Assembly (NCBI RefSeq): GCF_000017505.1
Contig: NC_009675.1
Location: 2,232,001 to 2,296,000 of the forward strand
From: Anaeromyxobacter sp. Fw109-5
GTDB taxonomy: Bacteria > Myxococcota > Myxococcia > Myxococcales > Anaeromyxobacteraceae
Reading direction: 5' to 3'
DNA: 64,000 nucleotides
Program-made: the position numbers and the translations under genes
Shown: in pieces, positions 1 through 64,000 of the stretch
Position numbering within the stretch: the first letter of the stretch is position 1
How the letters are laid out: each line of letters starts with the position of its first letter
The notes under the pieces: model-generated
The model's input: only the letters and a program-made list of their open reading frames with translations
Told to the model about the DNA's origin: nothing
Databases searched by the model: none

Positions 1-789
1 CACCGCGTCGGTGTAGTCCCACAGGGAGTTCGTGAGGACGAAGAGCTTCTTCCCGCCGGAGCGCAGCTTGTGCAGCGCCGGCCCGAGCTCGGGGTCCTTC
101 AACAGGTATCGAGGCAGGTCCTTCTTCACCTCCGCCTTGAGCGTGCCGTCGCGGTGGACCGTGTCGATCGACTCGCGGATGTCGTCCCAGAGCTTCGAGT
201 AGTCGACGCGCTGGCCGCCACCCTCGAGCAGCTCGATGATCTCGGCGAAGAGGCACGCCTCGGGGAGCGCGAAGAGCGTGTCGATCCAGGCGAAGCGGGG
301 GGAGGAGAGGTGGACCTTCTCGTCGCGGTAGAGGCGCCGCTTCTCCTCGGGCGGCAGCGGCCGCCGCCCGTGGTAGCAGCGGCCCACGTGGTTGTGGCGA
401 TCCATCTTGAAGATGTTGCCGTGCAGCTTGTCCATCACGAGCCCGCGGATCACGAAGACGGGGTCGTAGCGGAGCGCGCCGATCTGCGCGGGGTAGCCGA
501 GCGCGGAGATCATGCGCGCGAGGGTCATCCCGAAGGCGAGCTCCTCGAGCCGCTGCAGGTGGTACATCGCGAGCGTGTAGTCCATGTCGAAGCCGACGAG
601 CTCGATCTTGTCCATCCGGAGGTTCCGGTTGACGAAGATCTCCCGCGCGCGCGGCACCTCGCGGCCGGCGTGCGGCGTCTCGAGCAGCCTCAGGATCTCG
701 GGCGCGTCGTACGCGCGCCCGCCGGCCGGCGCGACGGGCGCGTCCTGCAGGCCCGCGCCGGCGTGCGGCCCCCCTCTGGTGGTCGACAT
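1..789 (-). CDS. HAD-family 5'-nucleotidase, N-terminal part (runs off left edge)
   Basis: This is the first 263 codons of a cytosolic 5'-nucleotidase-like HAD hydrolase (cN-II / HAD-IG type); the stop lies outside the window. The ATG is at 789 and the frame stays open to base 1. The nucleophile motif I is visible as FDMDYT at residues 67-72 (DxDxT), followed by the family's typical MYHL stretch. A motif II-like LFVLTNS lies near residue 249. Members dephosphorylate purine nucleoside monophosphates, but substrate cannot be read from sequence. The first 50 residues are Ala/Pro/Gly-rich and poorly constrained, so a later start is possible. The family call is firm; the 3' half is unseen. Confidence 0.85.
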   Translation of the reverse strand, partial: MSTTRGGPHAGAGLQDAPVAPAGGRAYDAPEILRLLETPHAGREVPRAREIFVNRNLRMDKIELVGFDMDYTLAMYHLQRLEELAFGMTLARMISALGYPAQIGALRYDPVFVIRGLVMDKLHGNIFKMDRHNHVGRCYHGRRPLPPEEKRRLYRDEKVHLSSPRFAWIDTLFALPEACLFAEIIELLEGGGQRVDYSKLWDDIRESIDTVHRDGTLKAEVKKDLPRYLLKDPELGPALHKLRSGGKKLFVLTNSLWDYTDAV

Positions 790-902
790 GTGAGACCGTG
801 ATAACCCGTCGCGGGCACCTGCTCAACGGCGGCGTTTCCCGGCGTCGCGCGGCGCGACCGGGAAAGTTGACCGCGCGGCCGCGCGTGGCAGCCTCGGACA
901 CC

Positions 903-1124
903 GTGCCGAGGACGCGCCCCACGCTCGCCGAGCTTCTCGCCCGAGTGGAGGCGCTCGAGGATCGCGTCGCGCGGCTCGAGGCCGGGCGGGCACCGCCGGG
1001 CGACGGGCGCGCGGCCAAGGTGAAGCGGGAGCGCGAGGTGAAGCGCTGCCCCGGCTGCGGCCTGCCGCTGCGACGGCGCGCCGGCCGCTGCGCCGAGTGT
1101 GGCCGCCCGCTCGACTCCCTGTGA
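903..1124 (+). CDS. small zinc-ribbon protein with coiled-coil N-terminus
   Basis: A 73-residue protein from a GTG start at 903. Residues 8-27 form a Leu/Ala/Glu/Arg-rich helix with heptad character, consistent with a short coiled coil. The C-terminal end has four cysteines as CPGC (49-52) and CAEC (63-66), a standard zinc-ribbon layout, after a Lys/Arg-rich linker. An upstream GTG at 798 is in frame but its product is Arg-rich with no conserved look, so the shorter start is preferred. No function is assignable; a nucleic-acid or protein-binding role is inference. It is convergent with the XRE regulator, 6 bp away. Confidence 0.5.
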   Translation: MPRTRPTLAELLARVEALEDRVARLEAGRAPPGDGRAAKVKREREVKRCPGCGLPLRRRAGRCAECGRPLDSL

Positions 1125-1130
1125 CGGACC

Positions 1131-1373
1131 CTAGTCGTCGGCGACGATGCTGGAGGCGGGGATCCCCAGCGCCCGCGCGATGGCGACCACGGTGGTGTAG
1201 GGCGGGTTCCGGCCGCCGCGCTCGATGAGGCTCACGTACGCCACGGACAGGTCGAGCGCCTCGGCGAGCGCCTCCTGCGTCAGCCCGCGCGTCCGGCGCT
1301 GCTCTCTGACGCGCTCCCCGAATCGGCGCAGCTCGTCGCGGCGGGGGTCTCGCTGTGACTTCGTCTTGGCCAT
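1131..1373 (-). CDS. XRE-family helix-turn-helix transcriptional regulator
   Basis: An 80-residue single-domain DNA-binding protein. The HTH runs over most of the length, with the typical LTQEALAEALDLS recognition segment followed by YVSLIERGGRNP and the final helices VVAIARALGI. The start is the ATG at 1373, giving MAKTKSQRD; the frame is open further upstream but that extension is not conserved-looking. There is no sensor or partner domain, so it would act as a dimeric repressor or activator. A perfect inverted repeat lies 21 bp upstream of its start and may be an autoregulatory operator. Targets are unknown. Confidence 0.85.
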   Translation of the reverse strand: MAKTKSQRDPRRDELRRFGERVREQRRTRGLTQEALAEALDLSVAYVSLIERGGRNPPYTTVVAIARALGIPASSIVADD

Positions 1374-1393
1374 GCTGGGAGGCGATCTCCTGA

Positions 1394-1409
1394 GGTGTTG
1401 GGAAACACC
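1394..1409. promoter_or_regulatory. operator-like inverted repeat upstream of the XRE gene
   Basis: GGTGTT-GGGA-AACACC is a perfect 6-bp inverted repeat with a 4-bp spacer, 21-36 bp upstream of the XRE start codon. It is AT-richer than its surroundings. Small XRE proteins commonly bind such dyads in their own promoter. The operator role is inference. Confidence 0.4.
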
Positions 1410-1598
1410 ATAACGATCCGATACACCAACGGACCGCTCCTTTAGGGCCAGTTCCGGGCTGGCGTCCACGGACCCTCCGTTCAGCCTCCGCCGAGGTGCG
1501 CCACGTTCGGAGCGCCCCGCGCTCGCTCGATTTCGCCGCGGGTTCACGGCCTCTCGCGTGGACGCTGCGCCGCACGGCGGCTATGTTCGCGCGCGTAC

Positions 1599-2885
1599 AT
1601 GGCCACCCACCGCGCGCACACGCGCGTCCTCGACCTCGACAAGGTGAGGGCGCACACCCTCCCGAACGGCCTCCGCGTCCGGCTCCTTCCCGACCGGAGC
1701 GCACCCACCGCGAGCTACTACACCTTCTTCCAGGTCGGCTCGCGCAACGAGCGGCTCGGCACCACCGGCATCAGCCACCTCTTCGAGCACATGATGTTCA
1801 ACGGGGCGGCCAAGTACGGGCCGAAGGAGTTCGACCGCGTCCTCGAGTCGCGCGGCGGCCACTCGAACGCGTACACGTCGAACGACGTGACCGCGTACTA
1901 CGAGGACTTCGCGCCCGACGCGCTCGAGACGGTCATCGATCTCGAGGCGGACCGCATGCGGTCGCTCCGCCTCACCGCCGAGTCGCTGGAGCAGGAGCGC
2001 GAGGTGGTGAAGGAGGAGCGTCGCCTCCGGACCGAGAACTCCATCTTCGGGCTCATGGAGGAGCAGCTCGAGGCGCTCGTCTTCCTCGCCCATCCCTACC
2101 GCTGGCCGGTGATCGGCTGGATGGACGACATCGAGCGGATCACGCGCGACGACTGCGAGGCCTTCTTCCGGACCTACTACGCGCCGAACAACGCGGCGAT
2201 CTACGTGGTGGGCGACCTCGACCCGGACGCCACGCTCGCGCTCATCGAGGGGCACTACGCCGACATCTCGGCCGGCCCGCGGCCCGCGCCGGTCGCGCAG
2301 GGGGAGCCCCCGCAGCGCGGCGAGCGGCGGGCGGTGGTCCGCTACCCGGCCCAGGCCCCGGCGCTCCTCGCCGGCTGGCGCGGCCCCGCGGCGCGCAGCC
2401 CCGACTCCGCGGCCCTGGACGTCCTCCAGGTGTGCCTGGCGGTGGGGGAGTCGTCCCGGCTCCGCCGCCGCCTCGTGCAGGACGAGGAGGTCGCGGTCTC
2501 GGTGTCCATCGGCTGGGGGTGGCGCATCGACCCCGGGGTGTTCCTCGCGTTCCTGGAGCTCGCGCCGAAGGTGAAGAGCGCCCGCGCGGAGGCGATGCTC
2601 TGGGAGGAGATCGACGAGGTCGCGACGAAGGGCGTCGCCACGGCGGAGGTGCGCCGCGCGCAGGCGCTGCTGCGCAGCTCGGTCCTGCACGAGCTCGCCA
2701 CGCACCACGGCGTCGCCCACGCCCTCGGCCAGGCCGAGGCCCTGCTCGGCGACTGGCGCGAGGCCGCGCGCGCGCTCGAGCACTACGCGGCGGTCGGCCC
2801 GCGCGACGTGAAGCGCGTCGCGGCCGAGTACCTCGACCCGGCGAGGCGCTGCGTGGTCGCGCTGGATCCCGAGGTGAAGCGGTGA
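1599..2885 (+). CDS. M16 family zinc peptidase, catalytic subunit
   Basis: A 428-residue pitrilysin/processing-peptidase type protein. The inverted zinc motif HLFEH is at residues 60-64 (HxxEH), with the distal acidic cluster QEREVVKEERR near residue 135 supplying the third zinc ligand. The remainder matches the usual two-lobe M16 half. No signal peptide is evident, although its family partner can be periplasmic. It overlaps the following M16 gene by four bases (GTGA), so the two are translationally coupled and probably form a heterodimer like mitochondrial processing peptidase or YmxG/PqqL-type pairs. A TATGTT box lies 11 bp before the ATG. Confidence 0.93.
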   Translation: MATHRAHTRVLDLDKVRAHTLPNGLRVRLLPDRSAPTASYYTFFQVGSRNERLGTTGISHLFEHMMFNGAAKYGPKEFDRVLESRGGHSNAYTSNDVTAYYEDFAPDALETVIDLEADRMRSLRLTAESLEQEREVVKEERRLRTENSIFGLMEEQLEALVFLAHPYRWPVIGWMDDIERITRDDCEAFFRTYYAPNNAAIYVVGDLDPDATLALIEGHYADISAGPRPAPVAQGEPPQRGERRAVVRYPAQAPALLAGWRGPAARSPDSAALDVLQVCLAVGESSRLRRRLVQDEEVAVSVSIGWGWRIDPGVFLAFLELAPKVKSARAEAMLWEEIDEVATKGVATAEVRRAQALLRSSVLHELATHHGVAHALGQAEALLGDWREAARALEHYAAVGPRDVKRVAAEYLDPARRCVVALDPEVKR

Positions 2886-4201
2886 GCGCGCCCATCACCC
2901 TGCCGCCCATCCACCGGGAGAGCCTGCCGAGCGGCCTGTCGGTCGTGATCGCCCAGCGGCCCGGCGTGCCGCTCGCGGCGGTGCGCCTCGTGCTGCGCGG
3001 CGGCTCCTCGCTCGACCCCCCGCGCCGCAGCGGCCTCGCCCACCTCGTCGCGCTCGCCGCGCGCCGGGGCACCCGCCGCCGCACCGGCCCCGAGATCGAT
3101 CTCGCGGTCGAGTCGCTCGGGGCGGAGATCGGCGCCGGGGTGGACGAGGACGCCACGTACTTCGGCCTGTCCGCGCCGCTCGAGGAGCTGCCGCGCTGCA
3201 CGGACATCCTCGCCGACCTGGCCACCCGCCCGACGTTCCCGCCGGCGGAGGTGAAGCGGCTCCAGCGGCGCGAGATCGCCGCGCTCGCGCACGACCTCGA
3301 CGAGCCCTCGGTGGTCGCCGACCGCGCGATGCTCGCGGCCGCGTTCGGCGATCATCCCTACGGCCACCCGCCCGAGGGGCGCGTGCGCGATCTCTCCGAC
3401 GCGCGCCGCGCCGACGTCGTCGCCTTCCACGGCCACCACTACCGGCCCTCCGAGGCGATCCTCGTGGTGGTCGGGAAGGTCGAGGTCTCCGAGGTCCTCT
3501 CGCTCGTCCGGCGCCGCTTCGGCGCGTGGCGCGGGCCCGACGGCGCGGCGACGCCGGTGCGCGCCCCGGCGCCGCCGGAGACGCAGGTCGTCGTGGTGGA
3601 CAAGCCCGACGTCACGCAGTCGCAGGTGCGCATCGCGTCGCCCGGCTTCCCGCGGAAGAGCCCGGACTACGTCCCCGGGATCGTCGCGAGCGCGCTGCTC
3701 GGCGGCGGCTTCACCTCGCGGCTCATGGAGGCGATCCGCGTGAACCGCGGCCTCTCCTACGGCGTGCGCAGCCGCTTCGCCACGAGCGCGTCGGGCGGCG
3801 TCTTCTTCGTCTCCACCTTCACGAAGGTGGAGACCACCGCCGAGATCGTCCAGGTCGCCCTGGACGAGACGGCGCGCTTCGCCGAGGAGGGCCCCACCGG
3901 CGACGAGCTGGAGCGCACGAAGAGCTACCTCTGCGGCCTCTTCCCGCTCTCGCTCGAGACGCACGATCAGCTCGCCGAGAAGCTCGCCGACCTCGCGCTG
4001 TTCGATCTCCCCGACGACGACGTCCGGCTGTTCCGCGATCGCGTCCGGGCGGTCGGGCCGGACGAGTGCCGGCTCGCCGCGCGCCGCTACTTCCCCCTCG
4101 AGCGGCGGGTCGTCGTGGCGGTCGGCCCGGCGAAGGCCATCGCGCGCTCCCTCGAGCGCTTCGGGCCGGTGACGGTGATCCCCGCGAGGAAGATGGTGTG
4201 A
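2882..4201 (+). CDS. M16 family peptidase-like protein, non-catalytic partner
   Basis: A 439-residue second M16 half, starting at a GTG overlapping the upstream stop. The fold signature is clear: an RLVLRGGSS opening, a GFTSRLMEAIR segment near the second lobe, and SYGVRSRF. The zinc motif is lost: where HxxEH should stand the sequence reads HLVAL. It should therefore be a structural or substrate-binding subunit for the upstream enzyme, as in the alpha subunits of processing peptidases. Substrate is unknown. Loss of the catalytic residues is seen directly; the subunit role is inferred from family precedent. Confidence 0.9.
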   Translation: MSAPITLPPIHRESLPSGLSVVIAQRPGVPLAAVRLVLRGGSSLDPPRRSGLAHLVALAARRGTRRRTGPEIDLAVESLGAEIGAGVDEDATYFGLSAPLEELPRCTDILADLATRPTFPPAEVKRLQRREIAALAHDLDEPSVVADRAMLAAAFGDHPYGHPPEGRVRDLSDARRADVVAFHGHHYRPSEAILVVVGKVEVSEVLSLVRRRFGAWRGPDGAATPVRAPAPPETQVVVVDKPDVTQSQVRIASPGFPRKSPDYVPGIVASALLGGGFTSRLMEAIRVNRGLSYGVRSRFATSASGGVFFVSTFTKVETTAEIVQVALDETARFAEEGPTGDELERTKSYLCGLFPLSLETHDQLAEKLADLALFDLPDDDVRLFRDRVRAVGPDECRLAARRYFPLERRVVVAVGPAKAIARSLERFGPVTVIPARKMV

Positions 4202-4211
4202 TGGTGGCGCC

Positions 4212-4928
4212 ATGAGCGCGGGCGCGGAGGCGGGCGGGCCGCGGGTCCTCCTCGCGGACGCGGCGCTGCTCGTCGTGGACAAGCCGGCGGGGCGCCTCGT
4301 CATCCCCGGCCGCGGCGGCGACGAGCTCAGCCTGCGCGAGGAGCTCGAGGCGGCGCACGGCCGGCTCTGGGTGGTGCACCGGCTGGATCGTGGCACCACC
4401 GGGGTGCTCGTGTTCGCGCGGACGGCGGAGGCGCACCGCGCGCTGAACCTCGCCTTCGATCGCGGGGAGCCGCGCAAGCGCTACGCCGCGATCGTGCGCG
4501 GCGATCCGCCCGCCGAGGCGTGCCTCGACGCACCCATCGCGCCCGCGCGGCGCGGGCGGATGCGCCCCGCGCGCCCGGGAGACCCGCGCGCCAAGGCCGC
4601 GGTGACGCGGATCCGGACCCTCGAGACCTTCCCGCCGCGCGCCTGGGCGGGCGGCGCGCTCGCCCTCGTCGAGGCGGCCCCGGAGACGGGGCGCACCCAC
4701 CAGATCCGCGTCCACCTCATGCACGCGGGGTACCCGCTGGCGGTGGACCCGGACTACGGCGACGAGGGCCCCTTGCACGGCCCGGACGCGCGCGTGCTCC
4801 TCTCCCGCACGCCGCTACACGCCTCCCGGCTGGAGCTCCGGCACCCCTCGACCGGCGCGACGCTGGTGCTGGAGGCGCCGCTCCCGGCCGACATGGCGGA
4901 GGCGCTCCAGGCGCTGCGGGCGGGGTGA
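4212..4928 (+). CDS. RluA-family RNA pseudouridine synthase
   Basis: A 238-residue enzyme that isomerises uridine to pseudouridine in rRNA or tRNA. The catalytic motif VHRLDRGTTGVLVF carries the essential Asp, preceded by the family's VVDKPAG opening and followed by KRYAAIVRG and ETGRTHQIRVHL. There is no N-terminal S4 domain, so it resembles the shorter RluA/TruC type rather than RluD. It begins 10 bp after the M16 pair and may be co-transcribed with them. The exact target uridine cannot be read from sequence. Confidence 0.93.
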   Translation: MSAGAEAGGPRVLLADAALLVVDKPAGRLVIPGRGGDELSLREELEAAHGRLWVVHRLDRGTTGVLVFARTAEAHRALNLAFDRGEPRKRYAAIVRGDPPAEACLDAPIAPARRGRMRPARPGDPRAKAAVTRIRTLETFPPRAWAGGALALVEAAPETGRTHQIRVHLMHAGYPLAVDPDYGDEGPLHGPDARVLLSRTPLHASRLELRHPSTGATLVLEAPLPADMAEALQALRAG

Positions 4929-4988
4929 GCGTCGTACGCGGGCGCGATCCGGGATCACCCGCGGTGCCACACGGTGCGACGCGGAAGC

Positions 4989-5399
4989 TCAGGCGCGGCC
5001 GTGCACGAGCACCTTCACGTCCGAGCGGAACGTCACCTCGATCTTGCCCGCGTCGCGGACCGCCGAGACGAAGCCGCGGCCGAAGGTGGGATGATCGACC
5101 ACGTCGTTCTCGGCGTAGGTCCGCTTGGGCGAGTACGGCTGGGCGCCGGAGAGATCCTTGCCGGCGAGCAGGTCCTCGAACGCGACCACCGCCGCCTTCT
5201 GGCGCGGGAGGCGCTCGGCCCGCGCTCCGGCCGGACGAGGGGTCGCGCGCCCGGGCGGATCCCGGTAGCGGTGCACCCCGTGGCAGGTGTTGCATTCCAC
5301 CTTCACAGGTCGCCCGGAAACCACAGCGTGCACCGTGTGCGCGAGCGTGAGCTGGCACTTCGTGCAGAACGCATCGACCTCGCCGCCGACCTTGACCAT
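4989..5399 (-). CDS. zinc-ribbon protein with C-terminal KOW/Tudor-like module
   Basis: A 136-residue protein from the ATG at 5399. The N-terminus has two cysteine pairs, CTKC and CNTCHG, forming a probable zinc ribbon. A basic, disordered middle follows. The last 40 residues (VVDHPTFGRGFV ... IEVTF ... KVLVHGRA) match the small beta-barrel pattern 'H..FG.G.V....V.F..G.K.L' also found at the C-terminus of PcrA/UvrD and in CarD-like modules that contact RNA polymerase. A transcription-linked role is inference. The frame extends 5' past this ATG but through the divergent mlaE gene, so the short form is chosen. Confidence 0.75.
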   Translation of the reverse strand: MVKVGGEVDAFCTKCQLTLAHTVHAVVSGRPVKVECNTCHGVHRYRDPPGRATPRPAGARAERLPRQKAAVVAFEDLLAGKDLSGAQPYSPKRTYAENDVVDHPTFGRGFVSAVRDAGKIEVTFRSDVKVLVHGRA

Positions 5400-5409
5400 G
5401 GGGCGCGGG

Positions 5410-5437
5410 AGTATAGCGATGGGCCCGCGCGCTGCAA
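5410..5437 (-). promoter_or_regulatory. promoter of the zinc-ribbon gene, very short leader
   Basis: Reading the minus strand, TTGCAG (5437-5432) and TATACT (5415-5410) are 16 bp apart. The -10 lies only 10 bp before the ATG at 5399, predicting a leader of about 4 nt. The -10 is strong and the -35 moderate. Confidence 0.4.
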
Positions 5438-5490
5438 CCGGCTCCCCGGAAAGCGGCGCGCCGAGCGCCGGCGTGCGATAGTGCGCGCCG

Positions 5491-6243
5491 ATGGGTCGCC
5501 TCAAGGCCGGGCTCGAGGACCTCGGGCGGATGCTCATGTTCGCGGGCGAGATGGTCGGATGGGCCGTCCGGCCGCCGTTCCGGCTCGAGCTCGTGCTCGC
5601 CCAGATGGCCTTCATCGGGGTGGGCTCGGCCTTCATCGTCGGCGTCACCGGGACCTTCGCGGGGATGGTGTTCGCCTTGCAGATGAACTTCGCGATGAAG
5701 CAGTTCGCCGCCGAGGGCTACGTCGGAGGCTCGGTCGCCTTCTCGCTCGCCCGCGAGCTCTCGCCCGTGTTCACCGCGCTCATGGTGACGGGCCGCTCGG
5801 GCAGCGCCATCGCGACGGAGCTCGGCACCATGCGCGTCACCGAGCAGATCGACGCGATGGAGTCGATGGCGGTGAACCCCATCCAGTACCTGGTGGTGCC
5901 CCGGGTGATCGCCTCGCTGATCATGTTCCCGTTCCTCACCATGCTCTTCAACTCGCTCGGCTACGCGGGCGGGTTCGTGATGGGCGTGTACGTGGCGGGG
6001 ATCCCGATCGGCCCGTACCTCGCGCACACCCAGGAGTTCATGGACGTCGGGGACATCCTCCACGGCCTGTTCAAGGCGGTGGTGTTCGGGCTCATCGTCT
6101 CGGTCATCACCACCTGGCGCGGCTACGCCGCGTTCGGCGGCGCGAAGGGCGTGGGCGAGGGCACGACGCGCGGGGTGGTGGCGAGCTCGATCACGATCCT
6201 GCTCGCCGACTACGTCATCACGTTCATCTCGGTGGGGACCTGA
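5491..6243 (+). CDS. mlaE: MlaE-type ABC transporter permease
   Basis: A 250-residue inner-membrane permease of the MlaE/YrbE family, part of the Mla phospholipid transport system between inner and outer membrane. The diagnostic cytoplasmic segment ELGTMRVTEQIDAMESM is present around residues 110-127, after LARELSPVFTALMVTGRSG. Hydrophobic segments fit the usual five to six helices (for example FIGVGSAFIVGVTGTFAGMV and the C-terminal IIVSVITT region). It is the first gene of an mlaE-mlaF-mlaD operon with 3 and 19 bp gaps. Direction of lipid flow cannot be told from sequence. Confidence 0.95.
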   Translation: MGRLKAGLEDLGRMLMFAGEMVGWAVRPPFRLELVLAQMAFIGVGSAFIVGVTGTFAGMVFALQMNFAMKQFAAEGYVGGSVAFSLARELSPVFTALMVTGRSGSAIATELGTMRVTEQIDAMESMAVNPIQYLVVPRVIASLIMFPFLTMLFNSLGYAGGFVMGVYVAGIPIGPYLAHTQEFMDVGDILHGLFKAVVFGLIVSVITTWRGYAAFGGAKGVGEGTTRGVVASSITILLADYVITFISVGT

Positions 6244-6246
6244 GGC

Positions 6247-6993
6247 GTGATCGAGGTCCGCGATCTGTGGAAGTCCTTCGGGGACAACCAGGTGCTGAAG
6301 GGGATCGACCTCACCATCCCGGAGGGCACCACCTTCGTCGTGCTGGGCGGCTCCGGCTCGGGGAAGACCGTGCTCATGAAGCACGTCATCGGCCTGCTCA
6401 AGCCCGACCGCGGCACCGTGCGGGTCGGCGGCGTCGAGATCTCGGCGCTCCACGGGAAGGAGCTCACCGAGGCGCGGCAGATGTTCGGGATGGTGTTCCA
6501 GGGCGCGGCGCTCTTCGACTCGATGACGGTGTTCGAGAACGTCGCCTTCCCGCTCACGGAGAAGCGCCGCGGCGAGCGGATCCCCGCGGCGGAGGTCCGG
6601 CGCCGCGTCATCGAGAAGCTCCGCGTGGTCGACCTGGGGGAGGAGGTCCTCGAGCGCTGGCCGTCCGAGCTCTCCGGCGGCATGCGCAAGCGGGTCGCGC
6701 TCGCGCGCGCGCTCGTGTCGGACCCGCAGGTGGTGCTCTACGACGAGCCGACCACGGGGCTCGATCCCATCACCACCGACTACGTGGACGGCATGATCCT
6801 CAACGCGAAGCGGGCCCTGGGGATCACGAGCATGGTCATCTCCCACGACATCGCGAGCGCCTTCAAGGTGGCCGACCGGCTCGGGGTGCTCTACGATGGG
6901 CACCTCGTCGCCGAGGGTACCCCCGCCGAGGTGCGGGAGAGCCAGGACCCTTTCGTGCAGCGATTCCTCTCGTTGTGGTTCGAGAAGCAGTAG
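6247..6993 (+). CDS. mlaF: MlaF-type ABC transporter ATPase
   Basis: A 248-residue ATPase partner of the MlaE permease. Walker A is GGSGSGKT, the signature is LSGGMRKRVALARAL, Walker B is VVLYDEPTTGLDP and the switch His is in VISHD. The GTG start lies 3 bp after the mlaE stop, implying coupled translation. Full family length. It powers lipid movement through the MlaE dimer, with substrate delivered to or from the MlaD ring. Confidence 0.96.
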   Translation: MIEVRDLWKSFGDNQVLKGIDLTIPEGTTFVVLGGSGSGKTVLMKHVIGLLKPDRGTVRVGGVEISALHGKELTEARQMFGMVFQGAALFDSMTVFENVAFPLTEKRRGERIPAAEVRRRVIEKLRVVDLGEEVLERWPSELSGGMRKRVALARALVSDPQVVLYDEPTTGLDPITTDYVDGMILNAKRALGITSMVISHDIASAFKVADRLGVLYDGHLVAEGTPAEVRESQDPFVQRFLSLWFEKQ

Positions 6994-7012
6994 GAGTCCA
7001 CGAGGACGCATC

Positions 7013-8719
7013 GTGAAGCCGGCCGTCAACAGGGCGCTCGCCGTAGGCATCCTCGCAGCCGTCACCGGCCTCGCGTTCCTCGTCGCCATCACCTTCTTCC
7101 GCAAGGGTGGGTTCTCCGATCGCGACAGCTACCTCGTGCACGCGTACTTCCGGGACGCGACCGGCCTCACCTGGAAGAGCCGCGTGCAGATCGCCGGCAT
7201 CCAGATCGGCGAGGTGGACGACATCCGGCTCGAGGGCGCCCGCGCGCGCCTCGACATCCGGGTGAAGAACGACGTCGAGCTCCACAAGGACGCCTGCCTC
7301 ACCAAGATCTACCCGTCCGCGTTGCTCCCGGACGCCGTCCTCGAGGCGGTCCCCGGCTCCGACGCGTCCCCGAAGCTCAAGGACCTGCCCGAGGAGGAGC
7401 GCGAGATCGCGTGCGCGCGGGCGGCGGCGACGGCGCAGGAGCTCATGGACTCGATGGCGAAGATCGCCTCGGACGTCCAGACGATCACGGGCGACCTGGC
7501 GGACACGGTCAAGGGAGACCAGGGGAGCCTCCGCGAGATCGTGGAGAACCTCGCCCGCATCACGCGCCAGGTGGACCAGGTCGTCGCCGAGGAGGGCCAG
7601 ACGATCTCGGAGATCCTGGCCAACACCCGGGAGTTCACGGGCGCGCTCGCGGAGATCTCGGCCCGCGACAAGGAGCGGATCCACAACATCGCCCGCAACG
7701 TCGAGGACCTCACCTCGCGCCTCAACGTGGTCCTCGCCAGCGTGCAGGACATCCTCGACCCGCAGGGCGGCGGGGCGCCGGGGACGCCGGGGGCGAAGGG
7801 CGTGCCGGGAGCGCCTGGTGCGCCGGGCACGCCTGGGGCGCCGGGTGCTCCGGGGACGCCGGGGGCTCTCGCCGGCACTCCCGAGCAGCGCGCGCAGGCG
7901 CAGGCCGAGGCGCGCGGCGTGAAGCAGGCGGTGGATCGGCTGAACACCAGCCTCGCGAGCCTCGACAGCATGCTCGAGAAGGTGAACGAGGGGAAGAGCC
8001 CGGCGGGCAAGCTCCTCGTGGACGAGCGGCTCGGGCGCAAGGTCGGGGAGGCCGTCGAGGGGATCAGCGACTACGTCGATCGGCTCGTGAAGCTGCAGAT
8101 CCAGCTGCAGCTCCGCTCCGAGTGGCTGCTCAACCAGACCGTCTCCGAGGGTCGCCCCGGCTCCAAGATCTACTTCGGCGCGCGGCTCATGCCCCGGCCG
8201 GACAAGTACTACCTCATCGAGCTGGCCTCGGATCCGCGCGGCGTGAACACCGTCACGACGGAGACGATCACCACGCGCCCTCCGGGCACGAACGTCGAGA
8301 CCACCACGCTCGTCACGCGCACGCTGAACGAGGAGAAGCTCACCTTCTCGCTGCAGCTCGCGAAGCGCTACGGAATGGTCACCTTCCGCGCCGGCCTCAT
8401 CGAGGGCTCGGGCGGCGTCGGCTCCGACCTGCACCTCCTGAACGACGCGCTTCAGCTGTCGGTGAACATGTACCAGTTCTCGCGCCCCGGCCGCTCCGTG
8501 TACCCGCGCGCGAAGATCTGGGCGAACTACCACTTCTTCCAGCACTTCTACGTGACCACGGGCGTCGACGACTTCCTGAACCAGTGGGAGACGGGCAACT
8601 ACCCCGGCGGCCGGAGCTTCAACATCGGCAGCGACGTCTTCTTCGGCGGCGGCCTGTACTTCACCGACGACGACCTCAAGACGCTCATCTCCACGGGCGC
8701 GGCGTCCGCGGTGCCGTGA
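7013..8719 (+). CDS. mlaD: MlaD/MCE-domain lipid-transport protein with collagen-like segment and long C-terminus
   Basis: A 568-residue MCE protein from a GTG start. One N-terminal membrane anchor (residues about 8-27) is followed by the MCE domain with the typical GLTWKSRVQIAGIQIGEVDD stretch. A long helical region follows, then residues 254-286 are eleven unbroken Gly-X-Y triplets rich in Pro, Ala and Thr. Another helix and a C-terminal roughly 190-residue beta-rich domain (FGARLMPRPDKYYLIEL ... GLYFTDDDLKTL) complete it. Canonical MlaD is about 180 residues, so this is a long form that may span the periplasm and insert in or touch the outer membrane. Function as the substrate-binding ring is family knowledge; the spanning role is inference. 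Confidence 0.9.
   Translation: MKPAVNRALAVGILAAVTGLAFLVAITFFRKGGFSDRDSYLVHAYFRDATGLTWKSRVQIAGIQIGEVDDIRLEGARARLDIRVKNDVELHKDACLTKIYPSALLPDAVLEAVPGSDASPKLKDLPEEEREIACARAAATAQELMDSMAKIASDVQTITGDLADTVKGDQGSLREIVENLARITRQVDQVVAEEGQTISEILANTREFTGALAEISARDKERIHNIARNVEDLTSRLNVVLASVQDILDPQGGGAPGTPGAKGVPGAPGAPGTPGAPGAPGTPGALAGTPEQRAQAQAEARGVKQAVDRLNTSLASLDSMLEKVNEGKSPAGKLLVDERLGRKVGEAVEGISDYVDRLVKLQIQLQLRSEWLLNQTVSEGRPGSKIYFGARLMPRPDKYYLIELASDPRGVNTVTTETITTRPPGTNVETTTLVTRTLNEEKLTFSLQLAKRYGMVTFRAGLIEGSGGVGSDLHLLNDALQLSVNMYQFSRPGRSVYPRAKIWANYHFFQHFYVTTGVDDFLNQWETGNYPGGRSFNIGSDVFFGGGLYFTDDDLKTLISTGAASAVP
7772..7870 (+). repeat. collagen-like Gly-X-Y triplet repeat inside mlaD
   Basis: Eleven consecutive codon triplets encode Gly-X-Y (GAP, GTP, GAK, GVP, GAP, GAP, GTP, GAP, GAP, GTP, GAL). 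Proline fills nine of ten Y positions before the last unit except one Lys. The DNA is correspondingly repetitive in a 9-bp register. Confidence 0.9.
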
Positions 8720-8764
8720 GCGCGGGCCTCCGGCGGCGACCGCGTGCCGCGACGCGGCAGCGCG

Positions 8765-9757
8765 TCACCGCGGGCGGGCCGGCACGTCGCGCGCGAGCCA
8801 CGCCTCGCCGCCGCGACCGTCGCGCAGGATGACCCAGATGGTGAACGGCCCGTCGGGCGCCTCGAACTCGACCGGATCCCCGGTGGCGTTCCCGACGCCG
8901 TTGAACTCGGGGAACTTCCCCGCGGTCACGTACCACTGCCAGTCCATGGACTCGAAGTACGGCGTGCGAGAGCCGTCGGGCGCGCACTGGTTGTAGGGCG
9001 GATCGACCGCGCCGGGATCGGGGCGCGCGCAGAGCACCCCGCGGCCCTGCGGGAACGTGCCCGCGCAGTAGCCGTCCGGGCCGCAGGCCAGCCCGCCGCA
9101 GGGGGTGTCGTCCCGGCACGGCACGACCACCGGCGCGCCCTCGCCGCAGGGAACGTCCTCGTTCGCGACGCGGCGCACCGCCAGGGGGGCCGGATTCGAG
9201 TTCTTCACGTAGGCGCCGGCGAGGTCCGTCCCGTCGATCTCGCGGCCGGGCGTGAGCCGGACGCGCTTCACCGCCACCTGCTGCGCCTCGCCGGCCTCGG
9301 CGACCACGAGCACGGGCAGCTCGAGGTACAGGCTGCAGGCGTAGGCGGGCTCCGCCTCTGCGCGGGCGATCAGCCGATCGAACGCGCCGCTCACCTGCGG
9401 CACGCTCACCTCGATCTCGGCGCCCTCGCCGAGCGCGACGACGCCCGGTTCGGCGAGCAGACGGTCCACGTCGCGGAGCGCGTCGGGGTCGAGGCAGGGG
9501 GGGAGCGCCTCCGTGCCGTCCGGGATGCAGGTCGCCCAGCGCACGCGCACCGGGGATCGCCCGAGCGGGTTCGCGACGAGCGCGGTGAGCCGCACGGTCT
9601 CGCCGAGGTCCGCGTCGGCGGCGAGGCTGCCCACCACCTGAGCGCGGACGGCCAGGATGCGGAGATCCTCCACCCGGTACTGCGGGGCGAACCCGGTGTC
9701 GCACGCGGAGGCGGCGAGGGCGAGCGCGAGGGCGAGCGGCAGAGCGGGGCGGGCCAT
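8765..9757 (-). CDS. putative outer-membrane lipoprotein, Cys-rich
   Basis: A 330-residue protein with a lipoprotein signal, LALAASAC, placing the lipidated Cys at residue 19. The mature part has many cysteines, including a disulfide-type cluster CRDDTPCGGLACGPDGYC, and no enzyme motif I recognise. It ends with a beta-rich PDGPFTIWVILRDGRGG segment. It lies 3 bp downstream of the TonB-dependent receptor on the same strand, so a surface role linked to that receptor is plausible (inference). It opens with YRVEDLRIL, similar in feel to a fragment near 35.9 kb (DYSTEDLRFL), suggesting a lineage lipoprotein family. Confidence 0.75.
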   Translation of the reverse strand: MARPALPLALALALAASACDTGFAPQYRVEDLRILAVRAQVVGSLAADADLGETVRLTALVANPLGRSPVRVRWATCIPDGTEALPPCLDPDALRDVDRLLAEPGVVALGEGAEIEVSVPQVSGAFDRLIARAEAEPAYACSLYLELPVLVVAEAGEAQQVAVKRVRLTPGREIDGTDLAGAYVKNSNPAPLAVRRVANEDVPCGEGAPVVVPCRDDTPCGGLACGPDGYCAGTFPQGRGVLCARPDPGAVDPPYNQCAPDGSRTPYFESMDWQWYVTAGKFPEFNGVGNATGDPVEFEAPDGPFTIWVILRDGRGGEAWLARDVPARPR

Positions 9758-9760
9758 GGG

Positions 9761-12340
9761 TCACCACTCGGCGCGCAGGCCGAACGCGGGCAGCACGGGG
9801 ACGGAGGGGATGGCGTAGGTCTGCGAGCAGTCGTAGCTCGGGAAGCGGAACTCGGCGTTCTCGCGGTTCGTGACGTTCTGCACGTCGAGGTACACGGACA
9901 GCATCCAGGAGCCGTACACGAAGCGCTTGTCGACGCGCGCGTCCGCCTGGAAGAAGCCCGGCAGGCGGCCCGCGTAGCGCCGCGCGGAGGGGATGCACTG
10001 GTAGCGGCCGGAGTCGGCGTCGTAGACGCTCCCCTCGAACGGCGTGTAGGGGTTGCCGCTCACCCCGCGCACCCGCGTCCCCAGGATCCAGTCACCCGGC
10101 AGCCGGTAGCTGAGCACGAGGGAGAAGATGTGCGTCTGGTCGAGAGGGAAGGGGTGCCACTCCGGGTACGAGGGCATGCTCGGATCGTCCTGGCGGATCG
10201 AGCGCGACCACGTGTACGAGAGCCAGCCGAAGAGCCCGCGCGCGAGCTCCCGCCGGGCCATCACCTCGAGCCCGAGCACCTCGCCGCGTCCCTCGTTGGA
10301 CACCTGCTGCAGGTCCCCGTTCTCGTCGGTGGCGCGGGTGACGACCACGAGGTCCCACAGCCGCTTGTAGAAGCCGGTGACCTCGAGCCGCGCGGACCAC
10401 GGCAGCGCCTGGCGCACCCCGAGCGCGAGGTGGAGCGCGCGCTGCGGGCCGACGTCGGGGTTGCCGAACGTCTCGGTGGCGTCCTGGGGCTGGGGCGCGG
10501 AGCCGAACAGGCCGGCGGCGGCGGAGAGCGTGGTGCCGGGCCGGAGGTCATAGAAGGCCGAGGCGCGCGGGTCGACCCAGGCCCTCCGCCCGCGCAGGCG
10601 CGAGTCCGCGTCCACGCGCAGGCCCGCCACGAGCCGGAGCCGCCCGGTCGCGCGCCAGTCCGCCTCGACCCAGCCGCCCGGCGCGAGCCACGAGATGCGC
10701 GTGCTCTCGCCGACGGTGGTCTCGGGACGCTCCTCGTCGAACTCGCCGATCGTGCCGGGCGCCGAGAGCGGCGGCGCGTAGATGGAGTAGTCGAGGGAGC
10801 GGAGGATCGCGTCCACCCCGGCCTCGAGCGTGAGCCGCTCGGAGGCGCGCCAGGCGAGCGTGTCGCGGACCGTCAGGGAGCGGACCTCCGTCAGCACGCC
10901 GAAGTTCGACGACTGGAGCACGTCGAAGCTCTCGCGCCCGAGGGCGAGGACCAGATCGTTGTTGGCCGCGCCGAGGGGCCTTCGCCAGCGCGCGCCCAGG
11001 CGGTGGAACACGGTGGAGAGGTAGAACGTGGGGCGCCCGCTCGACTCGCCGCTCTCGACGAACTCGAGCTTGTCGTCGGAGCCGTAGGCGAGGAGCGTCA
11101 CGGTGCCGCCGAGCGCGGGCCGCGAGAGCTTCGCCTGGTAGTCCCAGTAGCGCGGCGCGACGCGCAGCTCGTCCGCCGTGTCGGGCGCCACACGCGGGAG
11201 CGCCAGGGCGAGCACCGCGTCCACCCAGCTGCGCCGGACCGCGACGAAGCCGGTCCCGCCCGCGACGGGCCCCTCGATCTCGAGGCGCCCGTCGAACAGA
11301 TCGAGCTGCGCCGCGCCGTGAAAGGCGTCCCGGCCCTCGCGCGTGCGGAGGTCGACGGTGCCACCGAGCGCGCGCCCGAAGCGCGCCGCGAAGTTCCCGG
11401 GGAGGAACTCGAGCGTCTCGATCACGTCGGAGGAGACGACGGAGGTGACCCCGCCGAAGTGGAAGAGCAGGGGGACGGGGATGCCGTCCAGGTAGACGTT
11501 GGTCTCGGACGGCTCCGAGCCCCGCACGACGAGCAGCCCGATGCCGAACGGGCTGCGGGCGACGCCGGGAAAGTTCTGGAGGACCTTGAGCGTGTCGCCC
11601 TGCGTGCCGGGGAGGGTCCGGATCTCCTCGACCTCCATCGTGTGGACGCTCACCTCGCGGCGCGGGCGCTCGCCCCGGACCACCGACTCGTACGGATCGT
11701 AGCTGCGCCTGGACAGGCGGTACTCGACCTCGCGGCGCTTGCCCGCCTCGATGAGCTCCTCCAGCTGAAGGGGCTCGTGCTCGGGGGCGACCACGCGCAC
11801 GCGCGCGACGCCGGGGGCGACGCCGCGCACCTCGAAGCGGCCGTCGGCGTCGGTCTCGGCCGCGACGCCGCTCACGTCGATGGAGGCGCCGGCCACCGGT
11901 GCCCGCGTGCCGCGCTCGATGACCCGGCCGCTCAGCACGAGCGGCGCCGGCGCCGGCGGGGGAGGCGGGGCGCGGCGCAGCACGAAGTCGTAGCGGTAGG
12001 TGATCTCCACCGGCGCCGGAGCGCCGTCGATCTCGGCGGGGCGGAAGCGGAACTGCTGGACCGCGTGCAGCGCCGCCGGCGCGAAACCCGGGTGCGGGCC
12101 CGGATCGATCACCACGGCCTGCTGCACCTCGCCACGCTCGTCGATCACGATCGCGAGCTCGACCGACCCCTCGATTCCCTTCTCCTCCGCGTCCGGCGGG
12201 TACTCGGCGGGGACGAACGCGAGGAGCTCGGGCGCGCGCGTCAGCACGCCCGCGGCCGGAGGCTCCTCGGCGCTCGGCGTCTGGGCCGCGGCCGGGAGGG
12301 CCGCGAGTGCCGCTCCGAGGAGTAGCGCGTGAATCCTCAT
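9761..12340 (-). CDS. TonB-dependent outer-membrane receptor with N-terminal TonB-like domain
   Basis: An 859-residue protein with a signal peptide (about residues 1-19). Residues 40-115 look like a TonB C-terminal domain (AEYPPDAEEKGIEGSVELAI ... AVQQFRFRPA), then a Pro-rich linker, then a carboxypeptidase-regulatory-like beta-sandwich (about 130-210, VLSGRVIERGTRAPVAGA). A plug domain follows (residues about 225-330, with LRTLPGTQGD-like and VRGSEPSETNVYLDGIPVP features) and a 22-strand-type barrel to the C-terminus ending in the aromatic FGLRAEW. Uptake substrate is unknown. Having a TonB-like domain on a receptor is unusual; it could be a swapped signalling or energising module. Confidence 0.9.
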   Translation of the reverse strand: MRIHALLLGAALAALPAAAQTPSAEEPPAAGVLTRAPELLAFVPAEYPPDAEEKGIEGSVELAIVIDERGEVQQAVVIDPGPHPGFAPAALHAVQQFRFRPAEIDGAPAPVEITYRYDFVLRRAPPPPPAPAPLVLSGRVIERGTRAPVAGASIDVSGVAAETDADGRFEVRGVAPGVARVRVVAPEHEPLQLEELIEAGKRREVEYRLSRRSYDPYESVVRGERPRREVSVHTMEVEEIRTLPGTQGDTLKVLQNFPGVARSPFGIGLLVVRGSEPSETNVYLDGIPVPLLFHFGGVTSVVSSDVIETLEFLPGNFAARFGRALGGTVDLRTREGRDAFHGAAQLDLFDGRLEIEGPVAGGTGFVAVRRSWVDAVLALALPRVAPDTADELRVAPRYWDYQAKLSRPALGGTVTLLAYGSDDKLEFVESGESSGRPTFYLSTVFHRLGARWRRPLGAANNDLVLALGRESFDVLQSSNFGVLTEVRSLTVRDTLAWRASERLTLEAGVDAILRSLDYSIYAPPLSAPGTIGEFDEERPETTVGESTRISWLAPGGWVEADWRATGRLRLVAGLRVDADSRLRGRRAWVDPRASAFYDLRPGTTLSAAAGLFGSAPQPQDATETFGNPDVGPQRALHLALGVRQALPWSARLEVTGFYKRLWDLVVVTRATDENGDLQQVSNEGRGEVLGLEVMARRELARGLFGWLSYTWSRSIRQDDPSMPSYPEWHPFPLDQTHIFSLVLSYRLPGDWILGTRVRGVSGNPYTPFEGSVYDADSGRYQCIPSARRYAGRLPGFFQADARVDKRFVYGSWMLSVYLDVQNVTNRENAEFRFPSYDCSQTYAIPSVPVLPAFGLRAEW

Positions 12341-12395
12341 CGAGCCGCGTGGATCTTACGGTCTGGCGCACGGAGGCGCCTATACTTTCCTGCCC

Positions 12396-12911
12396 ATGCG
12401 GAACTGGACCAAGCTCGCCATCCTCGCCGTCGCCGCGCTGCTGGTGACGCAGCTCCTGCTGCGCAAGTCGGCCCCGCCGGTCGCCTCGGGGGAGCCTTCG
12501 CCCCCGCTCGTCCTGCCGGACCTGGCGGGGCGCTCCGTGGATCTGGCCGCGCTGCGCGGCAAGGTGGTGGCAGTGAACTTCTGGGCGACCTGGTGCGGCC
12601 CGTGCCGGGAGGAGATCCCGGAGTTCGCGGAGGTCTGGCGTGCGCACCGCGGCCGCTGCTTCGAGATCCTGGGGGTGGCGGAGGAATCGGCGCGCGAGGA
12701 CGTCCTGAAGATGGCGCCGCAGATCCCGTATCCGGTGCTGCTCGACGAGCGGGCCGAGGCGCTGGAGCTCTGGAACGTCCAGGGCTATCCGCGCACCTAC
12801 CTCGTGGACGCCGAGGGGAAGCTGCGGCAGACGTTCGAGGGCGGGATGCGCGGCGCGGAGCTGGAGGAGGCGATCCGGCCCCTCCTTCCGGCGAGCTGCC
12901 CGGAGTCCTGA
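12396..12911 (+). CDS. TlpA/ResA-like membrane-anchored thioredoxin
   Basis: A 171-residue protein with a single N-terminal membrane anchor (residues 6-22) and a periplasmic thioredoxin fold. The redox motif WCGPC is at residues 66-70 (Cys67, Cys70), preceded by VAVNFWAT and followed by the cis-Pro segment QGYPRTYLVD. The likely job is disulfide reduction or thiol exchange for extracytoplasmic proteins such as cytochrome c. It is divergent from the receptor gene, with a TATACT box (12381-12386) 9 bp before the ATG. Confidence 0.93.
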   Translation: MRNWTKLAILAVAALLVTQLLLRKSAPPVASGEPSPPLVLPDLAGRSVDLAALRGKVVAVNFWATWCGPCREEIPEFAEVWRAHRGRCFEILGVAEESAREDVLKMAPQIPYPVLLDERAEALELWNVQGYPRTYLVDAEGKLRQTFEGGMRGAELEEAIRPLLPASCPES

Positions 12912-12975
12912 GCCCCCGGGCCGGCCCGCGACGATCGTGATGCGCGGAGCGGGGCGGACGCGGTAGATCGGTCCC

Positions 12976-13176
12976 GTGCCGCGCGCCTGCTCCATCTGCG
13001 GGAAGCCCGTCCCGCCCCGCAGCGAGAACCGCTCGTTCCCGTTCTGCTCGCCTCGGTGCCGCTTGCTCGACCTCGGCAAGTGGCTCGGCGAGGAGTACCG
13101 TATCCCGGGCCCGCGCCCGGGCGACGGCGCCGAGACGCCTGCCCAGCCGCCGTCGCACGAGGAGGACGACGCGTGA
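12976..13176 (+). CDS. yacG: YacG-type zinc-binding DNA gyrase inhibitor
   Basis: A 66-residue protein from a GTG start. The family pattern CSICGKPV ... FPFCSPRCRLLDLGKWL is complete, giving a four-Cys zinc site. YacG binds GyrB and inhibits gyrase in E. coli. The tail after residue 45 is acidic and disordered. Its stop overlaps the GTG of the next gene by four bases. Confidence 0.93.
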   Translation: MPRACSICGKPVPPRSENRSFPFCSPRCRLLDLGKWLGEEYRIPGPRPGDGAETPAQPPSHEEDDA

Positions 13177-14114
13177 AGCCCGTGCTCTACCTCGTCCGCG
13201 CGCTACCCGGCGGAGAGCTCGCACCGCTCCGCGAGCTCTTCGAGGTGCGCGGCGGCGCCCCTCGCCCCCCGCCTCGCGAGCGCCTCGTCGAGGAGGCCCG
13301 CGAGGCGGCGGTGCTCGTGCCGACCTACATCGACCGGGTGGACGCGGCGCTCGTGGACGCGCTCCCCGCCCTCCGGCACGTCGCCTCCTACGGGGTGGGC
13401 GTGAACCACCTCGATCTCGACGCGTGCCGCCGGCGCGGCGTCCTCGTCACGAACACGCCCGGCGTCGTCACCGACGCCACCGCCGATCACGCGATGGCGC
13501 TCCTCCTCGCCGCCGCGCGCCGCGTCGTCGAGGGCGACCGGGTCGTCCGCGCCGGCGGCTGGACGGAGGTCGATCCGGCCTGGATGCTCGGCACCGAGGT
13601 GACCGGCAAGACCGTGGGCGTGGTCGGCTTCGGCCGCATCGGCCAGGCGTTCGCGCGCCGCGCGCGGGGCTTCGACACCCGGGTGCTCTACACGAGCCCG
13701 CGCGACGCGGGCGTCGCGTGGGCGGAGCGGGTCGGGCTCGAGCGGCTGCTCGCGGAGGCCGACTTCGTGTCGCTGCACGTTCCGCTCGTCCCGGCCACCC
13801 GCAACCTCCTCTCCCGCGAGCGCCTCGCCCTCCTCAAGCCCGGCGCGATCGTGGTGAACACCGCCCGCGGCGGGGTGCTCGACGACGCCGCGCTCGCGGA
13901 GGCCCTCGCGGACGGGCGGATCGGCGCCGCGGGGCTCGACGTCTTCCCGGACGAGCCCCGCGTGCCCGAGGCGTACCTCCCGCTCCCGAACGTCGTCCTC
14001 ACCCCGCACCTCGGCTCCGGTACCCGCGAGACGCGGGCGGCCATGGCGCGGCGGGTGCTCGAGGACGTGGAGCGCGTCGCCCGCGGCGATCCGCCGCGCT
14101 ACCCCGTCTCCTGA
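13173..14114 (+). CDS. D-isomer specific 2-hydroxyacid dehydrogenase
   Basis: A 313-residue NAD-dependent oxidoreductase. The Rossmann motif is VGFGRIGQAF near residue 155, the substrate Arg is in NTARGGVLD, the Glu in DVFPDEP and the catalytic His in TPHLGS. The nucleotide-binding half is well conserved. The length and overall pattern match phosphoglycerate dehydrogenase/glyoxylate reductase relatives without the C-terminal ACT domain. Precise substrate is not inferable. It starts at a GTG overlapping the yacG stop, so translation is coupled. Confidence 0.93.
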   Translation: MKPVLYLVRALPGGELAPLRELFEVRGGAPRPPPRERLVEEAREAAVLVPTYIDRVDAALVDALPALRHVASYGVGVNHLDLDACRRRGVLVTNTPGVVTDATADHAMALLLAAARRVVEGDRVVRAGGWTEVDPAWMLGTEVTGKTVGVVGFGRIGQAFARRARGFDTRVLYTSPRDAGVAWAERVGLERLLAEADFVSLHVPLVPATRNLLSRERLALLKPGAIVVNTARGGVLDDAALAEALADGRIGAAGLDVFPDEPRVPEAYLPLPNVVLTPHLGSGTRETRAAMARRVLEDVERVARGDPPRYPVS

Positions 14115-14242
14115 GCGTGGGACCAGGCGTGGAGGGGCCCTGGCCGGGGCGCCGTTCGCGTGGTATCACCGCCCACCCGCGGCAGCGTCGCTGGACCGTT
14201 GCGACGCCGGCGCTCGAGGGAGCCCGCGCCCGCGGCCTCGCC

Positions 14243-14249
14243 GGAGGAG
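14243..14249 (+). promoter_or_regulatory. ribosome binding site fixing a TTG start
   Basis: GGAGGAG lies 6 bp before the TTG at 14256. A GTG at 14160 is in frame but has no comparable site, so this decides the start of the flippase-like gene. Confidence 0.75.
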
Positions 14250-14255
14250 CATGCG

Positions 14256-15338
14256 TTGAGACGCATCGTGCAGGCGCTCGTCGGGATCGCGATCTCAGGC
14301 CTGGCGCTGTGGCTCACCCTCCGAGGCAAGGATCTCTCGGCGATCGTGCACGAGATCCGCGCGGCGGACTACCGCTTCCTCGCGCCGTACGTGCTCATCC
14401 TGCTGGGCATCCACCTCGCGCGGACCGTGCGCTGGGGCATCCTGCTCGAGCCCGTCGCGAAGCTGCCCTTCTCGCGGCTCAACGCGGTGTCGGCGGTCGG
14501 GTTCATGGCGCTCGTCGTGCTGCCGTTCCGGCTGGGCGAGTTCGCGCGGCCGTATCTCGTGGCGGAGCGGCCGCGCCTGCGGGTCTCGTCCGCGCTGTCG
14601 TCGGTGGTCGTGGAGCGCGTGGTGGACGGCCTCTTCACGGGCGTCCTGCTCGTGGTGATGCTCCTCGCCCTGCCGGACGGTACGCCCGGCGTGCAGCTCC
14701 TGAGGACCGCCGGCCTGGTCGTGTCGCTCGCCTTCGGAGGGCTGCTCGCCTTCCTCGTCGTGGCCTACCGCAACCGCACGCTCGCCGTGCGCATCGCGGA
14801 GGCCGTGCTGCGGCCGCTCTCGCCGAGGCTGGCGGCGCGCGCGTCGGGCATGCTGGACGCATTCATCCACGGGCTGCGCCTCGTGCCCAGCCGCTCCAAG
14901 CTCGCGCAGTTCTTCCTGCTCACGGCGATCTACTGGGGCCTCAACGCGTGGGGCATGGCGCTCCTCGCGCGCGGGTTCGGCTTCGAGCTCGACGCCGCGC
15001 AGGCGTGCACGCTGCTCGGCGTGCTCATCGTGGGGGTGATGATCCCCGCCGGCCCGGGCATGATCGGGACGTTCCAGGGGGCGATCGTGTTGGGGCTGTC
15101 GCTGTTCGCGCCGCGCCAGGTGGTGGCGACGCAGGGCGTCGCCTTCGCGAACGTGCTCTGGGCGGTGCAGCTCGCGCAGCAGGTGGGGCTCGGGCTCTTC
15201 TTCCTGTTCTCGCGCCACATCCAGCTCGGGCGGATCCTCGCAGCGCCGTCCGAGATCGAGACCGGCCTCGAGGCGGAGGAGGCGGAGTACCAGGCCGAGC
15301 CGGACGAGCGCGCCGCGCGCGAGCTGTCGCGGGACTAG
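14256..15338 (+). CDS. flippase-like integral membrane protein (AglD/LPG synthase TM type)
   Basis: A 360-residue membrane protein of the lysylphosphatidylglycerol synthetase transmembrane / UPF0104 family. Hallmarks are the early LFHLARTVRW-like segment (here IHLARTVRWGILLEPV), LPFRLGEFARPYLV, a VVVERVVDGL segment and the late PAGPGMIGTFQGAIV. About eight hydrophobic helices are visible. There is no soluble aminoacyl-transferase domain. Relatives include hopanoid or glycolipid transporters and flippases; a lipid-export role is inference. The TTG start has an excellent Shine-Dalgarno. Confidence 0.85.
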   Translation: MRRIVQALVGIAISGLALWLTLRGKDLSAIVHEIRAADYRFLAPYVLILLGIHLARTVRWGILLEPVAKLPFSRLNAVSAVGFMALVVLPFRLGEFARPYLVAERPRLRVSSALSSVVVERVVDGLFTGVLLVVMLLALPDGTPGVQLLRTAGLVVSLAFGGLLAFLVVAYRNRTLAVRIAEAVLRPLSPRLAARASGMLDAFIHGLRLVPSRSKLAQFFLLTAIYWGLNAWGMALLARGFGFELDAAQACTLLGVLIVGVMIPAGPGMIGTFQGAIVLGLSLFAPRQVVATQGVAFANVLWAVQLAQQVGLGLFFLFSRHIQLGRILAAPSEIETGLEAEEAEYQAEPDERAARELSRD

Positions 15339-15354
15339 AGGGCGCTGACCGAAG

Positions 15355-15519
15355 CTAGGCGATCGACGCGGCGGCGAGCTGCTCGCGCGCGCGCTTCACG
15401 CGCTCGAACGCATCGGCCAGGTCGGAGAGGAAGGAGGCGTCCAGCGCGGCGTCGATCTCCTCGACGACCTCGTCGAGCGGGGAGGGCGACTCGTCGTCGA
15501 AGGGCAGCAGCTCCAGCAT
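15355..15519 (-). CDS. small acidic protein, second gene of a tiny operon
   Basis: A 54-residue protein, helical and acidic, starting MLELLPFDDESPSP and continuing as an amphipathic helix (LADAFERVKRAREQL). The ATG overlaps the stop of the upstream small gene (TGATG) and GAGGAG precedes it. No family recognised. Confidence 0.6.
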   Translation of the reverse strand: MLELLPFDDESPSPLDEVVEEIDAALDASFLSDLADAFERVKRAREQLAAASIA

Positions 15520-15686
15520 CACATCTCCTCCTCGAGCCAGCGCAGCAGGGCTTCCTTGATGCGGTCGGCGGGGCGCTGCGGAGGTCGCGGCGCCGGGCGG
15601 GGTGGGTCCTCGGGGACCTTCAGGGGAAGCTCTCGGGGCGTGAACTCCTGCGTCCGCGTCGAGATCGACGTCTGCGCCTTCCCCAT
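15519..15686 (-). CDS. small proline-rich protein, first gene of a tiny operon
   Basis: A 55-residue protein from the ATG at 15686 with a strong GGAGG 9 bp upstream. A Pro-rich centre (PEDPPRPAPRPPQRP) is followed by a C-terminal amphipathic helix (RIKEALLRWLEEE). It overlaps the next gene by one base, implying coupled translation and perhaps a two-component complex. No family recognised. Confidence 0.6.
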   Translation of the reverse strand: MGKAQTSISTRTQEFTPRELPLKVPEDPPRPAPRPPQRPADRIKEALLRWLEEEM

Positions 15687-15954
15687 CCGAAATCCTCCGA
15701 TATCGCCCGACGTACCCGTGTACCACGTCGAGTAAGATGAGCAAGAAAGCCATCCCGTCGCGAGCGGGGGTCGGGCGACGGAGGTGGGTATCACACTCGT
15801 CTGACACGGAGCACGGCCGAGTGAAGTGGCAGAGCGGAAGCCGCCGCTGTCGTCAGCCTCCAGGTCCGTCAGAACTCGCCAGCCCGGGCGCGAGCACAGG
15901 GCAGCGCTGCGCCACGCGGCCCGTGCTCGCGCTCGAACGCGCCTCGAGGTGACC

Positions 15955-17424
15955 TCAAGGGCACTGCAACATGTCGTGAACGTCCGCGGCGAACGCGACG
16001 AGATCCTGCGACTGATCTCGCGTGATCCGCTTCTCGCTCTGCGCGCTCACCGAGTCGCGGAACGACGCGAGGACCTCACAGGCCGCCGGGATGTCCCCCG
16101 CTGCGAGCGCGGCGTTCGCAGCAGCGAGCTTCCTCTCCAGGCTGGTCTGCGTCCCGAACGGCAGCGCCATGCGGTCGATCGTCTGAACCAGCAGCTCGAT
16201 CTCGGCGACGGGATCGGTCTTCCAGAGCACGGCGTGCCACGAACCGTCCGCCAGCTGACTCTCGCCAGCGATCTGTCCGCTCTCGTTGATCGCGAACGCC
16301 TCGCTGCGGCCTCCGCCGAGCGCACCGAGATCGATCATTCCGCCCGCCTGGGTCCACGAGAAGGCGCGGACGGAGCCGTCCGAAGAGGTGCCCGTGCCCA
16401 CCACCTGACCCCTGTCGTTCACCGCGCGCGCCTCGCTGCTCTCCATCCCGGCGAGCGTTCCCAGATCGATCATCCCGCCATCCTGCGTCCACGAGAATGC
16501 GTGCCGTGGGCCCGTGTCAGGGTAGCCGGGACCCGTCATGCTCCACCCCACGACCTGGCCGCTGTCGTTGACCGCGGAGGCTTCGGACAACCATCCACCG
16601 GGGAGCGTTCCGAGATCGATGAACCCGCTCTCTCTCGTCCAGGAGAACGGTCTAGAGGTCCAATGTCCCCACCACGTCCACCCGACCACCTGGCCACTCT
16701 CGTTCACGGACGAGGCTCCGCTGTAACCGCCGTATTGAGGGATTAGATCGATCATGTTGCCGGAGTCCCAGAAGAACACGTGATACTCCGTGTACCACCC
16801 GCTGATGCCGATGACCTGGCCCGCGTCGTTGATCGCGGTCGCCCCGGCCGAATCCTTCACGTTCAAAGACTCTGGATTGCGCAGCGCCCCCAGATCAGTC
16901 ATCCCGTCTTCCTGCGTCCACAGGAATGCGTGGGAATGAGCATAGAGGTCATCCGGTGGCATCCAGCTTTCGCCGACGACCTGACCGCTCTCGTTCACGG
17001 CGGAGGCGTGGCTGTTCGTTCCGCCGAGCGTCCCCAGATCGACCATGCCTCCCGCCTGCGTCCACGAGAACGCGTGCGAAGAGCCGTCGGCCAGGGCGCT
17101 CGCCCCGACCACCTGGCCGCCGTCGCTCGCCGCGGACGCCTCGCTGCGGCCGCCCCCGAGCGTCCCCAGGTCAACCATGCCGCCGGCCTGCGTCCACGAG
17201 AACGCGTGGAGCGAGCCGTCCGCCAAGGTGCTGGTTCCCACCACCTGGCCCGTCTCGGTCAACACCCGCCCTGTCGCAGTCAACGCCTGGGGGGGCGCAG
17301 AGGTGTAGCTCTCCGTTCCCCCGAGCGTTCCCAGGTCGATGATCACCGGGACGGTCTGCCCCAGCGCGCTCGTCGCCAATGACACCGATGCGCCCACCGC
17401 CACCATGAGAATTGCGCGCCTCAT
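15955..17424 (-). CDS. secreted HAF-repeat protein (beta-propeller-like)
   Basis: A 489-residue protein with a signal peptide (cleavage near ALG-QT, residue 22). It contains about eight repeats of roughly 50 residues, each with a DLGTLGG-type core, an ASAVNESGQVVG-type segment and HAFSWTQ. These are HAF extracellular repeats, likely forming the blades of a propeller. The fourth and fifth units are degenerate (DLGALRNPES, DLIPQYGG). A C-terminal helical region of about 75 residues with MALPFGTQTSLERKL follows and carries Cys residues. It would be exported; binding function is unknown. Confidence 0.88.
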   Translation of the reverse strand: MRRAILMVAVGASVSLATSALGQTVPVIIDLGTLGGTESYTSAPPQALTATGRVLTETGQVVGTSTLADGSLHAFSWTQAGGMVDLGTLGGGRSEASAASDGGQVVGASALADGSSHAFSWTQAGGMVDLGTLGGTNSHASAVNESGQVVGESWMPPDDLYAHSHAFLWTQEDGMTDLGALRNPESLNVKDSAGATAINDAGQVIGISGWYTEYHVFFWDSGNMIDLIPQYGGYSGASSVNESGQVVGWTWWGHWTSRPFSWTRESGFIDLGTLPGGWLSEASAVNDSGQVVGWSMTGPGYPDTGPRHAFSWTQDGGMIDLGTLAGMESSEARAVNDRGQVVGTGTSSDGSVRAFSWTQAGGMIDLGALGGGRSEAFAINESGQIAGESQLADGSWHAVLWKTDPVAEIELLVQTIDRMALPFGTQTSLERKLAAANAALAAGDIPAACEVLASFRDSVSAQSEKRITRDQSQDLVAFAADVHDMLQCP

Positions 17425-17867
17425 GAACCCCTCCCGCCACGAGTGTCTCGCCCGAATGCAGCGATACGGAGCGACTCTCGCAGACGGCGTGAGCGTTCGC
17501 CCAGCGGCCGCGCGGAGACGTGAGTTCGGGGGGCGATATGAAGGACGCTACGAATGGTGTGGTGGCGTCGATGGGGGACGTGCGCGCGCGTGGACGTTGG
17601 AGCGTTTCTGCGCGCGCATGCCGCGCCAGAAGGCGGGAGCCGCGCGGGGAAGGTCGCATTGCTCGGGCACCCAGATCGCCGAGCGCGACGGGGAGCCTCC
17701 CGGAGTGAAGCGGGGTTGCGCTACGTGAGCGAAGTGCAGCTGAGCCAACCGCAGTCTGTGCCACGCGGCGTGGGCGCTCTCGGTCCGACGCAGGTGGCGG
17801 GACCGACGGCGGCGCTTCGCCTTGTGCCCGTCTTCGAAGTCGGGCGGCGCTGCCCCAGGCGCCCCAA
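17425..17867. other. gene-poor stretch
   Basis: No convincing coding region, RNA or repeat was seen between the HAF-protein start and the tRNA terminator. Open frames here lack ribosome sites and recognisable domains. The promoter of the HAF gene should lie at the left end. Confidence 0.5.
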
Positions 17868-17897
17868 ACAAACAAGAAAGGCCGCCTCGCGGCGGCC
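17868..17897 (-). terminator. Rho-independent terminator after tRNA-Met
   Basis: On the minus strand, GGCCGCC-GCGA-GGCGGCC forms a 7-bp stem with a 4-nt loop, followed by TTTCTTGTTTG. It starts 8 bp past the tRNA 3' end. Confidence 0.85.
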
Positions 17898-17904
17898 CTG
17901 GAGT

Positions 17905-17977
17905 GGTGAGGGGGAGAATCGAACTCCCGACCTAGGGATTATGAGACCCTCGCTCTAGCCGACTGAGCTACCTCACC
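17905..17977 (-). tRNA. tRNA-Met (anticodon CAT)
   Basis: A 73-nt cloverleaf. Acceptor arms GGTGAGG/CCTCACC pair fully, the D arm is GCTC...GAGC, the anticodon loop is CTCATAA with CAT, and the T arm is GGGAG-TTCGATT-CTCCC. The G1-C72 pair argues against initiator tRNA. A CAT anticodon can also belong to tRNA-Ile2 (lysidine-modified); elongator Met is the simpler call. No CCA is encoded; the next base is A. Confidence 0.93.
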
Positions 17978-17998
17978 AAAGCGTTCAAGAGACGCGGG

Positions 17999-18027
17999 TT
18001 TATAGGGCCTCGCGCGCGAGCGGTCAA
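17999..18027 (-). promoter_or_regulatory. sigma-70 promoter of tRNA-Met
   Basis: On the minus strand, TTGACC (18027-18022) and TATAAA (18004-17999) are exactly 17 bp apart, with the tRNA beginning 21 bp downstream. This is the clearest promoter in the window. Confidence 0.88.
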
Positions 18028-18098
18028 GCGCGTACGGCGCGGTGGGAGAGGCTTGCGGGGAGGCGAAGCGGCCCCCCGTCCTGCTACCATTCGGGGCC

Positions 18099-18965
18099 AT
18101 GCGCCTCCTCGCCCTCCTGACGCTCCTCGCCGCCAGCGGCTGCGCCGCCCCGAGCTTCGTCGGGAACACCGGCCGGGTCGCTCCGAAGGGCGCGTTCCGC
18201 GCCGGCTTCGGCTCGGGCTACCAGGTCAACACGCAGGCCGCGGAGATCGTGCGCGACGGCAGGGACCTCGCCGAGAACCTCCGCTCCAAGGCGACGAGCT
18301 GCCCGAACGGCGCGGACCAGTGCTGGAACGTCGCGGACGTCGAGCCCGTGGTGGACGCGGCGTTCCGCTTCGCGCTCGTCGCGCCGCTGTCGTCCCACAG
18401 CGAGGTCTCCGTCCGCTACGGCTTCGCGCCGGGCTTCGACGCGGGGATCCACTGGGGGCCCGACTCGAAGGCCATCGACCTCGGCTTCCAGGCGTTCGGT
18501 CCCCGCGACGCGAGCGCGGAGGGGTGGGCGGGCACGGTGCTGCTCGGCGGCGGCACGCGCGACCTCGGGACGTTCGGCGACGTCATCGAGAGCGTGCTCC
18601 ACGGGGAGGCGGGGCTCACCGACTACCAGCTCGCCTTCGTGGCCGGGCGCCAGTGGCGCGAGATCGCCCACACCTACGTCGGTGCGCGCTACACCCTCAC
18701 GCGCTGGAAGGTCCAGGTCATCCCCGATCTCCCCATCGTCTACGACGGCGGCGAGGCGCAGAAGACGCTGCTCGGGACGGACGCGAGCGGCCTCGTCCAC
18801 ACCTCCGGCGGCGTGCTCGGCGCGGCGATCGGCTACCGGCATGTCTTCGTCGGCGCCGAGCTGAACCTGCTCTACACCGCGGGCACGGCGGAGGTGCTCT
18901 TCCGCGAGCGCGATCTCGGCGCGTTCGGCGTGATGCCCGCCGTCTACCTCTACGGTCAGTACTGA
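18099..18965 (+). CDS. putative outer-membrane lipoprotein of unknown function
   Basis: A 288-residue protein starting MRLLALLTLLAASGC, a good lipobox with Cys15. The mature protein is rich in alternating hydrophobic/Gly strands (FRAGFGSGYQV, EVSVRYGFAPGFDAGI, LGAAIGYRHVFVGAELNLLY) ending in a C-terminal aromatic, consistent with a small beta-barrel or beta-sandwich. No family recognised. A TACCAT box lies 8 bp before the ATG. A hairpin follows 33 bp after the stop. Confidence 0.75.
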   Translation: MRLLALLTLLAASGCAAPSFVGNTGRVAPKGAFRAGFGSGYQVNTQAAEIVRDGRDLAENLRSKATSCPNGADQCWNVADVEPVVDAAFRFALVAPLSSHSEVSVRYGFAPGFDAGIHWGPDSKAIDLGFQAFGPRDASAEGWAGTVLLGGGTRDLGTFGDVIESVLHGEAGLTDYQLAFVAGRQWREIAHTYVGARYTLTRWKVQVIPDLPIVYDGGEAQKTLLGTDASGLVHTSGGVLGAAIGYRHVFVGAELNLLYTAGTAEVLFRERDLGAFGVMPAVYLYGQY

Positions 18966-18997
18966 GAGCCCCTCGTCGCTCGGGTCGACGCGCCGAG

Positions 18998-19021
18998 CCT
19001 CGCGGCGTCTGCGCCGCGAGG
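18998..19021 (+). terminator. strong hairpin after the lipoprotein gene
   Basis: CCTCGCGGCG-TCTG-CGCCGCGAGG is a perfect 10-bp stem with a 4-nt loop. There is no T-run, so it may be a weak or Rho-assisted terminator. Confidence 0.45.
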
Positions 19022-19159
19022 TGCCTCCTGGTGCGAACCTCCTCCTCGGCGCGGTCCTCGGCGATCCGGCCTCTCGCGCCGACCCCGTCCCCGCCCGGGC
19101 CTCCTGCGCCCATCGCGTGCCAGGGCTAGATGTCCTGAGCACCCGGGAGCGGAGGTCTC

Positions 19160-20926
<1,767 letters not shown>

Positions 20927-21057
20927 CGCCCCCGGGAGAGGGTGCCGGAGCGCAGCGGTCGTCATCCCCGACAGGCGCTCGGGTGGCGAAACGCGGCGGA
21001 GATGGGGTAAACCACCGGAGCGCTGGATCTGGTCGTTTTCTGAACGGAGACGAAGGC

Positions 21058-21477
21058 ATGAGCCCCGCGAAAGAGCGTCCCCTCCGCATCGTCGTCGCGA
21101 AGCCCGGCCTCGACGGCCACGACCGCGGCGCGAAGATCATCGCGCGCGCCCTGCGCGACGCGGGCTTCGAGGTCATCTACACCGGCCTGCACCAGACGCC
21201 GGAGATGATCGTCGCCGCCGCCATCCAGGAGGACGCGGACGCGATCGGCCTCTCGATCATGTCCGGCGCCCACATGACCCTGTTCCCGGCGGTGGTCGAG
21301 CTCCTCGGCGAGAAGAACGCCAGGGACGTGGTCGTGTTCGGCGGCGGGATCATCCCGCAGGACGACGTGCCCAGGCTGAAGGAGAAGGGCGTCGCGGAGG
21401 TGTTCCTGCCCGGCTCGCCGACGCACGGCATCATCGACTGGATCCGCGCGAACATCCATCCGCGCGCGGCGGCGTAG
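21058..21477 (+). CDS. methylmalonyl-CoA mutase small subunit (B12-binding)
   Basis: A 139-residue cobalamin-binding domain with the base-off motif LDGHDRGAK (DxHxxG), followed by [22 protein letters not shown] and [10 protein letters not shown]. It supplies the His ligand to adenosylcobalamin for the upstream large subunit. The ATG at 21058 with GGAGACGAAGGC upstream is preferred over an in-frame GTG at 20983, whose extension is not conserved-looking. Confidence 0.93.
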
Positions 21478-22521
21478 CTACCCGCCGGACCCGATCATCG
21501 GCAGCAGCCCCGACCCGCCGCGGGGCATCTCGTGCTTCTCGCCCTTGGCGAGGAGCGCCGCGCGCACCGCGGCGGCGATCTCCTCGTCGGACGCGCCCGC
21601 GCGGATGAGCTCGCGCAGGGGCGCCCGATCCCGCCCGCCCAGGCAGGCGCGGAGCGAGCCGTCGGCGCCGACGCGCACGCGGTTGCAGCCGTCGCAGAAG
21701 TTCTCGGTCATCGCGCCGATGAAGCCGACGAGCCCGCTCGTCGCCTCGCCGCCGACGGCGGAGGAGCCGCGCATGTGGTAGGCGGGCCCCCAGCCGCGGG
21801 TCGCGTCCGGCTCGAGGCGGATCCCCTGCGCCTCGAGGAGGCGCTTCACCTCGGCGGTCGGCACCGGCTTCCCCGGCCCGAAGGGCATGAGCTCGATGAA
21901 CCGCGCCGTCGCGCCGAAGCGCCAGGCGAAGCGCGCGAGGTTCCCGAGCTCGTCCTCGTTCTCGCCGCGGACCACCACCACGTTCAGCTTCACCGACGCG
22001 AAGCCCACGCGGAACGCGGCCTCGATGCCGGAGACGATCCGCTCGAGCGTCGCGGCGCGGCCGGAGATGCGCTGGAGCTTCTGCGGGTCGAGCGTGTCGA
22101 GCGAGACGTTGAGCCGAGTCACGCCGGCCTCGCGCAGGAGGAGCGCGTGCGTCGCGAGCGCGTGGCCGTTGGTGGTGAGCGCGATCTCCTCGATCCCGGG
22201 CGTCGCCCTCACGTCGCGAACGATGTCGAGGAGCTCGCGGCGGAGCGTCGGCTCCCCGCCGGTGAGCCGCACGCGCCGGATGCCGAGCCTCGCGAACACC
22301 CCCACGACCCGCGCCAGCTCCGGCCGCGTGAGCGGGTCCTCCTGCCGGTCCGGGCCCATCGGCGCGCAGTAGGAGCAGCGGAAGTTGCAGCGATCGGTGA
22401 GGGAGAGCCGCAGGTACTGGATCTTGCGGCCCTGCCCGTCGAGGAGGGGTCCGTTCACCGGGGGCGCACCGTCGGGCTGGGACACTGGCCCGTTATACCC
22501 GATAGGCGCGGTCCAGATCAT
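21478..22521 (-). CDS. moaA: GTP 3',8-cyclase MoaA
   Basis: A 347-residue radical-SAM enzyme, the first step of molybdenum cofactor synthesis. The N-terminal cluster is CNFRCSYC (Cys45, 49, 52), followed by RLTGGEPTLR. The C-terminal cluster is in FCDGCNRVR plus a further Cys, and the protein ends in GSGG, matching the conserved C-terminal Gly-Gly that inserts in the active site. The start is uncertain: ATG at 22521 gives this length, while GTG at 22485 would drop 12 poorly conserved residues and lies just after a TATAAC box. It converges on the methylmalonyl-CoA mutase small-subunit gene. Confidence 0.95.
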   Translation of the reverse strand: MIWTAPIGYNGPVSQPDGAPPVNGPLLDGQGRKIQYLRLSLTDRCNFRCSYCAPMGPDRQEDPLTRPELARVVGVFARLGIRRVRLTGGEPTLRRELLDIVRDVRATPGIEEIALTTNGHALATHALLLREAGVTRLNVSLDTLDPQKLQRISGRAATLERIVSGIEAAFRVGFASVKLNVVVVRGENEDELGNLARFAWRFGATARFIELMPFGPGKPVPTAEVKRLLEAQGIRLEPDATRGWGPAYHMRGSSAVGGEATSGLVGFIGAMTENFCDGCNRVRVGADGSLRACLGGRDRAPLRELIRAGASDEEIAAAVRAALLAKGEKHEMPRGGSGLLPMIGSGG

Positions 22522-22542
22522 CTGCGGCGGGAGGAGTGATAC

Positions 22543-23616
22543 CTAGATCGGCCGGACCTCGGTCGTGCGCGCCAGGTCCGCGAGCTCGTCCGGGGTCATG
22601 GAGAGGAACGCGTCGGCGCAGCGGGGGTCGAACTGCGTCCCGGCGCAGCGCGCGATCTCGGCGCGCGCGGCGTCGACCGAGCCGCCCTTGCGGTAGGGGC
22701 GGTCGCTCGTCATCGCGTCGAAGCAGTCGGCGATCGCGAAGATCCTCGCGCCGACGGGGATGGCTTCGCCGGCGAGGCCGCGCGGGTAGCCGCCGCCGTC
22801 GTAGCGCTCCTGGTGGCTGAGCACGATCTGCGCCGGGGTGTCGAGGAACTCGACCGACTGCAGGATGTTGAAGCCGATCTGCGGGTGCTTGCGCATCTCG
22901 GCCCACTCGGCGGGCGTGAGCTTCGCGGGCTTCAGGAGGATCGCGTCCGGGACGCCGATCTTGCCGATGTCGTGGAGGAGCGCGCCGCGGCCGATGTCCG
23001 GCAGGTCCTTCTCCGGGATGCCGAGCCGCCCCGCCACCGCGAGCGTGTAGCGCACCACCCGCTGCGAGTGATCGCTCGTCTCGTGCTCGCGCGCGTCGAG
23101 CGCCGCGACGAGGGACCACAGCGTCTGGGAATAGGTGGCCTGCAGGTCGCCGAGCGTCCGCGAGAGCTCGGCCGTCTTCTCGCGCACGCGGTTCTCCAGG
23201 CTGCGCCGGTAGCGGTGCCGCGCGAGCTCGAGGCGCCGGCGCCCGAGCGCCCGCTCGATCGCGCGGATGAGGTCGGTGACCTTGGGCGGCTTCAGGAGGT
23301 AGTCGGCGGCCCCGTTCCGCAGGCACTCGACCGCCGCCTCGGTGTCGCCGAAGGCGGTGAGCATGATGACCGCGGTGTCCGGGTGGAGCTCCCTCACTCG
23401 CTCGAGGAGCCAGAACCCGTCCTTGCCGGGCATGCGCACGTCGCTGATGACCAGCGAGAAGTCGGTCAGGCGCGCGGCGTCGAGGGCGGCCTCGGCCGAG
23501 GAAACCGCCGTGACGGCGTAGCCCTCCTCGCCCAGCAGGACCGCGATGACGTCGCGCACCGAGGTGTCGTCGTCGACGATGAGGATGCGGGTCGGCTCGG
23601 TGGGGGACTCCGCCAT
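22543..23616 (-). CDS. response regulator with HD-GYP cyclic-di-GMP phosphodiesterase domain
   Basis: A 357-residue protein. The receiver domain occupies residues 10-125, with phospho-acceptor Asp59 in VISDVRMPG and the final KP of LLKPPK. A coiled-coil linker follows (about 130-165). The HD-GYP domain has HDIGKIGVP at 215-223 and DGGGYP at 273-278, and so should hydrolyse cyclic di-GMP. It is divergent from lipA. A sensor kinase partner is not adjacent. Phosphorylation-controlled turnover of cyclic di-GMP, affecting motility or biofilm, is the family expectation. Confidence 0.95.
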   Translation of the reverse strand: MAESPTEPTRILIVDDDTSVRDVIAVLLGEEGYAVTAVSSAEAALDAARLTDFSLVISDVRMPGKDGFWLLERVRELHPDTAVIMLTAFGDTEAAVECLRNGAADYLLKPPKVTDLIRAIERALGRRRLELARHRYRRSLENRVREKTAELSRTLGDLQATYSQTLWSLVAALDAREHETSDHSQRVVRYTLAVAGRLGIPEKDLPDIGRGALLHDIGKIGVPDAILLKPAKLTPAEWAEMRKHPQIGFNILQSVEFLDTPAQIVLSHQERYDGGGYPRGLAGEAIPVGARIFAIADCFDAMTSDRPYRKGGSVDAARAEIARCAGTQFDPRCADAFLSMTPDELADLARTTEVRPI

Positions 23617-23736
23617 CCGGTGATTCCTCGGCGAAGGTGGAGCGCCCAGGAGGGGCGCTGCGCGAAACTATACCATGCGGCATACGCCCCCAATGCGTAG
23701 GATTCGCCCAGCGGTCGCCCGTTTGAGCGCCGTGTC

Positions 23737-23765
23737 TTGACCCAGCACCAGAGCGCCGCTACATC
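23737..23765 (+). promoter_or_regulatory. sigma-70 promoter of lipA
   Basis: TTGACC (23737-23742) and TACATC (23760-23765) are separated by 17 bp. The predicted start site leaves a leader of about 6 nt before the lipA ATG at 23778. Confidence 0.6.
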
Positions 23766-23777
23766 CGGCGCGGCATC

Positions 23778-24767
23778 ATGTCCGACTCCCCGCGCAGCAG
23801 CCTGCCCGTCCTGGGCCCCTCCGGTGAGCCGCCTACCGATCGGCGGTCCATCCTCCAGTCTTTTCGGGAGCAGGGCGTACCGATGACCGCGCGGAAGCCT
23901 GGCTGGCTGCGGGTCAACGTCCCCGGCGGCGCCCGCTACCAGCAGGTGCGCGACACCGTGAAGGGGCTGGCGCTCCACACCGTCTGCGAGGAGGCGCACT
24001 GCCCGAACGTGGCGGAGTGCTGGGGCGGCGGCACCGCGACCGTGATGCTGATGGGCGACGTGTGCACCCGCGGCTGCCGCTTCTGCAACGTGAAGACGGA
24101 CGCCCACCCGCCTCCGCTCGACCCGGACGAGCCTCGCCACCTGGCGGAGGCCATCGCAGAGCTGGGGCTCGACTACATCGTCGTGACGAGCGTGGACCGC
24201 GACGACCTGCCGGACGGCGGGGCCGGCCACTTCGCGGACGCCATCCGGCGGCTCAAGGACATCCCGCAGCTCCTCGTGGAGGTCCTCACGCCCGACTTCC
24301 GCGGCGACGCGGAGGCGGTGCGCACGGTGGGGCGCGCGCGCCCCGACGTCTTCGCGAACAACCTCGAGACCGTGCGCCGGCTCACGCCGGTCGTGCGCGA
24401 CCTGAAGGCCGGCTACGACCAGACGCTCGCGGTGCTCGCGCGCATGAAGCGCGAGTTCCCGCGGATCGTGACGAAGTCGTCGATCATGGTCGGCCTCGGG
24501 GAGACCGAGGACGAGCTCCTCGAGGCGATGGGGGACCTGCGCGCGGCGGGGGTCGAGATCCTGACCTTGGGGCAGTACCTGCGCCCGAGCGCCTGGCACC
24601 TGCCCGTCGTCGAGTACGTGAAGCCCGAGAAGTTCGCGGCGTGGCGGGAGGCGGGCCTCGGGCTCGGCTTCCGGTACGTGGCGAGCGGACCGCTCGTACG
24701 GTCCAGCTACCGCGCCGCCGAGCTGTTCCTGAGGGGCGAGCTCGCCTCGCGACCCCCAGGTCCCTGA
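23778..24767 (+). CDS. lipA: lipoyl synthase
   Basis: A 329-residue radical-SAM enzyme that inserts two sulfurs into octanoyl groups on E2 and H proteins. The auxiliary cluster ligands are Cys70, Cys75 and Cys81 ([12 protein letters not shown]) and the SAM cluster is CTRGCRFC (Cys96, 100, 103). The C-terminal end has VRSSYRAAE, the RSSY motif whose Ser ligates the auxiliary cluster. It leads a cluster that encodes the 2-oxoacid dehydrogenase needing lipoate and, at the far end, the octanoyltransferase LipB. Confidence 0.97.
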
Positions 24768-24779
24768 CCGGAGCGACGC

Positions 24780-25979
24780 ATGCGTCGAGAGCACGAGGTG
24801 GGGGCGGTACCGAGGCGGCAGCGCGGTAATCACCGGGAGTGGGAGCCGGGCCGCTTCGTGAAGGAGTTCCCGCTGTACCGCCTCGTCGCCGAGGACGGCG
24901 AGCTCGTCGGCGCGCCCGACGAGGTCACGCTGCCGGACGCCGAGGTGCTGCGGCTCTACCGGCTGATGGTGCTGAACCGCTCGCTCGACGAGCGGATGAT
25001 CACGCTCCAGCGCCAGGGCCGCATCGGCTTCTACATCGGCTCCATCGGCGAGGAGGCGACCATCCTCGGCTCCGCGGCCGCCATGGCCGAGAGCGACTGG
25101 ATCTTCCCCTGCTACCGGGAGCACGGCGCGGCGCTCATGCGCGGCATGCCGCTCGTCACCTTCCTGTGCGACCTGTTCGGCAACGCCGGGGACGCGATGA
25201 AGGGGCGGCAGATGCCCTGCCACGAGGCGTGGCGTCCGGGCCGCTTCACCTCGATCTCCTCGCCCATCTCCACGCAGATCTCGCACGCCGTCGGCGCCGC
25301 CTGGGCGGCGCGCCTGAAGGGCGACGCGATGGTCGCGCTCACCTACTTCGGCGAGGGCGGCACGAGCGCCCACGACTTCCACACCGGCCTCAACTTCGCG
25401 GCCGTGCGGAAGATCCCGGTGGTGTTCGTGTGCCGCAACAACGGCTGGGCCATCAGCGTGCCGCGCGAGCGCCAGACCGGCTCGGAGACCATCGCCCAGA
25501 AGGCCATCGCCTACGGGATGCGCGGCGAGCGCGTGGACGGCAACGACCTCCTGGCCGTGCACGCCGCGACCCGGCGCGCCCGCGAGCGGGCGGAGGCGGG
25601 CGAGGGGCCGACGCTCCTCGAGTGCGTGACCTACCGCGTCGAGGGCCACTCCACCTCGGACGACCCGCGGGCGTACCGCCCCGCCGAGCTCGTCGAGCCG
25701 TGGAAGAAGCGCGACCCCATCCTGCGCATGCGCCGCTACCTCGTGCGCCGCGGCGCCCTCGCCGAGGCCGAGGACGAGCGCATCCGCGCCCAGGTGCGCG
25801 AGGAGCTGCAGCGCGTCCTCAAGGAGGCGGAGGCGTTCGCGCCGAAGCCGCCGCTCGAGAGCCTGTTCGAGGACGTGTACGCGGAGCCCCTGCCGCAGCT
25901 GCGCGAGCAGCTGGCCGAGCTCGAGGCGGCCGTCGCGGCGGACCCCCGCGTCGCCAACCCGCGCCACTCCGACGCCTGA
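24780..25979 (+). CDS. bkdA1: 2-oxoacid dehydrogenase E1 alpha, probably branched-chain type
   Basis: A 399-residue ThDP-dependent alpha subunit. The cofactor motif begins GEGGTSAHDFHTGLNF and ends CRNNGWAIS, replacing the common GDG start with GEG as in branched-chain enzymes. The phosphorylation-loop region YRVEGHSTSDDPRAYR is present. The segment RQGRIGFYIGSIGEEA and KGRQMPCH also favour the branched-chain E1 over pyruvate dehydrogenase. It would pair with the next gene as an alpha2-beta2 heterotetramer. It starts 12 bp after lipA. Confidence 0.9.
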   Translation: MRREHEVGAVPRRQRGNHREWEPGRFVKEFPLYRLVAEDGELVGAPDEVTLPDAEVLRLYRLMVLNRSLDERMITLQRQGRIGFYIGSIGEEATILGSAAAMAESDWIFPCYREHGAALMRGMPLVTFLCDLFGNAGDAMKGRQMPCHEAWRPGRFTSISSPISTQISHAVGAAWAARLKGDAMVALTYFGEGGTSAHDFHTGLNFAAVRKIPVVFVCRNNGWAISVPRERQTGSETIAQKAIAYGMRGERVDGNDLLAVHAATRRARERAEAGEGPTLLECVTYRVEGHSTSDDPRAYRPAELVEPWKKRDPILRMRRYLVRRGALAEAEDERIRAQVREELQRVLKEAEAFAPKPPLESLFEDVYAEPLPQLREQLAELEAAVAADPRVANPRHSDA

Positions 25980-25995
25980 CCCCGGCGAGGCCCAC

Positions 25996-26970
<975 letters not shown>

Positions 26971-27035
26971 GGGGTCGCCGCCCGCGCCGGGGCGCCGGCG
27001 CGAGCGGTATCCCGACCCGAGCCGGAGGGCGGTCC

Positions 27036-28400
27036 ATGGCGTACAAGCTCGAGCTCCCCGACATCGGCGAGGGCGTCGTCGAGGCCGAGGTCCAGCAGTG
27101 GTTCGTGAAGCCCGGCGACGACGTCGCCGAGGACCAGCCGCTCGTCGAGGTGATGACCGACAAGGCGACGGTCGTCATCCCATCGCCGAAGCGCGGGCGC
27201 GTCGTGAAGCTGTTCTTCGGCGTGGGCGACCTGGCCAAGGTGCACTCGCCCCTCCTCGAGCTGGAGCTGGAGGGGGCGGTCGCGGGGGCGCCGGAGGGGC
27301 CGGAGGGGCCGCGCGCGAAGGCGACCGTCGAGGCGCCCTCGGTGGCGAGCGCCCCCACGCCGTCGGGCCAGCGCGGTGCCGCTCCCCCGGAGCTTGCCGA
27401 GGCGCGGCCGGCGGGCGCCGGCGGGGAGGGGCCTCCCCGCGCCTCCGGCCAGAAGTCGCTCGCGACGCCGGCGGTGCGCGCGCTCGCGCGGGAGCTCGAG
27501 ATCGACATCAACGCCGTGGCGGGCTCGGGTGCCGGCGGGCGCGTGACGAAGGACGATCTCGCCGCGTACCGGAGAGGCACGAACGGGCACGGACGGCCGG
27601 AGCTGCGGGCCGCGCCGGCGGGCGAGCTCGCGCCCGCCTCCCGCGCCCCCGCGGCGCCGCCGTCGCCCATCCCGCTCCGGCCGGAGTCGGGCGGCGCGGC
27701 CGACGAGCGGGTCCCGCTGCGTGGCGTCCGCAAGCGCATCGCCGAGAACATGGCCCGCTCCAAGCGGACCGCCGCGCACTTCACCTTCGTCGAGCAGTGC
27801 GACGTGACGGAGCTCGCGCGGGTGAAGGAGCGGATGGCGGTCGCCGCGAAGGAGGAGGGGGTGAAGCTCACCTTCCTCCCGTTCGTCGTGAAGGCCGTGG
27901 TCGCCGCGCTCCGCAAGCACCCGAAGCTGAACGCGACGATGGACGACGAGCGGGGCGAGCTGGTGCTGCATCGCCGCTACGACGTCGGCATCGCCTCCGC
28001 CACCGACGCAGGGCTGGTCGTGCCGGTGGTGCGCGGCGCGGACCGGCGCTCGCTCGTCGAGCTCGCCCGCGAGATCGAGCGGCTCGCCCAGGACGCGAAG
28101 GCCGGCCGCGCGCGGCCCGAGGACATGGGCCGCTCGACCTTCACCATCACGAGCCTCGGCGCGCTCGGCGGGATGTTCGCGACGCCGGTGCTCAACTACC
28201 CCGAGGTCGGCATCCTCGGGGTGCACCGGATCCGGCCCACGCCGGTGGTGCGCGACGGGCAGGTGGTCGTGCGAGACGTCATGCACGTGTCCGTCACGAG
28301 CGACCACCGCGTCGTCGACGGGCACGAGGCGGCGGCGTTCTGCTACGAGGTCATCCGGACGCTCGAGGATCCGAACCTGCTCTTCATGCACCTGGCGTAG
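27036..28400 (+). CDS. bkdB: 2-oxoacid dehydrogenase E2 acyltransferase
   Basis: A 454-residue E2. One N-terminal lipoyl domain (residues 1-80) has the lipoylation Lys43 in EVMTDKATV. An Ala/Pro-rich linker leads to a peripheral-subunit-binding domain (about 148-185, ATPAVRALARELEIDI). The C-terminal catalytic domain has the DHRVVDGHEA motif (His and Asp catalytic). A second Pro/Ala linker separates them. It accepts the acyl group from E1 and passes it to CoA. Substrates of LipA/LipB action are therefore encoded beside those enzymes. Confidence 0.94.
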   Translation: MAYKLELPDIGEGVVEAEVQQWFVKPGDDVAEDQPLVEVMTDKATVVIPSPKRGRVVKLFFGVGDLAKVHSPLLELELEGAVAGAPEGPEGPRAKATVEAPSVASAPTPSGQRGAAPPELAEARPAGAGGEGPPRASGQKSLATPAVRALARELEIDINAVAGSGAGGRVTKDDLAAYRRGTNGHGRPELRAAPAGELAPASRAPAAPPSPIPLRPESGGAADERVPLRGVRKRIAENMARSKRTAAHFTFVEQCDVTELARVKERMAVAAKEEGVKLTFLPFVVKAVVAALRKHPKLNATMDDERGELVLHRRYDVGIASATDAGLVVPVVRGADRRSLVELAREIERLAQDAKAGRARPEDMGRSTFTITSLGALGGMFATPVLNYPEVGILGVHRIRPTPVVRDGQVVVRDVMHVSVTSDHRVVDGHEAAAFCYEVIRTLEDPNLLFMHLA

Positions 28401-28407
28401 GCCCGCG

Positions 28408-29187
28408 CTGATCGACACCCACTGCCACCTCGACAAGCTCGAGTTCGCGCCCGATCGCGACCGGGTCGTCGAGCGCGCGCGGGCGGCGGGCGTCTCGGAG
28501 CTCGTCGTCCCGGCGATCGGCCCCGAGGGCTGGGCGGGGCTCGCGGGCTACGCCCGCGCCACGCCCGGCGTCCACTTCGGGCTCGGCATCCACCCGCAGC
28601 TCCTCCCCGAGATCGATCCGCGGGACGACGACCGGCACCTCGCCGACCTCGACGCGGCGCTGGCGCGTGGCGGCGCGGTGGCGGTGGGGGAGTGCGGGCT
28701 CGACGGGGGGAGCGTGGCCGCCGGCGCGTCGCTCGTGCGCCAGGTGCGCGTCCTCGGCGGGCACCTCGCCCTCGCGCGCAAGCACCGGCTGCCGGTGGTG
28801 CTCCACTGCTTGAAGCTCCACGATCCCCTGCTCGCGCTCCTCCGCGCGGAGCCGCTGCCCGCGGGCGGGGTGCTCCACAGCTACTCCGGCGGCGCGGAGC
28901 AGGTGAGGGCGTACCTCGCGCTCGGGCTGTACCTCTCGTTCGCGGGCCCCGTGACGTACGAGGGCGCGCGGCGCCCCCTCGCCGCCGTCCAGGCGGTCCC
29001 GCCGGACCGGCTGCTCCTCGAGACCGACGCGCCGGATCAGACGCCGCGGCCGCACCGCGGCCGGAACGAGCCCGCCTTCCTCCCCGAGATCGCCGCGGCC
29101 GTCGCGCGCGCGACCGGCCGCACGGTCGCGGAGGTGGACGCCTTCACGACCGCGAACGCCCGGGCGCTCTTCCGCCTGCCGCCGTAG
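28408..29187 (+). CDS. tatD: TatD-family metal-dependent deoxyribonuclease, probable CTG start
   Basis: A 259-residue TatD enzyme. The metal-binding opening is IDTHCHLDKLEF, then VGECGLDG, VLHCLK, LHSYSGG and the C-terminal LLETDAPD, all family landmarks. No ATG, GTG or TTG precedes THCHLD in frame back into the E2 gene; the only candidate is the CTG at 28408, 7 bp after the E2 stop. The first in-frame GTG (28678) would delete the essential HxH motif. Translation from CTG coupled to E2 termination is therefore inferred. Function is 3'-5' exonuclease-type DNA/RNA repair or turnover. Confidence 0.85.
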   Translation: MIDTHCHLDKLEFAPDRDRVVERARAAGVSELVVPAIGPEGWAGLAGYARATPGVHFGLGIHPQLLPEIDPRDDDRHLADLDAALARGGAVAVGECGLDGGSVAAGASLVRQVRVLGGHLALARKHRLPVVLHCLKLHDPLLALLRAEPLPAGGVLHSYSGGAEQVRAYLALGLYLSFAGPVTYEGARRPLAAVQAVPPDRLLLETDAPDQTPRPHRGRNEPAFLPEIAAAVARATGRTVAEVDAFTTANARALFRLPP

Positions 29188-29206
29188 GACGGTAGAAGGG
29201 CGGGCC

Positions 29207-30061
29207 ATGGACTGTCGCCGGGTCTCGCTCCGCGTCGATCGCACCGCCCGCCTCCTCGGCCCGGACGCGATGGAGCGGCTCGCCGGGGCGCACGTGGTCG
29301 TGCTCGGCGTGGGCGGGGTCGGGAGCTTCACCGCGGAGGCGCTCGTGCGCGCCGGGGTCGGGCGGGTCACGATCGTGGACGGCGAGCGCGTCGACGAGAC
29401 GAACGCGAACCGGCAGCTCCACGCGCTCGAGGGGGCGTTCGGCGCGCTCAAGGTCGAGGAGATGGCGGCCCGGCTCGCGCGGGTGAGCCCGGCCGTACAG
29501 GTGGACGCGATCGCCGAGTTCTACTCGGAGGAGAGCGCGGAGCGGATCGTCCCGCCGGGCGTGTCGTTCGTCGTCGACGCGATGGACACGGTCGTGGCGA
29601 AGCTGCACGTCATCCAGCGCTGCCTGGCGCTCCGCATCCCGATCGTCACCGCGCTCGGCGCCGCCCGGCGGCTCGATCCCACCGCCATCCAGGTGACGGA
29701 TCTGTGCGAGTCGCACACCGACCAGCTCGCGAAGGACGTCCGGAAGTACCTGCGGCGCCGGCACGGGATCTCGGCCTCGGAGCCGACCGGCGTCCTCGCC
29801 GTCTGGTCGGTCGAGACGCCGCGGGAGACGCTGGCGCTGCCGGGCGACGAGGACGGCGTACCCGGGGCGCGCCGCCGCGCGCCGGAGGAGCGGCGGCGCG
29901 ATCCGAAGGTCTACGGCAGCGCCGCGTTCGTGACCGGCGCCTTCGGCCTCGCCGCCGCGGGGGCGGTGGTCCAGGGGCTCACCGGCGTCGCGCCGCGCGC
30001 CCATCGCGTGCTCTCGGAGAAGGAAGCCGCGCGCCGCCGCAAGCGCTCCCGCAGGCCGTGA
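29207..30061 (+). CDS. tcdA: ThiF/E1-like tRNA threonylcarbamoyladenosine dehydratase
   Basis: A 284-residue member of the E1-like superfamily matching TcdA (CsdL), which cyclises t6A37 of tRNA to ct6A using ATP. The ATP-binding motif is VLGVGGVGSFTAEALVRAG near residue 30, then IVDGERVDETNANRQ and VVDAMDTVVAKLHVI. The C-terminal SAAFVTGAFGLAAAGAVVQ helix is typical. The tail is Lys/Arg-rich. Its place inside a lipoate/dehydrogenase cluster looks incidental. Confidence 0.9.
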   Translation: MDCRRVSLRVDRTARLLGPDAMERLAGAHVVVLGVGGVGSFTAEALVRAGVGRVTIVDGERVDETNANRQLHALEGAFGALKVEEMAARLARVSPAVQVDAIAEFYSEESAERIVPPGVSFVVDAMDTVVAKLHVIQRCLALRIPIVTALGAARRLDPTAIQVTDLCESHTDQLAKDVRKYLRRRHGISASEPTGVLAVWSVETPRETLALPGDEDGVPGARRRAPEERRRDPKVYGSAAFVTGAFGLAAAGAVVQGLTGVAPRAHRVLSEKEAARRRKRSRRP

Positions 30062-30210
30062 CGCGTGCCGTGGCCGCCGCTGGGCGAGCGGGCAGGCCCT
30101 TCAGAGATCGCTGCTTTCGTGTTGACCGTGCGCCACCCGCCGATAGAGTCCCCGCGCGCGCGAGGACGCGCGGTTATCTCGGCTCCGTCACCCACGAGGG
30201 GGATCACTCC

Positions 30211-31656
30211 ATGGCCACCAAGACCTTCGATGCCGTCGTGATCGGCGCCGGCGTCGGCGGGTACCCCGCCGCCATCCGGCTCGCGCAGCTCGGGAAGAAG
30301 GTGGCGCTCGTCGAGAAGGAGACGCTCGGCGGCGTGTGCCTGAACTGGGGGTGCATCCCGTCCAAGGCCCTCATCGCCGCGGCGAACCTCGTGGACGAGA
30401 TCAAGGGCGCCGCCGAGCGCGGCATCGTGAGCGGCGAGCCGAAGGTGGACGTCGCGAAGCTGCGCGAGTTCAAGAACGGCGTGGTGAAGAAGCTCACGAG
30501 CGGCGTCGGCCTCCTCGAGAAGGGGAACGGCGTCGAGGTGGTGAAGGGCACGGCCACCTTCGTCTCGGCCACGGCCATCGACGTCGAGCAGAACGGCGAG
30601 CGGACGCGCATCGAGGCGCAGGCGTTCATCGTCGCGACGGGCGGGCGCCCCGTCGAGATCCCGGGCTTCGCGTTCGACGGCAAGGACGTGTGGAGCGCGA
30701 AGGAGGCCGTCGATCTCCCCGAGGTGCCGAAGCGCCTCGTCTGCATCGGCGGCGGCATCATCGGGATGGAGCTCGGCACGGTCTACGCGAAGCTCGGCGC
30801 GCAGGTGACGTTCCTCGAGGCGCTGCCGCAGATCCTCACCGGCGTCGACCCGGAGGCCGTGCGGTTCGTCCAGAAGAACCTGCGGCAGCGCGGCGTCACG
30901 GTGCACGTGAACGCGAAGGCGAAGGGGTTCGAGAAGAAGGGCGGCGCGCTCGCCGTCAAGGCGGAGGTGGACGGGAAGGAGACGACCATCGAGTGCGACA
31001 AGATCCTCGTCGCGGTCGGGTTCCGGCCGAGCCCCGAGGGCCTGGGGCTCGAGAAGATCGGCGTGAAGATCGCGCCGAAGGGGATCGAGGTCGACGCGCA
31101 GTACCGGACGAGCGTCCCGTCGGTCTTCGCGATCGGCGACGTGACGGGCGGGCCGTTCCTCGCGCACAAGGCGTCGAAGGAGGGCGAGATCGCGGCGGAG
31201 GTGATCGCCGGGATGAAGTCCGCGCGCGACTGGGTCGCGATGCCCGGCGGCATCTTCACGGATCCGGAGATCGGCACGGTCGGGCTCTCCGAGGAGGAGG
31301 CCCGTGCGCTGGGGCACGATCCGATCACCGGGAAGTTCGCCTTCGGCGCGCTCGGGCGCGCGATCGCGATCGACCACACCGACGGGTTCGTGAAGGTGAT
31401 CGCCGACCGCGCCTCGAAGCTCATCCTGGGCGTGACGGTGGTCGGGCCGGAGGCGGCGGACCTCATCGCCGAGGCCACGCTCGCGCTGGAGATGGGCGCC
31501 TACCTCGAGGACGTCGCGCTCACCATCCACGCCCACCCGACGCTCCCCGAGGCGTTCATGGAGGCGTGCAAGGTGGCGCTGGGCGAGCCCATCCACATGC
31601 TCAAGCCACCCGAGCGCAAGAAGAAGGGCGAGCAGGCGGCGCCGGCGCGCGCGTGA
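30211..31656 (+). CDS. lpd: dihydrolipoyl dehydrogenase (E3)
   Basis: A 481-residue flavoprotein that reoxidises dihydrolipoyl groups with NAD. FAD binding uses IGAGVGGYPAAIRLAQ, the redox disulfide is CLNWGCIPSK, the NAD motif is GGGIIGMELGTVYAKLG and the catalytic His-Glu dyad is in HAHPTLPEAF. A ribosome-site region AGGGGGATCACTCC precedes the ATG. It completes the E1-E2-E3 set with the genes upstream and overlaps lipB by four bases. The C-terminus carries an extra Lys/Pro/Ala tail beyond the usual end. Confidence 0.96.
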   Translation: MATKTFDAVVIGAGVGGYPAAIRLAQLGKKVALVEKETLGGVCLNWGCIPSKALIAAANLVDEIKGAAERGIVSGEPKVDVAKLREFKNGVVKKLTSGVGLLEKGNGVEVVKGTATFVSATAIDVEQNGERTRIEAQAFIVATGGRPVEIPGFAFDGKDVWSAKEAVDLPEVPKRLVCIGGGIIGMELGTVYAKLGAQVTFLEALPQILTGVDPEAVRFVQKNLRQRGVTVHVNAKAKGFEKKGGALAVKAEVDGKETTIECDKILVAVGFRPSPEGLGLEKIGVKIAPKGIEVDAQYRTSVPSVFAIGDVTGGPFLAHKASKEGEIAAEVIAGMKSARDWVAMPGGIFTDPEIGTVGLSEEEARALGHDPITGKFAFGALGRAIAIDHTDGFVKVIADRASKLILGVTVVGPEAADLIAEATLALEMGAYLEDVALTIHAHPTLPEAFMEACKVALGEPIHMLKPPERKKKGEQAAPARA

Positions 31657-32804
31657 GCGCCCCTGCGCAGCCCGACGGGCCGACGCGCGGAGAGGCCGCG
31701 CCGGTGCGCACGCTCCTCGTCCACCGGCTGGGCCGCGTCGAGTACGAGGACGGCCTCGCGCTCATGCGCCTCGGCGGCGCCGCCGTGCGCGCCGCGACGC
31801 CGCCCGCGACCGACCACCTCTTCCTGCTCGAGCACCCGCCCGTCGTGACGCTCGGGCGAGGCGCCGATCGCGCCAACGTCGTGGCGGCGCCCGCGTGGCT
31901 CGAGAAGCAGGGCTTCGAGCTGCACGAGACCGACCGCGGCGGCGACGTGACCTACCACGGCCCCGGCCAGATCGTCGGGTACCCGGTGGTCGATCTGGCG
32001 GACCGGCCCGACGTGCGCCGCTACGTGGCCGCGCTCGAGGAGGCGATGATCCGGGCCTGCGCCGACTACGGGATCGCGGCGGGCCGGCACGACGAGCACC
32101 GCGGCGCGTGGGTGGGCCGCAAGAAGATCGGCGCGGTGGGCGTGCACCTCTCGCGCTGGGTGACCTCGCACGGCTTCGCGTTCAACGTCCGCACCGACCT
32201 CACGCACTTCCAGGTGATCGTCCCCTGCGGCATCGCCGACCCGCGCCTCGGCGTGACGAGCCTGGAGGCCGAGCTGCGCGAGCGGGGCAGGGCGGCCCCC
32301 GAGCTCGGCGAGGTGGAGGAGCGGCTCGCGACGCACGTCGCGGAGGCGCTCGGCCGCGCCCGCGCCGACGCGGCGCCGGACCTCCGCACCGTCTCGGTCG
32401 TGCCGGTCGGCGCCGATGGGCGCGTCCTGCTCCTGCGCCGCAGCGAGGCGCGGGGGGGCTTCTGGCAGCCCGTCACCGGGCGGATCGAGCCGGGCGAGTC
32501 CGAGGCGGACGCGGCGAGGCGCGAGCTGTGGGAGGAGACCGGCGCCGACGTGCCGGTGGAGCCCCTCGATTACGCGCACGCCTTCGCCCTCGAGCCGGCC
32601 CTCGCGCGGCTCCCCGAGGGCGCGCTGCGGCTCGCCCACGAGACCGCCTTCGCCGCGCGCCTCCCGGCCTCCTTCGAGCTGCGGATCTCCGACGAGCACG
32701 CGGAGCACGTCTGGCTCGCGCCGCAGGACGCGGTGGCGCGGCTGCGCTTCGCCGGGCTGCGCAAGGCGGTGCGGCTCGCGACCGGCGCCGCGGTCGCGCG
32801 CTGA
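31653..32804 (+). CDS. lipB: octanoyltransferase LipB fused to a Nudix hydrolase domain
   Basis: A 383-residue two-domain protein from a GTG overlapping the lpd stop. The first about 245 residues are LipB, with the RGGDVTYHGPGQ signature, the catalytic Lys in RKKIGAVGVH and Cys in VPCGIADPRLG. LipB moves octanoate from ACP to E2/H proteins before LipA adds sulfur. The rest is a Nudix domain with a perfect box: GRIEPGE ... RELWEETGAD (GX5EX7REUXEEXGU). The preceding GGFWQPVTG resembles dihydroneopterin triphosphate pyrophosphatases (NudB). LipB alone is about 215 residues, so the extra domain is clear; its substrate is not. Confidence 0.93.
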   Translation: MSAPAQPDGPTRGEAAPVRTLLVHRLGRVEYEDGLALMRLGGAAVRAATPPATDHLFLLEHPPVVTLGRGADRANVVAAPAWLEKQGFELHETDRGGDVTYHGPGQIVGYPVVDLADRPDVRRYVAALEEAMIRACADYGIAAGRHDEHRGAWVGRKKIGAVGVHLSRWVTSHGFAFNVRTDLTHFQVIVPCGIADPRLGVTSLEAELRERGRAAPELGEVEERLATHVAEALGRARADAAPDLRTVSVVPVGADGRVLLLRRSEARGGFWQPVTGRIEPGESEADAARRELWEETGADVPVEPLDYAHAFALEPALARLPEGALRLAHETAFAARLPASFELRISDEHAEHVWLAPQDAVARLRFAGLRKAVRLATGAAVAR

Positions 32805-32878
32805 GCGGGCCCGGCTCCGCCGATGTGGTCGCAGGTGGGTTCGCCGGGCGGCCCCTCGCGCCGTCCCGCGGCCATGGC

Positions 32879-33412
32879 ATGATGCGCGCCGTGGTCGTCA
32901 CCGAGCGCCATCGCCTGCGCGAGAAGCTCCCCGAGCTCGGCGCCGCCGCGCGTACGCTCGCCATGCGCGGCGTGCCGCGCGAGGTGCGTCTGCAGGGCTG
33001 GACCGGCCCGACGTTCTTCTCGTCGGAGCTGGCCGACGGACGGCTCCGCACCCTGGAGCAGTTCGCGGGCGCGGGCGCCGAGGCGGCGGGCGTCGCGGGC
33101 TGGGTGCTCGGCTCGATGCGCGATCCCCTGGCCTGGGACGACGAGCCCTCGGCGGTGTTCGTGCTCGAGCGCGCGTCCGGGCGCGTGCTGCTGGTCGACC
33201 TGGAGCAGGGGCAGCGGCCGACGTTCGTGAGCTCCAGCGCGGGGCTGTTCCTCGACGCGGTGGACGTGTTCCTGCAGTGGTGGGGCGGCGAGGAGCCGCT
33301 CCAGGACCGGCTGAAGCGGATCCGGACCGACCTGGCCCGCATCGATCCGCCGGCGATGGCATCGCCGCAGAATCACTGGCCGCAGTGGCTGGACGACCTG
33401 CGGGAGGTGTAG
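32879..33412 (+). CDS. conserved-looking protein of unknown function
   Basis: A 177-residue soluble protein beginning MMRAVVVTERHRL. It has a beta-rich centre (PSAVFVLERASGRVLLVDLEQ), an aromatic C-terminal segment (FLQWWGGEEPL, HWPQWLDDLREV) and no signal peptide or membrane segment. I do not recognise a family. An ATG at 32879 or 32882 can start it. It lies 74 bp after lipB, possibly as the last gene of that cluster. Confidence 0.6.
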   Translation: MMRAVVVTERHRLREKLPELGAAARTLAMRGVPREVRLQGWTGPTFFSSELADGRLRTLEQFAGAGAEAAGVAGWVLGSMRDPLAWDDEPSAVFVLERASGRVLLVDLEQGQRPTFVSSSAGLFLDAVDVFLQWWGGEEPLQDRLKRIRTDLARIDPPAMASPQNHWPQWLDDLREV

Positions 33413-33483
33413 CCGCGCCCCTGCGGCTCACCCCGACCGCCTGCCCGACCGCCCGCGGGACCGTCTTCGTGGCCCCGGAGGGG

Positions 33484-33511
33484 TTCCGATCGCGGCGCCA
33501 GTTGGTATCAT
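33484..33511 (+). promoter_or_regulatory. candidate promoter of the aspartate kinase gene
   Basis: TTCCGA (33484-33489) and TATCAT (33506-33511) are 16 bp apart, about 50 bp before the ATG. The -10 is good (5/6) and the -35 weak. Confidence 0.4.
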
Positions 33512-33561
33512 CCCGGCTTTCGCCCGGAACCCAACCCCATCCAGCCCGCGGGACCCGTTCG

Positions 33562-34953
33562 ATGATCAGCGTCGAGAAGATCGGTGGCACCTCGATGTCG
33601 GCGTTCGAGGACGTCCTCCGCAACATCATGCTCCGCGACCCGAAGCGCGTGTACGGTCGCGTCTACGTCGTGTCGGCGTACGCCGGCGTCACGAACCAGC
33701 TCCTAGAGCACAAGAAGACGGGCGAGCCGGGCGTGTACGCGCGGTTCGCCGGCGGCGCGGACTACGCGGCGGCGCTCGAGCAGCTCACCGCCAAGCTGAA
33801 GGAGATCAACGCGGGCCTCGCGCCGCTCGGCCTCGATCTCGCGCGCGCGGACGGCTTCATCGAGCGGCGCATGCGCGAGCTGCGCGCGTACCTCGACTCG
33901 ATGCGCCACGTGCTCGCGAGCGGCTACCTGCGCCGCGAGAACGTGCTGCTCGCCGCGCGCGAGATGCTCGCCGCGATCGGCGAGGCCCACAGCGCGTACA
34001 ACAGCGTGGAGATCCTGCGCGCGAAGGGGGTCGAGGCCTCCCTCATGGACCTGACCGGCTTCGACGACGACGAGCCGTTCACGATCGACGAGCGGATCCA
34101 CGCTTCGTTCAAGGGGGTGGACCTCTCGCGCCAGGTGGTGGTGGTCACCGGCTACACCAAGGGGATCGAGGGGATCATGCGGGAGTTCGACCGCGGGTAC
34201 TCCGAGGTCACCTTCAGCAAGGTCGCCGTGGAGATCAAGGCGGACGAGGCGGTGATCCACAAGGAGTTCCACCTCTCGTCGGCGGACCCGGTGCTGGTGG
34301 GCGAGGAGAACGCGGTGCTCGTCGGGATGACCAACTACGACGTCGCCGACCAGCTCGCGGACGTGGGCATGGAGGCCATCCACCCGAAGGCGGCGAAGCC
34401 GATGGAGCTCGCCGGCATCGCCATCCGGCTCAAGAACACCTTCGAGCCCGACCACCCCGGCACGCTCATCACGAAGCAGTACGTGGGCAAGCAGGCCCGC
34501 ATCGAGATCGTCGCCGGCTCGCCGAAGGTCACCGCGGTGGAGATCCACGATCCCTCGATGGTCGGCACGGTGGGCTTCGACTACGGGGTGATGGAGATCT
34601 TCCGCAAGCACGGGGTCTCGTACATCCTGAAGGCCACCAACGCGAACTCGATCACGCAGGTGGTCTGGGACAAGTCGGTCACGCCGGGCTTCCTCGAGGA
34701 GCTCGAGAACGCCTACGAGGTGGTGACCGCCGCGCCGTCCGCGATCGTGTGCGTGATCGGGACGAACATCGCGTTCCCGGGCGTCCTCGCGCGCGCCACG
34801 GCCGCGCTCGCCGAGAACGGCATCAACGTGAACGCCGTCTCGCAGTCCCTCCGGCAGACGAGCATCCAGTTCGTCATCGCCCGCGACGACTACAAGCGGG
34901 CGGTGGTCGCGCTCAACGCGGCGCTCTGCCTGAACCCGCCCGTGGCTGCGTAG
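33562..34953 (+). CDS. ask: aspartate kinase, ectoine-type (Ask_Ect-like)
   Basis: A 463-residue kinase that makes beta-aspartyl phosphate, the entry to Lys/Met/Thr or ectoine synthesis. It opens ISVEKIGGTSMS, the variant typical of Ask_Ect enzymes instead of the usual KFGGTS. Substrate-binding regions include EVTFSKVAVEIKADEAVIHK and DVGMEAIHPKAAKPMELAGI. Two C-terminal ACT domains follow (roughly 320-463), including KATNANSITQVVWDKS and ENGINVNAVSQSLRQTSIQF. No ectABC or lysine genes are adjacent here, so pathway assignment is open. Confidence 0.92.
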   Translation: MISVEKIGGTSMSAFEDVLRNIMLRDPKRVYGRVYVVSAYAGVTNQLLEHKKTGEPGVYARFAGGADYAAALEQLTAKLKEINAGLAPLGLDLARADGFIERRMRELRAYLDSMRHVLASGYLRRENVLLAAREMLAAIGEAHSAYNSVEILRAKGVEASLMDLTGFDDDEPFTIDERIHASFKGVDLSRQVVVVTGYTKGIEGIMREFDRGYSEVTFSKVAVEIKADEAVIHKEFHLSSADPVLVGEENAVLVGMTNYDVADQLADVGMEAIHPKAAKPMELAGIAIRLKNTFEPDHPGTLITKQYVGKQARIEIVAGSPKVTAVEIHDPSMVGTVGFDYGVMEIFRKHGVSYILKATNANSITQVVWDKSVTPGFLEELENAYEVVTAAPSAIVCVIGTNIAFPGVLARATAALAENGINVNAVSQSLRQTSIQFVIARDDYKRAVVALNAALCLNPPVAA

Positions 34954-34994
34954 GCGAGGCGGGCCGGGGCGCGGCGTCCCGCCCACCTCGGCCC

Positions 34995-35837
34995 TACGAC
35001 CTCGGCGGCACGGGAGATCTGGTCCTCACCGACCTCTCCCCGCTCGAGGGCGGCCTCGTCCTGCCCGCCGCGGCGGAGGGGCTCTACGTCGTGCTCGACG
35101 GCTCGGGCCGAGCCGTCGCCGAGGTGGCGAAGGGAGCCGGCGCGGAGCGGCGGGTCGCGCTCCCGCCCGGGCGGTACACCGTGAAGAAGCGGCTCCCGGA
35201 CGACTCCGGGCTCCTCGTCGCCCCCGTGTCGGTCGCGGGGGGCGCGCCCGCGGTGGTGGACGACGCGCGCATGGACCGGGTGCCGCTCGAACGCGATCCG
35301 CAGAAGGGCTTCTCCGGCTCCCGCTGGGCGCTCGTCGCGGGGCTCGGCGCGCAGCGCTTCTTCGACCGCGCCGCGCGCGACGGGCTGTTCCCGCCCGCGA
35401 CGCTCGGGGGCCTCGAGGTGGCCGTCCGCGACGACCTGGGCCGCGGGCTGGCCTGGGGGATCGACGCGGCGCTCGGCGGCGGCGCCGGCACGCTCCGCAT
35501 GCCGGGGGTGGAGCCCATCCCGGTGAAGTTCGCCGAGCTCGCGGGCGGGGCCTCGCTCTGGAAGGACTTCCTGGTCGGGCCGGTGGTGCTCTCGGCGGGC
35601 GCGCGGATCGGGCTCATCTGGCTCGGGCGCAGCTTCCCCGCGCGCGAGGAGCTGCCGAGCCAGACCTTCTTCACCGTGACGCCGGGCCTCGTGGGCGGCG
35701 CCGCCTGGCGCTTCTCGCCGCGCCTCGCCGCCGTGGCGCGCATGCGTCTCTCGTACCTCATCTACGCCGTCGACGAGGATCGCAGCCTCGGGTTCGCCGA
35801 GGGGATGCTGGGGGTGGAGTATGCGCTGGGTGAATAG
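34995..35837 (+). pseudogene. C-terminal remnant of a larger protein, likely truncated
   Basis: The reading frame encodes about 280 residues but starts without a usable start codon, only about 40 bp after the aspartate kinase stop. Its first recognisable residues YDLGGTGDLVLTDLSP look like the segment that follows the catalytic domain in myxobacterial caspase-like proteins (my recollection, unverified). A beta-sandwich (RVALPPGRYTVKKRL) and an outer-membrane-barrel-like C-terminus (RIGLIWLGRSF ... LSYLIYAVDEDRSLGF) follow. The first in-frame GTG is 35091. A 5' deletion next to ask is the simplest reading; a divergent intact small gene is the alternative. Confidence 0.5.
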
Positions 35838-36293
35838 CCGGCTCGCCGCCGCGCTCGGCCTGTGCCTCGGCCTGTGCGCCTGCGGCGACTACTCGACCGA
35901 GGACCTCCGCTTCCTCGCGGCCGTGCCGAGCCGCGAAGATCTGCGCGTCGAGGTCCCCGCGGAGGCGGCCGTCGCCGCCGGCGCCTCGGCGCAGGTCGCG
36001 GGGTGCCCGACGCGGCCGGCCGACACCTGGCTGCGCGCGAAGCCCGAGTCCGATCGGCTCAACGCGGGGATCTGCTGGTGGTGACCGCGTCCTTCGACGC
36101 CGCAGCGGCAGGTCGCGCCGCGGTCGGCTTCCGCACCGCCCTGGGCGCCACGGGCGGCTTCCGGCAGTGCTGGGACCCGACGGCCTGCCTGGTGTACGTG
36201 GACGATCCGGCCGCGTTCAGCTGCGGCGGGGCCGCGTCCTGCTCGTTCGGGGGCGTGGCCGCCTGCCCCGCGGTGCCGTCGCCGCCGTTCTGA
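35821..36293 (+). pseudogene. frameshifted lipoprotein gene
   Basis: From the ATG at 35821 a lipoprotein signal (LGLCLGLCAC) leads into DYSTEDLRFLAAVPSREDL, then the frame stops at TGA 36082-36084 after ICWW. In the -1 frame the sequence stays open to 36293 with DLLVVTASFDAAAAGRAA, Cys-rich at its end (CGGAASCSFGGVAACP). Joining them near 36060-36080 gives one lipoprotein of about 157 residues. It overlaps the truncated gene upstream by 17 bp. A real indel, or a sequencing error, would explain it. Confidence 0.5.
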
Positions 36294-37290
36294 CGGCGCT
36301 GTCCGCGCCGGAGACGGTGAGGTACACCATCGTCTGGTTGAGGAGCTGGTACGCGATCTCGCCGAAGGTGATGGGCCCGACGATGTCGCCCGTGGTCCTG
36401 CCCTCGAGCGACGAGTTGACGAAGTTGACGACGCAGTTGCACGAGAGCGCGATGCGCTCGGTGAGCCCGGTGGGAAGCGCCGACACGAGCGCGTCCACGT
36501 AGTCGGCGATCGGGCGGGCGTGATGGTAAGGGACGCCCGCGAACACCGGGGCGTAGAACCGGACCTCGCCCCTCGCCCGGTCGACGGCCTGGAAGCTCAC
36601 GTTGATGCGGGCACCGCAGTAGTCCGCGACCAGGGGGAGGCGCGTGTCGAGAACGGTCTCCTGGACGTACTCGGCGAAGTTGCACAGCCGCCCGTCGACC
36701 TCCGCGAGGGTGGCGGAGAAGCCGGTGACGGGGAAGACGATGGCGGGGCCGGTGCCCTTCTCGAAGATGTTCAGGATCGCGATCTCTGCGCGCATCCCGG
36801 GCGGCAGGCGGACGTGCATCACGAGCGCGTGCTGCTCCATGGCCTCGGCGGTCGTGCCGTCGAACACCTTGGGCCTCACCTTGCCCACGTCCGAGAGATG
36901 GACGCCCGAGATCCACCCGAAGAGCGGGGCCGTCGCGAACTTCGCGAACGTGGGCGCGTTCAGGGCGAACGAGAGGTGCACCCGGCTCGAGAACGGCGCG
37001 ATCATCACGCCCATCGCATCGGCCGGGAGCTCCGAGTACACCCGCGAGACGTCCTCCGCGTCGTAGCGCCGGACGCCGGCGTACTCCGCGCCCTCGGGGA
37101 GAGACTCCACGAAGATGCGCTGGCGATCGACGACCCCGCCTTCCTCCGTCATGAAGTACGGGATCGTCCCCGCGATCCACTTCCCTCTGGGCAGGCGGCT
37201 CAGCGGGCTCTCGTCCCCGGCGAGCAGCAGCGTCTCCCCGCTGCGGATCAGCGCTGCGACCTCGTCCACCTGGAGGAGATGCCGCCGCAT
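36217..37290 (-). CDS. conserved protein of unknown function, divergent from a sensor kinase
   Basis: A 357-residue soluble protein from the ATG at 37290 (MRRHLLQVDEVAALIRSGE); an ATG at 37302 is possible. There is no signal peptide. Segments such as LLLAGDESPLSRLPRGKWIAG, MIAPFSSRVHLSFALNAPTF, AILNIFEKGTGPAIVFP and RINVSFQAVDRARGEVRFYA look conserved, with an invariant-looking Cys pair in ALSCNCVVNFVNS. I do not recognise the family. The C-terminal 30 residues are Arg/Thr/Pro-rich and overlap the frameshifted lipoprotein gene. It is head-to-head with a hybrid kinase whose start is 177 bp away, hinting at a shared signalling role. Confidence 0.75.
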   Translation of the reverse strand: MRRHLLQVDEVAALIRSGETLLLAGDESPLSRLPRGKWIAGTIPYFMTEEGGVVDRQRIFVESLPEGAEYAGVRRYDAEDVSRVYSELPADAMGVMIAPFSSRVHLSFALNAPTFAKFATAPLFGWISGVHLSDVGKVRPKVFDGTTAEAMEQHALVMHVRLPPGMRAEIAILNIFEKGTGPAIVFPVTGFSATLAEVDGRLCNFAEYVQETVLDTRLPLVADYCGARINVSFQAVDRARGEVRFYAPVFAGVPYHHARPIADYVDALVSALPTGLTERIALSCNCVVNFVNSSLEGRTTGDIVGPITFGEIAYQLLNQTMVYLTVSGADSAVRTAATAPRGRRPRPRTSRTRPRRS

Positions 37291-37466
37291 CGAACACAGC
37301 ATATTACGGTCGGGAGCGGCCATCCCGCAGCGAGCGGCGAGGACGATCCGCGCGCCGTCATCCAGGCGGGTGCGGGTGCGCCGACTCACCCGGACGGTGC
37401 GTCGAGCGAGCCGCGGACAGCGCGGGTGGCCCGACGCGCGAGGCGCTCGGAGGTGCGCGGCATCAG

Positions 37467-39035
37467 ATGATGAACCTGCTCGCACAGCAGCTCCGCGTGA
37501 GCGCGCTCCAGGCCGAGGTGAGCCGTTTCCAGCGGTTCGCGAAGGACGCCCCCATCGGCATCCTCTTCATCAGCAGCGACGCCACCGTGCAGTTCGCGAA
37601 CGACGAGTACCTGCGCATCGTCGGCCGCTCGCGAGAGGAGTTCGACGCCGACCGGTTCCGGGAGGGGCAGGGCCGACCGCCCGAGTGGCTGCACCCCGAG
37701 CTCGGGACGCGACACGAGAGCGAGTACGTTCGGAGCGACGGGACGCGGGTCCCGCTCCTCGTGGGGCTCTCCGTCCAGCCGGATGGCGTCGCGGCGTTCG
37801 TCATCGATCTCACCGCCGAGAAGGCGGCGGAGCGCGGGCGCCAGGAGAGCGAGGAGCGGTACCGCGCCATCGCCGAGCAGCTCGCCGAGGCGGATCGGCG
37901 AAAGGACGAGTTCTTCAGGATCCTGTCGCACGAGCTGCGCAACCCGCTCGCGCCCATCCGGAACGCGCTTCACCTCCTCGGCCGCGCACCCGACGACCCG
38001 GCGCGCGCCGCGCGGTGGCGCGAGGTGATCGAGCGCCAGGTCGGGCACCTCTCGCGACTGGTCGAAGACCTGCTCGACCTCACGCGCATCACGGCCGGGC
38101 GCATCCAGCTCCGCCGCGAGCCGCTGGACCTCGCGCACGTGGTCGGCCACACCGCCGAGGACCACCGCGCCGGGTTCGAGGCGATCGGCGTGCGCCTCGT
38201 CCTGCAGCTACCGCCCGCGCCCGTGCCGGTCGAAGGCGACGAGACGCGGATCGCGCAGATCGTGGGGAACCTGCTCGCCAACTCCGCGAAGTTCACCCCG
38301 GACGGCGGCACCGTCACGGTCCGGGTGGCCGAGGCGCCAGGGCGCTCCGCGCTCCTCGACGTGCGGGACACGGGGGAGGGGATCGAGGCCGAGGTCCTCC
38401 CCCGCATCTTCGAGCCCTTCTCGCAGGCGGACCGCACCCTGGCGCGCTCCCGGGGCGGGCTCGGCCTCGGTCTCACGCTGGTGAAGCGCCTCGTGGAGCT
38501 GCACGGGGGAACGGTGGTGGTCACGAGCGCCGGTCCCGGGGCCGGGACCGAGGTCGCGGTACGCTTCCCCCTCGCCGCCACGCCGCGCGTACCGGCGCCG
38601 CAGGTCGGGTCCGGCTCGGGTGCGCGTGGCGCGGCGACCGTCCTGGTGGTGGAGGACAACCTGGACGCGGCGGAGACCTTGCGGGACGCGCTCGAGCTCG
38701 AGGGCATGGAGGTCTCGCTCGCCCCCGACGGCGAGGCGGGGCTCGCGGCCGCCCGGCGGAGGCGGCCGGACCTCGTCATCTGCGACATCGGCTTGCCGGG
38801 GAAGCTCGACGGCTACGGCGTGGCGCGCGCGTTCCGCGCCGATCCCGCCCTGCGCGACGTCCGGCTCGTGGCGCTCACCGGCTATGCGGGTCCGGAGGAC
38901 CGGACGCGTGCGTACGCGGCCGGCTTCGACCTCCACCTCGGGAAGCCGGCTGCTCTCGGTGAGCTGCTGCGCGCGATCGCTCCGCTGGTCCGGCCCGGGA
39001 CCGGCGGCGACGGGGCAGCCCGGGAACCCCGCTGA
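37467..39035 (+). CDS. hybrid sensor histidine kinase (PAS-HisKA-HATPase-REC)
   Basis: A 522-residue cytoplasmic kinase without membrane segments. A short N-terminal coiled coil leads to a PAS domain (about 22-115, IGILFISSDATVQFAND). The dimerisation domain has His155 in LSHELRNPLAPIRNALHLL. The ATPase domain shows the N box (IVGNLLANSAKF), DTGEGIE and GGLGLGLTLVKRLVELHGG. A C-terminal receiver (391-510) has VEDN and phospho-acceptor Asp440 in VICDIGLPG. A GGAGG lies 13 bp before the ATG. The signal is unknown; its divergent partner is an unknown soluble protein. Confidence 0.95.
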   Translation: MMNLLAQQLRVSALQAEVSRFQRFAKDAPIGILFISSDATVQFANDEYLRIVGRSREEFDADRFREGQGRPPEWLHPELGTRHESEYVRSDGTRVPLLVGLSVQPDGVAAFVIDLTAEKAAERGRQESEERYRAIAEQLAEADRRKDEFFRILSHELRNPLAPIRNALHLLGRAPDDPARAARWREVIERQVGHLSRLVEDLLDLTRITAGRIQLRREPLDLAHVVGHTAEDHRAGFEAIGVRLVLQLPPAPVPVEGDETRIAQIVGNLLANSAKFTPDGGTVTVRVAEAPGRSALLDVRDTGEGIEAEVLPRIFEPFSQADRTLARSRGGLGLGLTLVKRLVELHGGTVVVTSAGPGAGTEVAVRFPLAATPRVPAPQVGSGSGARGAATVLVVEDNLDAAETLRDALELEGMEVSLAPDGEAGLAAARRRRPDLVICDIGLPGKLDGYGVARAFRADPALRDVRLVALTGYAGPEDRTRAYAAGFDLHLGKPAALGELLRAIAPLVRPGTGGDGAAREPR

Positions 39036-39090
39036 GGCGGCGCGCCGCCCGACGGCATCGGCTCCGTCCGCCCGGGTCCGCGATCCGGAG

Positions 39091-40464
39091 CTACCGCGCG
39101 CGCCGCTCGCAGAAGCTCCGGTGGAACCGGCCGATCCGCTCCACCACCGCCTCCAGCCGGTCGACCGGCGGCAGGATGGTCGTGCGGAAATGCCAGGTGC
39201 CGGGCTGCTGGCCGAAGCCGGAGCCGGGCACCACGCAGATCCCCGTCTCCTCGAGCAGGCCGAGGCACCACTCGGAGTCGGTCGCGCCCTCGGGGAGCGA
39301 GATCCGCGGGAAGGCGTACATCGCCCCGGCGACCGGGTTGCAGGTGATCCCGGGGATGGCGGACAGGCCGCGCTCGAGGAGGGCCGCGCGGCGGCGCAGG
39401 CTCTCGAGGACCTCGTCCCGCTCGCGGACGTACGTCGCGTGCGACGGCTCGCCGGGCCGCGGCGGCCGCACGAGCAGGTAGGTCACGATCTGCCCGGCGG
39501 AGTTCGCGCACAGCGCGATCGACTGGAGCTTCGTGATCTCGTCCATCACCGCGGCCGGCACGTTGCGGCACTCGAGGTAGCCTCCCCGTTGCCCGCACTC
39601 GCCGAGGAAGCCCTTCGAGACGGAGTGGAAGCTGAACAGCGAGACGTCGCGGAAGCCGAGCCGCTCGAGCACGCTCGCGAACGACACGAAGCGGTCGCCG
39701 GGCAGGTAGACGTTGGCCTGGTAGACCTCGTCGGCGAGCACCGCGAGCCCGCGCTCGCGCGCGAACCTGAGGACGTCCTCGACGTTCGCCTCGTCGAGCA
39801 CGGCGCCGGTGGGGTTGCCGGGGTTGATGACGCAGATGGCGCGCGGCCGGATGCCCTTCGCGCGGGCCTGGTCGAAGGAGCGCTCCAGGTCGGCGAGGGA
39901 GAGCGACCAGCGCGCGCTCTCGTCGAGGTGGTAAGGGATGGCCGTGCCGCCGTAGAGGGTGATCGTCGCGGAGTAGAGCGGGTACTGGGGGATGGGGATG
40001 AGGATGCCGTCGCGGGCGTCGGTGACGAGGAGCCGCAGCACCGACTGGACGCCCTTGCTCGCGCCGTCGGTCAGGTACACGTGCTCGGCGTCGGCCTCGA
40101 TGCCGTCGCGATCGCGGATGAAGGCGGCCACCGCCTCCCGCACGAAGTGGTACCCCTTGCTCTCGGTGTAGGCGCCCAGGCCGTGCTCCGAGCCGCGGAG
40201 CACCTCGCGCGCGACGGCGACGACGTCGGCGGCGAACGTGCCGGCGGGCACGCGCTCCAGCAGCTCCGGCCACTCGGCGATCGCGAGCACCTGCCGTACC
40301 CACGACAGCGGCCGCTGCCCGAGGGACTGCGGATTGCCGATGTTGCAGTAGATGACCTCGCGCCCCTGCCGCTCGAGCTCCTGGGCGCGGGCGACGATCG
40401 GGCCTCGGACGGCGTACTGGGCCTCGCGCACCACCGGCGCGACGTCTTCGATTCGGACGACCAT
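39091..40464 (-). CDS. PLP aminotransferase, eukaryotic-type alanine aminotransferase family
   Basis: A 457-residue class I/II aminotransferase. The PLP-binding Lys is in SFHSVSKGFLGECGQRGGY, a form typical of alanine aminotransferases shared with eukaryotes. Other landmarks are YCNIGNPQSLGQRPL, LTDGASKGVQ, VINPGNPTGAVLDE and VLADEVYQANVY. It likely interconverts pyruvate/glutamate with alanine/2-oxoglutarate. The start is the ATG at 40464; longer open frame upstream is Arg/Pro-rich and not conserved-looking. Divergent from the formate dehydrogenase operon. Confidence 0.9.
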   Translation of the reverse strand: MVVRIEDVAPVVREAQYAVRGPIVARAQELERQGREVIYCNIGNPQSLGQRPLSWVRQVLAIAEWPELLERVPAGTFAADVVAVAREVLRGSEHGLGAYTESKGYHFVREAVAAFIRDRDGIEADAEHVYLTDGASKGVQSVLRLLVTDARDGILIPIPQYPLYSATITLYGGTAIPYHLDESARWSLSLADLERSFDQARAKGIRPRAICVINPGNPTGAVLDEANVEDVLRFARERGLAVLADEVYQANVYLPGDRFVSFASVLERLGFRDVSLFSFHSVSKGFLGECGQRGGYLECRNVPAAVMDEITKLQSIALCANSAGQIVTYLLVRPPRPGEPSHATYVRERDEVLESLRRRAALLERGLSAIPGITCNPVAGAMYAFPRISLPEGATDSEWCLGLLEETGICVVPGSGFGQQPGTWHFRTTILPPVDRLEAVVERIGRFHRSFCERRAR

Positions 40465-40787
40465 GACCGCGCAGGATACGACGACCCGGTCGGAGCGGCG
40501 AGCCCTGGGCCTCCCGCCGGCGCCGGGGCTGGCGGAAAGCCCTGCGGGACAAGGGTGTCGTGAGCACGGACCAGGAGCGCGGGTCGCCCGCCCGCGGGGA
40601 GGGGACACGAGTGGTGAGCGACGGCGGGACCGGACGTCCTCTCGCTGGCATCGGCGCGGTGCGTCATGAAATCGCCTCGCCGGGAAGAGTCCCGGAGAAG
40701 GATTCCCCAAAATGCCGCGGCTTTCTGCCGCAGAGGGGGGACAGCATACCCACCGGCACCTACGGGCGTTTCCGGAGATCCCTCGCC
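40465..40787. other. divergent intergenic region upstream of fdnG
   Basis: No gene is supported here. It should hold promoters for the aminotransferase and the formate dehydrogenase operon. One small hairpin is visible, CCGGGA-AGAG-TCCCGG at 40680-40695. No convincing sigma-54 or FNR site was found by eye. Confidence 0.4.
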
Positions 40788-43700
40788 ATGAACCTCTCGC
40801 GACGGCAGTTCCTCAAGCTCACCTCGTCGGGAATCGGCGCCACCAGCCTCGGCGTGCTCGGCTTCGCGCCGGACGGCGTGCTGGCCGACGTCCGGAACTT
40901 CAAGCTCGCCTCGACGACGCAGACGCGGAACACGTGCCCGTACTGCTCGGTCAGCTGCGGCGTCATCATGTACGGCCTCGGCGATCGCGCGAAGAACGCG
41001 CGCATGCGTCTCGTCCACGTCGAGGGGGATCCGGATCACCCGGTGAACCGCGGCACGCTCTGCCCGAAGGGCGCGGCCCTGCTCGACTTCGTGAACAGCC
41101 CGCACCGGCTCAAGTTCCCCGAGTACCGCGCGCCCGGCTCGACCGAGTGGCAGCGGGTCACCTGGGAATGGGCGCTCGACCGGATCGCGCGCCTCATGAA
41201 GGACGATCGCGACAAGAACTTCATCGCGCAGAACGCGGCCGGCGTGACGGTGAACCGCTGGACCACGGTGGGGATGCTCGCCGCGAGCGCGTCGTCGAAC
41301 GAGTCCGGCTACCTCACGCACAAGGTGTTCCGCTCCATGGGCATGACCGCCATGGACAACCAAGCACGTGTTTGACACGGACCCACGGTGGCCGGTCTGG
41401 CCCCCTCGTTCGGCCGTGGCGCGATGACGAATCACTGGGCGGACATCAAGAACGCCAACGTCGTCGTCGTGATGGGCGGTAACCCCGCGGAGGCTCACCC
41501 CTGCGGCTTCAAGTGGGTGACGGAGGCGAAGGCCCACAACAAGGCGCGCCTCATCGTGGTCGATCCGCGCTTCACGCGCACCGCCGCGGTCGCCGATCAG
41601 TTCGTGCAGATCAGGCCCGGCAGCGACATCGCGTTCCTGGGCGGCGTCATCAACTATCTCCTCTCGAACGACGCCATCCAGCACGAATACGTGAAGGCGT
41701 ACACCAACGCGTCCCTGATCGTGCGCGAGGACTACGCCTTCGAGGACGGGCTGTTCTCGGGCTACGACGAGGCCGGCCGCAAGTACGACAAGACCACCTG
41801 GACGTACGAGCTCGGGCCGGACGGCTACGCCAAGGTCGATCCGACGCTCCAGGATCCGCGCTGCGTGTTCCAGCTCCTGAAGAAGCACTACGCCCGCTAC
41901 ACGCCGGAGGTCGTGTCCTCGGTCACCGGCGCGGGCAAGGAGGAGTTCCTCCAGGTCTGCAAGACCATCGCGTCCACCGCGCCGCCCGACCGGACCATGA
42001 CGAGCCTCTACGCGCTCGGCTGGACCCAGCACACCGTCGGGGCACAGAACATCCGCGCGATGGCGATGATCCAGCTCCTGCTCGGCAACGTGGGGATGGC
42101 GGGCGGTGGCGTGAACGCGCTCCGCGGCCACTCGAACATCCAGGGGCTCACCGACCTCGGCGTCCTCTCGGACCTGCTGCCCGGCTACCTCACCATCCCG
42201 AAGGAGACCGACAAGGACCTCGACACCTACCTCGCGGCCCGCACGCTGAAGCCGCTGCGGCCCGGGCAGATGAGCTACTGGCAGAACTACCCCAAGTTCT
42301 TCGTCTCGCTGCAGAAGGCGTGGTGGGGCAACGCCGCGACGAAGGAGAACCAGTGGGCCTACGAGTACCTGCCCAAGCTCGACAAGCTCTACGACATCCT
42401 CACCGTGTTCGACCTCATGCACCAGGGGAAGGTGAACGGGTACATCTGCCAGGGCTTCAACCCGCTCGCCGCCGCGCCGAACAAGGGGAAGAACATCGAG
42501 GCGCTGGCGAAGCTCAAGTTCCTCGTCGTGATCGATCCGCTCGTCACCGAGACCTCCACGTTCTGGAAGAACGCGGGTGAGTTCAACCCGGTCGACAGCG
42601 CGAAGATCGAGACGGAGGTGTTCCGGCTGCCGTCCGGCTGCTTCGCCGAGGAGGACGGCTCGCTCACGAACTCCGGGCGGTGGCTGCAGTGGCACTACAA
42701 GGGCGCCGAGCCGCCCGGCGAGGCGAAGACCGACCTCGAGATCATGGGCGAGCTGTTCCACAAGGTCCGCACCCTCTACGTGAAGGAGGGAGGGGCGTTC
42801 CCGGACCCCATCGTGAAGCTCGCCTGGCCGTACGCGGTCCCGAACCGGCCGTCGGCCGAGGAGGTCGCGCGCGAGTACAACGGCTGGGCGCTCGCCGATC
42901 TCCCCGATCCGAAGGACAAGACGAAGGTGCTGGTGAAGCGCGGTGACCAGCTCACGACGTTCGGGCAGCTCACCGACGACGGCTCCACCGCGTCCGGCTG
43001 CTGGATCTACACCGGCAGCTACACCGACAAGAACAACATGGCGCGCCGCGACACCTCCGATCCGAGCGGGCTCGGGCTGACGCCGTCATGGGGATGGGCG
43101 TGGCCGCTCAACCGGCGCGTCCTCTACAACGCGGCGTCGTGCGATCCGACGGGGAAGCCCTGGGACCCGCGCCGCGCGCTCGTGAAGTGGAACGGCGAGA
43201 AGTGGGTCGGCGCCGACGTGCCCGACTTCAAGGTGGACCAACCGCCCGAATCCGAGTCCGGGATGTCGCCGTTCATCATGAACCCGGAGGGCATGGGGCG
43301 GCTCTTCGCCGTCGACAAGATGGCCGACGGGCCGTTCCCCGAGCACTACGAGCCGTTCGAGAGCCCGCTCGTGAAGAACCCGATGCACGAGCGGGCCGTG
43401 GCGAGCACCAACCCCGCGGCGCGCATCTTCGCGGCGGACAAGGCCGCGCTCGGCACCTCGGACAAGTTCCCGTACGCCGCGACCACTTACCGGCTGACCG
43501 AGCACTTCCACTTCTGGTCGAAGCACGTCCAGATGCTCGCGGTGGTCCAGCCGGAGCAGTTCGTCGAGATCGGCGAGGCGCTCGCGAAGGAGAAGGGAAT
43601 CCGGAACGGCGAGAAGATCCGGGTGCGCTCGAACCGGGGCGAGATCGTCGCCAAGGCGGTGGTCACGAAGCGCATCCGGCCGCTCACGATCGCGGGGAAG

Positions 43701-43862
43701 ACCGTCCACACCGTGGGGATCCCGATCCACTGGGGCTTCGAGGGCCTCACCAAACCCGGGTACCTCGCGAACACCCTGACGCCGTTCGTCGGTGACGCGA
43801 ACGTGCAGACCCCCGAGTTCAAGGCGTTCATCGTGAACGTCGAGAAGCTCTCGGTGGCGTGA
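40788..43862 (+). CDS. fdnG: formate dehydrogenase-N alpha subunit, selenocysteine-containing
   Basis: One 1024-residue protein read through an in-frame TGA at 41373-41375 as selenocysteine (residue 196). The flanks NQARV and HGPTVAG match the known Sec site of FdnG. A twin-arginine signal (SRRQFLK) directs export. Four cysteines near residues 45-95 (CPYCSVSCG ... GTLCPKG) hold a [4Fe-4S] cluster; the rest binds bis-MGD molybdenum or tungsten. It oxidises formate in the periplasm. An SECIS hairpin follows the TGA. The downstream genes supply the other subunits. Length equals the E. coli enzyme within a few residues. Confidence 0.95.
41373..41418 (+). promoter_or_regulatory. bacterial SECIS element directing UGA readthrough
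   Basis: Directly after the TGA, CACGG (41376-41380) can pair with CCGTG (41414-41418). An upper stem GGCC (41390-41393)/GGCC (41399-41402) closes a GGTCT loop. The apical G-U-C-U-type loop and spacing match the SelB-binding hairpins of fdnG/fdhF mRNAs. Confidence 0.8.
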
Positions 43863-43872
43863 GGAGGCGGCC

Positions 43873-44745
43873 ATGGCGCTCGAATCGCTCGACATCCGCC
43901 GCCGCTCCGCGAGCCAGACGTCGCCGCCCGACGTGCGCAAGCACACCGAGGTCGCGAAGCTCATCGACATCTCGCGCTGCATCGGCTGCAAGGCCTGCCA
44001 GGTGGCGTGCATGGAGTGGAACGACGTCCGCGACGACGTCGGCGTCCTCGACGGCACGTACAACAACCCGATCGACCTCACCGACCGCTCCTGGACGGTG
44101 ATGCGCTTCTACGAGGAGGAGATCGCCGAGAAGGGCCTGCAGTGGCTCATCGTGAAGGACGGCTGCCTGCACTGCGCCGACCCCGGCTGCCTCAAGGCCT
44201 GCCCGGCGCCCGGCGCGATCGTGCAGTACTCGAACGGCATCGTCGACTTCAAGCAGGACAACTGCATCGGCTGCGGCTACTGCCAGACCGGCTGCCCGTT
44301 CAACATCCCGCGCTACGGCGTCACCGACGGCAAGGCGTACAAGTGTACGCTCTGCTCCGACCGGGTGGGGGTGGGCCTCGAGCCCGCGTGCATCAAGACC
44401 TGTCCGACCCAGGCCCTCAGCTTCGGGACGAAGGAGGACATGATCGACATCGCCAACGCGCGCCTCGTGGATCTCAAGGAGCGCGGCTTCGAGAAGGCGG
44501 CGGTCTACGACCCGCCGGGCGTCGGCGGGACGCACGTGTTCTACGTGATGCCGCACGGGGACCCCGCGCTGTACCGGATGCCTCGCGACGCGAGCATCTC
44601 GCCGCTCGTGGCGCTGTGGCGCAGCGGGTTCGCCCGGACGCTCGGCGTGCTCACCATGGTCTCGGTCGCGGTGGCCGGGTTCTTCCACTGGATGAAGGTC
44701 GGCCCGGTCGATCCCGACGCCCGGCCGCCGCGCGAGGAGGAGTAG
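43873..44745 (+). CDS. fdnH: formate dehydrogenase iron-sulfur beta subunit
   Basis: A 290-residue electron-transfer subunit with four [4Fe-4S] sites: CIGCKACQVAC, CLHCADPGCLKAC, CIGCGYCQTGCP and CTLCSDRV ... CIKTCP. A C-terminal membrane anchor (about 255-275, TLGVLTMVSVAVAGFFHWM) tethers it to the inner membrane. It carries electrons from FdnG to the cytochrome b subunit. It starts 10 bp after fdnG and ends 3 bp before the next gene. Confidence 0.96.
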   Translation: MALESLDIRRRSASQTSPPDVRKHTEVAKLIDISRCIGCKACQVACMEWNDVRDDVGVLDGTYNNPIDLTDRSWTVMRFYEEEIAEKGLQWLIVKDGCLHCADPGCLKACPAPGAIVQYSNGIVDFKQDNCIGCGYCQTGCPFNIPRYGVTDGKAYKCTLCSDRVGVGLEPACIKTCPTQALSFGTKEDMIDIANARLVDLKERGFEKAAVYDPPGVGGTHVFYVMPHGDPALYRMPRDASISPLVALWRSGFARTLGVLTMVSVAVAGFFHWMKVGPVDPDARPPREEE

Positions 44746-44748
44746 GAC

Positions 44749-45468
44749 ATGGCGAACGAGACGCAGCGGACCTTCACGCCGCCGCCGGCGGTCCCGCCCG
44801 GGCCCCAGCGTGGCCCGAGCCATCACTTCGCGACGACCCGGCCGCCGGACGCGATCCAGCGCTACTCGACGACCGAGCGGCTCACGCACTGGGCGGTGGC
44901 GCTCCTGTACATCGTGCTGTTCCTGTCCGGCCTCGCGATGTTCCACCCGTTCTTCTACTGGATCTCGTTCCTGTTCGGCACGCCGACGTTCATGCGGATC
45001 CTGCACCCCTTCCTCGGGGTCGCGCTCGCCGTGCTGTTCTTCGCCTATGCGGCCCGGCTCTGGAAGGAGAACACCTTCAGCGCCGCGGATCGGCAGTGGC
45101 TGCGCCGGATGTTCGCGTACATGAACGGGCGCGACGAGGCGAGGGTGGAGGGCAAGTACAACGCCGGGCAGAAGGCCATGTACTGGTCGATGATCGTGAT
45201 GGTGCTCGGGCTCCTCGTGACCGGGCTCTTCATCTGGAGGCCCTACATCGCCCCGGCGGTGCCGCTCACCGGCCGGCAGATCGCGGTGGTCCTCCACGCG
45301 ATCTTCGGCTTCATCATGTTCGTCGGCATCGGCATCCACATCTACGCCGCCATCTGGACGCGTGGCTCGATGCGGGCCATGACGCAGGGCTGGGTGACGC
45401 GCCGCTGGGCGCGCTATCACCACCCCGGCTGGTACGAGCGGCACGCGCCCAAGGAGCCGGTGCGTTGA
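44749..45468 (+). CDS. fdnI: formate dehydrogenase cytochrome b556 gamma subunit
   Basis: A 239-residue membrane protein with about four transmembrane helices. Heme-ligand type histidines are in ERLTHWAVALLY, RILHPFLGVAL, VVLHAIFGFIMF and IGIHIYAAIW. It passes electrons from the beta subunit to the quinone pool. The stop overlaps the TTG start of fdhE. Confidence 0.95.
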   Translation: MANETQRTFTPPPAVPPGPQRGPSHHFATTRPPDAIQRYSTTERLTHWAVALLYIVLFLSGLAMFHPFFYWISFLFGTPTFMRILHPFLGVALAVLFFAYAARLWKENTFSAADRQWLRRMFAYMNGRDEARVEGKYNAGQKAMYWSMIVMVLGLLVTGLFIWRPYIAPAVPLTGRQIAVVLHAIFGFIMFVGIGIHIYAAIWTRGSMRAMTQGWVTRRWARYHHPGWYERHAPKEPVR

Positions 45469-46331
45469 GCCATCCGGAGCTGCCGATCACCCCGGGTGAC
45501 GTCCCGCCCCCGCTCCGGCTGCCCGAGGCGAGGCTCCTCTTCCGCGGCCGGGCCGAGCGGCTGGAGGCCCTCGCGGAGGGCCACGCCGCGGGCGAGTGGC
45601 TGCGCTTCCTGGCCCGGCTCGCCCGCGGCCAGGATCGCGCCGTGCGCGAGGTGGCCGCGGCGCCGCCGCCGCGAGCCGAGGGAGGGCCTCCTCTCGCGGG
45701 CGCGCTCGCGCGTCGCGACCCCTCCTGGCGTGACGCCCTGCGGGTGGTGCTCGCCGTGGCGAAGGACGGCGCGCTCCCCGGCGCGGCAGCCGCGGCCATC
45801 GCGCGCCTCGAGGGCGCCTCCCCCGAGGCGCTCGAGGCGCTCGCGGACGAGGTGGTGGGCGGCGCGCCGGCCGACCTCGCCGCCGCGCCGTTCGTGGGCG
45901 CGGCGCTCCAGGCCCACCTCGCGCGGCTCGCCGGCGGCGTCTCTCCCACGGCGGTCGCGCCGGCGGGGGCGATGTGCCCGGTCTGCGGCGGGACTCCCGT
46001 CGCGAGCGTGGTCCTGGGCGACGCGCGGGTGCGCTACATCGTGTGCGGGCTCTGCGGCGCGGAGTGGCACCTCCCGCGCGCGCAGTGCGCGCTGTGCCGC
46101 CAGTCGGGAAAGCTCTCCTACCTGGAGATCGAGGGCGGGCCGCCGGGCGTCAGCGCCGAGGCCTGCGCGGGTTGCCACGCGTACCTCAAGGTGGTCGATC
46201 TCGCCGAGGCCCACGGCGCCGACGCGGTGGCCGACGACGCGGCGACGCTCGTGCTCGATCTGCTCGTGGGCGAGCGCGGGTTCCTGCGCGCCGGGATGAA
46301 CCCGCTCGCACCCGCGGGCGAGCGGACCTGA
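45465..46331 (+). CDS. fdhE: formate dehydrogenase accessory protein FdhE
   Basis: A 288-residue maturation factor that binds rubredoxin-like iron and is needed for formate dehydrogenase activity. CxxC motifs CPVCGG, CGLCG, CALC and CAGC are all present in the C-terminal half, with RYIVCGLCGAEWHLPRAQC and SYLEIEGGPPG. The start is the TTG overlapping the fdnI stop (TTGA). It closes the operon. Confidence 0.93.
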   Translation: MSHPELPITPGDVPPPLRLPEARLLFRGRAERLEALAEGHAAGEWLRFLARLARGQDRAVREVAAAPPPRAEGGPPLAGALARRDPSWRDALRVVLAVAKDGALPGAAAAAIARLEGASPEALEALADEVVGGAPADLAAAPFVGAALQAHLARLAGGVSPTAVAPAGAMCPVCGGTPVASVVLGDARVRYIVCGLCGAEWHLPRAQCALCRQSGKLSYLEIEGGPPGVSAEACAGCHAYLKVVDLAEAHGADAVADDAATLVLDLLVGERGFLRAGMNPLAPAGERT

Positions 46332-46343
46332 CGGGGACCGCGC

Positions 46344-46361
46344 GAGGCCACGCGCGGCCTC
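46344..46361 (+). terminator. weak hairpin after the fdn operon
   Basis: GAGGCC-ACGCGC-GGCCTC, then CCCCCTTCGC. A 6-bp stem without a proper T-run, so weak support only. Confidence 0.3.
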
Positions 46362-46441
46362 CCCCTTCGCGCGAGCGCTGCGGCCGAGCGGGCGGGCGGC
46401 GCGCGCCGCGGATCTCCACCTTTCTCCGAGGGAGGAGACAC

Positions 46442-47140
46442 ATGCTCAGGACGATCGCGCTCGCGGCGGCGCTCCTCGCGGGGTCGGCGTGTGCGCAGGA
46501 GACGAAGTCGCAGGAGGCGCAGCAGAAGTCGGGGGCGAAGCCGCAGGAGCAGGCGAGCGCGGAGAAAGCCCAGGGCGCGAAGGGCGCGGACACGCAGGAG
46601 GCCGGGGCCAAGGACATCAAGGGGTACGGCTACGGCACTCCCTCGGGAGTGGAGGCCGAGAGCGAGGCGCGTCAGGCGACGGACGAGAAGGGCACCCGGG
46701 CGAAGACGCCGCAGCAGGAGGAGGGCGCGAGCGTGACGGAGGCGCACGCGCGCGCGGAGGCCGGCACGCTCTCCGGCAAGGTCGTGAGTACGGGCAAGGA
46801 CCGCCTCACCATCCAGGCGCCGGACGGCATGCGCGACATCCAGGTGACGGGCAAGACCGAGGTGAGCGGCGCCGGCCGCACGAGCGTGGCGCAGCTCGAG
46901 CGTGGCGACGAGGTGCGCGTATCGTTCGACGCGAAGGAGGGAGTCTCGGTCGCGAAGCGGATCGAGGTGCGTTCGGCCGGCGCGAAGCGCGGCATGGGCG
47001 ACGAGGCGCTCACGCCGCCAGCGGGGACCTCCACGCCTCCGGGCTCGACGACGACGCCGAGCGGGACGCCGTCCGGCCCGACGCCGGGGACGAACACGCA
47101 GGGCGGGACCACCACGCCCGGCACCGACACGCGGCGGTGA
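46442..47140 (+). CDS. exported low-complexity protein, probable lipoprotein
   Basis: A 232-residue protein with signal LAAALLAGSACAQ; the Cys could be lipidated, though the lipobox is imperfect. The mature part is Gln/Glu/Lys/Ala-rich, then a small folded domain (about 108-175, GTLSGKVVSTGKDRLTIQAP and QVTGKTEVSGAG) resembling an OB/KOW-type beta-barrel (DUF5666-like). The C-terminus is Thr/Pro/Gly-rich. Cell-envelope location is inferred. Confidence 0.7.
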   Translation: MLRTIALAAALLAGSACAQETKSQEAQQKSGAKPQEQASAEKAQGAKGADTQEAGAKDIKGYGYGTPSGVEAESEARQATDEKGTRAKTPQQEEGASVTEAHARAEAGTLSGKVVSTGKDRLTIQAPDGMRDIQVTGKTEVSGAGRTSVAQLERGDEVRVSFDAKEGVSVAKRIEVRSAGAKRGMGDEALTPPAGTSTPPGSTTTPSGTPSGPTPGTNTQGGTTTPGTDTRR

Positions 47141-47141
47141 G

Positions 47142-47160
47142 GAGCCGGGCGACTCGGCTC
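47142..47160. terminator. hairpin between convergent genes
   Basis: GAGCCG-N7-CGGCTC lies between the exported protein and hutH, overlapping the hutH stop. It could act in both directions. No T-run, so support is modest. Confidence 0.35.
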
Positions 47161-48877
47161 AGACGTCGAGGCGGCCGCCGTCCACGAGCCGGCAGACCGC
47201 CTCGATGTCGCGGTGCAGCTCGCGGTCCTCGTCGAGGCGCGGAACGGCCTCGCGGATCCGCCGGTGCGCCTCGGCGACCTTCGCCGCGGGGCGCAGCGGG
47301 GCGCGGAGATCGAGCGCCTGGGCCGCCACGAGCAGCTCGATGGCGAGGCAGGTGCGGACGTTCTCGACCACCTGCCGCGCCTTGAGCGCCGCGGTCATGC
47401 CCATCGACACGTGATCCTCCCGCCCCGCCGAGGACGGGATGGAGTCCACCGAGGCGGGGTGGCAGAGGACCTTGTTCTCGGAGACCAGCGCCGCGCTCGT
47501 CACCTGCGCGATCATGAACCCAGAGTTGAGGCCATGGCGCGGCGCCAGGAACGGCGGCAGCCCCGAGAGCGACGGGTTCACGAGCTGCTCGACGCGCCGC
47601 TCCGAGATGGCCGCGAGGTGCGACGCGGAGATCGCGAGGACGTCCAGCGCGAGCGCCACCGGCTGGCCGTGGAAGTTGCCGCCCGACACGATCTCGCCGG
47701 TATCCGGGAAGACGAGCGGGTTGTCCGTGGCCGCGTTCACCTCGCGGCCCAGGGTGGCCCGGCAGAAGGCGATCCCGTCCCGGGCGGCGCCGTGGACCTG
47801 GGGCATGCAGCGGAGCGAGTAGGGGTCCTGCACCTTGTGGCATCCGGGCCCCTGGTGCGAGGCGTTCAGCTCCGACGCCGAGAGCAGGTCGCGCAGGCGC
47901 GCCGCCGCCGCGATCTGGCCGGGCTGGCCGCGGACGGCCTGGATCTCCGCGGCGAACGGGCGGTGCGAGCCGAGGAGCCCCTCGAGCGTCATCGCGCCGG
48001 CGAGGTCGGCGAGCGCGGCGAGCCGCTCGGCTCGGAGCAGCGTGAGCGTCCCGACTGCCGCCATCGCCTGCGTCCCGTTGACGAGCGCCAGCCCCTCCTT
48101 CGGCTGCAGCACGACCTGTGCGAGTCCCACGCGGCGAAGCGCCTCCCGCGAGGGCAAGCGCTCCGCGGCGAGGCGGTGGTGCTCGGCGGCGAGCGCAGGG
48201 GCAGCCGGATGAGGCTGCCCCGGAGCGAGGGGGGGCCTGGGGGGCGCAGCATCATCGCGCCCCCCAGCGGCGAGCGCAGGGGCAGCCGGATGAGGCTGCC
48301 CCGGAGCGAGGGGGGGCCTGGGGGGCGCAGCATCATCGCGCCCCCCAGCAAGAAGAAAGGCCTCCCCCTCGCCGATCAGCAGGAGGGCGAGATGGGCGAG
48401 GGGGGCGAGGTCGCCGGACGCGCCTACGGAGCCACGCTCCGGCACGACGGGGATCACCCCGCGCTCGAGGAGCGCGAGCAGGAGGTCCAGGGTCTCCTCC
48501 CGGATTCCCGAGACCCCCTTCGCGAGCACGTTCGCGCGGAGCAGCATGAGGGCGCGCGCCTCGGCGAGCGGGAGCGGCGCGCCGACCCCCGCGGCGTGGG
48601 AGAGGACGAGGTTGCGCTGCAGCCGCTCGAGGTCGGGGCGGTCGATGCGCACCTCCGCGAGCGTGCCGAACCCGGTGTTGATGCCGTAGTGCGGCTCGCC
48701 GTCCTCGAGGCGCGCCTCGACGAGCGCCCGCGACCGCCGCACCCGCTCGCGCGCGCCGGGGGAGAGCTCCGCCCGCGCGCGCCCCAGCGCCACCGCCTCG
48801 ACCTCCTCCAGCGTGAGGGTGTCGCCGTCGAGGAGGACGTGGGTCCGGATCTCCTTGCCATTCGCGCCGTGGCTCAT
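47159..48877 (-). CDS. hutH: histidine ammonia-lyase with a duplicated in-frame insert
   Basis: A 572-residue enzyme converting histidine to urocanate. The MIO cofactor forms from Ala153-Ser154-Gly155 in [12 protein letters not shown]. Other landmarks are [19 protein letters not shown] and [20 protein letters not shown]. Typical length is about 505; the extra about 55 residues are an Ala/Pro-rich insert (about 177-231) that is two copies of a 27-residue unit. It sits in the loop after [10 protein letters not shown], outside the active site. No other hut gene is adjacent. The ATG at 48877 has GGAAGG upstream. Confidence 0.95.
48186..48349. repeat. 81-bp palindromic unit, two tandem copies inside hutH
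   Basis: Copies at 48186-48266 and 48267-48347 are identical at every base I compared; two bases of a third follow. Each unit holds two hairpins: GGGGCAGCC-GGATGA-GGCTGCCCC (48198-48221 in copy 1) and GGGGGGCGC-N9-GCGCCCCCC (48239-48265). Length 81 is a multiple of three, so hutH stays in frame. Confidence 0.92.
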
Positions 48878-49028
48878 GTGCGCCTTCCCTATACCCGGGT
48901 CTCGGCCTTGTCCCGGGACGTGCGGCGAACGCCCCCTGCGAGGCGCCTGAGGAGGAGAGCTCCGACCGCGCGCCGGGGAGGTGGGAGCGCGTCGCACACC
49001 GGCGCGCCTCTTGCTCCGGCCACCGGGC

Positions 49029-49427
49029 ATGGCGCACCGGCTGGCCCTGCTCCTCGTGCTGCTCGCGGCGCTCTCGGCTGCGCCGCTGCGCGAGATCCTG
49101 GAGACGCCCGCGGCACCGGGCTCATGCGCGCTCTCCGGACGCGGAGCGTACCCTCGTCACTGGCTCGGCTGCGCCGCGGACCCCGCGCCGGAGCGGCCGC
49201 TCGCCTCGGACGAGCGGCTCGCGCTCGGGCTTCCGGTGGACCCGAACCGCGCCACTGCGCGCGAGCTCGCCTTCGTCCCCGGGCTGTCGCGGCGACTCGC
49301 CGCCGAGGTGGTCGCGGACCGCACGCGCAACGGGCCGTTCCCCGACGTCGAGTCGCTCCTGCGCGTGCGGGGGATCGGCCCGAAGCGGCTCGCCCGGGCG
49401 CGGCCCGCCCTGGCGCTGGAGCCGTAG
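49029..49427 (+). CDS. ComEA-like exported helix-hairpin-helix protein
   Basis: A 132-residue protein with an N-terminal signal or anchor ([19 protein letters not shown]). The C-terminal half is an HhH DNA-binding module with two hairpins, [20 protein letters not shown] and [16 protein letters not shown]. ComEA proteins bind DNA in the periplasm for uptake. Divergent from hutH. A role in DNA uptake is inference; HhH domains also occur in other exported proteins. Confidence 0.8.
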
Positions 49428-49472
49428 CGACCGGTCAGGGAGCTGGAGTACCCTGTCCCGCGCAAAAGGGAC

Positions 49473-49478
49473 GGGAGG
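49473..49478 (+). promoter_or_regulatory. ribosome binding site fixing a TTG start
   Basis: GGGAGG lies 8 bp before the TTG at 49487, which is followed directly by the zinc-finger codons. No ATG or GTG fits. Confidence 0.75.
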
Positions 49479-49486
49479 TAGAGCCT

Positions 49487-51103
49487 TTGAACATCCGCTG
49501 TGAACGCTGCTCGACCCTGTACGAGCTCGACGAGGCGCTGCTCGCGCCCGAGGGCTCGTCGGTGCAGTGCACTCGTTGCGATCACGTGTTCACCGCGCGG
49601 CCTCCCGCCCAAAGTGAGGGCCAAGGAGCGCCGCTCGCCGTTGCCGAGGTCCGCGCTCGCGACGACGTCGCCGCCGCTCCGCCTCCCTCGCGCGACGAGC
49701 CGGAGGACGTCCCTCCCTCTCCGCCGCGCGCTCCGCTCGCGGAGGGCGCGGGGACCCGCGAGCCGCGCACCGCGCGCGCCTCGACGCCGTCCGTCTATCG
49801 CCCCACCCCGGGTCCGGGCGCGGGCGTGCGCGCCCACCCGGTGCTGCGCCGCGACACCGTCGGCGCGTTCGAGTCCCGGCTCCGCTGGAGCGCGCGGTTG
49901 CGCTGGCTCGTTCCGGCCATCGCGGTCGGGGCGCTGCTCGTGAGCGCGGCCGGCTGGTTGCTGCTCCGCGGTCGCGTCGATCCCGGCGCGGCGAGCGCGC
50001 AGGCGGAGGCGCTCGCGCTCCTCGCCCTCGACGACGAGGGCAGCCTCGAGCGCGCCGTGGCGCGCCTCGACGACGCGCTCCGGCTCGAGCCGGGGCTCCG
50101 CTCCGCCGCCGCCGATCGCGCGCTCGTGCAGGTCGCGCAGGCGAGCGCGCTGCGCGAGCGATCGCAGGCCGTCGCCGCGGAGCACGCCGCCGGTCAGGCC
50201 GAGCGCGAGCGGGTCCTGCGCGAGCAGGCCCCGGGGTGGGAAGCCGCGGAGCGCGCCATGGCGGCGAAGGCGGCGGCCCTCGACTCCGAGTCCGTCGCCC
50301 TGGAGCAGCGCGCGCGGGCCCTGGTCGCCTCCGCCCGAGAGGCGCTGGGGCCGCTCGCGACCGAGCTGAAGGACGCCTCCGCCGTCGTGCGGGCCCGCGC
50401 GGCCATGCACGCCGCCGCGGGCGAGCGCGACGAGGCGCTGGCGCTCGCGAGCGCCGGCGGCTCGCCGGGCGAGCGCGACCCGTGGCTGGACCTCGTGGAC
50501 GCGGCCGTCGACGCAGCGGACGCGCAGCGGCCGGCCCAGGAGCGGGCGGCCGTGAAGCTCGCCGCGCTCACGGCGCGGACCCCCGCGCTCCTCCGCGCCC
50601 GCCAGCTGCTCGCCCGCGTCCAGGCCGCGCTCGGAAGACCGGAGGAGGCCGGCGCGACGCTCGACCGCCTGCTCGCCGCGAACCCGCGCCACGAGGGTGC
50701 CAGGGCTGTGCGCGCGGCGCTCTCCGCCCGCGCCGCGGCGGCGGGCGCCCTGGCGCCGGAAGGGAACCTCTCGCCACTTCCGAGGAAGCCGATTGCCCAG
50801 CGCGCGCCCGGCACTGTCCCTGGAGCGCCCGCCTCGGGGTCCACCACCGCCGCTGCGCCGGTGCCGGATCCGGCCGGCGCCGGAGGCGGAGCGTCAGCCG
50901 TGGGTGGCGCGGCCAGTGCCCCCGTGGGCACCGCCGCCTCGACCTCCCGGGGTCCCGCGCAGAGCGGGCTCGCTCCGGCGAGCATCCCGGAGGTCGCTCC
51001 GGCCTCCGCGATGCCGCAGATCGCGCCCCCGGAGGTGCCGGAGAGCGGACGCCGACCCTCCCGCGAGCCGGCCGTCTACGACGAGCCGATCGGCGGCGGG
51101 TAG
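49487..51103 (+). CDS. MJ0042-type zinc-finger, single-pass membrane, helical-repeat protein
   Basis: A 538-residue protein from a TTG start. The N-terminus NIRCERCSTLYELDEALL ... VQCTRCDHVFTA is an MJ0042 zinc finger (CxxC-CxxC). A Pro/Arg/Ser-rich linker (about 45-125) leads to one transmembrane helix (about 143-165, WLVPAIAVGALLVSAAGWLLL). A long Ala/Glu/Arg helical region with TPR-like pairs follows (PALLRARQLLARVQAALGRP). The C-terminus is Pro/Ala/Ser low-complexity. This architecture recurs in myxobacterial motility and cell-polarity proteins, but no specific role can be assigned. Confidence 0.75.
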   Translation: MNIRCERCSTLYELDEALLAPEGSSVQCTRCDHVFTARPPAQSEGQGAPLAVAEVRARDDVAAAPPPSRDEPEDVPPSPPRAPLAEGAGTREPRTARASTPSVYRPTPGPGAGVRAHPVLRRDTVGAFESRLRWSARLRWLVPAIAVGALLVSAAGWLLLRGRVDPGAASAQAEALALLALDDEGSLERAVARLDDALRLEPGLRSAAADRALVQVAQASALRERSQAVAAEHAAGQAERERVLREQAPGWEAAERAMAAKAAALDSESVALEQRARALVASAREALGPLATELKDASAVVRARAAMHAAAGERDEALALASAGGSPGERDPWLDLVDAAVDAADAQRPAQERAAVKLAALTARTPALLRARQLLARVQAALGRPEEAGATLDRLLAANPRHEGARAVRAALSARAAAAGALAPEGNLSPLPRKPIAQRAPGTVPGAPASGSTTAAAPVPDPAGAGGGASAVGGAASAPVGTAASTSRGPAQSGLAPASIPEVAPASAMPQIAPPEVPESGRRPSREPAVYDEPIGGG

Positions 51104-51155
51104 CGCCCCGCTGGAGCTCGCGAGCGTGGCCCGCGCGTTGCGAGGGCCAGGCTCG

Positions 51156-52364
51156 ATGTCGACCCTCTTCTGGCTCTCCCTCGGGCTCGTCGCCTTCAGC
51201 TACGCCGGCTACCTCCTCGTCCTCCTCGTCTGGGACGGCTGCCGTGAGGCGCTCTCGGCCCTGCGCTTCGTCTCCGGCGGCGCAGATCGGCGCGCGCGGC
51301 GGGTCGACGAGGCGTGGCCGCGCGTCTCGATCGTCTTCTCCGCCTTCGACGAGGAGGCCTGCATCCGTCAGAAGATCGAGAACTGCCTCGCCCTCGACTA
51401 TCCGCCGGACCGGCTCGAGATCGTGGTGGGCTGCGACGGGTGCACCGACGGGACCGCCCGCATCGCGCGCGAGGTGGGCGGGGACCGCGTGACCGTGCAC
51501 GAGATCGCCCCGCGCGCCGGAAAGCCCTCGGCGATCACCAGGCTCGTGCCCGGCGCGAGGGGCGACATCGTCGTCCTCACCGACGCGAACGTGATGCTCG
51601 AGCCGGGCGCCGTCCGCGCGCTGGTGCGCCGCTTCGCCGATCCCGCGGTCGGCGCGGTGGTCGGGCGGCTGCGGCTCTACAACCCGACCCGCGCCGAGTT
51701 CGAGGAGAGCCTCTACTGGAAGTACGAGACGGCCCTCAAGTACTACGAGGGGAAGCACGGCGCGGTGCTGGGGGCGAACGGCGGGATCTACGCGATCCGC
51801 CGGGTCCTGTTCAGCCCGATCGCCCCCGACACGATCATCGACGACTTCGTGATCCCGGTCCGCATCGCCGTGCGCGGCTGGAAGGTGCCGTACGAGCCGG
51901 ACGCGGTGGCCCACGAGGAGACGACGGAGGACGCGGGCCGGGAGTTCGTGCGCCGAGCGCGCATCGGCGCGGGCGACTGGCAGGCGCTGGTGCGCGTGCC
52001 GGACCTGCTCGACCCGCGCTCCGGGTTCCTCTTCTTCTCCTTCGTCTCCCACAAGCTGCTGCGCTGGATGACGCCCTTCCTGCTCGCGATCGCGCTGGTC
52101 ACCAACGTGCCGCTGGCGGCGCAGCCGGGCGCCTGGCTCTACCGCGCGCTCCTCCTCGGACAGCTCGTGTTCTACGGCCTCGCGCTGGCGGGTCCGCGCG
52201 CGGTGACCGGCAGGCTCCGCCGCGCGGTGTCGCTCGCGCGCTACTTCGTCGCCATGAACGCCGCCCTGGCGGTCGGGTTCTGGAGGTTCGTGCGAGGGAC
52301 GCAGCGCGCCACGTGGGAGCGCACCGAGCGGGTGGCGCCGCCGCCGGGCGTGCGCGCCGCGTAG
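51156..52364 (+). CDS. membrane-bound family 2 glycosyltransferase
   Basis: A 402-residue enzyme with one N-terminal helix (about 4-27), a GT-A catalytic domain and C-terminal membrane segments. Motifs: FSAFDEEACIRQKIENCL, VVGCDGCTDGT (nucleotide-sugar binding), LTDANVM (DxD-type), DDFVIPVR (catalytic region) and RRARIGAGDWQAL standing for the QxxRW-like site. It would extend an envelope or extracellular polysaccharide. Acceptor and sugar are unknown. 53 bp after the zinc-finger gene. Confidence 0.9.
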   Translation: MSTLFWLSLGLVAFSYAGYLLVLLVWDGCREALSALRFVSGGADRRARRVDEAWPRVSIVFSAFDEEACIRQKIENCLALDYPPDRLEIVVGCDGCTDGTARIAREVGGDRVTVHEIAPRAGKPSAITRLVPGARGDIVVLTDANVMLEPGAVRALVRRFADPAVGAVVGRLRLYNPTRAEFEESLYWKYETALKYYEGKHGAVLGANGGIYAIRRVLFSPIAPDTIIDDFVIPVRIAVRGWKVPYEPDAVAHEETTEDAGREFVRRARIGAGDWQALVRVPDLLDPRSGFLFFSFVSHKLLRWMTPFLLAIALVTNVPLAAQPGAWLYRALLLGQLVFYGLALAGPRAVTGRLRRAVSLARYFVAMNAALAVGFWRFVRGTQRATWERTERVAPPPGVRAA

Positions 52365-52398
52365 CGCGGGGCGCGCCGACCGGCTACAGAGCCGGGGC

Positions 52399-53997
52399 AT
52401 GCCGTACGCCCCCGAGCTCCTCGTCCTCGGCCTCCTCCACACCCTCGATCCCGCGCAGCCGCTCGCGCGGGCCGCGCTGGTCCGCGACGGCCGCTTCGCC
52501 TGCGTGGGCAGCGTCGAGGCGTGCACGGCGCGGGCGGGCCCGGGGGCCCGACGCCTGGAGGTCGGCAGCGCGGTGCCCGGGCTCGTGGACGCCCACGGCC
52601 ACGTGATGGGACTCGGGCGCGCGGCGCTCGAGGTGAGCTGCGCCGGGCTGGAGAGCGACGACGCGTGCGTGGCCCGCGCGGCGGAGCGGGCCCGGGCGCT
52701 GCCGGCGGGCAGCTGGATTCGCGGCCGCGGCTGGGACCAGAACCGCTGGGCCGGGCAGGCGTTCCCCACCGAGGCGAAGCTCTCGCGCGCGGTGCCGGCG
52801 CATCCGGTCTTCCTCGCCCGGATCGACGGGCACGCGGGCTGGGCGAACGCGGCCGCCCTCGCCGCGGCCGGCGTCGGGCCGGACACGCAGGATCCGACGG
52901 GCGGGAAGATCGTGCGCGACGCGCGAGGACGGCCGACCGGAGTCCTCGTGGACGCGGCGATGGATCTGGTGCTGAAGCGGATCCCGCCGCCGTCGGCCCT
53001 GGAGATCGAGGAGGCGCTCCGGCGCGGGATGGACGCGCTCGTCCGGCTGGGCATCACCGCGGCGCACGACGCCGGCGTGACCCCCGAGGTGCTCGAGGTC
53101 TACCGCCGCCTCGCCGCCGAGGACCGGCTGCCGCTCCGGGTGTATGCGATGCTCGAGGGGGAGGGCTCGGTCGGAGACCTCGAGGCGCGGATGGCGCCCT
53201 GGAAGGCCACGCCGGAGGTGGGCCGGCTCACCGTGCGCGCCGTGAAGCTCTACGCGGACGGCGCGCTGGGGAGCCGGGGCGCGGCGCTGCACGAGGACTA
53301 CGCGGACGATCGCGGGAACCGCGGACTCTTCCTCACCGCGCCCGCGCTGCTGCGCGAGAAGGTCCGGGCGGTCGTCCGGGCCGAGTTCCAGCCGGCGGTC
53401 CACGCGATCGGCGACCGCGCCATCTCCGAGACGATCGCCGCCATCGAGGCCGCGGGTGAGCGCGGCGCGGTGCGCGCGCTGCGACCGCGGATCGAGCACC
53501 TCCAGATCCTGCGGCTCGCCGACGCGCCCCGCCTGGCGGCGGCCGGGATCGTCGCGTCCATGCAGCCCTCGCACGCGACGAGCGACGCACCCTGGGTGCC
53601 TGACCGCCTCGACGCCTCGGCCCCGCGCCTCGCCGGAGCCTACGCGTGGCGCTCGGTGCTCCGCGCCGGCGTCCCGCTCGCCTTCGGCTCGGACTTCCCC
53701 ATCGAGAGCCCCGACGTGAGGCTCGGCCTCGCCGCCGCGGAGACCCGGCTCGCGGCCGGCGCGCCCGCGCCGTTCCTCCCGGACGAGCGGCTCGCGCGCG
53801 AGGAGGCGCTCCGCGCGTTCACCGCGGGCGCCGCCTTCGCGGCCTTCGCCGAGGGGCGGCGCGGGATGATCCGAGAGGGGTTCGACGCGGACCTGACGGC
53901 GTTCGCGGCGGACGTGCTGTCGGTTCCCGCGAGCGCGCTCCCGGCGCTCCCCGTGACCCACGCCATCGTGGGAGGCCGGCTCGAGCGCGAGCCGTAG
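52399..53997 (+). CDS. amidohydrolase of the YtcJ type
   Basis: A 532-residue metal-dependent hydrolase. Metal ligands are visible as VDAHGHV (HxH), the carboxylate-type Lys in AVKLYADGALGSRGA, HAIGDRA, RIEHLQI and the late Asp in GSDFPIESP. The composite beta-sandwich uses both ends (LLVLGLLHTLDP, DADLTAFAADVL). YtcJ relatives hydrolyse N-acyl or formyl compounds; substrate is unknown. A TACAGA box lies 8 bp before the ATG. Confidence 0.93.
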   Translation: MPYAPELLVLGLLHTLDPAQPLARAALVRDGRFACVGSVEACTARAGPGARRLEVGSAVPGLVDAHGHVMGLGRAALEVSCAGLESDDACVARAAERARALPAGSWIRGRGWDQNRWAGQAFPTEAKLSRAVPAHPVFLARIDGHAGWANAAALAAAGVGPDTQDPTGGKIVRDARGRPTGVLVDAAMDLVLKRIPPPSALEIEEALRRGMDALVRLGITAAHDAGVTPEVLEVYRRLAAEDRLPLRVYAMLEGEGSVGDLEARMAPWKATPEVGRLTVRAVKLYADGALGSRGAALHEDYADDRGNRGLFLTAPALLREKVRAVVRAEFQPAVHAIGDRAISETIAAIEAAGERGAVRALRPRIEHLQILRLADAPRLAAAGIVASMQPSHATSDAPWVPDRLDASAPRLAGAYAWRSVLRAGVPLAFGSDFPIESPDVRLGLAAAETRLAAGAPAPFLPDERLAREEALRAFTAGAAFAAFAEGRRGMIREGFDADLTAFAADVLSVPASALPALPVTHAIVGGRLEREP

Positions 53998-54017
53998 CCC
54001 GAGCCCCAGCGCGCAGC

Positions 54018-54668
54018 TCAGCGCGGGGTGGCGTAGCCCACGAGCAGCCGGCCCGTGGTGACGCGCCCGGCTCCCACGATGAGCACGTCGTTCAGCGCCT
54101 TGCCCTCGTCGGTGCGCGCCTTCCACGGGCTCGACGCCGTGAGGTGCAGCCGGGCCACGCCGCGCGCCGTACGATGCAGGAAGACGACCACCCCGTCCGC
54201 GCCCACCCGCTCCACCAGGCCCACGTGCTCGACCGGGCCGCCGGGACGGTCGGAGAGGAAGACGAGGTCGCCGGGCCGGGCCTTCCCGCGCCGGACGAGC
54301 CCGCGGCCCCCGGCGGCAGCGTGCAGGGCGCTCGCGTCCCCCTGCGCGATCGCGATGCCGCCCTCGGCGAGCGCGGCCCGGACGAGCGCGTCGCAGCCGT
54401 CGCCGTGATCGACGCCGCCGACGACGATGGCGCTCGCTCCGAGCAGGCCGGCCGCCGTCTCGATGGCGCGCGGCACGGAGACCTGCGAGGCGACGCGCGG
54501 CGTCCCCGGGCGGGCGAGTCCGGTCTCCGGACCGGCTCCCGTGAAGGAGCCGGTCCGGATCCCGGGGGCGGGCGGGGGCAGGGGGTCGCGCCTCGCCGCG
54601 AGCTCTCGCCCGGCGCAGCCCGTCGCGAGGAGGGCCAGCGCCAGGAGACTTCCGCGGCTCGGCGACAT
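54018..54668 (-). CDS. NlpC/P60-like (or CHAP) cysteine peptidase lipoprotein
   Basis: A 216-residue protein with lipobox LALLATGC (Cys18). The candidate catalytic Cys is Cys92 in HGDGCDALVRAAL, followed by ARPGDLVFLSD and a His at 148 in GPVEHVGLVERV. This order, Cys then GDLVFF-like then H-x-G, is the NlpC/P60/CHAP plan for cell-wall peptide hydrolases. Peptidoglycan cleavage in the periplasm is the likely role. Convergent with the amidohydrolase gene. Confidence 0.75.
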   Translation of the reverse strand: MSPSRGSLLALALLATGCAGRELAARRDPLPPPAPGIRTGSFTGAGPETGLARPGTPRVASQVSVPRAIETAAGLLGASAIVVGGVDHGDGCDALVRAALAEGGIAIAQGDASALHAAAGGRGLVRRGKARPGDLVFLSDRPGGPVEHVGLVERVGADGVVVFLHRTARGVARLHLTASSPWKARTDEGKALNDVLIVGAGRVTTGRLLVGYATPR

Positions 54669-54763
54669 CGACGCAGATGGTACGCACGGCGCGACGTGCG
54701 TCCAATTTTCTCCTCGGCGCGCGCGGGTCGCCGCGAGCGCCGGGGAACGAGCCCTCCCGAAGG

Positions 54764-55282
54764 CTACCCCCGCGCCGCGCGCAGCCGCTTCAGGGAGCGC
54801 AACCCGAGGACGAGGACGAGGAGGCCCAGCGAGAGGAACGCGAGGGTGCGCGCGAGCGAGGACTTCAGGTAGCCACGCGAGAGCGCCTCGGTGAAGATCC
54901 GCAGCTCGCCGTCGCCCGCGAAGCCGACGCCGAAGCGCTTCTGGAGGAACTCGCGCGTGTACGTGCCGGGCACGAACCCGCCCTCCAGCGGGCCGGCCGC
55001 ACAGGGCACGTCGCCCGCCCGCTGCACGACGAAGGGCGCGCCGCCGTCCCGCGGCACGGCGAGGTAGAACGTGTGGCTCTTGCTCACCGTGCGTGTGTCG
55101 CAGCGGGGCTCGGCGTCCTCGAGCCGCAGCCAGCGCTCCGCCGGCGCGTCGGCTGCCTTCGCGACGAGCGGGGCATCCCCGGAGCGCGACAGGGCCAGCC
55201 CGATGTTCGCGGAGAGCCAGCCCATGCCCAGGGTCCAGATGGCGCCGGCGGCGATGAGGAGGGTGCTCGCGAGCTTTCCCAT
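54764..55282 (-). CDS. membrane protein of unknown function
   Basis: A 172-residue protein with an N-terminal hydrophobic segment (about 7-30) and a C-terminal one (about 142-163, LAFLSLGLLVLVLGL), leaving a central extracytoplasmic domain with two Cys (RCDTRTVSKSHTFYL and VPCAAGP). The tail KRLRAAR is basic and probably cytoplasmic. No family recognised. Its upstream region contains the insertion sequence flank. Confidence 0.7.
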   Translation of the reverse strand: MGKLASTLLIAAGAIWTLGMGWLSANIGLALSRSGDAPLVAKAADAPAERWLRLEDAEPRCDTRTVSKSHTFYLAVPRDGGAPFVVQRAGDVPCAAGPLEGGFVPGTYTREFLQKRFGVGFAGDGELRIFTEALSRGYLKSSLARTLAFLSLGLLVLVLGLRSLKRLRAARG

Positions 55283-55374
55283 GGCTCGGGCATATCACGG
55301 CGCGGGGCGCTGCCGAGGGGCTGGCCGGGCGCGCTCGCCACACGAGACCGGCCGTGGCGGAGGAAGCGGGGCCG

Positions 55375-55391
55375 CAGACCTGATTGGTGAC
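55375..55391 (+). repeat. left outer imperfect inverted repeat around the IS
   Basis: CAGACCTGATTGGTGAC pairs at 15 of 17 positions with the inverse of 57062-57078. It lies 162 bp outside the IS left end. Confidence 0.5.
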
Positions 55392-55506
55392 CAGTCGGGC
55401 GGCCGCCGGCGTCCCTGAGCAGCGCCGCAGGGTTGAGGTCCAAGCCGATCCACGACCCGGCGTGCGCAAGTTCGCACGCTGATCTCACCGAGGGTACGAA
55501 GAAAGA

Positions 55507-55538
55507 GCGGCGGGTGATCCTAGCCGATCACCCGCCGC
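55507..55538. terminator. long perfect hairpin next to the IS left end
   Basis: GCGGCGGGTGATC-CTAGCC-GATCACCCGCCGC is a 13-bp perfect stem with a 6-nt loop. On the minus strand it is followed by TCTTTCTTCG, so it best fits a minus-strand terminator. A smaller hairpin, CGTGCG-CAAGTT-CGCACG, is at 55461-55478. Confidence 0.5.
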
Positions 55539-55553
55539 GAACGGCCTGTCGCT

Positions 55554-56921
55554 GGGTAGGAGCCCGGCGTGAGCCAACGACCCCGAGATCTTACGGGAGG
55601 AGATCGGTGAGGGAAAGACGAGTTCGCCGGGTGGCCGGGCTGCTGCGTGCCCGCCTCCCGGAGCTGGACCTTGAGGCGGTGCCCGACGTCCGCGCCAGGG
55701 AGGGACGCTGGTCGCTGGCGGAGATCCTCACGGGGGTCCTTCTCGGCATCGTGGCCGGGGCGCGGAGCTTGGCCGAGGCCGAGGAGCTGACCGACGGGAT
55801 GAGCCCCGCGGCACGCCGGCTCGCCAGCGTGCCACGACGGCTTCCGGACACCACGGCGCGCGACGCGCTCTGCGCCGTGCCGCTCGACGGGCTTCGCGCG
55901 GCGCTGCACCGGCTCGTGCGGGCCGCGTGGCGCCGCAAAGCGCTCACGCCGGTGGACCTGCCGGTCGGGGTGGTCGCGCTCGACGGCAAGGTCACGGCGT
56001 TGCCGACGCTGAACCATCCGCTCATCCAGAACCAGCACCCCGACGTCGGGCTGCCCTACGGCCTCGCCCGCACGGTCACCTGCGCGCTCGTCTCGGCGCC
56101 GGGGCGGCCGTGCATCGACGCGGTCCCGATCCCGGCGGAGACGAACGAGGCGGGTCACTTCCAGCACGTCCTCGCGGGCCTCGTTGAGACCTACGGCGCG
56201 TTGTTCCAGGTGGTGACCTACGACGCGGGCGCGCTGTCCGAAGCCAACGGCGCTGCGGTAGTCGCGGCGGGCAAGGACTACGTGTTCGCCCTAAAGAACG
56301 ATCACTTCACGATGGTGAAGCTCGCGACCGAGCTGCTCGACCCGCACGAGATCGCGGCGCGGCGCGAGGACGTCCTCGACAACGCGACGACGGCAACGCG
56401 CGAGATCCAGATCCTCGCCGTGGACCCGAGCCACGGATACGGCGCGGGCAAAGGGCCCGAGGAGTCGGTCTGGTCGCATGCGAGGACCTTCCTGCGCGTG
56501 ACCTCGACGGTGCGCCGCTCCGGCGTCGTGATCGAGCGTGACAGTCGGCTCTTCGTGTCGAGCCGAGCGGCCGACCAGCTCACGCCGGACCAGTGGCTCC
56601 AGGTCGTCCGCGCGCACTGGGGTGTCGAGAACAACAACCACCACACGCTCGACACCGCCTTCGCCGAGGACGAGCGGCCGTGGATCGCCGCCGACGCGAA
56701 CGGCATGCTGGCGGTGCTCCTGCTCCGCCGCATCGCGTACACGCTGCTCGCGCTCTTCCGGGCGGTGACGCTCCGCTCGGACGACCACCGCGCGATGCGC
56801 TGGCTCGCCCTGCTGCGCTGGGTGCGCGACGCGCTCATCGTCCTCTCCGCGGAGCACGTCGAGAACCTGCGTCTTCGCTCGCTCGCCGTCGCCACACGCT
56901 GACATCGCCGGGCTCCTACCC
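55554..56921 (+). mobile_element. ISAs1-family insertion sequence, apparently intact
   Basis: A 1,368-bp element bounded by perfect 16-bp inverted repeats, GGGTAGGAGCCCGGCG at the left and its complement at 56906-56921. It encodes a single full-length DDE transposase that stops 3 bp before the right repeat. No target duplication is visible in the bases directly outside, so the exact ends may differ slightly or the duplication has decayed. Confidence 0.85.
55607..56902 (+). CDS. ISAs1-family transposase
   Basis: A 431-residue DDE transposase from a GTG start with GGGAGGAG just upstream. The catalytic residues fit GVVALDGKVT (D), VVTYDAGALSE (D) and HWGVENNNHH (E). The N-terminal domain (DLEAVPDVRAREGRWSLAEIL) is the transposase-associated region typical of the ISAs1/H-repeat family. 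The reading frame is unbroken, so it may be active. An open stretch upstream of the GTG belongs to the IS end, not the protein. Confidence 0.93.
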   Translation: MRERRVRRVAGLLRARLPELDLEAVPDVRAREGRWSLAEILTGVLLGIVAGARSLAEAEELTDGMSPAARRLASVPRRLPDTTARDALCAVPLDGLRAALHRLVRAAWRRKALTPVDLPVGVVALDGKVTALPTLNHPLIQNQHPDVGLPYGLARTVTCALVSAPGRPCIDAVPIPAETNEAGHFQHVLAGLVETYGALFQVVTYDAGALSEANGAAVVAAGKDYVFALKNDHFTMVKLATELLDPHEIAARREDVLDNATTATREIQILAVDPSHGYGAGKGPEESVWSHARTFLRVTSTVRRSGVVIERDSRLFVSSRAADQLTPDQWLQVVRAHWGVENNNHHTLDTAFAEDERPWIAADANGMLAVLLLRRIAYTLLALFRAVTLRSDDHRAMRWLALLRWVRDALIVLSAEHVENLRLRSLAVATR

Positions 56922-57061
56922 GCGGCGAGCGAACATCGAAGGGACCTGAGGGCGGGCGGCGGGCGCGTCGGCGCCGGCCGGCTGCGGCCGCTGCTTGCCT
57001 CGACGTCCAGGCCGACCGCCGGCCCGGCACCCCGGAACGAGAGCCTAACCCTGGGATCGGC

Positions 57062-57078
57062 GTGACCGATCAGGTCTG
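57062..57078 (-). repeat. right outer imperfect inverted repeat around the IS
   Basis: Inverse complement CAGACCTGATCGGTCAC matches 55375-55391 at 15 of 17 bases. It lies 26 bp before the helicase start codon. Confidence 0.5.
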
Positions 57079-57103
57079 AGCGGGGCCGGGGCAGGCTGGA
57101 CCC

Positions 57104-59341
57104 GTGTCGGACCGCCCTGCTAGGTTGCACCTCCCTGAACGTATGTCCCGGCGTTACCAGCTCAAATCCGCCGCCCCGCCGGCGCGCGCCCTCAACTACC
57201 AGGGGCTGCTCAACGACCAGCAGATCGCCGTCGTCGAGGCGGGCGACGGGCCGATCCTGGTGGTCGCCGGCGCGGGCTCCGGCAAGACGCGCACGCTCAC
57301 CTGGCGCGTGGCGCGGCTGCTCGCGGAGGGCGCCTCTCCCGAGTCGATCCTCCTCCTCACGTTCACGAACAAGGCGGCGCAGGAGATGCTCCGCCGCGTC
57401 GGGGAGGTCTGCCGGCTCGACACCCGTCAGATCACGGGCGGAACCTTCCACCACGTCGCCCACCAGCTCCTGCGCGAGCACGGGGGAGAGCTCGGCTACC
57501 GCAAGGGCTACTCGATCCTCGACCGCGAGGACTCGAGCGACGTCATGAGCGCCGCCATCGCCGACTGCGGCCTCGCCGTCGGCGCGCGCCGCTTCCCCAA
57601 GGCGGACGTGCTCATCGACCTCGTGTCGATGGCGGTGAACACCCAGACGCCGCTCGCCGACGTCCTCGCCGACCGCCGCCCGCAGTTCGTCCCGCTCACC
57701 GACGACGTCCTGCGCGTCGCGCGCCGCTACGCCGAGCGGAAGCACGAGCTGAACGCGATGGACTTCGACGACCTGCTCCTCAACTGGAAGATCCTGCTGG
57801 CCGAGCGCGAGGCGGTCCGGCGGGCGGTCGCGGGCCGCTACCGTCACGTGCTCGTGGACGAGTACCAGGACACGAACCGGCTGCAGGGCGACGTGGTGGA
57901 CCTCGTCGCGGGCGAGCACCGCAACCTCTGCGTGGTCGGCGACGACGCGCAGAGCATCTACGCCTTCCGGGGCGCGCACTTCGCGAACATCCTCGAGTTC
58001 GAGAAGCGCTACCCCGACGCGCGCCGCTACGACCTGACCGTCAACTACCGCTCCACCCCGCAGATCCTCGGGCTCGCGAACGCCTCCATCGCGGCGAACG
58101 TGCGGCAGTTCGAGAAGGAGCTCACGAGCGTCCGCCCCGACGGCACGCTCCCGGCGGTGGTGCCCTGCCGCGAGGTCCAGCAGCAGGCGGCGTTCGTCGC
58201 GCAGCGCGTCCTCGAGCTGCGCGACGAGGGCATCCCGCTGCCGGAGATCGCCGTCCTCTATCGCGCCCACCACCACGCGATGGAGATCCAGTTCGAGCTG
58301 GCGCGCCGCGGCATCCCCTTCGTGGTGCGGAGCGGGGTGCGCTTCTTCGAGGCGGCGCACGTGAAGGACGTCCTCGCCCACCTGCGCTTCGTGCGGAACC
58401 CCGGCGACGAGCTCGCCCTGAAGCGCTGCCTCAAGATCACGCCCGGCGTCGGCACGGCCACCGCGGAGGGGGTCTGGAACGCGTTCCTCGCCCGGCGGCA
58501 GCGGGGGGCCGGCACCGTGGACGAGCTCCTCGCGCCGGACGTGGCCTCTCACGTCCCGCCGAAGGGGCGCGCCGGCTACCGCAAGCTCGCGGAGCTGCTG
58601 CGCGCCCTCTCTCGCAAGCCCACCGCCGAGCTGCCCGGAGAGGCGATCGAGAAGGTCATCGAGGGCGGCTACGAGGACTACCTCCGCGCCGAGTTCCTGA
58701 ACGCCGACTCGCGCGTGGAGGACCTCCGCCAGCTCGCCGAGTACGCGCGCGGCTACGAGGACACGGAGACCTTCCTCGCCGAGATCTCGCTCCTCACCGA
58801 GCTCACGGCCGAGACGGTGTCGGAGGGAGGCGACCCCGACGAGAAGATGGTCCTCTCGTCGGTGCACCAGGCGAAGGGCCTGGAGTGGCGCGCCGTGTTC
58901 GTGGTGTGGCTGTCCGACGGGCGCTTCCCCTCGGCGCAGGCGCTCAAGGATCGGGACGGCGAGGAGGAGGAGCGGCGCCTGTTCTACGTCGCGTGCACGC
59001 GCGCGAAGGACGAGCTGTACCTCACGTATCCCATCCTCGCCGCGCCCCGCGATCGTGAGCGCGTGGTGATGAAGGCGTCGCGCTTCGTGGAGGAGCTCCC
59101 CGGAGAGCCGGAGCTGTTCGAGCGCTGGCAGCTCGACGAGCCCGGCGCGGCGGCGCCCGCCCTCGGCGCCGCCCCCGCGCCCTCCGGGCAGCTCCCTCCC
59201 CGCGACGCGCGGGTGGTGCCGGCGCTCTTCGGCGCGCCGACGCCCGGCGAGCGGCCGCGGCTCGGGGCTCCCGGAATCGACGCGCGCGAGCTGCCTCCCG
59301 CGAACGACGACCCCGGGGACGGGGACGACGTGCCCTTCTAG
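57104..59341 (+). CDS. UvrD/PcrA/Rep-like superfamily 1 DNA helicase
   Basis: A 745-residue helicase. Walker A is VAGAGSGKT, motif II is VDEYQDTNRLQ, then DDAQSIYAFRGA, VNYRSTPQIL, the SSVHQAKGLEW motif V and LFYVACTRAKDELYL motif VI. The C-terminal about 80 residues are Pro/Ala/Gly-rich and lack the Tudor-like end of PcrA. It acts as a 3'-5' DNA helicase in repair or replication restart. The GTG at 57104 is used; ATG at 57143 (MSRRYQLK) is an alternative and removes 13 unconserved residues. Confidence 0.93.
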   Translation: MSDRPARLHLPERMSRRYQLKSAAPPARALNYQGLLNDQQIAVVEAGDGPILVVAGAGSGKTRTLTWRVARLLAEGASPESILLLTFTNKAAQEMLRRVGEVCRLDTRQITGGTFHHVAHQLLREHGGELGYRKGYSILDREDSSDVMSAAIADCGLAVGARRFPKADVLIDLVSMAVNTQTPLADVLADRRPQFVPLTDDVLRVARRYAERKHELNAMDFDDLLLNWKILLAEREAVRRAVAGRYRHVLVDEYQDTNRLQGDVVDLVAGEHRNLCVVGDDAQSIYAFRGAHFANILEFEKRYPDARRYDLTVNYRSTPQILGLANASIAANVRQFEKELTSVRPDGTLPAVVPCREVQQQAAFVAQRVLELRDEGIPLPEIAVLYRAHHHAMEIQFELARRGIPFVVRSGVRFFEAAHVKDVLAHLRFVRNPGDELALKRCLKITPGVGTATAEGVWNAFLARRQRGAGTVDELLAPDVASHVPPKGRAGYRKLAELLRALSRKPTAELPGEAIEKVIEGGYEDYLRAEFLNADSRVEDLRQLAEYARGYEDTETFLAEISLLTELTAETVSEGGDPDEKMVLSSVHQAKGLEWRAVFVVWLSDGRFPSAQALKDRDGEEEERRLFYVACTRAKDELYLTYPILAAPRDRERVVMKASRFVEELPGEPELFERWQLDEPGAAAPALGAAPAPSGQLPPRDARVVPALFGAPTPGERPRLGAPGIDARELPPANDDPGDGDDVPF

Positions 59342-59364
59342 ATTCGTGCTAAGGATCCGGGCAC

Positions 59365-60993
59365 ATGGCCGCCGCCCGTGAGAAGCCCGTCCTCGGCATC
59401 GACCTCGGCACCACGAACGCCTGCGTCGCCCACGTCCGCAGCCGCATCCCCAAGGTCGTCCCGACCGATCGCGGCAACCTCATCCTGCCGACCGTGGTCG
59501 CGCTCTCGGACCGGGGCGACCTCCTCGTCGGCAACGTGGCCAAGGATCAGCTGGTCACGAACCCGAAGAACACCATCTACGGGGCGAAGCGGCTCATCGG
59601 GCGCAAGTGGAGCTCGAGGGTGGTGCAGGAGCTGCGCAACTACTACTCGTACGACATCGTCGAGGGCCCGAACGGCGACGCGGCGGTGATGCTCGGCGGC
59701 GAGGTGCGCACGCTCCCCGAGATCTCCGCGATGGTGCTCGCGCACGTCCGCAAGATCGCGGGGCAGTTCCTGCAGAAGGACGTCGACGAGGCGGTCATCT
59801 CGGTGCCGGCCTACTACTCGGACGCGCAGCGGCAGGCGGTCCGCGAGGCGGGGAAGCTCGCCGGGTTCGAGGTGAGACGCATCGTCAATGAACCGACCGC
59901 GGCCGCGCTCGCCTACGGCTTCGGCCGCGCGCTCGATCAGAAGATCCTCGTCTACGACCTGGGCGGCGGCACCTTCGACGTCTCGGTACTGCAGCTCCAG
60001 GGGAACGTCTTCGAGGTGCTGGCGACCGGGGGCGACACCTTCCTCGGCGGCGTCGACTTCGACAACCGCATCATCGACTACGTCCTCGAGGACTTCTGGC
60101 GGCAGCACAAGATCGACCTCGCCGGCTCTCCCATCGCCATGCAGCGGGTGAAGAAGGGCGCCGAGGCGGCCAAGATCGACCTGTCGCTCATCCCGAACGT
60201 CACGATCGACCTGCCCTTCATCGAGGAGAAGAAGGGCCGCCCCCTCGACGTGCGGGTGCCGCTCTCGCGGCAGCAGCTCGACGACCTCTGCCTGGATCTG
60301 GTGGACCGGACGTTCGAGATCTGCGACCAGGTGCTGGCGGAGAAGCGGCTCCGGCCGCAGGACATCGACGAGATCATCCTCGTCGGCGGGCAGAGCCGGA
60401 TGCCGCTCGTGCAGCAGAAGATCCAGCAGCACTTCGGCAAGCCGCCGCGCAAGGGCGTCCACCCCGACGAGTGCGTCGCGCTGGGCGCGGCGATCCTGGG
60501 CGACTCGCTCGGGCAGATCGACTCGGTGACGCTCGTGGACGTGCTCTCCATGCCGATCGGCATCGCCACGCCGCAGAGCCTGTTCCGGCGCATCCTCGAC
60601 AAGAACACGCCCATCCCCGCGGCGAAGAGCTTCCGGCTGCCGCCGCCGCGCGAACCCGGCAAGCCCATCGAGATCGACATCTACCAGGGCGACTCCGACC
60701 ACGTCGTGGACGACGAGTTCCTCGGCTCGATCCGGCTCCCCGCCGCGGCCACCGGCCGCCGCATCGACTTCCGGCTGGACGAGGAGTGCCTGCTCAAGGT
60801 GAGCTTCGACGATCCGGTGAAGGGGATGACCGAGCTCGAGCTCGCGACGCGCGACACGCCCGAGGCGCTCCGGCGCGCGCTCGCGGAGGACGCGCGCGGG
60901 CGGGAGGCCGCTGGCGCCGGGGGGCTCGCCCCGGCCGCGAACGACGACGGCGAGCGACGCGGCGGCCTGTTCGGCTGGCTGAAGCGAGGGTAG
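59365..60993 (+). CDS. short DnaK-like Hsp70 protein
   Basis: A 542-residue Hsp70. The ATPase domain is complete: [56 protein letters not shown] and [12 protein letters not shown]. The substrate-binding beta domain is short and diverged (about 390-490), and the helical lid of DnaK (about 100 residues) is mostly missing. The last residues are Gly/Trp-containing ([10 protein letters not shown]). A client-specific or non-canonical chaperone is likely. No dnaJ or grpE is adjacent; a short SCP2-like gene follows 2 bp later. Confidence 0.9.
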
Positions 60994-60995
60994 GG

Positions 60996-61406
60996 ATGCG
61001 GTTCGGATCGCGGGAGTGGATCGACGCGGTGATCGCGGCGCTGAACCGGCAGGCCGACCTCTCGAGCGCGCTCGCCGGGCTCGGCGGGGACGCGGCCTTC
61101 GTGGTGGAGGCGGAGCGGCCGGTCTGGCCCGCCGACGTCGCGGCCTACGCGCGGCACGCCCGCGGCCGCGTCGTCGACTGGCGGTTCCTCGACGATCCCG
61201 ACGACATCCTGGAGCTCGAGCCCGCCTACGTCGTCCGCGCTCCCTACGGTGCGTGGAAGGGCCTCTTCAACGGGGCGGACCCCGTGAAGGCCGCGCTCTC
61301 GGGGCGCGTCCGGGTCGAAGGTGATCTCGAGGGGCTCGTCCGCCGGAGCGGCTACCGGTACGTGGTCGACGCCGCGCTCGCGGCGGTGGCGACCGAGTTT
61401 CCCTGA
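60996..61406 (+). CDS. SCP2-like sterol/lipid-binding domain protein
   Basis: A 136-residue single-domain protein from an ATG 2 bp after the DnaK-like gene, with AGGG just before. The C-terminal half (YGAWKGLFNGADPVKAALSGRV ... DLEGL) fits the SCP2 pattern of a small lipid-binding fold. No signal peptide. Its role with the Hsp70 is unknown; a lipid or hydrophobic cofactor is inference. Confidence 0.6.
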   Translation: MRFGSREWIDAVIAALNRQADLSSALAGLGGDAAFVVEAERPVWPADVAAYARHARGRVVDWRFLDDPDDILELEPAYVVRAPYGAWKGLFNGADPVKAALSGRVRVEGDLEGLVRRSGYRYVVDAALAAVATEFP

Positions 61407-61426
61407 GCGCGAGGAGGACACGGAAC

Positions 61427-61744
61427 ATGGCGCGGAAGGGCTTCACGGAGCGGCTCCTCTCGACGGGCACGCGCCTCGTCACCCAGGCGGCGGAGGCGGT
61501 CATGAAGGACCCGCGCGGCCAGGAGGCGGTGGCGCGGGCCGTCGGCGCGGCGCAGCGCGGCCGCAAGCGGCTCGAGGAGGCGCAGACCCGCCTCATGAAG
61601 GCGGCGGGCGTCCCCGGCAGGCAGGACTATCAGGACCTCGCGAAGCAGCTCGCCCGCATCAAGCGCAAGGCGCGCGAGCTCTCGCACCAGCTCGACAAGG
61701 CGGGCCGGACGGGCGAGGGACCGGGCGGACCGACGTCGCACTGA
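61427..61744 (+). CDS. small helical protein of unknown function
   Basis: A 105-residue, basic, mostly helical protein (LLSTGTRLVTQAAEAVMKD, RKRLEEAQTRLMKAAGV, AKQLARIKRKARELSHQL). No signal or membrane segment and no recognised family. It is the third gene of the DnaK-like/SCP2-like operon, with a 20-bp gap. Confidence 0.65.
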   Translation: MARKGFTERLLSTGTRLVTQAAEAVMKDPRGQEAVARAVGAAQRGRKRLEEAQTRLMKAAGVPGRQDYQDLAKQLARIKRKARELSHQLDKAGRTGEGPGGPTSH

Positions 61745-61749
61745 TCGCG

Positions 61750-61778
61750 TTGACAGGGGTCGGGACCGACGGCATACT
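61750..61778 (+). promoter_or_regulatory. sigma-70 promoter of tRNA-Val
   Basis: TTGACA (61750-61755) is a perfect -35, with CATACT (61773-61778) 17 bp away as -10, 18 bp before the tRNA. Confidence 0.75.
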
Positions 61779-61796
61779 CCGCCGCCTCGAACCACC

Positions 61797-61868
61797 GGGC
61801 GCTTAGCTCAGCGGTAGAGCACAGCCTTCACACGGCTGGGGTCGCAGGTTCGAAACCTGCAGCGCCCA
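61797..61868 (+). tRNA. tRNA-Val (anticodon CAC)
   Basis: A 72-nt cloverleaf. GGGCGCT pairs with AGCGCCC; the D arm is GCTC...GAGC; the anticodon stem CAGCC/GGCTG holds loop TTCACAC (anticodon CAC); the T arm is GCAGG-TTCGAAA-CCTGC. Discriminator base A, no CCA encoded. Confidence 0.93.
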
Positions 61869-61871
61869 CAG

Positions 61872-61908
61872 GGGGTTAGCGGATTTCCGCTGACCCCTTT
61901 TTCCTTTT
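61872..61908 (+). terminator. Rho-independent terminator after tRNA-Val
   Basis: GGGGTTAGCGG-ATTT-CCGCTGACCCC is an 11-bp stem with one G-T pair, followed by TTTTTCCTTTT. Strong. Confidence 0.92.
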
Positions 61909-62263
61909 CATGGTCGCAACCATGGTCACAACGGACCGGCCGGTCTCCCGGTCGGCCCGCCCGCAGTACGCGCGCGTTTCGACGCGCCGCGCGAGCCACC
62001 AGATCAACGGGTTGAGCAGGATCGCAGTACCGAGCCCGAGTGCGGCTTTGACCCTCGCACCCACCCCGCTCGCGCAGTGAATGACGTGCTCGTTACTGTC
62101 AGTACGAGTTTGCCGCCGCCGATTCACGCCGTGATGCGCGGCTCCGCCTGCTTCCCCGGCGCTCGGGCGGTCCGGCGAGCCCGCCGCTTTCGCGAAGCTC
62201 GAGGGGATGCCCTCCGCCCGGACCGGACGCAGACTCTTGGGATCGAGAGTAAGGGGGGCCGCG
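61909..62263. other. non-coding stretch with small repeats
   Basis: No gene is supported. It contains a 12-bp tandem repeat (CATGGTCGCAAC then CATGGTCACAAC, 61909-61932) and a near-palindrome at 62089-62108 (CTCGTTACTG-T-CAGTACGAG). The promoter of transketolase should lie at the right end. Confidence 0.45.
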
Positions 62264-64000
62264 GTGGCCCGAGATGTCGATCAGCTCTCCGTGGCGACCC
62301 TCCGCACCCTCGCCATGGACGCCGTCCAGAAGGCGCGCTCCGGCCACCCGGGCACCCCCATGGCGCTCGCGCCGGTCGCGTACGTCCTGTGGCAGCGCTT
62401 CCTGCGCTACGACCCGGAGGATCCGATCTGGCCGGACCGGGACCGCTTCGTGCTGTCGAACGGTCACGCGTCGATGCTGCTCTACTCCCTGCTGCACCTC
62501 GCAGGCGTGAGGGCGGTCGATCCGGACTACGAGACGCTGGGCCGGCTGGCCGTCGAGCTCGGGGACATCGAGCGCTTCCGCCAGCTGGACAGCAAGTGCC
62601 CCGGCCACCCCGAGTATCGGTGGACGAGCGGCGTCGAGACGACGACCGGTCCGCTCGGGCAAGGCGTGGCGACGAGCGTCGGCCTGGCGATCGGCGCTCG
62701 CTGGCTCGCCGCCCGCTACAACCGACCGGACCTCACGCTGTTCGACTACGACGTCTACGCCATGTGCGGAGACGGCGACCTCATGGAGGGAGTCTCCGGC
62801 GAGGCGGCGTCGCTCGCGGGGCACCTCCGGCTGCCGAACCTCTGCTGGATCTACGACAACAACCGCATCACCATCGAGGGCCGGACCGAGCTCGCCTTCA
62901 GCGAGGACGTGGCGTGCCGGTTCGTCGCGCTCGGCTGGAGCGTGACGCGCGTGGGAGACGCGAACGACCTCGACGCGCTCACGCGCGCGCTCGAGCACTT
63001 CCGCGCGACCGGCGACCGGCCGACGCTGGTGGTCGTCGACAGCCACATCGCCTGGGGCGCGCCCGGGAAGCAGGACACCCCCGAGGCGCACGGGGAGCCG
63101 CTCGGCGACGACGAGGTCCGCGCCGCGAAGCGCCGCTACGGCTGGCCGGAGGACGCGCAGTTCCTGGTCCCCGACGGCGTGCGCGAGCACTTCCGCGCGG
63201 GGATCGGCGCGCGCGGCGCCCGGTTGCGCGAGGCGTGGGAGGAGACGTTCGCGGCGTACCGGGCGAGATATCCCGACCTCGCCGCCGACCTCGAGCGGAT
63301 GCAGCGGCGCGAGCTGCCCGAAGGGTGGGACCGTGGGCTCCCGTCGTTCGCGCCCGACGCGAAGGGGCTCGCCACGCGCGACGCGTCCGGGAAGACCGCG
63401 ACGGCGGTCGCCGCGAACGTGCCCTGGCTCCTCGGCGGCGCCGCCGACCTCGCCCCCTCCACGAAGACCCGCCTCGCGCTCGATGGCGCCGGCGACCTCG
63501 AGGCGGCCACGCCGGGTGGCAGGAACCTGCACTTCGGGATCCGCGAGCACGCCATGGGGGCAGTGACGAACGGCCTCTCGCTGTCGAAGCTGCGACCGTT
63601 CGAGTCGACCTTCCTCGTCTTCAGCGACTACCTGCGCCCGGCCCTCCGGCTCTCCGCCCTGATGGAGCTCCCGGTCATCGCGATCTTCACGCACGACTCC
63701 ATCGGGCTCGGGGAGGACGGCCCCACCCATCAGCCCGTCGAGCACCTCGCGTCGCTGCGCGCCATCCCGGGGCTCGTCACGATCCGCCCGGCGGACGCGA
63801 ACGAGGTGGTGGAGGCGTGGCGCGTGGTGATGCAGCGTCGCTACGGCCCGGTGGCCCTCGTGCTCACGCGCCAGGCGTTGCCGATCCTCGACCGCACGCG
63901 CTACGCCCCCGCGTCGGGCCTCGCGCGCGGGGGCTACGTCCTCGCCGACGCCGCCGGCGGCCGGCCCGAGCTCCTCCTGCTGGCCACGGGGAGCGAGGTG
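62264..64000 (+). CDS. tkt: transketolase, N-terminal part (runs off right edge)
   Basis: 579 codons of a ThDP-dependent transketolase, missing roughly the last 90-100. The frame is open to the edge. Landmarks: SGHPGTPMALAP, LSNGHASMLLY, the ThDP motif GDGDLMEGVSGEAASLAG ending in YDNN, the catalytic Glu in FGIREHAMGAV and GLGEDGPTHQPVEHL. It moves two-carbon units between sugar phosphates in the pentose phosphate and Calvin-type routes. The GTG at 62264 follows AAGGGGGG. Confidence 0.95.
   Translation, partial: MARDVDQLSVATLRTLAMDAVQKARSGHPGTPMALAPVAYVLWQRFLRYDPEDPIWPDRDRFVLSNGHASMLLYSLLHLAGVRAVDPDYETLGRLAVELGDIERFRQLDSKCPGHPEYRWTSGVETTTGPLGQGVATSVGLAIGARWLAARYNRPDLTLFDYDVYAMCGDGDLMEGVSGEAASLAGHLRLPNLCWIYDNNRITIEGRTELAFSEDVACRFVALGWSVTRVGDANDLDALTRALEHFRATGDRPTLVVVDSHIAWGAPGKQDTPEAHGEPLGDDEVRAAKRRYGWPEDAQFLVPDGVREHFRAGIGARGARLREAWEETFAAYRARYPDLAADLERMQRRELPEGWDRGLPSFAPDAKGLATRDASGKTATAVAANVPWLLGGAADLAPSTKTRLALDGAGDLEAATPGGRNLHFGIREHAMGAVTNGLSLSKLRPFESTFLVFSDYLRPALRLSALMELPVIAIFTHDSIGLGEDGPTHQPVEHLASLRAIPGLVTIRPADANEVVEAWRVVMQRRYGPVALVLTRQALPILDRTRYAPASGLARGGYVLADAAGGRPELLLLATGSEV

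Follow-up and report, generated by a model that had tools for sequence, protein, structure and literature searches.

Background

How do the chains of a long MlaD protein pass from a six-fold helical tunnel to the beta-barrels of the outer membrane? The mlaD gene of Anaeromyxobacter sp. Fw109-5 bears on this question, as it carries a collagen-like insert at the junction between the two. MlaD of Veillonella parvula has been proposed to form a hexamer bridging both membranes, and the same paper considers a hexameric ring of barrels improbable (Grasekamp et al. 2023, PMC10665443). We analysed the insert within a stretch of 64,000 nucleotides of the genome, referred to here as the window. An earlier reading of the letters alone (the sequence-only reading) had suggested that it might be a flexible or trimerising spacer in a lipid-transport protein.

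Host gene and predicted domain layout

The host genome is a single contig of 5.28 Mb, 99.96% complete, in which mlaD is the last gene of an mlaE-mlaF-mlaD cluster (Table 1). The closest named relatives of the protein are found in Anaeromyxobacter soli and A. terrae, at 84-85% identity. MlaD is the only MCE-domain match in the whole genome. Searches for MlaC (PF05494) and MlaA (PF04333) gave no match in this nearly complete genome, while the same searches were positive in E. coli and Caulobacter. The locus is therefore of the kind associated with long MlaD proteins, i.e. an mlaEFD cluster without the MlaC shuttle or MlaA.

Table 1. Features of the mla cluster and of MlaD in window coordinates
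Feature	Position	Strand	Basis
mlaE, MCE ABC transporter permease	5491..6243	+	Pfam PF02405 MlaE, E 1e-76
mlaF-type ATPase, between mlaE and mlaD	6247..6993	+	Pfam ABC_tran, E 3.1e-33
mlaD, 568 aa, GTG start at 7013, stop 8717-8719	7013..8719	+	Pfam PF02470, E 2.9e-11, residues 39-114
N-terminal transmembrane helix, residues 7-31	7031..7105	+	AlphaFold2 helix H7-31
MCE domain, residues 39-113	7127..7351	+	Pfam 39-114; E. coli MlaD core 5uw8
Long tunnel-type alpha-helical region, residues 141-247	7433..7753	+	AlphaFold2 H141-167, H173-247; pLDDT about 42-57 (low)
Inserted linker, residues 248-289, unstructured in model	7754..7879	+	pLDDT about 31-44; missing in relatives outside the clade
Gly-X-Y tract, 11 perfect triplets, residues 254-286	7772..7870	+	Translation, Tandem Repeats Finder, shuffling
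Outer-membrane-proximal helices, residues 290-359	7880..8089	+	AlphaFold2 H290-325, H330-335, H338-359
C-terminal outer-membrane-type beta-barrel, residues 362-550	8096..8662	+	AlphaFold2 strands, many blocks with pLDDT 80-93

The structure of MlaD was predicted as a monomer with AlphaFold2, using 36 aligned orthologues. An N-terminal transmembrane helix and a single MCE domain are found by Pfam, by AlphaFold2 and by the match to the E. coli MlaD core (Z 15.9, rmsd 1.6 Å over 97 residues), and the assignment of the host as a long MCE protein of the MlaD family thus agrees with the sequence-only reading. The MCE domain is followed in the model by an extended alpha-helical region, the long helix of which has low pLDDT. 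The strands at the C-terminus match outer-membrane barrels, the best being OpcA (1k24; Z 16.2, 145 residues, rmsd 3.5 Å). A structure search with the model returned many MCE and outer-membrane-barrel matches, with 8fef/8fed as top Foldseek matches. The linker gave no match in this search, for which it is too disordered.

As had been supposed, the tract lies between helical regions, and the model has predicted helices on either side of it. The helices on the C-terminal side carry a conserved GK..AGKLL..DERLG segment, in which G327, G332 and L334 are invariant. The linker itself has no regular structure in the model, and the low pLDDT of a monomer says nothing about a triple helix.

MlaD fits the transenvelope type described in PMC10665443, because it is the only MCE protein, has no MlaC or MlaA match beside it and ends in a C-terminal barrel. 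By analogy, MlaD would span the periplasm and its complex would be hexameric.

The Gly-X-Y tract

Translation of the 99 nucleotides reads GAP GTP GAK GVP GAP GAP GTP GAP GAP GTP GAL without interruption, which bears out the eleven perfect triplets counted earlier. The underlying 9-bp array was found independently by Tandem Repeats Finder (7772-7866, 10.6 copies, 70% matches). A run of 11 triplets was never obtained in 20,000 residue shuffles of the 44-residue linker (p 5e-5, the resolution limit), and such p-values are descriptive and do not refer to independent events, since the copies arose by duplication. An uninterrupted Gly-X-Y array, as in bacterial collagen-like proteins, is present with 11 triplets in the window and with 7-11 across the genus. 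The tract scores 18.8 bits against the Pfam Collagen family (PF01391), below the cut-off of 27.2 bits.

A collagen-like open reading frame is also matched on the minus strand over 7772-7870. We rejected it as an artefact of a self-complementary codon pattern: shifted by one base, (GGN GCN CCN)n equals its own reverse complement, and the minus strand therefore also reads as G-x-P repeats. This antisense Gly-x-Pro frame is open for about 250 codons and is a trap for homology searches.

Insertion site and origin

The site was compared in relatives inside and outside the family. It holds 6-9 residues, typically VGSGEGE, in 19 aligned genomes of the order outside the family, and 4-13 residues in the insert-free genera inside it. 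These insert-free relatives keep the flanking helices and the remaining protein. In the model of one of them (L025), a loop of 7 residues (245-251) connects two helices at the equivalent place. Because insert-free relatives have a short loop there, the tract occupies a pre-existing helix break and replaces no helix.

When the whole order was searched, 96 of 99 genomes gave a match to the protein; among the matches listed, full-length single ones occur only in insert-bearing family members and the others are split at the insert. On a tree from which the linker columns were left out, parsimony places just one transition from the insert-free to the insert-bearing state. Most simply, then, the tract would have been gained once, with two gains possible given that the node joining both insert-bearing lineages is weakly supported (80/56).

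The loop of L020 (G018), from a genus that otherwise lacks the insert, is 13 residues long (VGPGGPGQPGQAE) and contains three nascent Gly-X-Y triplets. It is perhaps an independent start of a similar expansion.

Length variation and repeat turnover

Run lengths were compared between species, with one genome per species. The longest perfect run is 11 triplets in the window species, A. terrae and A. soli, and 9 (G001), 9 (G002), 8 (G005) and 7 (G007) in other members of the genus. The tract is thus neither absent nor broken in all relatives, and the variation in triplet number that had been predicted from the 9-bp repeat is seen among species, in 9-bp steps. The difference of one triplet between G001/G002 and G005 is consistent with repeat turnover.

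Synonymous divergence points in the same direction. In four comparisons dS was 0.53, 0.49, 0.68 and 1.00 in the linker vs 0.12, 0.14, 0.16 and 0.29 in the flanks (about 3-4.5 times higher), which is what duplication, loss and reshuffling of copies should produce.

In the sister genera the longest run is 10 (G020), 6 (G010), 4 (G015), 4 (G017) and 1 (G012). The last two belong to one sister genus and have linkers of 45 and 51 residues at the site, rich in Gly, Ser, Thr and Ala, in which the register is no better than in shuffled residues (permutation p 0.50 for the run of 4 in G017). Since these linkers have little or no register, linkers that differ widely in sequence and length can be accommodated at the site.

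In three draft genomes, G004, G008 and G022 (L014/L037, L038/L058, L039, L040/L057, L041/L021), contigs end at the tract. This is probably due to the GC-rich, self-complementary repeat breaking sequencing or assembly.

Constraint on glycine

All four glycine codons are used in the tract of the window. We then considered units that differ from GAP by one residue in nine linkers: 17 of the 33 changes fall on X, 16 on Y and none on Gly; these counts are not all independent, as the species are related. The dN/dS ratio is about equally low in the linker (0.02-0.27) and in the flanks (0.07-0.31). The comparison of Gly with X and Y was preferred over this ratio because copy shuffling inflates dS.

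Within Anaeromyxobacter these substitutions, together with the neutral simulation described below, are moderate evidence that glycine is constrained and that X and Y are freer. Such a constraint fits a triple helix, and it might equally fit a chain that avoids charged or bulky replacements. A purely flexible linker needs no glycine at every third place, yet glycine never changed, which makes some structure requiring the glycine register plausible within the genus.

Possible roles of the tract

We consider it probable that the tract is a lineage-specific, slippage-expanded insertion acting as an extended, length-tolerant hinge or tether in an envelope-spanning MlaD. A tolerant spacer is the most likely role because the length varies between species and glycine is conserved. 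Slippage of the 9-bp repeat would expand the insertion at the short break between the tunnel helix and the outer-membrane-proximal helices. The six chains would leave the helical tunnel, cross the Gly/Ala/Pro-rich segment and re-enter a helix before the outer-membrane barrels. The segment would act as a flexible spacer, the ends anchored in the inner and in the outer membrane would be free to move or to differ in spacing, and lipid handling would be left to the conserved parts of MlaD.

The main rival is that the tract folds as collagen, six MlaD chains giving two triple helices (or three chains doing so) that act as a semi-rigid strut from tunnel to barrels. We regard this as unlikely. It would account for the register being perfect, over 7-11 triplets, wherever in the genus the tract is fully assembled, for the retention of glycine while X and Y vary, and for the charged residues that in places keep to the register (GAR GEP in A. 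soli and A. terrae, GAK in the window), few as these are. There is also a precedent in Bucl8 of Burkholderia, where a proline-free (GAS)n array of variable length, 6-38 repeats among isolates, sits on a trimeric outer-membrane channel and is triple-helical by CD (PMC7682875). In addition, Grasekamp et al. (PMC10665443) considered that the barrels of V. parvula MlaD might be fused as trimers.

The placement of proline argues against a strut. In the nine MlaD tracts pooled, proline occupies 6/82 X positions and 54/82 Y positions, opposite to 19 other collagen-like tracts of the family and order (X 283/680, Y 72/680). In bacterial collagens Pro is preferred in X and Thr in Y, and a Pro in Y is of benefit chiefly after hydroxylation (PMC8968730, PMC3368898). 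The bacterial type of triplet, with Pro in X and Thr/Gln or charged residues in Y, is not the one that makes up the MlaD tracts, and the prolyl-hydroxylase-type domain PF13640, the sole hydroxylase family searched, has no match in the genome. A literature search returned no paper on the triple-helix propensity of (Gly-Ala-Pro)n.

Geometry is a further argument. Collagen rises by about 2.9 Å per residue. By that rise 33 residues would form a rigid rod of about 95 Å, and the tract of another genus member one of about 60 Å. Softness is favoured because such a rod would differ by about 35 Å (7-11 triplets) among congeners, and because other genera without the tract keep the same helices. Moreover, lipid could not pass inside a triple helix, which lacks a lumen.

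Of the two options in the sequence-only reading, a spacer between the helices of an MCE protein of the predicted periplasm-bridging type stands. Trimerisation is not supported as it was put forward, given that proline is placed differently in the other collagen-like proteins of the host, that a triple helix lacks a lumen and that the sister genus has linkers of the same length without register. A more elaborate form, in which six chains leave the hexameric lipid tunnel and form two collagen triple helices as struts to possibly trimeric outer-membrane barrels, seems improbable to us; it would imply a change from six to two-times-three symmetry in a lipid bridge, with a length tuned by slippage.

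Second among the rivals is neutral repeat expansion, i.e. that the site tolerates anything and the Gly-X-Y pattern merely reflects the copying of a single 9-bp unit in a genome rich in GC. High synonymous turnover in the linker, a sister genus that lost or never had the register, the Gly, Ala and Pro codons that high-GC sequence yields, and the intact remaining protein of insert-free relatives are all as it would predict. To this we assign little probability, since it leaves the absence of glycine changes among the single-step GAP variants unaccounted for, and the linker has a dN/dS about as low as that of the flanks, albeit with the inflated dS noted above. Neutral evolution was simulated with point mutation and copy turnover until silent diversity matched that of the tract in the window. 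At the observed third-position diversity, the simulated arrays kept on average only 5.4-5.7 of 11 glycines, and all 11 were kept in 0.3% of the runs without slippage and in 8% with heavy slippage.

Selection of the nucleotide sequence as a strong mRNA hairpin slowing translation is very improbable and was rejected: the tract RNA does form one long hairpin (-87.5 kcal/mol, z -3.64 vs dinucleotide shuffles) and three relatives have contigs ending there, but the energy is the same when codons are exchanged between identical residues (z -0.13 in the window, -0.34 to +2.39 in nine relatives), so that the hairpin simply follows from the repeat at the amino-acid level.

Other features of the window

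Two further elements were observed outside the mla cluster, both on the plus strand. At 41370-41428 a bacterial SECIS element (Rfam SECIS_3, 77 bits) lies immediately at the in-frame TGA codon of a selenoprotein resembling formate dehydrogenase, in the context NQARV-U-HGPTVAGLAPSFGRGAMTNHW; this is an ordinary selenocysteine gene. At 48186-48349 an 81-bp unit with a GC-rich inverted repeat occurs in perfect tandem, in two copies that are 100% identical. This duplication is possibly recent.

Relation to known systems and significance

The V. parvula protein, as described in the available text of PMC10665443, has the same order of parts, namely a transmembrane helix, one MCE domain, extended helices and a C-terminal outer-membrane barrel, and likewise belongs to an mlaEFD cluster for which no MlaC or MlaA was found. 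It has 419 residues vs 568 here, where the Gly-X-Y insert interrupts the helical region. No collagen-like insert was found described for MlaD of this type in that text or in literature searches. In the Mce1 complex of Mycobacterium smegmatis (8fef/8fed) the MCE domain likewise leads into a long helical tunnel. This complex differs in being a heterohexamer without a full C-terminal barrel on each chain, and its available description contains no Gly-X-Y insert.

Two collagen-like systems are comparable in the array itself. Like MlaD, Bucl8 (Burkholderia collagen-like protein 8, PMC7682875) is an envelope-channel protein bearing a Gly-X-Y array whose repeat number varies. It is a TolC-like trimer whose triple-helical array is predicted to be extracellular, whereas the MlaD tract is internal, predicted to be periplasmic and known from sequence. 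The collagen-like prophage proteins of E. coli (PMC3368898) have a Gly-X-Y array beside an alpha-helical coiled coil and differ in length by multiples of three residues. Their proline is mostly in X, they have many charged residues and they possess dedicated trimerisation domains, whereas MlaD has Pro in Y and no trimerisation domain was identified in it.

A long MlaD bearing a barrel is thus already known. A collagen-like insert in an MCE protein is apparently unreported, as no report of one in any MCE protein was found in the open-access literature.

The insertion occurs naturally, precisely at this junction, in one clade and not in neighbouring ones, which makes it a ready-made test of a sealed tunnel vs a loose tether. 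If the junction can accommodate a long and variable spacer, these bacteria are unlikely to have an unbroken, sealed protein tunnel there. Under the bridge model, Anaeromyxobacter would not need a tunnel that is sealed where the tract lies.

Follow-up and report, generated by a model that had tools for sequence, protein, structure and literature searches.

Insertion sequences (ISs) of the ISAs1 family carry terminal inverted repeats, produce target duplications of approximately 8-10 bp and measure 1.2-1.5 kb. Insertion directed to promoters is known for simple elements with transposases of other families (PMC3942029); TnGBS and ISLre2, which encode Mutator-type transposases, are described in that paper as inserting upstream of the -35 box, at a distance of 15-17 bp and in a fixed orientation. 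The ISAjo2-type elements of the IS1202 family are described as inserting 5 bp away from XerC sites and have been proposed to dock on bound XerC (PMC10132070). For the mycobacterial promoters of the RecA-NDp/PafBC type, the consensus tTGTCRgtg-8 nt-TannnT has been given (PMC5656591). In the open-access literature, which was the scope of our search, we found no report of promoter-directed insertion by ISAs1 elements or at this class of DNA-damage promoters. The IS described here is very probably a 1,704-bp ISAs1-family element that has the outer repeats as its ends and inserts in a fixed orientation just upstream of a RecA-NDp/PafBC-type -26 element.

In the window, by which we mean the whole 64,000-nucleotide stretch of Anaeromyxobacter sp. 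Fw109-5 DNA that was analyzed, the element occupies positions 55375-57078 on the plus strand. Comparison of its outer arms, the left terminal inverted repeat at 55375-55391 (plus strand) and the right one at 57062-57078 (minus strand), confirmed the 15 of 17 complementary bases given in the first-pass annotation. When the genome was searched with window positions 55300-57150, three more near-identical copies were returned, giving four full copies in total, together with two matches of 57 bp. Measured between their outer ends, all four copies are 1,704 bp long, in agreement with the earlier estimate of about 1.7 kb; their limits are identical, the left repeat is present in each, and every other copy differs from that of the window by one base at most. 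A whole-genome search with the outer 17-bp motif, AGACCTGATYGGTNACC, gave four exact and five one-mismatch matches. Eight of these mark the left and right ends of the four IS copies, and one, at 783068 on the minus strand, is a stray outside them. With nearly all of its genomic matches at the ends of IS copies, the outer pair is not a product of chance. The window copy is flanked by the 10-bp target duplication AGCGGGGCCG, whose left copy (55365-55374) has the same bases as the right copy (57079-57088), and the other three copies by AGTAACGCCG and TGGTACCCGG (10 bp each) and GGGGGCCGGCC (11 bp). Because it is at the outer repeats that all four copies stop and their target duplications start, the outer pair represents the true ends of one ISAs1-family element. 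The first-pass annotation had entertained such a larger true element, and both searches that it proposed, for the 17-bp motif and for the 1.7-kb block, put the limits at the outer pair; it had also considered that the outer motif might have no partner in other copies of the IS, and here, too, the result favors the outer pair.

The transposase gene (55607-56902, plus strand; 431 aa) most likely starts at GTG 55607, behind GGGAGGAG, and the leaders of five relatives have ATG in place of this codon. Run on a longer, 489-aa frame, the NCBIfam ISAs1 model NF033564 scored 74.4 bits against a cut-off of 70, and Pfam PF13808 scored 23.9 bits, under its cut-off of 32.3; the protein matched only ISAs1, weakly IS1380, and DDE_Tnp_1_assoc models, and D126, D206 and E341 are invariant in all 13 aligned sequences. 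On this profile and alignment evidence, the transposase is of the ISAs1 type, with a DDE active site. The 17-bp ends matching at 15 positions and the duplications of 10, 10, 10 and 11 bp are as expected of the family. The length of 1,704 bp exceeds the usual range, as do the 1,682 bp of a distant ISAs1 element (29% identity) that is present in nine places of one genome, eight copies having both ends (G064:C1, L117-L125); this range may be too narrow, and we did not treat it as defining. The G064 element resembles ours in its ends (CAGGCTTGATT...) and in its duplications, which are 11-12 bp in six of the eight copies, but the conserved inner repeat, the structured leader and the fixed target spacing described below were not seen in it. 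The Anaeromyxobacter genome also encodes a second ISAs1-type transposase with 29% identity (G000:C1:684090-685103; L071), the N-terminal part of which does not align with relatives, perhaps because of a frameshift. No copy of the element was found in the viral contigs searched, and among 12 plasmid records the identity was at most 30%.

The right flanks of the four copies in the Anaeromyxobacter genome differ over their first 25 bases and are alike thereafter. For a positional test, we used 11 right ends from five genomes as the discovery set: these four, three from G022 (a relative in another genus of the same family), two from G012, and one each from G020 and G132; a MITE-like copy in G007 and the copies with unreadable right ends (including G012:C263, G007:C286 and G004:C149) were left aside. 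In all 11 copies, a YGTC[ACG] core, which occurs at 1.1% of window positions, lies 25, 26 or 27 bp past the terminal CTG of the right end. A test that presupposes no motif gave 9.86 bits at this core, against a mean of 4.51 (sd 0.35) and a maximum of 5.79 in 150 dinucleotide shuffles. The core is followed by R (YGTCR) at nine of the 11 sites and lacks it at two, and TA stands at +16 at seven and is absent from four. The published mycobacterial PafBC consensus, which is independent of these data, has its best match 25-27 bp past the right end in 10 of the 11 right flanks, or in 10 of 13 when the MITE-like copy and a 44%-identical relative (L031, scored with this consensus only and outside the positional test) are included; among random window points, 879 of 20,000 (4.4%) have their best match there. 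In the MITE-like copy, the core is found as the best match at 29 bp, and L031, which reads GGTCC at the place of the motif, scores poorly and has no good match to the consensus.

The left flanks do not show this signal. None of nine has the best match to the published consensus at 25-27 bp, and the positional test on left flanks showed no signal (4.55 bits against a mean of 5.06 and a maximum of 6.11 in 60 shuffles). The right flanks of the G064 element behave likewise: the best consensus match lies at this position in one of eight, and the positional test gave 5.98 bits, against 5.56 on average and 6.79 at most in shuffles. Apart from short partial matches, a search for further right ends beyond the 11 recognized only the known ends of G012 and of the Anaeromyxobacter genome. 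The three G022 copies are without an exact target duplication, and the G020, G132 and G012 copies are each represented by one end. The ends, the 10-11 bp duplications in the Anaeromyxobacter genome, the orientation and the 25-27 bp spacing are established at the level of sequence. The sites without TA or R, the MITE-like copy, L031 and the G022 copies without a duplication weigh against the targeting reading, as does the left flank of the IS copy in G022:C8, which bears a strong motif that reads outward 24 bp away; this near-perfect PafBC-type promoter motif lies upstream of a CBASS-type cyclase gene (L030, 1382-2390; PADLOC, 216 bits), and this copy has the cyclase gene as its left neighbor and a DNA cytosine methyltransferase gene as its right one.

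In its core and its 16-bp phase, the target motif resembles the mycobacterial RecA-NDp/PafBC promoters at most, though not all, of the 11 sites, whereas TGTCR is here followed mostly by GAC or GGC-like bases instead of gtg (PMC5656591). The ISAjo2 group of dif-site hunters likewise shows a fixed orientation and spacing beside the site of a host DNA-binding protein, but these elements belong to another transposase family, make 5-bp duplications and seek dif sites instead of promoters (PMC10132070). TnGBS/ISLre2 and the ISKra4 group (p-MULT 3 and 4) combine Mutator-type transposases with sigma-A promoters, unlike the ISAs1-type transposase and RecA-NDp-like motif of our element; being without a Mutator-type transposase, it works in a similar manner and is not a member of p-MULT.

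At the window locus, the target is a promoter-like motif, TGTCGGAC-N8-TAGGTT (57105-57126, plus strand), located 26 bp past the right end as judged by the position test, and it is one of only two exact matches in the genome. It is followed by a UvrD/PcrA-like helicase gene (57143-59341, plus strand), which scored 437.7 bits with the NCBIfam pcrA model, below the cut-off of 911, when the frame was run from 57125. The first-pass annotation had placed the right outer repeat 26 bp before the helicase start, which holds for GTG 57104, a codon overlapping the promoter motif; the conserved start, shared by seven related genomes, is ATG 57143, 64 bp past the outer end. The promoter core beside the insertion is intact and is also found in two related genomes without the IS at this place, and an effect of the IS on the helicase is possible. 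In G005 and G008, the helicase promoter carries TGTCGGACC with no IS, and in G008 the recJ promoter carries TGTCACCC, again with no IS. Because these promoters bear the motif without the IS, the motif is host sequence; five other members of the genus have a different helicase promoter core, GATAYCGCCTGCTAG. Of the empty site that had been proposed as a check, motif-bearing promoters lacking the IS were found, but a full empty site with both flanks adjacent was not found in the related genomes: in G005 and G008, sequence matching the left flank of the window copy sits on contigs other than that of the helicase, and for the recJ copy no long match to the left flank turned up within the genus.

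The four copies in the Anaeromyxobacter genome precede genes for the UvrD/PcrA-like helicase, a PolB-like 3'-5' exonuclease (over the cut-off of PF10108), RNase HI (like the helicase, below its NCBIfam cut-off) and RecJ (over its cut-off). Downstream of the G022 copies are genes for the DNA cytosine methyltransferase, a SEC-C protein and a protein with RadA architecture, a name that we infer, and downstream of the G012 copies are ClpS-ClpA-like genes and one gene of no known family. The majority of sites lie between genes, upstream of a gene. Two sites, both assigned by eye, are not at a gene promoter: in G020 the IS sits where a PIN-like frame has its 3' end, and in G132 it sits within an MFS-like frame. 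Judging from the spacing and these neighbors, the IS seems to seek out promoters, most of them belonging to DNA-maintenance genes.

The motif TGTCRGACN8TAGNNT has two exact and 12 one-mismatch sites in the 5.28-Mb genome (the reversed control gave four), and two of these 14 sites are IS targets. Four of the 12 sites without the IS lie 28-46 bp before the starts of recG (a truncated frame, below cut-off), ruvB, dnaB and thyX, and the other eight could not be tied to a DNA-metabolism gene. The family scan covered eight of the 12 sites, leaving out the frames at L129, L134, L136 and L137; among the four of these other eight that were scanned, three have no family and one is RelE/ParE-like, below cut-off. 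The genome contains six WYL-domain matches, including two WYL genes in tandem that are PafB/PafC-like and whose best matches among solved structures are PafBC (6sj9). In Myxococcus xanthus, a pafBC operon has been linked to the UV response, and in the same analysis 24 of 51 genes are said to carry the PafBC sequence (PMC9705874). The target promoters may be under PafBC control in this host.

As to how the element finds these promoters, the most likely mechanism, with a probability of roughly one half for this step alone, is that the transposase docks on the promoter-bound complex of PafBC and RNA polymerase; we favor it because of the analogy with TnGBS/ISLre2 and the ISAjo2-type elements. The docked transposase would join the right end nearest the complex and leave the promoter core intact. 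The two staggered cuts would precede the motif core by approximately 26 and 16 bp, near -54 and -44 if the TA box (TAG) is the -10 element, which would place them at the upstream edge of the polymerase footprint, near the site used by unrelated promoter-targeting transposases. We further propose, tentatively and as something possible that falls short of probable, that docking on the PafBC-polymerase complex at DNA-damage promoters steers transposition to the DNA-damage response and perhaps times it with that response. The element would then be a bacterial counterpart of those yeast elements whose integration takes place at stress or Pol III promoters.

The transposase might instead read YGTCRG itself, at a fixed reach and without PafBC or polymerase, such that promoters are struck merely for carrying that sequence. 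The presence of YGTC at all 11 sites, compared with TA at +16 at only seven, speaks for such direct reading, and because two of the sites fall within open frames, that of G132 having no TA box, and because PafBC is reported to be unable to bind its promoter DNA without polymerase (PMC11804915), direct reading remains a strong rival, with a likelihood not far below even. What argues against it is that, by our own arithmetic, the cut position relative to the transcription start equals that of the other promoter-targeting transposases (PMC3942029), which hints at a common docking surface. Broad insertion, after which selection or chance leaves copies near promoters as safe places upstream of genes, would agree with the majority of sites being intergenic and upstream of genes; it is highly unlikely, given that the spacing varies by only +/-1 base in all 11 copies and that selection on gene function would neither fix a distance nor account for the two sites in open frames.

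The internal part of the element bears on the two remaining possibilities. Upstream of the left inner arm, the leader contains a hairpin with a 13-bp stem (55507-55538, plus strand), which persists in each of the six leaders that were folded. The stem shows compensatory changes: a T-A pair is replaced by C-G, and in the G007:C286 leader one G and one C have been lost together. The leader folds far better than shuffled sequences (z = -5.7), whereas the 3' part of the element shows no excess structure (z = -0.4); Rfam gave no match up to E = 1 over 55200-57300. The inner inverted repeat, with arms at 55554-55569 (plus strand) and 56906-56921 (minus strand) that are complementary at 16 of 16 bases, is likewise conserved. 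Its left arm has the same sequence in the window copy, the three G022 copies and G012, with an altered version in G007:C286 and a broken one in G007:C105; for its right arm, the window copy, the three G022 copies and G132 agree, and G020 has an altered version. These two features, the inner repeat and the hairpin, probably either serve to regulate the transposase or are sites to which it binds; they may form a regulatory RNA structure or constitute subterminal sites for the transposase. The strongly folded, conserved, non-coding leader also calls to mind a guide RNA that chooses the target, as in IS110-type elements; this is exceedingly unlikely, as no stretch common or complementary to the leader and its four own targets was found above chance, G020 has a changed inner arm and a target of the same kind, and the transposase is of the DDE type.

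The first-pass annotation had taken the perfect 16-bp inner pair as the ends of an ISAs1-like element, 55554-56921, which may have inserted in an older element or MITE. The pair itself is real; nevertheless, homology with the G022 relative (74% DNA identity over positions 86-1698 of the 1,704) runs unbroken across both arms, which contradicts such an insertion, and by this comparison the inner pair is a conserved internal feature bracketing the transposase gene and no IS boundary. In the DNA search of the genome, neither a copy bounded by the inner repeats nor an outer element without the inner IS was found, and the only MITE-like copy is that of G007. Although two inverted pairs are present and the 286-bp G007 copy has outer ends only, we give almost no credence to a 1,368-bp IS having jumped into a MITE or larger element to yield a composite that is now mobile, and reject it on the limits of the genomic copies and the unbroken homology through the inner arms: every copy in the genome is full length, the sequence shared by relatives extends to both sides of the inner arms, the left arm, within the leader, precedes the start codon by 37 bp and the right arm follows the stop by 3 bp, an arrangement unlike that of the terminal repeats of a separate IS, and the G007 copy resembles an internal deletion between short GCGGCGGGCGA repeats. 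In this 286-bp derivative (G007:C105; L038, 581-866), the left end of the IS is fused to the right end at the common GCGGCGGGCGA, and it adjoins degraded pieces of the full element.

If the element is truly directed to DNA-damage promoters, then it would provide a one-protein system in which to study how a DDE transposase finds a promoter, and its copies would serve as natural markers of a non-SOS DNA-damage regulon in this group of bacteria.
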